Source: a virus. From it: DNA of 25,621 bases. The position numbers and the translations under genes are program-made. The stretch spans positions 1 through 25,621 of IMG/VR virus record IMGVR_UViG_3300011114_000183, one strand, 5' to 3'. Shown one piece after another: positions 1-25,621 of this stretch (positions are counted from its first letter, which is position 1; each line of letters starts with the position of its first letter). The notes below the pieces were generated by a model that saw only the letters and a program-made list of their open reading frames with translations, did no database searches and had not been told where the DNA came from.

Positions 1-49
1 GGCGGATATCCGCGTGGTCGGTTGCGCACTACCGCCTATGCTTGGGTGC

Positions 50-592
50 ATGGCACGACCGAAGACTGGAACAGGCGGCGGAGCATCCGCCATCCCGATC
101 GAGCGCAAGCGATTGAAAGGCTCACGCATCCGCACAGGATTGAAGGCTTCACCTATGCCAGAGACCGCGCTTGCGCTAGTCGACTTGTCGGTTGTGCCGA
201 TCGCACCGAAAGGTTTGGGCAAAGTTGGCACGGAGTATTGGACGGTGTTGTGGACTGGTGGTCGGCGTCATCTGTCCGAGTTGCACGATGGTCCGTTGAT
301 GGGTCGGCTGTGTCGCAACTATCAGAAGATCTACGATTTGGAACTTTGGCTTGGCGACGATGTGACGAGTCGCTGGTACACCTCACCGAACGGTCAGATT
401 GTGACTCATCCAGCGGTGAAACAGATCGAGCAGATGGATGCGCAATGTACTGCGTGGATGTGTCTGCTCGGTTTCACTCCAAGCGACAGGGCGAGACTTG
501 GTCTTGCCGAGATAAGGGTGGCCAATGAGCTTGACTCATACCGACAAAGGAACTCCAACCTGGTCGACGCCAAAGTTATACAGCCGATCTGA
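50..592 (+). CDS. terS: Terminase small subunit (P27-like)
   Basis: Predicted DNA-recognition subunit of the packaging motor, acting with the large terminase encoded immediately downstream. The 180-residue protein opens MARPKTGTGGG, a typical P27-family start, has a basic N-terminal stretch, then a helical core (roughly residues 40-165) with the family-like pattern SPNGQIVTHPAVKQI followed by LLGFTPSDRARLGLAE. The ATG at 50 is chosen because this start resembles family members; a GTG at 14 is in frame but would add 12 atypical residues. No clear Shine-Dalgarno precedes 50, so the start is less certain than the frame. The 3' end overlaps the large terminase by 68 bases, longer than most overlaps here. 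Bases 1-49 hold nothing I can assign; an upstream gene may enter the window there in another frame. Confidence 0.8.
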   Translation: MARPKTGTGGGASAIPIERKRLKGSRIRTGLKASPMPETALALVDLSVVPIAPKGLGKVGTEYWTVLWTGGRRHLSELHDGPLMGRLCRNYQKIYDLELWLGDDVTSRWYTSPNGQIVTHPAVKQIEQMDAQCTAWMCLLGFTPSDRARLGLAEIRVANELDSYRQRNSNLVDAKVIQPI

Positions 593-1994
593 CGGTCACA
601 AGGTCGTTGACTTTGCCCGTACCTTCTTGCATGTCAGCAAAGGTGTTCGTGCTGGTCAGCCTCTGATTCTTACCAACTGGCAGGTCGCACTTCTTGACGG
701 GTTGTATGAGCGTCGTGATGACGGGTTGCTTCGGTATCGTCGCAGCCTGATCGGGTTGGCTCGGAAGAACGGCAAGTCGCTTCTTGGTTCGGTGATTGCG
801 CTCTACGGTTTGATCGAGGGTGAGCCTGGTGCCGAGGTTTATTCGGCGGCGGGTGACAGACAGCAGGCACGGGTTGTGTTCAATGAAGCGAAATGGCAGA
901 TCACTCAGTCGCCTGCGTTGTCGGGTGTGTGCAAGGTGTATCGCGATGTGGTTGAGGTGCCTTCGACTGGTGCGATATATCGTGTGCTGTCGAGTGACGC
1001 TAAGTTGCAACAGGGTTTGAATCCTTCAACGGTTGTGTTTGATGAGTTGCATGTGCAGCCGAACTCTGAGTTGTGGGATGCGTTGACGCTTGGTTCTGGT
1101 GCGCGTAAAGATCCGAACATTGTTGCGATCAGCACGGCTGGATTTGACTTGGATACGATCTGTGGTTCTTTGTACAACTATGGCAAGCGGGTCATCTCTG
1201 GTGATCAGGTTGATGAGCGGTTCGGGTTTTGGTGGTGGGAAGCACCAGCGGATTGTGAGGTGTCGGATCGTGATGCTTGGGCTGTTGCGAACCCGAATCT
1301 GGCTGAAGGACTTCTTGACATCGAGGACATGGAGATATCAATGATGCAAACGGCTGAGACCGCTTATCGTCGTTACCGTCTGAACCAGTGGGTTCGCACC
1401 GATGGCGAGTCTTGGCTGCCGAAGGGCGCGTGGGAGTTGTGTCGCAGTGAGTCTGAACTTGATCCGAACATTCCTGTGTTCGTCGGCATTGACATGGCGT
1501 TGAAGCATGACTCGATTGCTGTTGTGGTTGCGCAACCGCAGGAGTCTGGTCGGATTGTTGTTCGTGCGAAGATTTGGCATCCTGATGGTGGTGTGATGGA
1601 TGTGGCCGCAGTTGAGCAACACATTCGTGAACTTGGTCGCGAGTTCACGGTGCAAGAGTTCGCTTATGACCCGGCGTTCTTTCAACGGTCAGCGGAAGCG
1701 ATGTCTGATGAAGGGTTCACGATGGTTGAGTTCTCGCAGTCGACTGCGCGTATGGTGCCTGCGTGTGGAACTTTGTATGAGATGATTGTGAATCAGAAGA
1801 TCGCGCATGATGGTAATCCTGTGTTCGCTGATCAGGTGTTGTCGGCTGCGCAACGGTCTACGGATATGGGTTGGCGTTTGTCGAAAGGTAAGTCGAAACG
1901 GAAGATTGATGCTGCGATAGCATTGGCGATGGCTGTCGATCGTGCAACGAGAAGAGCCGAGAGTGTTCAGCAACCTGGGTTCTTCGTAGTTTAG
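525..1994 (+). CDS. terL: Terminase large subunit (Terminase_1 type)
   Basis: ATPase and nuclease of the packaging motor, which pumps DNA into the prohead and cuts the concatemer. The 489-residue length is normal for Terminase_1 proteins. The N-terminal ATPase shows a variant Walker A, GLARKNGKS (residues 77-85), and Walker B with the catalytic acid, TVVFDELH (169-176). The C-terminal RNase H-like nuclease shows acidic residues in the expected places: FVGIDMALKHDS (D323), EFAYDP (D382) and KIDAAIALAMAVDRA (D462, D472). The ATG at 525 has a moderate upstream purine stretch (AAGGGTGG) and overlaps terS. The neighbouring terS and portal genes fit the usual packaging order. The family call is very secure; no intein or inserted homing endonuclease is visible. 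Confidence 0.96.
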   Translation: MSLTHTDKGTPTWSTPKLYSRSDGHKVVDFARTFLHVSKGVRAGQPLILTNWQVALLDGLYERRDDGLLRYRRSLIGLARKNGKSLLGSVIALYGLIEGEPGAEVYSAAGDRQQARVVFNEAKWQITQSPALSGVCKVYRDVVEVPSTGAIYRVLSSDAKLQQGLNPSTVVFDELHVQPNSELWDALTLGSGARKDPNIVAISTAGFDLDTICGSLYNYGKRVISGDQVDERFGFWWWEAPADCEVSDRDAWAVANPNLAEGLLDIEDMEISMMQTAETAYRRYRLNQWVRTDGESWLPKGAWELCRSESELDPNIPVFVGIDMALKHDSIAVVVAQPQESGRIVVRAKIWHPDGGVMDVAAVEQHIRELGREFTVQEFAYDPAFFQRSAEAMSDEGFTMVEFSQSTARMVPACGTLYEMIVNQKIAHDGNPVFADQVLSAAQRSTDMGWRLSKGKSKRKIDAAIALAMAVDRATRRAESVQQPGFFVV

Positions 1995-2004
1995 GAGTGA
2001 TGAG

Positions 2005-2157
2005 ATGATGATTGTTATTCTTGAGATGGTCGCAGTGTTCTTGATTGCGCTCGGCATATTTTACATTGCAGTTCCACTTGGGCTAATCTTTGTAGGACTT
2101 TCGATGCTTGCATTCACCTTGGCATGGGAACGGTCAAAGAAAGCGGATAGAAACTGA
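2005..2157 (+). CDS. Small membrane protein between terminase and portal
   Basis: A 50-residue ORF beginning MMIVILEMVAVFLIALG. It has a good ribosome binding site (AGGAG at 1993-1997) and ends in TGATG, so its stop overlaps the portal start. Residues about 3-20 and 23-41 are hydrophobic and would form two membrane helices or a hairpin; the C-terminus WERSKKADRN is charged. It fills the gap between terL and portal exactly, which with the ribosome binding site argues that it is translated. I recognise no family. A role in the membrane during infection, or only translational coupling to the portal gene, is possible; neither is shown. The start could also be the adjacent ATG at 2008. Confidence 0.7.
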   Translation: MMIVILEMVAVFLIALGIFYIAVPLGLIFVGLSMLAFTLAWERSKKADRN

Positions 2158-3686
2158 TGTTGTCAAGACTGTTTGAACCAAGAGGCGAAGAACGAGCCGT
2201 TTCATATCAGTCGCTGTTCGCCGCAGGTGACGCATTCCAATTCACAACAAATGCCGGCACGGTAGTCACACAAGAAGATTCGTTGAAGATTGGAACCGTG
2301 TATGCGTGTGTCCGACTAATCGCGGACTCTATCTCAACTCTGCCAGTCGATGTGTTCATCCGTGTCGATGGTGATCGCCGTCCGTTCCGACCACGACCAG
2401 AATGGCTTGACATGCCTGAAGTCGGTGTGTCACGCACTGACCACTTCCAGCAGGTGCTTGTTTCGATGCTGTTGAATGGTAACTCGTTCACTCGTATCCT
2501 TCGCGACAACCAAGGTGTTGTCGGTTTGTCGGTTTTGAATCCGTTGAAAGTTGAAGTGAAACGCGACGAGTCACGCCGAATCATCTATGTCTTTGACAAT
2601 CGTGACATCATCGAGCATGAAAACATGATTCATTTGTCCGAGTTGCGTTTGCCTGGCGATCTTCGTGGCCGTTCACGCATCGAACTTGTCAAAGAGAATC
2701 TTGGATTGTCGAAAGCACTTGAGGAGTTCGCTGCAAGGTTCTTCGGTCAAGGTTCGCACACTTCTGGCATCATCGAGTTCCCAGGTAACTTGACACGCGA
2801 ACAAGCTAAGTCTTTGGTTGACGGATTCGAAGAAGGTCACAAAGGTTTGCGTCGCGCACACCGTCCAGGGATTCTGTTCGGTGGTGCGAAGTACACGACA
2901 ACTTCGGTCGCACCAGACGATTCACAGTTCTTGCAATCACGACAGTTCGCAGTTGAGGAGATTCTTCGCGCGTTCCGTGTCCCGCCATCGATGGCTGGTG
3001 TGATTCAGTCAGGTGCGCAAGCGTACGCATCAGTTGAAATGAACGGCATTCATTTTGTGATGCACACACTCAGACCGTATGTCACCAAGATTGAGGACGG
3101 ATATTCAAGACTCATTGATGGCCGTGGCGCATTCCTAAAGTTCAATCTTGATGGTTTGATGCGCGGCGACTTCGGCTCACGAGTCGCAGGATATTCATCA
3201 GGTCTACAAGCGGGCTGGTTGTCAATCAACGATGTGCGACGCTTCGAAGATCTACGACCTGCCGATGGCGGTGACACTTACCGTGTGCCACTAGCGAATG
3301 TTGACTTGGGTGCGGCTGGACTCACAGAACTTGACCGCAAAACAATGATGGCTCAACGCCTCATTAACGCAGGCTTTGAACCTGCCGCAGTGTTGAAAGC
3401 ACTTGATGTTGATCCGATCGCACACACAGGTGTCGCACCAGTTCTCTTGCAACAAGTCACAGAACCAGCACCAACTTACGATGTGAATCAGCGTGATGTG
3501 AATGTGACGATGCCAGAAGTTGTTGTGAATGTTCCACCAGCGAATGTGAATGTTGCTGCGCCTGTCATCAATGTGCCTGAGACTGTGGTGCGTGTGAATG
3601 TGCCTGAGAATCGTCCGACTGTTCGCACGGTTGAGCGTGACGCTGATGGCCGTATCTTGACAATCACCGAAAGGGTTGAAGAGTAA
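2157..3686 (+). CDS. Portal protein (HK97 family)
   Basis: Forms the dodecameric ring at the special capsid vertex through which DNA enters and leaves. The 509-residue protein has the HK97-type portal pattern: KIGTVYACVRLIADSIS (about residues 44-60), LLNGNSFTRILRDNQG, and a long region with FAARFFGQGSHTSGII and AFRVPPSMAGVIQSG near the clip and wing domains. Residues 440-509 are an unusual valine/asparagine-rich tail with repeated VNV and VPP/VPE units, followed by a charged end RTVERDADGRILTITERVEE. Such V-N-V tails occur in related siphophage portals, as I recall. Its ATG overlaps the preceding small gene, and its stop overlaps the next start by one base, so translation is probably coupled. 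Identity is secure; the function of the tail is unknown. Confidence 0.94.
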   Translation: MLSRLFEPRGEERAVSYQSLFAAGDAFQFTTNAGTVVTQEDSLKIGTVYACVRLIADSISTLPVDVFIRVDGDRRPFRPRPEWLDMPEVGVSRTDHFQQVLVSMLLNGNSFTRILRDNQGVVGLSVLNPLKVEVKRDESRRIIYVFDNRDIIEHENMIHLSELRLPGDLRGRSRIELVKENLGLSKALEEFAARFFGQGSHTSGIIEFPGNLTREQAKSLVDGFEEGHKGLRRAHRPGILFGGAKYTTTSVAPDDSQFLQSRQFAVEEILRAFRVPPSMAGVIQSGAQAYASVEMNGIHFVMHTLRPYVTKIEDGYSRLIDGRGAFLKFNLDGLMRGDFGSRVAGYSSGLQAGWLSINDVRRFEDLRPADGGDTYRVPLANVDLGAAGLTELDRKTMMAQRLINAGFEPAAVLKALDVDPIAHTGVAPVLLQQVTEPAPTYDVNQRDVNVTMPEVVVNVPPANVNVAAPVINVPETVVRVNVPENRPTVRTVERDADGRILTITERVEE

Positions 3687-4069
3687 TGGCACACGGTCTA
3701 TCGGCTTATCTTTGTAATTCTTGGCTTGACGCGCTTGCGAACAACACTTCTTATGCGGTCGCACAGGTGTACATCAAACTTCACACAGGTGATCCAGGTC
3801 CAGCAGGTACAGCGAACGCTGCAACTGAGACGACACGCAAAGCGGCATCGTTCGGTGTGGCTGTCGCTGGTGCGATCAACTCTGATGCGGATATCTCGTG
3901 GACGAACATCGCAGGTTCGCAAGACGCAAACCACTTCACCGCTTGGGACAACTTGACAGCAGGCAACTTCTTGTTCTCTGGTGCAATCGTCGCTGGTGCC
4001 TACACAGCAGGCGACACCTACACGATTAGTGCAGGCAACCTCACAGTCTCATTGACGCTCGCATCGTAG
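3686..4069 (+). CDS. Putative small virion protein (head or fibre associated)
   Basis: A 127-residue protein beginning MAHGLSAYLCNSWLDALANN, followed by VYIKLHTGDPGPAGTANAATE and a beta-rich remainder (SWTNIAGSQDANHFTAWD, FLFSGAIVAGAYTAGDTYTISAGNLTVSL). The layout of a short N-terminal helix, a line like VYVALHTGDPG, then a jelly-roll-like beta domain resembles a family of small phage virion proteins of the mycobacteriophage gp80 type. I make that link from memory, not from a search. It sits between portal and protease, where decoration or head-fibre proteins are plausible. Its start overlaps the portal stop (TAATG). No transmembrane or catalytic motifs are seen. It could equally be a tail-fibre-like protein. 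Confidence 0.6.
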   Translation: MAHGLSAYLCNSWLDALANNTSYAVAQVYIKLHTGDPGPAGTANAATETTRKAASFGVAVAGAINSDADISWTNIAGSQDANHFTAWDNLTAGNFLFSGAIVAGAYTAGDTYTISAGNLTVSLTLAS

Positions 4070-4073
4070 GTTC

Positions 4074-4751
4074 ATGATGGCCGTTCAACGGTTCGTCCTC
4101 GACTCAACCACACTTGACAACGCAGGCTTCGGGCTTGACGGTGGTGCAGCATTCATCCTTGATACTTCAACGCTTGATAGTGCAGCTGTTCTTGATGGTG
4201 GAGAGTTCCTAACTGTTGCCACCGGCTCATCGTCTTTGGGTGGGCTTAGTGCTTCAGCGTCTGCGCAATCAACGGTCTTCGCTGTTCTGTCTTCAAGTTT
4301 GGGTGGGCTGGATGCGTCTGCGACTGCGCGATCAACTCTGTTCCCTGTGTTGTCTTCGTCGTTGGGTGGGTTGGATGCGACGGCCACAGCGCGAGCAACA
4401 ATCTTCCCTGTTCTGTCTTCGTCGTTGGGTGGGTTGGATGCGACGGCCACAGCGCGAGCAACAATCTTCCCTGTTCTGTCTTCGTCGTTGGGTGGGCTGG
4501 TTGCTTCAGCAACAGCAACAGTGATCCCACCAGAACCAACACCAGAACCAATACCTTCAGGCGGACGACAATACGCTGCACCACGACGCAAGAAGATTGA
4601 ACCGCTACCAGAAGTTGAGATACCAGTCATCCAACCGAAACGACGCTACGCAGTCGCGTCAGCAACCTTGAACGGAATGCAAGCGCAAGCAGTCGGGACA
4701 ATAACTTTCAGCATCTTGGACGATGATGCTGAGGTATTGTTGTTGGTCTAA
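4074..4751 (+). CDS. Repeat-containing putative virion protein
   Basis: A 225-residue protein with three parts. Residues 6-43 carry two copies of an F(I/V)LD(T/S)xxLD motif. Residues about 50-160 are 21-residue repeats of the type SSSLGGLDATATARATIFPVL, nearly identical in the middle copies. A basic, proline-rich segment follows (PPEPTPEPIPSGGRQYAAPRRKK), then a final degenerate repeat, ASATLNGMQAQAVGTITFS. The repeats contain small residues in alternation and probably fold as short beta strands. It lies between head genes, starts four bases after the previous stop, and its stop overlaps the protease start. I do not recognise an enzyme; a decoration or spacer-like virion protein is the best inference. 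The FILDTS motif is shared with a tail protein at 16872-18116. Confidence 0.65.
   Translation: MMAVQRFVLDSTTLDNAGFGLDGGAAFILDTSTLDSAAVLDGGEFLTVATGSSSLGGLSASASAQSTVFAVLSSSLGGLDASATARSTLFPVLSSSLGGLDATATARATIFPVLSSSLGGLDATATARATIFPVLSSSLGGLVASATATVIPPEPTPEPIPSGGRQYAAPRRKKIEPLPEVEIPVIQPKRRYAVASATLNGMQAQAVGTITFSILDDDAEVLLLV
4351..4496 (+). repeat. Perfect 63-bp tandem repeat in coding sequence
   Basis: Two identical 63-base units (4351-4413 and 4414-4476) and the first 20 bases of a third (4477-4496) encode the 21-residue repeat of the surrounding gene. Two more degenerate copies precede them (about 4225-4350). The period is a multiple of three, so copy-number change keeps the frame. The DNA identity of the central copies, against divergence at the flanks, suggests recent duplication or slippage. 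Confidence 0.93.
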
Positions 4752-6238
4752 TGCCTTACTTCATTACCGACAAGTCACCAGATTGTTCTGGGTGGGCAAC
4801 CATCAAAGAAGACGGTGAAGTTATCGGTTGTCACGCAACGAAACAAGATGCGATTGATCAGATGGTCGCGGTGTCTGTTGCTGAGGACATGGAACCTGGT
4901 GGTGAACGCGCGTTACCTGACAACTATCGTCCAGCACTCTCACCTGATGTTCCTGAAGGTCGTGCTTGCGGGAACTGTGCGTTCTACGACGAAGACAATG
5001 TGCAAGGCGAAGGTGACAATCTGAAAGCGTATTGTACGAAGTGGGATGATTATGTTGACGGCGGATTCTATTGCAACGCATGGCAACCACATGAAGAAGA
5101 AATGGAAGAAGAAGAAGAAGAAGAATCAGTTCGGCAGGTATCTCTTGAGATACCTGTCTACATTCGCACCGCAGCAAGAAAAGGATTGGACTACTACGGT
5201 CAAGGTCTTGCGGGTGAAGGGCTGGTCGATCGAACCGTTCGTGAAGCACGAGACATGGCAAGAGGCGACATCACCGAAGACAAAGTCATCCGCTCAAACG
5301 CATGGGCGCAACGACACGCAGTAGACCTAGACGCACCAAAGAACTCGGATTCGACGAACGACGAGTTCCCTGGTGCGGGTGCGGTCGCACATTATCTGTG
5401 GGGAATCAACCCGCTCAACCCGCAACCGGCACGAGACTGGTTCGAACGCAAAGCAAACCAAATCAAAGACGAACGAGGATTGTTCTCGTTCCATCGCGCC
5501 AAGACTGAATACTTTGCTAACATTCCAGGCATGGAAGACAACAAGGTTGAGACACGCCGCATTCATGTCAACGAGTTTGAACTTCGCGCAGGTCCAACAG
5601 GTGACGGAATGTCATTCTCAGGTTATGCAGCAGTCTTCAATTCTGATTCTGAACCGTTGCCGTTCATCGAGCGAATCGCACCAGGTGCATTCCGCAAATC
5701 GTTGAAAGGTCGTAACACAATCAAGATGTACATGAACCATGACTCGTCGATGCTTCTCGCTTCGACACGGTCAAGGACTTTGCGACTTGAAGAAGATTCA
5801 CGAGGTTTGTTGGTGAACGCCGATCTGCCAGACACAACTGTCGGCCGTGACCTGAGTGTTCTGATGCAACGCGGCGATGTTGACTCGATGTCGTTCGGCT
5901 TCTCGGTTCCTTCAGGTGGCGACAAATGGTCAGATGATGGCATGACCCGCGAACTACGTCAAGTCCGTTTGCATGAAGTGTCGGTCGTGACAGGCTTCCC
6001 TGCCTACAAAGCAACTTCGGCAACTGTTCGTTCTCTTGACATCCTTGCCGAGCGCACAGGTGTTGACGCAGACAAGCTCGCTGAGGCGATCACGATGCTC
6101 GAATCTGGGAACACTTTGTCGGATGAATCGGCTGAACTGTTGTCGAGTGCGGTCGGTAAACTTCGTGCCGAACCAGCCAAAGTCCCTTCGTCGGTGAACT
6201 TGTTGACAAAACATCTTGAACTGTTGAAAAAGTTCTAG
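4751..6238 (+). CDS. Prohead protease (HK97/U35) with N-terminal extension
   Basis: The C-terminal domain (about residues 270-425) is a prohead maturation protease: FSGYAAVFNSDSEPLPFIER, KMYMNHD with catalytic His330, DSMSFGFSV with the likely nucleophile Ser381, and LHEVSVVTGFPAY with Glu409. It should cleave the scaffolding part of the capsid protein. The remaining 260 N-terminal residues are unusual for this family. Residues 70-113 carry CGNC (C73, C76), C95 and C108 ending in CNAWQP, resembling the four-cysteine pattern of high-potential iron-sulfur proteins. A Glu-rich linker follows (115-125). Residues 137-245 form a helical domain (RKGLDYYGQGLAGEGL, TVREARDMARGDI, GAGAVAHYLWGINP) that I believe is common in phage head proteins but cannot name. 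One continuous frame covers all of it. The protease call is secure; the iron-sulfur idea is inference. Confidence 0.9.
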   Translation: MPYFITDKSPDCSGWATIKEDGEVIGCHATKQDAIDQMVAVSVAEDMEPGGERALPDNYRPALSPDVPEGRACGNCAFYDEDNVQGEGDNLKAYCTKWDDYVDGGFYCNAWQPHEEEMEEEEEEESVRQVSLEIPVYIRTAARKGLDYYGQGLAGEGLVDRTVREARDMARGDITEDKVIRSNAWAQRHAVDLDAPKNSDSTNDEFPGAGAVAHYLWGINPLNPQPARDWFERKANQIKDERGLFSFHRAKTEYFANIPGMEDNKVETRRIHVNEFELRAGPTGDGMSFSGYAAVFNSDSEPLPFIERIAPGAFRKSLKGRNTIKMYMNHDSSMLLASTRSRTLRLEEDSRGLLVNADLPDTTVGRDLSVLMQRGDVDSMSFGFSVPSGGDKWSDDGMTRELRQVRLHEVSVVTGFPAYKATSATVRSLDILAERTGVDADKLAEAITMLESGNTLSDESAELLSSAVGKLRAEPAKVPSSVNLLTKHLELLKKF

Positions 6239-6253
6239 ATTCTCGTCTATAGT
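6224..6253 (+). promoter_or_regulatory. Sigma70-like promoter upstream of the capsid gene
   Basis: TTGAAA (6224-6229) and TATAGT (6248-6253) are separated by 18 bases, each matching the sigma70 consensus at five of six positions. The -35 lies inside the end of the protease gene. Transcription would begin near 6260, leaving a leader of about 100 bases before the capsid ATG. This would give separate, higher expression of the most abundant virion protein; a terminator after the gene fits the same idea. Confidence 0.55.
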
Positions 6254-6263
6254 TCATTCTGTC

Positions 6264-6305
6264 GGTAAGCGTCCCGCTACGACTAGAGATTGGTCAGCGT
6301 CCCGC
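6264..6305 (+). repeat. Two 14-bp direct repeats in the capsid leader
   Basis: GGTAAGCGTCCCGC (6264-6277) and GGTCAGCGTCCCGC (6292-6305) match at 13 of 14 positions and start 28 bases apart. The first can also fold as a small AGCG-TCC-CGCT hairpin, so a C-rich loop is presented. They lie just downstream of the predicted promoter, in the untranslated leader, so a protein-binding or RNA-level role in capsid expression is plausible. No known element is recognised. Confidence 0.6.
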
Positions 6306-6362
6306 GCCATCGGAATACAACTTCCTGCGCACCACCAATCAACTACTACTCATGGAGAAATC

Positions 6363-7559
6363 ATGAAACAATTTATTGAACAACAAATGGCACAACGCGC
6401 AACAGCGTGGGAAGCCGCAAAGAAGATTCTTGATGTTGCAACCGCCGAAAAGCGTGACTTGTCAGCAGAAGAAACACAGACATATGAGCGCATCAGCAAA
6501 GAACTTGACGAGCGCACAGCAACAATCGAGAAGCTCCGCGCCGATGAGGCCCGTGAACTTCGTTTGGATGCAGCAACACGCGAGATCGCAGACCAGGTTC
6601 GTCCTGTCGCTGACGCTCCACGCGCAGAGCGCAACGACAACGATGTAATTCGTTCGATGGCAAAAGGTGAAATTCGTTCACACATGTTTGAGAAGCGTGA
6701 TGTTGTAAAGACATCAGCAGGCGCACCAGTACCAACATCGTTCTACGACCAAGTGATCATGCTTGCTCGTACGGTTGGTCCAATGCTCCAGACTTCAACA
6801 GTCTTGAATACAGCATCAGGCGAGAACCTTCAGATTCCATCACTTGCTCAATACTCGACAGCGGCAATCGTTGGCGAAGGCACAGCAATCGCAGAATCGG
6901 ATCCAGTATTCAACTCATTCATCACATTGGGCGCATACAAGTTCTCGTTCCTCGTTCAACTCTCACGAGAGTTGGTCGAAGATTCAGGCGTGGACATCTT
7001 GCGCTTCTTGGCTGATCAGACCGGCAACGAACTCGGTGTGCGTGTTAACGCTTCACTGACAACTGGCTCAGGAACAAACCAACCAAAAGGTATCGTCGTA
7101 GCATCAGCTGTCGGCGTAACTGGCGGAACCGCAGTTTCGGGTGCGTTCACAGCAGACAACTTGATTGACTTGGTCTACTCGGTAGACACAGCCGGTCGTC
7201 GTTTGGCTGGTTCAGGCTTCCAGATGAATGCAAAGTCAATCGGTGCAATGCGCAAACTGAAGGACACAGCAGGCAACTTCGTGTTCCAACCAGCACTTAG
7301 CGCAGACGCAAATGACTTGCTTCTTGGATACCCAGTATTCGAGAACCCAGCAATGGCAGACACGGCAACTAGCGCGAAGTCGGTAATCTTCGGACACCTT
7401 CCTTCGTACTTCGTTCGCTCGGTAGGCGGCATCAAGTTGGATCGAAGCGATGACTTCGCATTCAGCACTGATCTCATTACCTTCCGTGCAACAATGCGTG
7501 TCGATGGCAACTTGCCACAAACATCACATGTCAAACACTTCATCGGCAACGCTGCTTAA
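6363..7559 (+). CDS. Major capsid protein (HK97 fold)
   Basis: Builds the icosahedral shell. The 398-residue protein has an N-terminal helical, charged delta/scaffolding region (about residues 1-110, coiled coil around 25-70) and then the HK97 fold. The usual entry is seen in TSAGAPVPTSFYDQVIMLAR, the core in LVQLSRELVEDSGVDILRFL and LTTGSGTNQPKGI, and the end in ATMRVDGNLPQTSHVKHF. The protease encoded just upstream probably removes the N-terminal region near residues 105-120; the exact site cannot be read. A GGAG ribosome binding site precedes the ATG. A dedicated promoter and a downstream terminator bracket the gene, which is usual for the most abundant late protein. Identity is secure. 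Confidence 0.95.
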   Translation: MKQFIEQQMAQRATAWEAAKKILDVATAEKRDLSAEETQTYERISKELDERTATIEKLRADEARELRLDAATREIADQVRPVADAPRAERNDNDVIRSMAKGEIRSHMFEKRDVVKTSAGAPVPTSFYDQVIMLARTVGPMLQTSTVLNTASGENLQIPSLAQYSTAAIVGEGTAIAESDPVFNSFITLGAYKFSFLVQLSRELVEDSGVDILRFLADQTGNELGVRVNASLTTGSGTNQPKGIVVASAVGVTGGTAVSGAFTADNLIDLVYSVDTAGRRLAGSGFQMNAKSIGAMRKLKDTAGNFVFQPALSADANDLLLGYPVFENPAMADTATSAKSVIFGHLPSYFVRSVGGIKLDRSDDFAFSTDLITFRATMRVDGNLPQTSHVKHFIGNAA

Positions 7560-7583
7560 TTAGAGCAACCGATAACAGACATG

Positions 7584-7648
7584 ACAGTCCGCAAGGGCTG
7601 TGACTAGGATTAAGCCTCGGTAAGGTCGTGCAGGACTTGCCGAGGCTT
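7584..7648 (+). terminator. Tandem hairpins, probable terminator after the capsid gene
   Basis: The main hairpin is AAGCCTCGGTAAG (7612-7624) pairing with CTTGCCGAGGCTT (7636-7648), 13 pairs including one G-U, with an 11-base loop. A smaller hairpin precedes it: ACAGTCC-GCAA-GGGCTGT (7584-7601), with a GNRA-type tetraloop. There is only a short T-run after the main stem, so it may act as a weak terminator or an RNA-stabilising end rather than a strict stop. It separates the capsid gene from the glycosyltransferase run. Confidence 0.7.
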
Positions 7649-7670
7649 TACCTATTCCCGCACTATTCTT

Positions 7671-7684
7671 AGGAGGATCATGTG
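7671..7684 (+). promoter_or_regulatory. Single ribosome binding site serving two staggered starts
   Basis: AGGAGG (7671-7676) is followed by ATCATGTGG. ATG at 7680 has a spacing of three bases, GTG at 7682 a spacing of five. Elsewhere in this window the same AGGAGG stands five bases from its start (12647 and 13724), so spacing favours the GTG, while codon strength favours the ATG. The two starts open different frames, both long. Confidence 0.8.
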
Positions 7685-7904
7685 GCAAACAGTAATCGTC
7701 AAAGGCATACCAGTCGAGATGCCAGGAGCGTTGGCGGAACGATTAGTCCGAGCGGGCGCGGCGCACTACTTGGAAGTGTCCGACCAGCCAATCCCGATCG
7801 ACTCAGAATCCTCTGGTATAGCAACGCACCTTGGGCAGCAACCGGATACGGTCAGCAAACCGCGCAAGTCATCCAAAGGCTCGCGAAAGAAAACCACCAA
7901 ATAG
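7680..7904 (+). CDS. Small Lys-rich-tailed protein overlapping a glycosyltransferase
   Basis: A 74-residue frame: MWQTVIVKGIPVEMPGALAE, then RLVRAGAAHYLEVSDQP and a basic tail SKPRKSSKGSRKKTTK. The first 35 residues follow a pattern I recognise from small phage proteins encoded near capsid genes: a short beta strand, 'P.alA..Lv.aGaA', then a charged variable tail. That is why I consider the frame real. It is read from the same ribosome binding site as the glycosyltransferase frame, offset by two bases, and lies wholly inside that ORF. Function unknown. It might be a separate minor head protein, or the natural N-terminus of the glycosyltransferase joined by a -1 shift or by correction of a sequencing indel. 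Confidence 0.55.
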   Translation: MWQTVIVKGIPVEMPGALAERLVRAGAAHYLEVSDQPIPIDSESSGIATHLGQQPDTVSKPRKSSKGSRKKTTK

Positions 7905-8977
7905 CAATCCACGCAATGTATGGACTTGCGGGTTCGTCATCAACATGGAACGGATTCAAGGTCTACCCACAAGGACTCGCCGCATATAGCGACGATGTAC
8001 TTGTTGCGCACACAACGGAATGGGCAAGTCAAGATCTGTCGACGCCGACTTTGATGATGACATTGTTTGATGTGTGGGTGTTGAAATCTGAGTCGTTGAA
8101 AGATTGGAAGAACATCGCGTCGTGGGTTCCGATTGATCATCAGCCAACACCGCCAGATGTGTTGCAATGGTGTGCGCGTCCAAATGTGAGACCGATCGCA
8201 ATGTCGAAATTTGGTTCACGAATGTTGGATGTTGCAGGAGTTCAGCATCTGTATGTTCCTCACGCAATCGAATCAGTGTTCCAACCAACCGAGTCGGTTG
8301 CTTTGCAGAACGGCGGGAAGATGACTGGTCGAGAGTTCATGGGTTGGGAAGAAGACAGATTCGTTGTGTCAATGGTTGCGACGAACAAAGGCAATCAGCC
8401 TGCCCGTAAGGCGTGGGCTGAGAACATTCTTGCGTTCTCAATTTTTGCTAAAGATCATCCTGATGCGGTGCTGTATTTGTACACGGAACCTGATGGTGCG
8501 ATGTCTGGTATCAGTTTGCCGACATTGATGGATGCAGTCGGCATATCGGCGGACAAGTACAAGGTCGTTGACCAGTACGCATATCGGCATGGTATTCCAC
8601 AGAATGTGATGGCTGCGATGTACACGGCGTCCGATGTTCTGTTGGCCTGCTCAATGGGTGAAGGTTTCGGCATTCCTGTGATCGAGGCGCAGGCTTGCGG
8701 GTGTCGAGTGATCGTCAGCAACTTCACAGCGCAACCTGAGCTGGTCGGTGATGGTTGGACGGTTGAGGGTCAGCCGTGGTGGGATGCGGCACAGAAGTCA
8801 TGGTTCTTCACACCGTCTGTGCCTGACATCGTCAATGCCCTCAAGTCGGCCTATAACGCGCCTAGGAGCCGTTCTCAGGACGCAATCACCCATGCCCTAG
8901 GGTACGGAGCCGACGCTGTATTTGAGCAGTATTGGAAGCCTGCGATGAAGGAGTTGTCTACATGGTGCCGGTCATAG
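7682..8977 (+). CDS. GT4-type glycosyltransferase
   Basis: A GT-B fold enzyme expected to transfer a sugar from a nucleotide donor. The first Rossmann segment is LRILWYSNAPWAATGYGQQT (from about residue 41). The donor-site signature EGFGIPVIEAQACG has the GT4 E-x7-E pattern at Glu327 and Glu335, followed by CRVIVSNFTAQPELVGDG. Residues 1-40 (MANSNRQRHTSRDARSVGG and onward) look like out-of-frame sequence rather than a domain. No ATG, GTG or TTG occurs in frame between 7682 and the Rossmann segment, and the next Met would delete that segment. The GTG at 7682 is therefore the only simple start; a -1 shift from the frame starting at 7680 is an alternative. It is the first of four consecutive sugar-transfer genes. 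Acceptor unknown. Confidence 0.85.
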   Translation: MANSNRQRHTSRDARSVGGTISPSGRGALLGSVRPANPDRLRILWYSNAPWAATGYGQQTAQVIQRLAKENHQIAIHAMYGLAGSSSTWNGFKVYPQGLAAYSDDVLVAHTTEWASQDLSTPTLMMTLFDVWVLKSESLKDWKNIASWVPIDHQPTPPDVLQWCARPNVRPIAMSKFGSRMLDVAGVQHLYVPHAIESVFQPTESVALQNGGKMTGREFMGWEEDRFVVSMVATNKGNQPARKAWAENILAFSIFAKDHPDAVLYLYTEPDGAMSGISLPTLMDAVGISADKYKVVDQYAYRHGIPQNVMAAMYTASDVLLACSMGEGFGIPVIEAQACGCRVIVSNFTAQPELVGDGWTVEGQPWWDAAQKSWFFTPSVPDIVNALKSAYNAPRSRSQDAITHALGYGADAVFEQYWKPAMKELSTWCRS

Positions 8978-9615
8978 TCATACCTGTTCTCAACCGATAC
9001 GACTTACTTGAACGCTGCATAGATTCGCTTGACTTCCCAGTTGACAAGATCATCGTCATCGACAACGGAGGCAAGATTGAAGAAGATTGTTTGATGATGC
9101 CACGCCACAGTCGGCACGGCAAGACATACATCTTGGATATGCCATCAAATCTTGGTGTGGCAACTTCTTGGAATCTTGGCATCAAGATGACACCGTTCGC
9201 ATCTGGTTGGATTCTTATGAACTCAGACGCCTGGTTCATGCCAGACAAACTTGAACAGTTCTGGGAGTCGTGCTATCCAAACGAGATTCATCTCACAGGT
9301 TCACCAGAGTGGGCTTGCGCATGGATCGGCTGCGATGTAGTCAAAGATGTCGGCCTGTTCTGCGAAGCGTTCCATCCCGCGTACTTCGAAGACAACGACT
9401 ATGAGCGTCGCGCTGTGCGTCTCGGCAAAACGATCCGCAAATCTCAAGACATCATCGTGCATGACAACTCGTCAACACTTCTGTCCGATGTCTCATTCCA
9501 AGGTAAGAACGCACAAACTTTCGCATCGAATCTGGAGTTGTTCAAACTTCGCAACGCAAGACTTGACGCAGGTCATTGGGATCTGCAACGCCGACTAGAT
9601 CTCAGTTGGGATTGA
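8962..9615 (+). CDS. GT2-type glycosyltransferase
   Basis: A 217-residue GT-A fold enzyme. MVPVIVIPVLNRYDLLERC is the classic GT2 start, IIVIDNGGK carries the nucleotide-binding Asp34, LMNSDAWF holds a DxD-like NSD (87-89), and FEDNDYERR (142-150) is the ED motif supplying the catalytic base. The ATG at 8962 is chosen because it begins this fold exactly and has AAGGAG eight bases upstream; in-frame ATG 8932 would add ten unrelated residues. The gene overlaps the GT4 gene by 16 bases and its stop overlaps the next start. No membrane helix is seen, so it is probably cytoplasmic. Donor and acceptor cannot be read from the sequence. Confidence 0.9.
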   Translation: MVPVIVIPVLNRYDLLERCIDSLDFPVDKIIVIDNGGKIEEDCLMMPRHSRHGKTYILDMPSNLGVATSWNLGIKMTPFASGWILMNSDAWFMPDKLEQFWESCYPNEIHLTGSPEWACAWIGCDVVKDVGLFCEAFHPAYFEDNDYERRAVRLGKTIRKSQDIIVHDNSSTLLSDVSFQGKNAQTFASNLELFKLRNARLDAGHWDLQRRLDLSWD

Positions 9616-10349
9616 TGAGAGTCTTCGACTGCATCTTATTTAACCAAGAACACGACATGCTCGAATGCCGGTTGTCGGAGTTAGGTGATGTCGTTGACCT
9701 GTTCATCATTGTTGAATCGTCCACAACTTTCATGGGTCAACCTAAACCGCACGGTATTGATCTTGACAGGTTCTATCGTTGGCGTGGCAAAATCCATTAC
9801 GAAACATTTGAACCAAACCCGCATCAACTTGGTTGGGCGGCGGAACACGCACAACGCGACCATCTGTTTGTTGCGTTGCAACAATTCAAACCACAAGCCG
9901 AAGACATCGTGACAGTCGCGGACTGTGACGAGATATGGAACCCAGCCGACATCGACATACTCAAACAAGGTTGGCATTGTTACATGATGAAGCGTCTCGT
10001 GATGTCCGCTTATTGGCGTCTCACCGATGAACACACGATGGTTGCGGGACCGTATGGTCAACGCGCTGGTGGTGCGCAACACATGCGCTCGAATCGTGAA
10101 CGGTTGCCGAATCTGAGATCAGGTTGGCATGTGTCGTGGATGGGTGGACCTGAATGGGCTGCGAACAAGATGCGCTCGTTCTCTCACCAAGAACTCATGG
10201 TCGATGACCCTGAAGGATTCATGGCAGAGAACTATCGGATCGGTCGTTCGATACGCGGTGAAACATTGTGGGAAGTTGAGATCGCCGATTACTATCCTGC
10301 CTACATTCGAGAAGGTCTAGCACCAGAGTCTTGGTATCTCAGACGATGA
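9615..10349 (+). CDS. GT17-family glycosyltransferase
   Basis: A 244-residue protein that matches the GT17 pattern (the family of eukaryotic beta-1,4-mannosyl-glycoprotein N-acetylglucosaminyltransferase and many bacterial and phage homologues): MRVFDCILFNQEHDMLECRL at the N-terminus, then DLFIIVESSTTFMGQPKP (residues 28-45) and VADCDEIWNP with the DxDE metal site (103-106). WHVSWMGGPEWAANKMRSFS is also typical. ATG 9615 overlaps the upstream stop (TGATG) and begins the conserved sequence; an in-frame ATG at 9576 is rejected for that reason. The real donor and acceptor in phages are not known; the eukaryotic activity should not be assumed. Confidence 0.88.
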   Translation: MRVFDCILFNQEHDMLECRLSELGDVVDLFIIVESSTTFMGQPKPHGIDLDRFYRWRGKIHYETFEPNPHQLGWAAEHAQRDHLFVALQQFKPQAEDIVTVADCDEIWNPADIDILKQGWHCYMMKRLVMSAYWRLTDEHTMVAGPYGQRAGGAQHMRSNRERLPNLRSGWHVSWMGGPEWAANKMRSFSHQELMVDDPEGFMAENYRIGRSIRGETLWEVEIADYYPAYIREGLAPESWYLRR

Positions 10350-10990
10350 TCACTGTTGTCGGACTCTTGTGGGGTACTGCGTACAAGAATGAAGTTCAAG
10401 GTTGGTGGGATTCTGTCCAGGCTTTGAACCCACCGGCTGATGACATCGTGGTTGCTTACCATCCTGACGATGATTGTGGTGCGCTTGACTTACCGTGTCG
10501 ACTTGTTGAGTGTCGGATTCGAACCTGTGATGCCATGCTCCATGCGGCGATTGCGACTATCAAGGATGGTTGGATTGCTGGTCTTGCGATAGATGACAGG
10601 TTCTACCCTGATGCGTTTGCTTGTCTACCAAAAGGTGACTTTGATGTTGTTGCGAACACGATCAGATTTATGTCGCACGGCGGTGTCAACCCGTCTGCAC
10701 CTGAACGAATGGGTGTGGACAGATTCCGCAATCATGTGATGGGAACATCTTGGTTCACAAAAGAAATCTGGGAACGGACTGGCGGATATCCAAATGTATA
10801 TTGGTCGGATTGGGCCTTTTGGTGGAAGTGTTGGGTGCATGGTGCGAGATGGTTCAAGCCTGCTGGTGTTCAAGTGTTAGTGAATGACATTCGATCAAAC
10901 CGCATCTCTTCGGATTCAAATATGGAGGCAGATCTTGAGATGCACAAGTTCATTGCCGAGTACACTCAACCTGAGTCTGAAGTAAGATAA
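10346..10990 (+). CDS. GT2-like glycosyltransferase
   Basis: A 214-residue protein with a GT-A-like outline: MITVVGLLWGTAYKNEVQGW and an N-terminal strand-helix region, DDIVVAYHPDDDC, GLAIDDRFYPDAF with a DD pair (83-84) where GT2 enzymes bind metal and nucleotide, and GTSWFTKEIWERTGGYP followed by WSDWAFWWKCW, which resembles the acceptor-side segment of GT2 enzymes. The start at 10346 overlaps the GT17 stop (ATGA); ATG 10331 would add five residues. It ends the sugar-transfer run, directly before the head-tail connector gene. The family call is weaker than for the three genes before it. Confidence 0.72.
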   Translation: MITVVGLLWGTAYKNEVQGWWDSVQALNPPADDIVVAYHPDDDCGALDLPCRLVECRIRTCDAMLHAAIATIKDGWIAGLAIDDRFYPDAFACLPKGDFDVVANTIRFMSHGGVNPSAPERMGVDRFRNHVMGTSWFTKEIWERTGGYPNVYWSDWAFWWKCWVHGARWFKPAGVQVLVNDIRSNRISSDSNMEADLEMHKFIAEYTQPESEVR

Positions 10991-10997
10991 GGAAACT

Positions 10998-11624
10998 ATG
11001 GCAATCACGAACGGCTATGCCACACGCAACCAAATCAAGGCTGCTCTTCGTATCGGCACAGCCGACACACAAGACGACGACCTAATAGACAACTGTGCCG
11101 GTGCAGCGTCACGGTTGATTGACGGTTATGCGAACCGACAGTTCTGGAAATACGGATCCGCGACGACAAGAGTGTTCACCGCAGCCGATTCATTCGTGTG
11201 CGAGATTGACGACATCGCTGGAACTGCACTCATACTCAAAACACAAACCAATGCGGACGGCAACTTCGATGTCACATTCACACCAACCGACTACCAACTA
11301 GAACCAGTGAACGGAATCTTGGACGGACTCACCGTTCCGTTCACACGCATCCGCGCAGTCGGCGACTTCTTGTTCCCAACATTGAACGCAAACTTCGGCT
11401 CCGAAGCATTGGTGCAACTCACCGCTGTTTACGGTTGGCCGTCTGTACCTGAGCCGATCACACAAGCTGTGATCATTCAGGCGTCAAGAATTTTCAAGCG
11501 TTACGATTCACCGCTCGGCGTTGCCGGCTTCGGAGACTTGGGTGCGATACGAGTGACACGCGCACTTGACCCAGATGTCGCACAACTTGTCGAGCCATAT
11601 CGCCGAATGCGAATGTTCGCATGA
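10998..11624 (+). CDS. Head-tail connector (gp6-like adaptor)
   Basis: A 208-residue protein of the HK97 gp6 / SPP1 gp15 adaptor type, which forms a ring under the portal. Seen: NGYATRNQIKAALRIG, an N-terminal helical stretch DDDLIDNCAGAASRLIDGYA, then an inserted beta region (RVFTAADSFVCEIDDIAG), LTAVYGWPSVPEPITQAVII and a final helix QASRIFKRYDSPLGVAGFGD. The pattern 'YGWP.vP.pI..A.i..a.r.fkr..spLGv' is typical of actinophage adaptors. AAGGA precedes the ATG. It would normally follow the capsid gene directly; here four glycosyltransferase genes intervene. Confidence 0.87.
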   Translation: MAITNGYATRNQIKAALRIGTADTQDDDLIDNCAGAASRLIDGYANRQFWKYGSATTRVFTAADSFVCEIDDIAGTALILKTQTNADGNFDVTFTPTDYQLEPVNGILDGLTVPFTRIRAVGDFLFPTLNANFGSEALVQLTAVYGWPSVPEPITQAVIIQASRIFKRYDSPLGVAGFGDLGAIRVTRALDPDVAQLVEPYRRMRMFA

Positions 11625-12031
11625 CCGCAACAGTCACCGAACTCAAAACAGGACTACAAACCCGTCTTGCAACAATCCCGAACCTTCGCGCATTCGCACA
11701 ACAACCCGACCAGGTCAACCCTTCACTTGGTGGTATCGCATGGCCGACCTTAGAGTCGATCACTTATCACGGTGCGATGCGGGCAGGTCTGGTCACGCAT
11801 GTGTTCACGGTCAGTGTGATTGTCGGTCGTGCAGCCGAACGCACAGCACAGAACCTGATGGACACTTATCTGTCTTATGACAGCGGGATTCGTGCGGCGA
11901 TCGAAGCCGACACAACCCTCGGCGGATACGCTCGAACCTTGATCGTCGAAGAAGCGAGCAACATCTCTACCGTTGACGCGAACGACACAACCTATCTGAC
12001 GGTTGACTTTCGTGTCATCGTGTATGCTTAA
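11621..12031 (+). CDS. Probable tail terminator or neck protein
   Basis: A 136-residue protein starting MTATVTELKTGLQTRLATIP, with an alternating helix-sheet pattern: a first helix, LESITYHGAMRAGLVTHVFT, VSVIVGRAAERTAQNLMDTY, SGIRAAIEADTTLGGYA and a final strand TYLTVDFRVIVYA. This resembles the tail-terminator fold (lambda gpU type), whose ring caps the tail tube and joins it to the head. Position between adaptor and tail tube supports this, but no diagnostic motif exists, so the role is inferred from fold and order. Its ATG overlaps the previous stop. Confidence 0.65.
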   Translation: MTATVTELKTGLQTRLATIPNLRAFAQQPDQVNPSLGGIAWPTLESITYHGAMRAGLVTHVFTVSVIVGRAAERTAQNLMDTYLSYDSGIRAAIEADTTLGGYARTLIVEEASNISTVDANDTTYLTVDFRVIVYA

Positions 12032-12034
12032 ACC

Positions 12035-12202
12035 ATGGCAAAGTATCAGGTAGTCGAAGGCTTCACCGTTCTAGGTAAACAATATCCAGCCACTATTGAT
12101 GGCAGCGAGATTGACCATCTAGACTCTCTAGTGCAATCGGGTCGCATTGTCTTGGTCGCAGATAAATCAACCTCGAAAGCCACAACGGCAGGAGATAAAT
12201 AA
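12035..12202 (+). CDS. Small conserved-looking protein before the tail tube
   Basis: A 55-residue ORF: MAKYQVVEGFTVLGKQYPAT, then IDGSEIDHLDSLVQSGRIVL and a variable tail ending KATTAGDK. It begins three bases after the preceding stop, and its last codons hold the AGGAG that serves the tail-tube gene. The beta-strand start, 'l..lv.sGri' and Lys/Thr-rich end parallel the 74-residue frame at 7680. Many siphophages carry such a small gene near head-tail joining genes. Function unknown. No catalytic or membrane feature is seen. Confidence 0.65.
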   Translation: MAKYQVVEGFTVLGKQYPATIDGSEIDHLDSLVQSGRIVLVADKSTSKATTAGDK

Positions 12203-12204
12203 TC

Positions 12205-12618
12205 ATGGCAAAGTTAGTTCTCACAAACACGAATGTCTCACTCAACGGTACCGACATCACATCGAGCGTTGCTGCTGTAACCCTAAGCACTTCAGCAAGT
12301 GAAGTTCCAACAACGAATTTTTCATCTGGTGGCGCAATAACTCGCGTGTCAGGATTGATCGATAATTCTGTGACACTTTCGTTGCACAACGACTACAACG
12401 CCATTGACGGACTCATCATGCCATTGATCGGCTCGACCGCTGTCACGATGATTGTCAAACCAGCAGGCACAGCCGCAGCAGGAACGGCCTCGCCTCACTA
12501 CACCTTCTCTGTACTTTGCACAGAGTTCAGCCCAGTCAACGGTGCTGTCGGTGAATTGAACACAGCCGATGTCACTTGGCCGATCAGCGGAACAATCACA
12601 AAATCAACAGGTGCATAA
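12205..12618 (+). CDS. Major tail (tube) protein
   Basis: A 137-residue protein forming the stacked rings of the tail tube. The start MAKLVLTNTNVSLNGTDITS matches the actinophage tail-tube pattern ('v.lNGtDlts.v..v.l....devptT.f..g'), and the rest is beta-rich with Ala/Thr/Gly/Ser residues (GAITRVSGLIDNSVTLSLHN, GELNTADVTWPISGTITKS). It is short for the family but complete. Its ribosome binding site lies in the small gene before it. The frameshifting chaperone pair directly downstream is the standard neighbour and strengthens the call. Confidence 0.85.
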   Translation: MAKLVLTNTNVSLNGTDITSSVAAVTLSTSASEVPTTNFSSGGAITRVSGLIDNSVTLSLHNDYNAIDGLIMPLIGSTAVTMIVKPAGTAAAGTASPHYTFSVLCTEFSPVNGAVGELNTADVTWPISGTITKSTGA

Positions 12619-12646
12619 TTCTTAAATAAACAATCAGGAGGTAAGA

Positions 12647-12931
12647 ATGAAAATCAACCTAGAAGTAACAACGCTCGACTCTGTCACCACGAAACTGACG
12701 GCACAGTTCGCCGACTTCATCGCATTCGAAACAGAAAAGAATCGTTCGGTCGCAAACTTCCAAACAGAACTACGCCTCACCGACCTTGCCTGGTTGGCGT
12801 GGCATGCTGAGAAGCGCACGAAGAGAACCGCAATGAAGTTTGAAGAATGGATTGAGACAGTCGAGAGTGTGGAGGTTGGTGCCGAATCTTCGGCGATCAA
12901 CCCTTTGGAGAGTCCTCAGCCCACTGGCTGA
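12647..12931 (+). CDS. Tail assembly chaperone, short form (gpG-like)
   Basis: The unshifted product, 94 residues, MKINLEVTTLDSVTTKLTAQ onward, preceded by AGGAGG with a five-base spacing. It is mostly helical, with DLAWLAWHAEKRTKRTAMKF in the middle and an acidic end. Such proteins coat the tape measure during tail assembly and are absent from mature virions. Position between tail tube and tape measure, and the slippery site near its 3' end, identify it. Most ribosomes should terminate at the TGA at 12929. Confidence 0.85.
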   Translation: MKINLEVTTLDSVTTKLTAQFADFIAFETEKNRSVANFQTELRLTDLAWLAWHAEKRTKRTAMKFEEWIETVESVEVGAESSAINPLESPQPTG

Positions 12932-13065
12932 TCGCATACTTGTCGGTCGAGACTTCGATCGCGCCACATCTACTTCTACAAGAATCACCTAGGATGCTGT
13001 ACACGATGCTCGGCTATCTGCGCTGGAAGAGTGTCAAGATGAACCCGAACCAAAGGATTCAATGA
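12647..13065 (+). CDS. Tail assembly chaperone, frameshifted long form (gpGT-like)
   Basis: Joined product of 12647..12907 and 12907..13065, about 139 residues, made by a -1 shift at CCCTTTG (12901-12907). After the slip the reading continues GESSAHWLIAYLSVETSIAP, then HLLLQESPRMLYTMLGYLRW and ends KMNPNQRIQ. The second segment closely resembles the T domain of actinophage tail chaperones ('.aYlave.gi.P..Ll..dprml.tml.ylrw'). It has no start of its own and lies in the -1 frame, as in lambda G/GT. It would bind tube protein through the T part. The stop at 13063 overlaps the next ATG. Confidence 0.85.
12901..12907 (+). promoter_or_regulatory. -1 ribosomal frameshift slippery heptamer CCCTTTG
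   Basis: CCCTTTG fits X XXY YYZ exactly, with the zero-frame codons CCT (12902-12904) and TTG (12905-12907). After slipping one base back, the tRNAs re-pair on CCC and TTT. The zero-frame stop follows 21 bases later and the -1 frame is open to 13065. No strong pseudoknot was identified downstream by eye. Confidence 0.85.
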
Positions 13066-13628
13066 TGGCCTTCACAGGTACTAAGTTTTCGGCATTTCCA
13101 AACCTGCCAGGTGACACAGGTACGACAATCGGCAGTGCCGGTCAAGCAGCCGTTCTCGCCAACACAGTCATCATTAAAGACCTCTACGAAACTCTCCGCA
13201 AGTTTGATAGAGCCAGTTACGAGTTCAGCAAAGAACTTCGCAAAGTTGCTTACACAATCGCCAAAGATCTATCCACCGAAGTCAGAATCACAGCAGGCAC
13301 AGTCAGTCGAGCTAGTCAAGCGATACAGGTTGCCAAAGGATTACGGGCAAGCAACGACCGCATCCCGACAATCAAACTACGCGGCAACGAATCATTCGTA
13401 TCGAAGTCTCGTCCGAATAGTAAACGGAAAACCAAGGTAACTCGCAAAGATGTGTTCTTCGGTGCAGAGTTCGGTGGAGGACTGACACCCAAAACAAAAC
13501 AGTTCCTTCGACATCGAGGGCAGTCTGGTTACTTCTTCTGGCCGACCGTTCGCAAACGCAAGAACCAAATAGCCAAAGAATACCTAGACGGCATAGACAA
13601 AGTGGTCAGAGAACTAGGCATCGGCTAG
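13062..13628 (+). CDS. HK97 gp10-like tail completion or minor tail protein
   Basis: A 188-residue protein, MMAFTGTKFSAFPNLPGDTG onward, basic and helical in its first half (LYETLRKFDRASYEFSKELR) and ending with RHRGQSGYFFWPTVRKRKNQ and a helix DGIDKVVRELGIG. The C-terminal pattern 'G..gyffwPt.r.....i...y...i..v..el' is the hallmark of gp10-like proteins that sit at the head-tail joint. It starts at 13062 or the adjacent ATG at 13065; the first overlaps the chaperone stop. gp10-like genes usually stand before the tail tube, so this place between chaperone and tape measure is a departure. The family call is moderately secure. Confidence 0.72.
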   Translation: MMAFTGTKFSAFPNLPGDTGTTIGSAGQAAVLANTVIIKDLYETLRKFDRASYEFSKELRKVAYTIAKDLSTEVRITAGTVSRASQAIQVAKGLRASNDRIPTIKLRGNESFVSKSRPNSKRKTKVTRKDVFFGAEFGGGLTPKTKQFLRHRGQSGYFFWPTVRKRKNQIAKEYLDGIDKVVRELGIG

Positions 13629-13653
13629 AACCCTTACAGAATAAGGCTCAAAA

Positions 13654-13706
13654 ATCTTTGAAAAGATAGTTGCATTTGTCTTACAGAGTGGTTAGATTGT
13701 CTTACA
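13654..13706 (+). promoter_or_regulatory. Promoter with operator-like repeats for the inserted cassette
   Basis: TTGCAT (13670-13675) and TAGATT (13693-13698) with a 17-base spacer form a sigma70-like promoter. Two identical TTGTCTTACA repeats (13676-13685 and 13697-13706) start exactly 21 bases apart, about two helical turns, and cover the spacer and -10. A perfect palindrome ATCTTT-GA-AAAGAT (13654-13667) lies just upstream of the -35. The arrangement suggests control by a DNA-binding protein; the ribbon-helix-helix gene downstream is the obvious candidate. Confidence 0.6.
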
Positions 13707-13723
13707 TACCTGAGGAGGTAGTT

Positions 13724-13906
13724 ATGCAAATCAAACACAAGAACCAAACATTGAAAGTTATTGAAATCAAAGAACACACTCCAAGCATGCGCACAACAGG
13801 CTGGACACACTTCGCAGCAGTACAACGACCAAAGGGAACCAAGGTCTACTATGCAAATCTTCTGATCGTTGACAATGAAATCATCCATTCAATCGTGGTG
13901 ATGTAA
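13724..13906 (+). CDS. Small protein of unknown function, first gene of cassette
   Basis: A 60-residue protein, MQIKHKNQTLKVIEIKEHTP onward, with an excellent ribosome binding site (GAGGAGG, five bases before ATG), which fixes the start here rather than at an upstream TTG at 13670. The sequence alternates strand-forming segments (TLKVIEIK, WTHFAAVQRP, KVYYANLLIVDNEIIHSIVV) and is likely a small beta-rich domain. I recognise no family. Its stop overlaps the ATG of the ribbon-helix-helix gene, so the two are translationally coupled, and both follow the operator-like promoter. Partnership with that protein (for example as a paired small regulator or toxin-like protein) is speculation. Confidence 0.7.
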   Translation: MQIKHKNQTLKVIEIKEHTPSMRTTGWTHFAAVQRPKGTKVYYANLLIVDNEIIHSIVVM

Positions 13907-14046
13907 TGACAATCAAATATCCAACCATCACCATCAGGCTTGACCAAGAACTCAAGACTCTGATTGAGCGTCAAGCCAAGCGTGAAGATGTGAGCGTGTC
14001 CGAGTTACTTCGCCGATACATTGAGGCAGGTCTGCACAATGTTTGA
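13906..14046 (+). CDS. Ribbon-helix-helix (CopG/Arc-like) DNA-binding protein
   Basis: A 46-residue ORF, MTIKYPTITIRLDQELKTLI, then ERQAKREDVSVSELLRRYIE and a short end AGLHNV. The pattern is a textbook ribbon-helix-helix domain: strand TITIRLD (the DNA-contacting ribbon), helix 1 QELKTLIERQAKRE, turn V-S-V-S, helix 2 ELLRRYIEAGL. Such proteins bind operators as dimers and often occupy tandem sites, matching the 21-base direct repeats 200 bases upstream. It is preceded by a TAATG overlap and overlaps the next gene by eight bases. It could be an autoregulator of the cassette, a phage repressor, or an antitoxin-like protein. Confidence 0.82.
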   Translation: MTIKYPTITIRLDQELKTLIERQAKREDVSVSELLRRYIEAGLHNV

Positions 14047-14752
14047 AGTCGTCGGTTTCCCATCGGTCAAGTCCATCTACCCAAAGACCATCGCCACATC
14101 ATGGATGGACTTCGCAACCATGCTCGGCAACCATCAAGAACGCGAGCAGAAGTCTGACGGCAAGTTGTATTCGCCAGTCACATACCGTGAACACACAACT
14201 CGTGGCAACCGCAATGTGTCGCATGTGTGGGCGTTGGTTGCCGACCTTGACGGCGAAGCATTCGAGCAGGCTGATCTCGGATCGTATATACATTTTGCGT
14301 ACACAACTTGGTCGCATCGTGACAACGATCCACACTGGCATGTTGTCGTTCCATTCGAGCAGGCTGTGCCAGTACAAAACTGGGAAGAAGTCTGGCATGA
14401 GACACATGAGCGTCTTCGTCTCAAAGGCGACCCAGCAACCAAAGACCCAGCCCGCATCTTCTACCTACCACAGCACGAAGCAGGTCAGCAGTTCCGCACA
14501 CATCATTCAGGTTGGCGATTCCTTGACCCGACGATCACAGACATCGCAGCACCGACACGCACATTCTCTACACCGAACATTCGCTCGACTCGTCAACCTC
14601 GTCGCGGTAATCCGATGCGATGTGTTCTTGACCCGAAGTGGTGGAGCGCACCGATCGACATGTCGCAATATGACGGCATGACACAGTCAGAGATTCATAA
14701 AGACATGCAACGCGAGTGGGCTGAGCTGCGTAAACGGATGTCTATTAACTGA
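14039..14752 (+). CDS. Primase-like (archaeo-eukaryotic primase fold) protein
   Basis: A 237-residue protein. The central region resembles the catalytic core of small PrimPol-type or replication proteins: VWALVADLDG with a DxD pair (D69, D71), IHFAYTTWSHRDNDPHWHVV with His residues near 99-101 for the second motif, and KDPARIFYLP with Asp136 for the third. The arrangement 'DxD ... YTT.S......hrvv.P ... D.aRifYlP' is what I associate with this superfamily. No helicase or zinc-finger domain is attached, so it may be a minimal or degenerate primase. The ATG at 14039 is preferred over TTG 14021 and overlaps the ribbon-helix-helix gene. A DNA-replication-type protein in the tail operon is out of place and supports an acquired cassette. 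Confidence 0.6.
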   Translation: MFEVVGFPSVKSIYPKTIATSWMDFATMLGNHQEREQKSDGKLYSPVTYREHTTRGNRNVSHVWALVADLDGEAFEQADLGSYIHFAYTTWSHRDNDPHWHVVVPFEQAVPVQNWEEVWHETHERLRLKGDPATKDPARIFYLPQHEAGQQFRTHHSGWRFLDPTITDIAAPTRTFSTPNIRSTRQPRRGNPMRCVLDPKWWSAPIDMSQYDGMTQSEIHKDMQREWAELRKRMSIN

Positions 14753-14769
14753 GTAGAATTGCGTTCACC

Positions 14770-16869
14770 ATGGCAGGTGAGCGCACATTCGTTGTAAAGA
14801 TTCTCGGCAACGCCGACGGTGCTATCACGGCGTTCAAGAATCTTGCCCGCGAAGGACAGCAATCCATTGAGAAGGTGCAATCCATCGGTGACGGGCTTGG
14901 TGCCGCATTCGATGTAGTGAAGAAAGGTGCGTTCATTGCGCTCGGTGCATTGACCGCGGTTGGTGGTGCAGCACTTGGAGCGGTCGCGGCAGCAGCAGCC
15001 GACGAAGCATCGCAGAAAAGTCTTGAAGCACAGTTGATTCGTTCCGCCGGTGCAACCAACGCACAGGTGCAAGCAACAGAAGCGTTCATCGAGCAGGCAA
15101 TGTTGGCGACTGGTATCGCCGACGATGAGTTGCGTCCAGCGTTCGGCAACCTTGCCCGTGCGACAGGTGATCTAGAAAAATCTCAGCGTCTGTTCAACCT
15201 CAGTCTCGACATCAGCGCCGCCACATCTCGCGACCTCGAATCTGTGACATTAGGTTTGGGCCGTGCCGCGACGGGCAACATTGGCGCACTAACTCGACTC
15301 GGCATCCCACTCGACGAAGGTGCAAAGAAGGCGAAAGACTTCGGAGCGATCCTTAAATCTCTGGAAGAACAGTTCGGTGGTGCAGCCGCAGTCGCAGCCG
15401 ACACATTCTCTGGACGAGTAAAGATATTGAAAACATCACTCGGCGAAGTAGTCGAACAGATCGGCTTCGCACTTCTTCCAACCGCCGAACGATTGGTGGC
15501 ATTCTTGCAGAAACGACTTCTGCCTGCGTTGCAAGCCGCCGCTGAAGGATTCCAAGAAGAAGGTCTTAGCGGTGCGTTGAAATACTTCTTGGCTGCACTC
15601 GGACCGTTCGGTGTCAAAGTAATCGACACCATCGAAGCAATATCTTTATCGGTCATCACGCTCGGCGGACATCTTGATGTTGTCGCTGCGATCATCGCAG
15701 CAGGCGCGTTCGTCGGTCAACCTGGAAAAGCATTGGACATCTTCAACGGAATCGTCAATCGTTCCGAGAACGCGGCAGAAAATGCGGCAGCGAAGTTTGA
15801 CCGCCTACGACTATCAATCCTTAACACAGGCAACGCACTCAACTTTGCAAACAATCAGATCTCACCTCTCATTGATCAGACTGATCGCATCGGTCAGAAG
15901 GTTCTGCCGAAGGCTAAAGAATCCACCGACGACTTCAATGAGGCTTTGAAGAAGGTTGGTGGTGCTGGTGGTTCGGCGAAGAAAGTCAAGGAAGCGGTCA
16001 AAGAAGCCAAAGATGTTCTCGGCGAATACACGAAAGCACTTGACAAAGTTACGAGTGGTCAGAAGGCGTTTAATAGTGCGCAGAAGAGTACCGCAGATGC
16101 GAAGAAGCAACTCGGTATTCGTGACAAGGATCTTGCCACAGCTCAAGAAGAGTTCAACCAGGCGGTCAAAGGTTACGGTGAAGATTCGGCTCAGGCTCGT
16201 GACGCACAGAAACAACTTGCCCGTGCGCAACGCAATGTCGAAGAATCTGGGTATCGCGTCGAGGAGGCGATCTTTGCGGTGACGGACGCTGAGAAAGCTC
16301 TTGCTGATGCTCGTAAGGATCCTGAGTCGAATCCGAAGATAATTCGTGAAGCCGAGATCAGGTTAGCTCAAGCGAAACTTCAGGTTGTTGACGCGCTCGA
16401 AGCCGAAGACGAAGCAACGAATGCGCGTACAGCTTCGCAAATCAAACTGAACGAGGTTGTGAACGGTGCGATTGTCGGGTCGGTCATCTATGACGCTCTG
16501 CTCGATGAAGTGACTAAAGCGAAAGAAGCCCAGGAAGATGCAGCCGACAGTCTTGCCGATGCGATTCAGCGTGAAACTGATGCGTACAATGATCTCGCTG
16601 AGGCGATCCGTAATGCTGCGGGCGCGGCAGCGGCATCAGGTCAAACCTTCATCGGACCTAATCTGCCTGTGCTACCAGGTGTGCCAATTCCGTCTGGTGC
16701 GCCACCAGCAGGTCAAGGCGGTGGCGGTGGCGGTACTCAGATCATCGTGAACACGGGTGTTGGCACGAACGGTATTGAGGCTGGTCGGCAGATTGTGCAA
16801 CTGTTGCAGCAGTACACGGCGGTTGATGCGTTCGCGATCGACAAACTTGGCTTCGCGCCGAGAAGGTAA
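14770..16869 (+). CDS. Tape measure protein
   Basis: Long structural protein (699 residues) that fixes tail length and is packed in the tail tube. Seen: a start TFVVKILGNADGAITAFKNL, hydrophobic helices at about 53-78 (FIALGALTAVGGAALGAVAA), the family-like region LGLGRAATGNIGALTRLGIP, LKTSLGEVVEQIGFALLPTA, then long charged coiled-coil-like sequence (about 400-620) rich in Ala, Lys, Glu, Asp, a Gly-rich linker and a short conserved end. From the rule of about 1.5 angstrom per residue, a tail near 100 nm is expected; that is inference. The ribosome binding site is weak. It follows the primase-like gene with a 17-base gap rather than the chaperone genes, as it normally would. Confidence 0.93.
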   Translation: MAGERTFVVKILGNADGAITAFKNLAREGQQSIEKVQSIGDGLGAAFDVVKKGAFIALGALTAVGGAALGAVAAAAADEASQKSLEAQLIRSAGATNAQVQATEAFIEQAMLATGIADDELRPAFGNLARATGDLEKSQRLFNLSLDISAATSRDLESVTLGLGRAATGNIGALTRLGIPLDEGAKKAKDFGAILKSLEEQFGGAAAVAADTFSGRVKILKTSLGEVVEQIGFALLPTAERLVAFLQKRLLPALQAAAEGFQEEGLSGALKYFLAALGPFGVKVIDTIEAISLSVITLGGHLDVVAAIIAAGAFVGQPGKALDIFNGIVNRSENAAENAAAKFDRLRLSILNTGNALNFANNQISPLIDQTDRIGQKVLPKAKESTDDFNEALKKVGGAGGSAKKVKEAVKEAKDVLGEYTKALDKVTSGQKAFNSAQKSTADAKKQLGIRDKDLATAQEEFNQAVKGYGEDSAQARDAQKQLARAQRNVEESGYRVEEAIFAVTDAEKALADARKDPESNPKIIREAEIRLAQAKLQVVDALEAEDEATNARTASQIKLNEVVNGAIVGSVIYDALLDEVTKAKEAQEDAADSLADAIQRETDAYNDLAEAIRNAAGAAAASGQTFIGPNLPVLPGVPIPSGAPPAGQGGGGGGTQIIVNTGVGTNGIEAGRQIVQLLQQYTAVDAFAIDKLGFAPRR

Positions 16870-16871
16870 TC

Positions 16872-18116
16872 ATGCCTAAGACTTTGAAGTGGGGTCAAGA
16901 GTATTCGGTTCTGTTGGATGTCGGTGCAATCGCTGACGCATTTATTCTTGACACATCAAGATTGAACGGCACAGATGTGTTGGATGGTTCAACTGATTTC
17001 GTGGACGCAACCGAGTATGTGTTGAGTGTTGCGATTCAGCGTGGTCGCAGTAACCAACTGGATCAGTTCTCACCTGGCACTTGTCGAGTGTTGGCTGACG
17101 ACCGTGCATCAGGCCGACTGTTCGACCCAGCGAACACCGCATCAACCTATTACCAAGGCAACTTTGACCTGGCACCGAGACGGGCAATCAAGATCCTTGC
17201 CGGCACAGCCGAACTGTTCGTCGGTGCGATCACCGACCTTGACATCACCTACGAGATGCCGAACCTGTCTTTCGCATCCATCGTGTCGGCAGACGGATTG
17301 TATGAACTGTCACGCACCGCAATCACCGCCTTCGAACCATCGTCACAATTAACTTCGGCTCGTGTGTCAGCGATCCTGAATCGACCAGAGGTGAACTTCT
17401 CGACAGCGTTACGAGACATCTCGACAGGTGTCGCGACCTGTGGCACGGTTGCCTACACGGACAACACGAACACTCTTGGTGCGTTGCAGGCGGTCGCGAT
17501 CGCTGAGGACGGTCGGCTGTTCGCGAATCGAAAGAATCAGATTGTGTTCGATCCGAGAATCTCGTTCACCTTCTCAACTGCCATCGCATCGTTCGGTGGT
17601 ACGGCATCGAACGAGATTCCTATCTTGGCGATCGGTGTCGCATACGGTCAAGAAACATTGTTCAACCGTGTGCAGATAGATGTCGATGGTGGCACAGCAG
17701 GATCAATCGCATCAGACACAGCGAGCCAAACACAGTACGGTGTGCAAACCTTGTCATTCTCACAAGTGCCGTTGGTGGATGCGGCGGCGGGTACAGCGTT
17801 GGCGACGAACCTTCTCAACAAATACAAGGAACCGAAGATTCGCTTCGATGAGATCTCGACCAGTTTGAATGCTTGTGGTTCGGCTTTGTGGCCGACTGTG
17901 CTGACACTTGATGTTGGGTCGGTCGTTTCAGTCACGAAAAATTACACCACAGGACTGCCACTCAGCCGCACCGAATCAGTGTTCATCGAATCCGTAACGC
18001 ACGACATCACACCGTCTGATCATCGGATAAGATTCGGTTTAGGTCAGGCACAACTCTTGGCCGCATTTATACTTGACACAAGCCAACTTGACGATGTTGA
18101 TGTTGGACTAGGATAG
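16872..18116 (+). CDS. Minor tail protein (tail-tip, distal-tail-like)
   Basis: A 414-residue protein directly after the tape measure, where distal tail or hub proteins lie. The body matches the actinophage minor-tail pattern: YVLSVAIQRGRSNQLDQFSP, AGTCRVLADDRA-like segment (GTCRVLADDRASGRLFDPAN), FVGAITDLDITYE, SIVSADGLYELSR and a C-terminal VESVTHDITPSDHRIRFGLG-like segment. Short FILDTS motifs lie at both ends: AFILDTSRLNGTDVLDG (residues 23-39) and AFILDTSQLDDVDVGLG (398-414), as if added to a standard minor-tail core. AGAAGG precedes the ATG. The role in the tip is inferred from order and family resemblance. Confidence 0.8.
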   Translation: MPKTLKWGQEYSVLLDVGAIADAFILDTSRLNGTDVLDGSTDFVDATEYVLSVAIQRGRSNQLDQFSPGTCRVLADDRASGRLFDPANTASTYYQGNFDLAPRRAIKILAGTAELFVGAITDLDITYEMPNLSFASIVSADGLYELSRTAITAFEPSSQLTSARVSAILNRPEVNFSTALRDISTGVATCGTVAYTDNTNTLGALQAVAIAEDGRLFANRKNQIVFDPRISFTFSTAIASFGGTASNEIPILAIGVAYGQETLFNRVQIDVDGGTAGSIASDTASQTQYGVQTLSFSQVPLVDAAAGTALATNLLNKYKEPKIRFDEISTSLNACGSALWPTVLTLDVGSVVSVTKNYTTGLPLSRTESVFIESVTHDITPSDHRIRFGLGQAQLLAAFILDTSQLDDVDVGLG

Positions 18117-18123
18117 GAGCAAT

Positions 18124-18507
18124 ATGGCAACGAGACCGAGTTTCACTAGCGGTGATGTATTCACAGCCGCGAACGCCAACATTCTGGCAACATCAATAGT
18201 CGCACTGAACACCCAGTCCGGCACCGCATATACCGCAGCACTCACCGATGTCGGCAAACTTATTAGCTTCACATCGAATAGCGCAATCGTGTTCACGATC
18301 CCAGCGAACTCATCAGTCGCGTTCGCGGTCGGCGACCAGATCAACATCTATCAGGCTGGCTCAGCACAAGCAACAATCACACCTGCTGCGACCGTTACGG
18401 TTCGTTCAAGTGGTGCGAAGTTGAAAACGAAAGATCAATTCTCCGTTGCGACCTGTGTCAAGATCGACACAAACGAATGGATCGCACTCGGCAACCTGGC
18501 TTCATAA
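18124..18507 (+). CDS. Putative tail fibre or tip protein
   Basis: A 127-residue protein, MATRPSFTSGDVFTAANANI onward, strongly beta-predicted, with TAYTAALTDVGKLISFTSNS, FTIPANSSVAFAVGDQINIY and KLKTKDQFSVATCVKIDTNE. The segment 'GdvftAanaN.l' followed by 'tdvGklI.f.s..a.vfTIPaNssvaf.vGd.i' is familiar from tail-fibre ends of phages infecting aquatic bacteria, where it forms a small beta domain. TAGGAG precedes the ATG and the gene sits seven bases after the minor tail stop. A receptor-contact role is plausible but not shown. Confidence 0.65.
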   Translation: MATRPSFTSGDVFTAANANILATSIVALNTQSGTAYTAALTDVGKLISFTSNSAIVFTIPANSSVAFAVGDQINIYQAGSAQATITPAATVTVRSSGAKLKTKDQFSVATCVKIDTNEWIALGNLAS

Positions 18508-18510
18508 GTC

Positions 18511-19407
18511 ATGCAAATACTTGCAGGAGTCGGCGCAGGCGCACCACCATTAGTTGTCGACTACCTTGTCGTTGCAGGTGGTGGCGGTAATGGTCGTGAA
18601 AGTTTTGCTACTGGTGCGGGCGGTGGTGGTGGTGCTGGCGGTTTGCGTAGCACAGTCACGGCGACGGGTGGTGGTGGGAGTCTTGAGTCAGCGTTAACAC
18701 TTACACCAGGCACAAGTTACACGGTTGAAGTTGGTGCTGGTGGCGCAGGATACGCAGGTGGCGCAGGCGCACCAGGTTCTAACGGTAGCAATTCTATTTT
18801 TAGCACGATCACTTCGACTGGTGGCGGTGGTGGCGGTGGCGGTTCAAGTGGTGCGTGTTTAGGTCAGAACGGTGGCAGCGGTGGCGGTGGCGGTACACGA
18901 AACACAAGTGGTGGCACAGGCACAGCCAATCAAGGTTTTGCTGGCGGTAACACAGGTAATTCAAATACGAGCGGTGGTGGCGGTGGTGCTGGTGCAGCAG
19001 GTCAAAGTGTTGGCGGAACAAACACGGGCGGTAATGGTGGCGATGGTGTACAAGTAGCAATTACTGGTTCAAGTGTTTATTACGCAGGCGGTGGCGGTGG
19101 CGTAGGTGCGACCGCTGGCGGTACTGGCGGTCAAGGCGGTGGCGGTGCAGGTGCAAAAAACGCTGCAACTTTTACTGCAGGAGTAGCAGGCACAGTAAAT
19201 ACTGGTGGCGGTGCTGGTGGTGCAGGTAACGACGGTGAGCCAGCACCAACTTCGGCTGCAGGCGGTAGCGGCATAGTCATTTTGTCTTACTCAGCCGAAT
19301 TTACCATTAGCAATCCAGGTGGCGGTCTTACTTTGTCAACATCAACTAGCGGTGCAACAAAAATAACTACAGTCACCGCTGGCACAGGAAATGTCAGTTG
19401 GGCATAA
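18511..19407 (+). CDS. Glycine-rich adhesin-like tail protein
   Basis: A 298-residue protein in which residues about 20-250 are dominated by glycine tracts (YLVVAGGGGNGRE, AGGGGGAGGLRS, TGGGGGGGGSSG, NGGSGGGGGTR). The opening VVDYLVVAGGGG and GGGGGAGGL are the signature of the Gly_rich_2-type domain found in phage and bacterial surface proteins. The C-terminus (SGIVILSYSAEFTISNPGGG, TTVTAGTGNVSWA) is beta-rich. Glycine-rich tails of this kind form polyglycine-II lattices in some phage adhesins, as in T-even gp38 proteins. Being in the fibre region, it probably contacts the host. Its stop overlaps the next start (TAATG). Confidence 0.75.
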   Translation: MQILAGVGAGAPPLVVDYLVVAGGGGNGRESFATGAGGGGGAGGLRSTVTATGGGGSLESALTLTPGTSYTVEVGAGGAGYAGGAGAPGSNGSNSIFSTITSTGGGGGGGGSSGACLGQNGGSGGGGGTRNTSGGTGTANQGFAGGNTGNSNTSGGGGGAGAAGQSVGGTNTGGNGGDGVQVAITGSSVYYAGGGGGVGATAGGTGGQGGGGAGAKNAATFTAGVAGTVNTGGGAGGAGNDGEPAPTSAAGGSGIVILSYSAEFTISNPGGGLTLSTSTSGATKITTVTAGTGNVSWA

Positions 19408-19754
19408 TGGCACACTACGCATTTTTAGACGCAAACAATGTTGTAATTAAAATTATTGTTGGCATAGACGAAACAGAACTAATCGAAGGTCTTGACCCTG
19501 AGACTTGGTACGGCAATTTTTGCGGCCAACAATGCGTACGCACAAGTTACAACGGCAACATACGCAAACAATACGCAGGCATCGGCTACACATACGATCA
19601 TGTCGCTGACCAGTTTGTCGCACCGCAACCATACGCGTCGTGGACACTAGACGAAAATAACGATTGGCAACCGCCAACGCCGATGCCATCAGACGCATCA
19701 AAAACAAAAAAATACTATTGGAGTGAAGAAGATCTTGCGTGGGTCGCCATCTAA
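19407..19754 (+). CDS. Conserved tail-fibre-associated protein, cyanophage-like
   Basis: A 115-residue protein, MAHYAFLDANNVVIKIIVGI, with CVRTSYNGNIRKQYAGIGYT, YDHVADQFVAPQPYASWTLD and YYWSEEDLAWVAI. The pattern 'TSYNgn.Rk.YAgiGytYd...daFi.pqPy.SW.Ld....W..P.p.P' is very familiar from phages of cyanobacteria and other aquatic hosts, usually next to tail fibre genes, but its function is not established. ATG 19407 is chosen over 19398 because it overlaps the preceding stop and starts the conserved sequence. It could be a fibre tip or chaperone. The end overlaps the next gene by 16 bases. Confidence 0.72.
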   Translation: MAHYAFLDANNVVIKIIVGIDETELIEGLDPETWYGNFCGQQCVRTSYNGNIRKQYAGIGYTYDHVADQFVAPQPYASWTLDENNDWQPPTPMPSDASKTKKYYWSEEDLAWVAI

Positions 19755-21295
19755 CCAGGTGGCTAATTCCGCTTCCTGCGATCGTTCTATCGTTCTGGCC
19801 GACATCGGTTCAAGCCCAAGCACAACCAGGAATCGAAACCGTCTACTACACGATTGACGAAATACCGCCAACACAATCGGACACCGAATACCTAGTTTGC
19901 GGAACAGAGGTTGAGAACAACATCAATCGCAACTACGACTACGAACTATTTGAAGACTGCACCTATGACCTGTTCATGGTTCACATGACCGGCTTCATCA
20001 ACATACCTCAACACGACACCATAGAGTTCATGCTCGCCACGGATGATGGCGGCGAGATGGAGATTGACGGCAACACATTCGGCAACTGGAACGACCAGGG
20101 CTGTTCATGGATGATGTCAGGCGAACTCACGCTCGAACCTGGAAGCAACGCTTTCAATGTGTGGATGTATGAGCATGGCGGGAACTCGTGTCTGATGCTC
20201 GCATGGAACATCGACAACGAAGGCTGGGCGATAGTGCCAGACGAGTCGTTCACTCAGCAGGCGATCGCGCCGACCACAACTACTTCTTCAACCACCAGTA
20301 CGAGTACAACGACAACCACAACAACATCGCCGTCAACAACAACGACCTCATCTACAACAACCCTTCCTCAAGAAACGACCACAACCACCGAACCAGTTCA
20401 GTCAAGCACAACCACATCAACGACAAGTACAACGACAACCACGACCACAACTGTTGCACCAGCTCCGACCACAACGCAAGCACCTTGGACTCCTCCTCAA
20501 ACCACGACGACTAGCGAACCAGTCGTGACAACAACTTCAAGTACAACGACCACCACTTCTTTACCTGAACCCTCAACCACAGTTGCAGAAACATCTACAA
20601 ACACTCAACCTGCAACGACAACAACCGAACCTGCAACGACAACAACCGAACCTGCGACAACATCTACAACCGTTCCTGTCGAGCCTGATCCCACTGTGCC
20701 TGTATCTCGTCCAGTTCAGTCTTCCGTTGCTCCAACTCTGCCCGTTGAAACAAGTACGCCAACATCACAGCCGTCGCCAGAAACAAGTATCCAAGAAACA
20801 TTGCCACCAAAAGTAGAGAGTTCATCGACCACAACGCTACCCGAAATCAAACTCGGCATCGTCGCCGACCAGCCGATCAGCGACACAAAAGTTGAGCAGA
20901 TACTTGTCGCACTTGCCGAGGCTGCACCGGCACAGATCGTCGCAGCAATCGACCAAGTTCTCGCCACCGCTATCACATCCGATCAGGCGGTCAGCATCGC
21001 CTCATCGCCTGAGGTGTTGGCGGCTGTCACCGAGGAGCAAGCCGAAGCGATCTTCGAAGAGATTGTCGTAGAAGAACTGACCGCCGAAGTCGCCGAAGAA
21101 CTCGTCCAAGTCCTAAACGAAGCACCCACAAAAGTCAAGCAAGCATTCCAAGAAACAATCAATGTGTTCGCAGGTGTCTTCGACTCATACCAAATGGTCG
21201 GGCAAACCATTCCTGTTGGTGAGCGTAGAACTTTGGTCGCCGTATCAAATACACTTGTTGCGGTAGGAGCCAGCCTGCGCAGAAGAAGCAACTGA
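19739..21295 (+). CDS. Secreted PA14-like protein with Thr-rich linker
   Basis: A 518-residue protein with an export signal (residues 1-26, MGRHLTRWLIPLPAIVLSFW then VQA before the predicted cut). Residues about 30-175 form a PA14-like beta domain: FINIPQHDTIEFMLATDDGG with the DDG motif near 102-104, LEPGSNAFNVWMYEHGG, and four Cys (54, 74, 122, 151) that could form two disulfides. Residues about 178-330 are Thr/Ser/Pro-rich, mucin-like. Residues about 375-510 are helical, acidic repeats ending in a hydrophobic stretch and RRRSN, a possible membrane anchor. The GTG start is the only good one in frame before the signal. Proteins of this style are typical of actinobacterial cell surfaces. A role as surface adhesin, exclusion factor or lysis helper is open. 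Confidence 0.75.
   Translation: MGRHLTRWLIPLPAIVLSFWPTSVQAQAQPGIETVYYTIDEIPPTQSDTEYLVCGTEVENNINRNYDYELFEDCTYDLFMVHMTGFINIPQHDTIEFMLATDDGGEMEIDGNTFGNWNDQGCSWMMSGELTLEPGSNAFNVWMYEHGGNSCLMLAWNIDNEGWAIVPDESFTQQAIAPTTTTSSTTSTSTTTTTTTSPSTTTTSSTTTLPQETTTTTEPVQSSTTTSTTSTTTTTTTTVAPAPTTTQAPWTPPQTTTTSEPVVTTTSSTTTTTSLPEPSTTVAETSTNTQPATTTTEPATTTTEPATTSTTVPVEPDPTVPVSRPVQSSVAPTLPVETSTPTSQPSPETSIQETLPPKVESSSTTTLPEIKLGIVADQPISDTKVEQILVALAEAAPAQIVAAIDQVLATAITSDQAVSIASSPEVLAAVTEEQAEAIFEEIVVEELTAEVAEELVQVLNEAPTKVKQAFQETINVFAGVFDSYQMVGQTIPVGERRTLVAVSNTLVAVGASLRRRSN
20609..20650 (+). repeat. 21-bp repeat in the Thr-rich linker
   Basis: Two identical copies of a 21-base unit (20609-20629 and 20630-20650) encode PATTTTE; a partial third follows from 20651. 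They lie in a longer stretch of ACA/ACC/ACG threonine codons (about 20270-20700), which gives an in-frame, slippage-prone tract. Copy number probably varies between related phages. Confidence 0.85.
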
Positions 21296-21462
21296 TGTTT
21301 ACGAAATTGAAAGATGAACTGTTCGCACTCGGATTCACGCTCGGCGCATCCGCAATCACCATCATGACCTTGTCAGGAACCGTGCAGAATTGGGCGTTGT
21401 TCTTCACCTTCTTGTCGCTCGCACTACACTTGGCAGGAGTATTAACGAAGGACGGAGAATGA
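21295..21462 (+). CDS. Small two-helix membrane protein, holin-like
   Basis: A 55-residue ORF, MFTKLKDELFALGFTLGASA onward, whose start overlaps the previous stop (TGATG). Two hydrophobic segments (about 9-27 and 33-51) with a short polar turn and a charged end TKDGE give the architecture of a small holin. The next gene is a second holin-like protein and the one after it an endolysin, so a lysis role fits. No family motif was recognised. Either this or the following protein may be the true holin, the other an antiholin or accessory. Confidence 0.7.
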   Translation: MFTKLKDELFALGFTLGASAITIMTLSGTVQNWALFFTFLSLALHLAGVLTKDGE

Positions 21463-21463
21463 C

Positions 21464-21733
21464 ATGGTGGAAGAAGTGAAGATCAACAAACAGAATCCGA
21501 CAATCGCAAAGTTCCTCGACTTGTCACAGCGACTCATGTCGTTATTCTTGGCTCGTGCGCTGCCAGCGGTCACTGGTGGTGCGATCATCGGAGTGTCGGT
21601 GTCGAAGGCTGCGATCTTGGCTGGTGCGATGGCCGTACTCGAAGTCGTGCAGAAGCTTGCGTCGGCGTCAACTGACGGCGATCTGACATCCGAAGAAATC
21701 AAAGAAGCATTTAACGGAGCGAAGAAGAAGTGA
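21464..21733 (+). CDS. Holin-like membrane protein
   Basis: An 89-residue protein. Residues about 20-45 and 48-66 are hydrophobic (LMSLFLARALPAVTGGAIIG and SKAAILAGAMAVLEVVQKLA), and the C-terminus is charged and helical (DGDLTSEEIKEAFNGAKKK). The layout resembles actinophage holins, which carry a membrane domain then an acidic/basic tail. Its stop overlaps the GTG of the endolysin gene. It would form membrane lesions that release the endolysin. The family assignment is from architecture and neighbours. Confidence 0.7.
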   Translation: MVEEVKINKQNPTIAKFLDLSQRLMSLFLARALPAVTGGAIIGVSVSKAAILAGAMAVLEVVQKLASASTDGDLTSEEIKEAFNGAKKK

Positions 21734-22281
21734 ACGCCAAGAACTGGCCGATCGTCAAAGTAACTTTGCCAGCAGATCTCAAAGGTGTCAAACCTGGTGA
21801 GATACCTGCGCATCTATTGCGCGACATCCAACCCGAAGGCAAACTTCATTGGCGAGCAGCCGACGCATACCATGCGATGCGCGACAAAGCATTAGCAGAC
21901 GGAATCAAACCATTCAAACCAACCTCAGCAGGCGACACCTACCGATCACTTGCGATGCAAACCACAGCGTTCCTACAGCGATACCAAAAGCAACCTCTTG
22001 AAGGTGCATCGACACGCACCTGGGAAGGTGTGAAGTGGTACAAGAAGTCACCGACAATGGCGTCGCTCGCAGCGCCAGGCACCTCGATGCACAACCTCGG
22101 CATCGCAGTTGACATCTGGTCGGCGTCTGGTAAACGATTTGAATGGATGCTCGCCAACGCACCAGCGTTCGGATTCAGTTGGGAAGTAGTGCCAGAAGAA
22201 CCATGGCATTTGCGTCTGGTAACTGGTGACAATCCGACTCCAGCCGTACAAGCATGGCTTGACCGCAAGAAGGCCGTGTGA
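21730..22281 (+). CDS. Endolysin, M15 (VanY/Ply-type) peptidase
   Basis: A 183-residue zinc peptidase expected to cut peptide stems of peptidoglycan (L,D- or D,D-specificity not readable). The M15 signature is clear: SMHNLGIAVDI gives ligands His121 and Asp128, and EEPWHLR gives Glu157 and ligand His160. The upstream SAGDTYRSLAMQTTAFLQRY carries the conserved substrate-binding Arg region. There is no signal peptide and no separate wall-binding domain, so release would depend on the holin-like proteins upstream. It starts at GTG 21730, overlapping the holin stop; no nearby ATG retains the fold. The call is secure. Confidence 0.92.
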   Translation: MNAKNWPIVKVTLPADLKGVKPGEIPAHLLRDIQPEGKLHWRAADAYHAMRDKALADGIKPFKPTSAGDTYRSLAMQTTAFLQRYQKQPLEGASTRTWEGVKWYKKSPTMASLAAPGTSMHNLGIAVDIWSASGKRFEWMLANAPAFGFSWEVVPEEPWHLRLVTGDNPTPAVQAWLDRKKAV

Positions 22282-22282
22282 C

Positions 22283-22543
22283 ATGGACGCCGGACTTGCC
22301 ACAGTTCTCGCCGCCGCAGTAGCAACATTCGGTGGCATGATCATCGCCATCATGCAACTCAAAGGCTTCCGTCAAGAGAACCGTGAAGATCACGCAGTCG
22401 TTCAAAAGCGTCTCGACAACCTGATCGACATGGTCGGCAAACAAGGCGCGAAACTAACCAGTCACCTCGACTGGCATCTAACCACCAAGGAGCCAAGCAA
22501 AGACCCGAAGGTCAAGCAGGTTGCGACACGCAAGAAGAAGTGA
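22283..22543 (+). CDS. DUF2746-like membrane protein in lysis cassette
   Basis: An 86-residue protein. A single N-terminal membrane helix (MDAGLATVLAAAVATFGGMI) is followed by a charged coiled-coil-like segment with GFRQENREDHAVVQKRLDNL and a basic end VATRKKK. The 'GFR.EN..DH..V...L' pattern is what I recall of the DUF2746 family common in actinophage lysis cassettes. ATG 22283 begins the helix and follows the endolysin stop by one base, so it is preferred over in-frame ATG 22226. A role in lysis timing or outer-layer disruption is inferred from position. Confidence 0.75.
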   Translation: MDAGLATVLAAAVATFGGMIIAIMQLKGFRQENREDHAVVQKRLDNLIDMVGKQGAKLTSHLDWHLTTKEPSKDPKVKQVATRKKK

Positions 22544-22803
22544 CGGTCGTACTCGTCACCTGGCATGATGCGCACAGCGGTGCCGAATCGTGGATCAACA
22601 TCAAAGACTTAGACACCGAACCCGCCGAAGTGCAATCAGTCGGATTCCTACTCGCAACAACTGACGGAGGCAAACCTGACCACATCACTCTCTACCAGTC
22701 ACGCAACGAAGACTCGGTTGACCATGTTTTGCACATTCCTGTGGGCATGGTGAAAGCCATCAAAGTGTTGATGGATCTAGAAATTAATACTTCAGACCGC
22801 TAA
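22540..22803 (+). CDS. Small conserved-looking protein of unknown function
   Basis: An 87-residue protein, MTVVLVTWHDAHSGAESWIN onward, with SVGFLLATTDGGKPDHITLY and VLHIPVGMVKAIKVLMDLEI. The sequence 'vTWhDAhs.....W........v.sVG.l......hi....s.......v..iP.g.v..I..L' is one I recall from actinophages, and I cannot name a function. It looks like a small beta domain with a C-terminal helix. The GTG start overlaps the preceding stop. It ends the lysis block. Confidence 0.7.
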   Translation: MTVVLVTWHDAHSGAESWINIKDLDTEPAEVQSVGFLLATTDGGKPDHITLYQSRNEDSVDHVLHIPVGMVKAIKVLMDLEINTSDR

Positions 22804-22840
22804 AACTAGCGACAATCAGGTGCTGTCGGCTAAGGTTGGT

Positions 22841-22901
22841 CGGTGCGCTCCCCACTAGGGTTGATGTAGCACCGCAACTCAGTCACCTCCTTCTGAGTTG
22901 C
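22841..22901 (+). ncRNA. Structured RNA candidate with anti-Shine-Dalgarno loop
   Basis: The 128-base gap between 22803 and 22932 folds. CGGTGC (22841-22846) can pair with GCACCG (22869-22874). Next, a perfect nine-pair stem GCAACTCAG (22874-22882) with CTGAGTTGC (22893-22901) closes a ten-base loop TCACCTCCTT. The loop is identical to the end of 16S rRNA that binds ribosome binding sites. It may be a leader element of the next gene, a terminator of the previous operon (no T-run follows), or a small RNA presenting a C-rich loop. No promoter was found. Confidence 0.5.
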
Positions 22902-22931
22902 GTCATCCTGCACACAAATGAAAGGACCACG

Positions 22932-23504
22932 ATGCGCATATTGACCGCAATCCTGGCAACACTCACAAGTCTCACCATCAGCCTTGGCATAGCACAGGCA
23001 GTCTCCGCACCAACCCACACCAGCGTCGCTGTAATCGCATTACAGCCTCTCTGGCAGCCACCTGTCGCCGACAGGCTTGACCCGATACAGCCGATCCGAT
23101 ACCGGCACGGCGATGTGTCTTGGTTGCCGTCGCTCGCCAAACAGGCAGGATGGCCAGACCACACCATCGGCAAACTGACACAGATCGTCCTACGCGAATC
23201 AGGCGGATGTCCGAACAGACGCGGCGGAGACATAGTCGACAAAGACTGCAACATCACAGGCGTCTCCGAATGGAACCACCGCTCCGACACAGGACTATTG
23301 CAGATCAACGGCGTCAACTACGACATGTCAAGAAACAAATGGGCTGCGGTCTGCCGACAACTAAACATCTGCACACAAGACCCGCTACTCGACCCGCTCA
23401 CCAACTTGAAGGCTGGGCTGGTGCTGTACAACCTGTCAGGTTTCGAGCCGTGGAATCCTTGTAATTGGCGCAAATGCAAGGTATCCACCACATCTGTTCC
23501 ATAA
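22932..23504 (+). CDS. Secreted lysozyme-like (transglycosylase-fold) protein
   Basis: A 190-residue protein with a signal peptide (residues 1-26, MRILTAILATLTSLTISLGI then AQAVSA). After a spacer, the lysozyme-like fold appears: IVLRESGGCPNR with the likely catalytic Glu89, RSDTGLLQINGVN (about 116-128) and LTNLKAGLVLYNLSGFEPWN. These are the conserved elements of SLT and resuscitation-promoting-factor-like domains. It would cleave glycan strands outside the membrane. AAAGGA five bases before ATG 22932 fixes the start. It gives the phage a second wall-lytic activity with its own export route. A structural tail-lysin role is less likely given the signal peptide. Confidence 0.83.
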   Translation: MRILTAILATLTSLTISLGIAQAVSAPTHTSVAVIALQPLWQPPVADRLDPIQPIRYRHGDVSWLPSLAKQAGWPDHTIGKLTQIVLRESGGCPNRRGGDIVDKDCNITGVSEWNHRSDTGLLQINGVNYDMSRNKWAAVCRQLNICTQDPLLDPLTNLKAGLVLYNLSGFEPWNPCNWRKCKVSTTSVP

Positions 23505-23548
23505 TGTCCTATAACTGATACAGGCATAACTACTACTAGGGAGGGATA

Positions 23549-23731
23549 ATGAAACCGCAAGAGAAAATCAAGTTCACATTGGCGTTCATAATCGTGGGAT
23601 GGATGATGCTGTTGTTCATGCCACGACTACCGCAAGAAAGTCCAGCGGGCGGCGTAGAGATATTCATCTACGCGATCGTGAACTTCTATGCAATGTTCTA
23701 TGTTCGTCGCTGGACTAAAGAAATTAAATGA
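23549..23731 (+). CDS. Small two-helix membrane protein
   Basis: A 60-residue protein, MKPQEKIKFTLAFIIVGWMM onward. Hydrophobic residues about 8-24 and 36-51 suggest two membrane helices with the short loop RLPQESPAGG between them; the end RRWTKEIK is basic. GGGAGG stands upstream of the ATG, and the stop overlaps the WhiB start. Function unknown. Such proteins next to early regulators are common in actinophages. It could belong to the lysis set upstream, but the 45-base gap and strong ribosome binding site group it with the genes downstream. Confidence 0.7.
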   Translation: MKPQEKIKFTLAFIIVGWMMLLFMPRLPQESPAGGVEIFIYAIVNFYAMFYVRRWTKEIK

Positions 23732-24102
23732 GCGAATACGGAATCGTCGATGTCTGGTCGGAGTCAAAGAATGTGTTCGAATTACTCCGACCAGAATGGC
23801 AACAGTACGGAACTTGCCGTGGTGAAGGCACCGACATCTTCTTCCACGAAAGATATTTGCACGCTGTGCGTGAAGCGAAGAAACTTTGCGACATCTGCGT
23901 GGTGCGTCAAAAGTGTCTAGACTTTGCAATCAAGAACGATTGTGTCGGCGTGTGGGGCGGACTGACAACAGTTGAACGACGCAACGAGACACGACGACGA
24001 AGGAGAGCAGGAACTCATGTCAAATCCACAACGAAGAAAAGGTACGCGCGCCGAATTGCAGGTAGCGAAATTCTTCCAAGACCGAGGACATCCAAGAGCT
24101 GA
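23728..24102 (+). CDS. whiB-like: WhiB-family regulator
   Basis: Iron-sulfur transcription regulator found only in actinobacteria and their phages, acting with the host main sigma factor. The 124-residue protein has the four cysteine ligands C30, C54, C57 and C63 (C-x23-C-x2-C-x5-C) and the GVWGG turn (74-78), followed by a very basic C-terminus (RRRRRAGTHVKSTTKKRYARR) that could contact DNA. It likely changes host or phage transcription during infection. The last 86 bases overlap the next gene in another frame, so the C-terminal 28 residues are constrained by two coding sequences. ATG overlaps the previous stop. This is the strongest evidence for the host phylum. Confidence 0.93.
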   Translation: MSEYGIVDVWSESKNVFELLRPEWQQYGTCRGEGTDIFFHERYLHAVREAKKLCDICVVRQKCLDFAIKNDCVGVWGGLTTVERRNETRRRRRAGTHVKSTTKKRYARRIAGSEILPRPRTSKS

Positions 24103-24394
24103 ACGATCACGGGCAGGCTGGACAGATGACCGAGGCGACATAGACGGAGTTGAAGACCTGACGGTAGAAGTCAAGGATCAACGCAGGCACGACATCGGTT
24201 GCTGGTTGAAAGAACTAGAAGTTGAGCAGAAGAACCGTGGCACGAATCACGGTGTTTGCGCCGTGAAAAAACTTGGTGCAGTCGAAGTCGATACTTGGTA
24301 TGCGATCATGACAATGACCGAGTTCCTAAAACTTTGGAACGCCTACAAAAACATTCCCGACAATTCCGCTTCCGCGCACACCGATCAGGTATAG
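24017..24394 (+). CDS. PD-(D/E)XK nuclease, resolvase-like
   Basis: A 125-residue nuclease resembling Hjc-type Holliday junction resolvases. Seen: MSNPQRRKGTRAELQVAKFF with Glu13, RGDIDG with Asp41 and VEVKDQ with Glu51 and Lys53, which together give the E-D-ExK metal site. The rest (WLKELEVEQKNRGTNHGVC and a final helical segment TMTEFLKLW) is in line with small resolvases. AGGAG upstream and the conserved start favour ATG 24017 over 23972. It overlaps the WhiB gene by 86 bases. It probably resolves branched DNA before packaging or in replication. Confidence 0.8.
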   Translation: MSNPQRRKGTRAELQVAKFFQDRGHPRAERSRAGWTDDRGDIDGVEDLTVEVKDQRRHDIGCWLKELEVEQKNRGTNHGVCAVKKLGAVEVDTWYAIMTMTEFLKLWNAYKNIPDNSASAHTDQV

Positions 24395-24436
24395 TTCAAA
24401 CCAACAAAGATTCCCACGAAAACAAGGAGCCTGCAC

Positions 24437-25486
24437 ATGCTTGAAGAAACACGACAAGAAGCACCGAAAGATCGGTGGGGTCGATACCTTGTCACAACAC
24501 CTGACGGCAAACAACGCGGCTACACAAGAGTCACCACAATCGCCAAAGCACCAGACGACGAAGCCGCATTGAAACAATGGGCGAACCGAATGGTCGTCAC
24601 CGGCTTAATCAACCGATCCGATCTACTTGCGCAAGCATCCACAAAACTTGACGACAAAAGTGCGCTCAACAGAATCTGTGAAGAAGCAATCACCGCAGGT
24701 GGTGGTTCACACCGAGCCAACCTCGGCACAGCATTGCACTCAGTCACCGAACAAGTTGACCTCGGCAAGAAACCACAAATCCTCCCAGGTCTACAACCCG
24801 ACATTGATGCCTATGTATCCACATTGCAGAAGTACGGTGTCCACATCATGCCCGACTACATCGAGTCAGTAGTCATCCATGACGGCTCAGAATATGCAGG
24901 CACATTAGACCGCATAGTCGAAGTGGATGGCCGAATGTACATCGCCGATCTAAAGACTGGCACCGACCTCACTTATTCTTGGCGGTCAATCGCAATCCAG
25001 TTGGCTGCCTACGCCGACGCCGAACACATCTACAACTACCAGACCGCAGAACGCACCAGCCTGCCAATGATTGAAAAAGACCGAGCCATCGTCTTCCATT
25101 TACCAGCAGGCGAAGCCCGCTGCGAACTGTATTGGGTTGACCTTCAAGCAGGACGCGAAGGTCTAGCACTTGCACTCAATGTTCGTGCTTGGCGTAAACG
25201 CAACGACATCAACCAACGCTTTGAAGAAGCCAAGATCATCAAACTTGACACAGGTCTTGACAAGCGTCGCGACTGGATGACAGCACGAATCAAACACATG
25301 CCAGAGCCTGCGCAGAAGATGTTGCGCAGTCTTTGGCCTGTTGATGTGCCGAAACTTGGTGAAGCCGACAACGAACAGATAGACCTACTCATTCGCATCG
25401 TCGGACTGCTCGAAGCCGAACACAGTGTCCAGTTCTTTGAAACAGATCCAACCGCAAAGGTTGGTCGCAAGAAGGCAAAGAAATGA
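24437..25486 (+). CDS. RecB/Cas4-like PD-(D/E)XK exonuclease
   Basis: A 349-residue nuclease. RANLGTALHSVTEQV gives the motif-I His101, YAGTLDRI gives Asp158, YIADLKTG gives Asp171 and Lys173, and the QLAAYA segment (Gln188, Tyr192) completes the RecB-type core. The N-terminus, KDRWGRYLVTTPDGKQRGYT, and the C-terminal 110 residues (helical, basic end KVGRKKAKK) flank it. No iron-sulfur cysteine cluster is present, so it is not a classical Cas4. Such genes supply the recombination exonuclease in many actinophages. AAGGAG precedes the ATG. Its stop overlaps the next start. Confidence 0.83.
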   Translation: MLEETRQEAPKDRWGRYLVTTPDGKQRGYTRVTTIAKAPDDEAALKQWANRMVVTGLINRSDLLAQASTKLDDKSALNRICEEAITAGGGSHRANLGTALHSVTEQVDLGKKPQILPGLQPDIDAYVSTLQKYGVHIMPDYIESVVIHDGSEYAGTLDRIVEVDGRMYIADLKTGTDLTYSWRSIAIQLAAYADAEHIYNYQTAERTSLPMIEKDRAIVFHLPAGEARCELYWVDLQAGREGLALALNVRAWRKRNDINQRFEEAKIIKLDTGLDKRRDWMTARIKHMPEPAQKMLRSLWPVDVPKLGEADNEQIDLLIRIVGLLEAEHSVQFFETDPTAKVGRKKAKK

Positions 25487-25621
25487 CCGACACATTCGAA
25501 GGCCGAACATACGACACAGGCGTCGACCGAACCTGCGTCCTGCAACTCCAAACAGACTTCGATTCTTTACGACCGCACCAACGCGCAATGGTCAAGAAGA
25601 TCGCAACCGAATGCACCGAAT
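25483..25621 (+). CDS. Truncated ORF at the right edge, unknown
   Basis: Starts at an ATG overlapping the stop of the nuclease gene (ATGA) and runs off the window after 46 residues, beginning MTDTFEGRTYDTGVDRTCVL and continuing with TDFDSLRPHQRAMVKKIATE. The coupling and open frame indicate a real gene. I cannot identify the family from this part; a DNA-metabolism role is suggested only by the two nucleases before it. Confidence 0.6.
   Translation, partial: MTDTFEGRTYDTGVDRTCVLQLQTDFDSLRPHQRAMVKKIATECTE

Follow-up and report, generated by a model that had tools for sequence, protein, structure and literature searches.

The four glycosyltransferase (GT) genes that stand between the major capsid gene and the head-tail connector gene of this freshwater phage are probably its own form of a modular cassette for virion glycosylation, for which the capsid-connector interval is a fixed site. 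The window, meaning the whole stretch of 25,621 nucleotides that was analysed, carries them in the order GT4, GT2a, GT17 and GT2b (Table 1). Because a swappable set of such genes is found at a fixed place in many related aquatic phages, these phages probably coat their particles with variable sugars; comparison among relatives further indicates that the capsid-connector cassette spans a wide phage group and is no chance feature of a single genome.

Table 1. Features of the window that define the glycosyltransferase cassette and its surroundings.
Feature	Position	Strand	Evidence or remark
Major capsid protein, HK97 fold	6363..7559	+	PF05065, E 9e-58; upstream cassette boundary
Hairpin 1, ACAGTCC-GCAA-GGGCTGT	7584..7601	+	Fold z -4.5 for 7560-7660
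Hairpin 2, long stem resembling a terminator, loop TCGTGCAGG conserved	7612..7648	+	
s74, 74-codon gene	7680..7904	+	Nested in the 5' part of the GT4 ORF, in another frame
GT4, retaining GT-B	7682..8977	+	PF00534, 1e-11; phrog_2170, 1e-30
GT2a, GT-A family 2	8962..9615	+	PF00535, 9e-9; phrog_29879, 3e-41
GT17	9615..10349	+	PF04724, 5e-24; variable module
GT2b, divergent GT-A/GT2-like family	10346..10990	+	phrog_9549, 2e-5; variable module
Head-tail connector, gp6-like	10998..11624	+	phrog_442, 7e-14; downstream cassette boundary
PA14-domain protein, long Thr/Ser-rich stalk	19739..21295	+	PF07691, 4e-5, just under cut-off; candidate acceptor

The initial annotation described four GT genes in one coupled run in the capsid-connector gap, and gene calls, Pfam and PHROG matches and the junction overlaps bear this out. 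GT4 and GT2a overlap by 16 nt as read from the sequence, the motif TGATG is common to the end of GT2a and the start of GT17, ATGA is common to the end of GT17 and the start of GT2b, and 7 nt separate GT2b from the connector gene. Two details of that description are revised, in that position 7680 opens not the GT run but a separate 74-codon frame inside the GT4 ORF, and the run is set off from the capsid gene by a conserved hairpin pair (7584-7648). The dN/dS values of the four GT genes (0.12-0.18) are similar to that of the capsid gene (0.17); on this sequence evidence selection on all four is purifying, and their catalytic motifs are intact.

GT4 belongs to GT family 4 by a PF00534 match above cut-off together with an E-x7-E motif (EGFGIPVIE) that is invariant in 70 sequences, and its closest and broadest match to a solved structure is the profile match to chlorovirus B736L (3oy2, E 1e-10). 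The conserved core begins at about 7805, and translation likely starts at GTG 7682, a codon retained in the divergent L060 clade. For GT2a, the best start is ATG 8962, which has an AAGGAG site ahead of it; its C-terminal LDLSWD and the following TGATG are conserved and form the junction of module exchange. GT17 is placed in family 17 by a PF04724 score of 85.5 bits, against a cut-off of 26, and by a conserved D-x-D, with D116-x-D118-E119 kept in at least 97% of 38 relatives; 66 relatives were found in IMG/VR and none among INPHARED phages. A Pfam search of the GT2b sequence gave no match, and its weak sequence matches are to the protein glycosyltransferases GmaR and SunS. An AlphaFold2 model of GT2b built from a 30-sequence alignment (pLDDT 91, pTM 0.88) retrieved 223 PDB matches at E <= 0.001 in Foldseek, with GT-A enzymes on top and a GT-A fucosyltransferase as the best (E 5e-10, TM 0.74). 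Judged mainly by this predicted fold, and with DD and DW invariant in its relatives, GT2b is a GT-A/GT2 enzyme.

The position of the cassette is constant across relatives. All 106 close loci have GT4 immediately 3' of the capsid gene (some contigs being counted twice), and among 80 divergent GT4 loci the capsid gene is upstream in all 70 in which it was detected and the connector gene downstream in all 62 in which it was detected. Sixty-four distinct islands share a constant core, with GT2a, called in 62 of them, usually second after GT4, and exchange their later modules, which comprise GT17, the GT2b family, a methyltransferase, a Maf/sialyltransferase-like enzyme, other GTs and others. The four-enzyme set had been thought unfamiliar at this place; a search of relatives found the same four families in the same order between capsid and connector in 18 of the 64 distinct islands, and the GT4-GT2 pair is already annotated here in Pontimonas phage phiPsal1. 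Relatives carrying these genes near early genes would have spoken against the proposal, and GT17 was found in an early-gene context in none of them. Nor does GT17 behave like a gene imported singly at random sites, given that GT2a is upstream in 88 of 92 GT17 loci, the connector gene is downstream in 77, and not one of the 92 lacks both neighbours. GT4 is the sole occupant of the site in nine loci and so can work first or on its own; at the same time, the site is free of GTs in 5 of 73 divergent capsid loci and three capsid relatives have GT2a without GT4, and GT4 is thus neither essential nor always first.

The interval ahead of GT4 is structured. Hairpin 1 is conserved among aligned relatives with A-U/G-U exchange, and the stem of hairpin 2 is rewritten in some relatives while its loop is kept; the hairpin that phiPsal1 has at the matching position is a stronger intrinsic terminator. 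An Rfam search of the window, hairpin region included, returned no family. Codons 2-41 of the nested gene s74 have a dN/dS of 0.16, and its offset to the GT4 core (125 nt) is invariant in relatives. A programmed -1 frameshift joining s74 to GT4 is less likely: inspection by eye showed no canonical slippery heptamer, all 68 main-clade sequences keep the GT4 frame free of stops as far back as GTG 7682, and third-position changes that would create a stop are avoided across the whole stretch (Fisher p 0.023).

Several known systems resemble the cassette in part. That some mycobacteriophages have glycosylated virions, as the initial annotation stated, agrees with reports on Che8, Corndog (cluster O) and Myrna (PMC12363180), whose capsid and tail tube are described as glycosylated (PMC12363180; PMC12619734, citing Freeman 2023). 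The cassette shares with the Che8/Corndog type the presence of several coupled GT genes, often accompanied by a methyltransferase, in a phage with a head operon; the cluster O mycobacteriophage Wildflower has a methyltransferase and three GTs in its head operon, between portal and protease. The Che8 GTs (gp108-110), however, lie at the right end of the genome, the GT families of Che8 and Wildflower differ from those of the window, and the virion glycans of the mycobacteriophages are measured ones, those proposed here predicted. The window's enzymes have no detectable homology to the Che8 or Wildflower GTs, which counts against the comparison, and no module exceeded 66% probability in hhalign comparisons with the Che8 and Wildflower enzymes; the weak links are those of module C6 to Che8 gp108 (65%) and of module C3 to the Wildflower methyltransferase (63%), neither module being in the window, and C6 matches phrog_14775, which also contains the GT domain of gp108.

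A close likeness in gene order is seen in phiPsal1 (MG835450), which has capsid, group I (GT4) glycosyltransferase, GT2 and gp6-like neck protein genes at the same site, both enzymes being homologous to those of the window (hhalign, 100% probability). It differs in being without GT17, GT2b and s74 and in having an opposite-strand methyltransferase between GT4 and GT2; the phage itself is not available for study (PMC6106888). A GT4 of the same family follows the capsid gene and precedes the adaptor in Microcystis phage Mae-JY09, which has another capsid lineage, and in Synechococcus phage S-CBS4 it belongs to a GT4-GT2-methyltransferase run from portal to protease; the companion genes in both differ and include, for example, a nucleotide-sugar epimerase. 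Chloroviruses PBCV-1 and NY-2A likewise encode cytoplasmic GTs, and their capsid glycans have a conserved core made by conserved enzymes and variable additions (PMC7826918), a functional similarity that can be drawn by analogy, although these are eukaryotic algal viruses with scattered genes and an unrelated capsid fold.

If the cassette glycosylates virions, the four genes would be transcribed late and the cytoplasmic GT4, as the initiating enzyme, would attach the first sugar, taken from a host nucleotide sugar, to a virion protein. The simplest and favoured candidate acceptor is the product of the adjacent capsid gene. GT2a would then lengthen the glycan begun by GT4, and GT17 and GT2b would supply outer, variable sugars, a step that in other islands may fall to a methyltransferase, Maf/sialyltransferase-like enzymes or other GTs. 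Variation in these outer sugars would alter the surface of the particle, so that recognition by surfaces or grazers, cross-binding or the host could be affected and selection would act to diversify them. When GT4-bearing and GT4-less capsids were compared, 2 of 28 conserved Ser/Thr columns, and none of 215 other columns, were replaced in both GT4-less clades (p 0.013, from just two such clades); one of the two columns is Val in the window, which leaves T336 as a weak lead. A wider proposal is offered tentatively: the capsid-connector site might be a fast-exchanging glycotype locus of a large aquatic phage group, in which GT4 and GT2 form the constant core and make a protein-linked stub on the capsid, the surface is diversified as in an O-antigen locus by exchangeable outer enzymes (GT17, GT2, methyltransferase, Maf/sialyltransferase-like), and GT4 expression is tied to the structured RNA and the nested gene.

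From the late-operon place, the initial annotation had argued for action on virion proteins or the host surface and not on DNA; comparison of relatives supports the argument from place, and virion proteins are candidate acceptors. Absence of a thymidylate-synthase-type hydroxymethylase from 12 relatives, with no clear membrane segment in any of the four window enzymes, makes modification of DNA or of the envelope less likely. Late modification of host wall or surface polysaccharide, blocking superinfection or keeping progeny off debris, is an unlikely alternative, albeit one with points in its favour: the best structural neighbours of GT2b include the wall-teichoic-acid enzymes RmlT, TarP and TarS, variable GT sets are similar to surface-glycan loci, and superinfection exclusion has been suggested for phage GTs in a study of Nanopelagicales phages (PMC10202952). 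Against it, the 64 distinct islands contain no flippase, GtrA-like, multi-pass or membrane-anchored enzyme, as a serotype-converting GtrABC-type system would have, and the GTs are tied to the capsid gene and not to early or lysis genes.

It is still less probable that the acceptor is a phage protein other than the capsid, above all the PA14-domain protein. This secreted-looking protein has a mucin-like stalk with up to 85% Ser and Thr over 40 aa, unmatched elsewhere in the window, and PA14 matches occur in 6 of 12 relatives (2.5e-7 for PF07691 in L219); yet it lies about 9 kb from the cassette, phiPsal1, L183 and L148, all of which have GT4 in the same place, gave no PA14 match, and the stalk may be a plain linker, as Thr stalks can be. 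Glycosylation of hydroxymethylated DNA bases as protection from nucleases, a role put forward for GTs in the freshwater actinophages E7 and F5 (PMC10202952) and familiar from other phages, is very improbable here: PF00303 (thymidylate synthase/hydroxymethylase) was absent from 12 relatives, the complete phiPsal1 included, while positive controls matched; relative G001 has ordinary C5 and N4/N6 DNA methylase genes instead; and the GTs sit in the head operon. A Tet/JBP search gave no match, and since its controls were silent as well it carries no weight.

To our knowledge, glycosylated phage particles are documented in just a few mycobacteriophages. Should virion glycosylation prove to be the role of this cassette, it would be common among abundant aquatic phages, would have a single recognisable place in the genome and would vary by module exchange. 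Phage surface sugars would then become predictable from sequence, and the empty sites would offer natural pairs, with and without the enzymes, for testing the role of the sugars under conditions in which selection by animal antibodies can play no part.

The window, a virus record of 25,621 bases, follows the late-region order of a siphovirus, in which genes for the terminase, portal, protease and capsid precede the cassette, and those for the connector, tail terminator, tail tube, tape measure, lysis, a WhiB-type regulator and an exonuclease come after it; the presence of the WhiB gene points to an actinobacterial host. The cassette comprises four glycosyltransferase genes, GT4, GT2a, GT17 and GT2b, whose overlapping frames lie between the capsid stop and the connector start. 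Family assignment is strong for GT4, GT2a and GT17. A Pfam search with GT2b gave no match; its structure model, built with 30 diverse relatives as input, is confident (pLDDT 91) and resembles GT-A enzymes of the PDB and phage glycosyltransferases of a viral library. Against relatives, dN/dS is 0.12 for GT4, 0.18 for GT2a, 0.13 for GT17 and 0.16 for GT2b, similar to that of the capsid (0.17), and the catalytic motifs of all four enzymes are invariant or almost so.

Positions of the cassette, its flanks and other features of the window
Position	Feature	Observation
4074-4751	Repeat-built protein	Repeat type SSSLGGLDASATARSTL; gene between head protein and protease genes
6363-7559	Capsid gene	Stop at 7559
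7584-7648	Two conserved hairpins	Gap between capsid gene and cassette; no Rfam family for the pair
7680-7904	Small gene, 74 codons	Out of frame in the GT4 5' end
7682-8977	GT4	Likely GTG start at 7682
10998-11624	Connector gene	Start at 10998
14021-14752	Primase/helicase-like sequence (phrog_9765, 3.5e-13)	Among tail genes, directly upstream of the tape measure gene; same place in relatives, about 82-95% identity
14770-16869	Tape measure protein	About 30-66% identity in many relatives; neighbouring genes there 80-95%
19739-21295	PA14-domain protein	Signal-like N-terminus, very Thr/Ser-rich stalk; a PA14 match in 6 of the 12 relatives examined

IMG/VR was scanned with GT17 (66 loci) and with the capsid (80 loci), and the window proteins were then mapped onto these loci. 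GT4 lies immediately 3' of the capsid gene in 106/106 loci that extend 700 nt or more downstream, a count of loci rather than contigs, some contigs being counted twice. The four-gene run between capsid and connector genes described in the initial annotation is confirmed, and the arrangement is non-random and widespread. Among 92 GT17-bearing loci, GT2a stands just upstream in 88 and the connector downstream in 77, and none lacks both. The GT17 protein had no match among 50,697 INPHARED records at E 1e-5. Of 64 distinct islands, 18 share the window arrangement, GT17 and a GT2b-family gene after GT4 and GT2a. A few other arrangements occur downstream of that pair: 20 islands (one with a spurious extra ORF) have a methyltransferase, GT17, a GT2b-family gene and an MptE/Maf-like enzyme, six have the GT2b family alone, six have a second GT4-like enzyme (C5), and the remainder are arranged otherwise. 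The additional modules include a class I methyltransferase (C3; PF13649, 4e-13), the MptE/Maf-like enzyme, weakly similar to sialyltransferases (C4; PF01973, 4e-8, slightly below the threshold; phrog_4603, 3e-4), and a GT2 (C6; phrog_14775, 1e-10). Exchange takes place at the conserved 3' end of GT2a, which reads LDLSWD and then TGATG.

A profile led by the GT4 of the Pontimonas phage phiPsal1 retrieved 80 divergent loci, with a capsid gene just upstream in all 70 where one was detected and a connector downstream in all 62 where one was detected; in the rest, contig ends cut the flank, or the capsid or connector was undetected. GT4 is the sole gene between the two in nine loci (gap of at most 45 nt). 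When divergent capsids were the starting point instead, GT4 was found at 65 of 73, GT2a only at three and an empty site at five (L368, L371, L372, L377 and L389), where the connector gene follows about 100 nt after the capsid gene with no glycosyltransferase; on a tree of the capsids, those lacking GT4 require two changes, whether gains or losses. Among assembled genomes of bacteria and archaea, the top matches adjoin phage head genes on MAG contigs whose labels read actinobacterium, Microbacteriaceae, Chloroflexi and others, such bin labels being weak host evidence.

The small gene begins two bases ahead of the GTG in the GT4 frame (ATGTG), and its codons 1-41 are under purifying selection (dN/dS 0.16), which the GT4 frame over the same stretch is not (1.13). 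Across 68 sequences the GT4 frame has no stops there and the third frame 229. In the divergent L060/L063/L064 clade, GTG again lies five bases past the Shine-Dalgarno site, with the start of the small gene six bases further on. The plain reading is that one ribosome site would serve both overlapping starts; in divergent relatives, GT4 mostly opens directly at an ATG of its own, with no small gene present. Of the two hairpins ahead of the cassette, the second keeps its stem through compensatory changes and its loop constant in sequence (TCGTGCAGG). Separate transcription of the cassette is suggested by a strong terminator-like hairpin at the same place in phiPsal1 and by TANNNT boxes, identified by eye, just 5' of the GT4 ATG in several divergent genes. 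At loci L187-L200, these boxes stand a few bases upstream of the ATG (e.g., TTTGCTAGGATTAGGCC-ATG), as in leaderless transcripts with their own promoter.

A virion protein is favoured as the acceptor because of the position and conservation of the cassette and the absence of membrane or base-hydroxylation genes (the four enzymes have no clear membrane segments, and a thymidylate-synthase-type hydroxymethylase is absent in 12 relatives). From gene order and conservation, GT4 would act first, then GT2a and the variable enzymes last, three GT2a-only islands being the exception. Glycosylated virions are reported for the mycobacteriophages Che8, Corndog and Myrna (PMC12363180, PMC12619734 and PMC11256854, describing Freeman et al. 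2023), and the cluster O phage Wildflower carries an O-methyltransferase and three glycosyltransferases, there between portal and protease. This precedent is direct in kind; the window enzymes are not close homologues of the Che8 and Wildflower glycosyltransferases, and mycobacteriophage virion glycosylation is therefore a parallel rather than a family to which the cassette belongs. In its mode of action, the arrangement would be a novel form of the virion-glycosylation cassette already known from phages, with a predicted chemistry.
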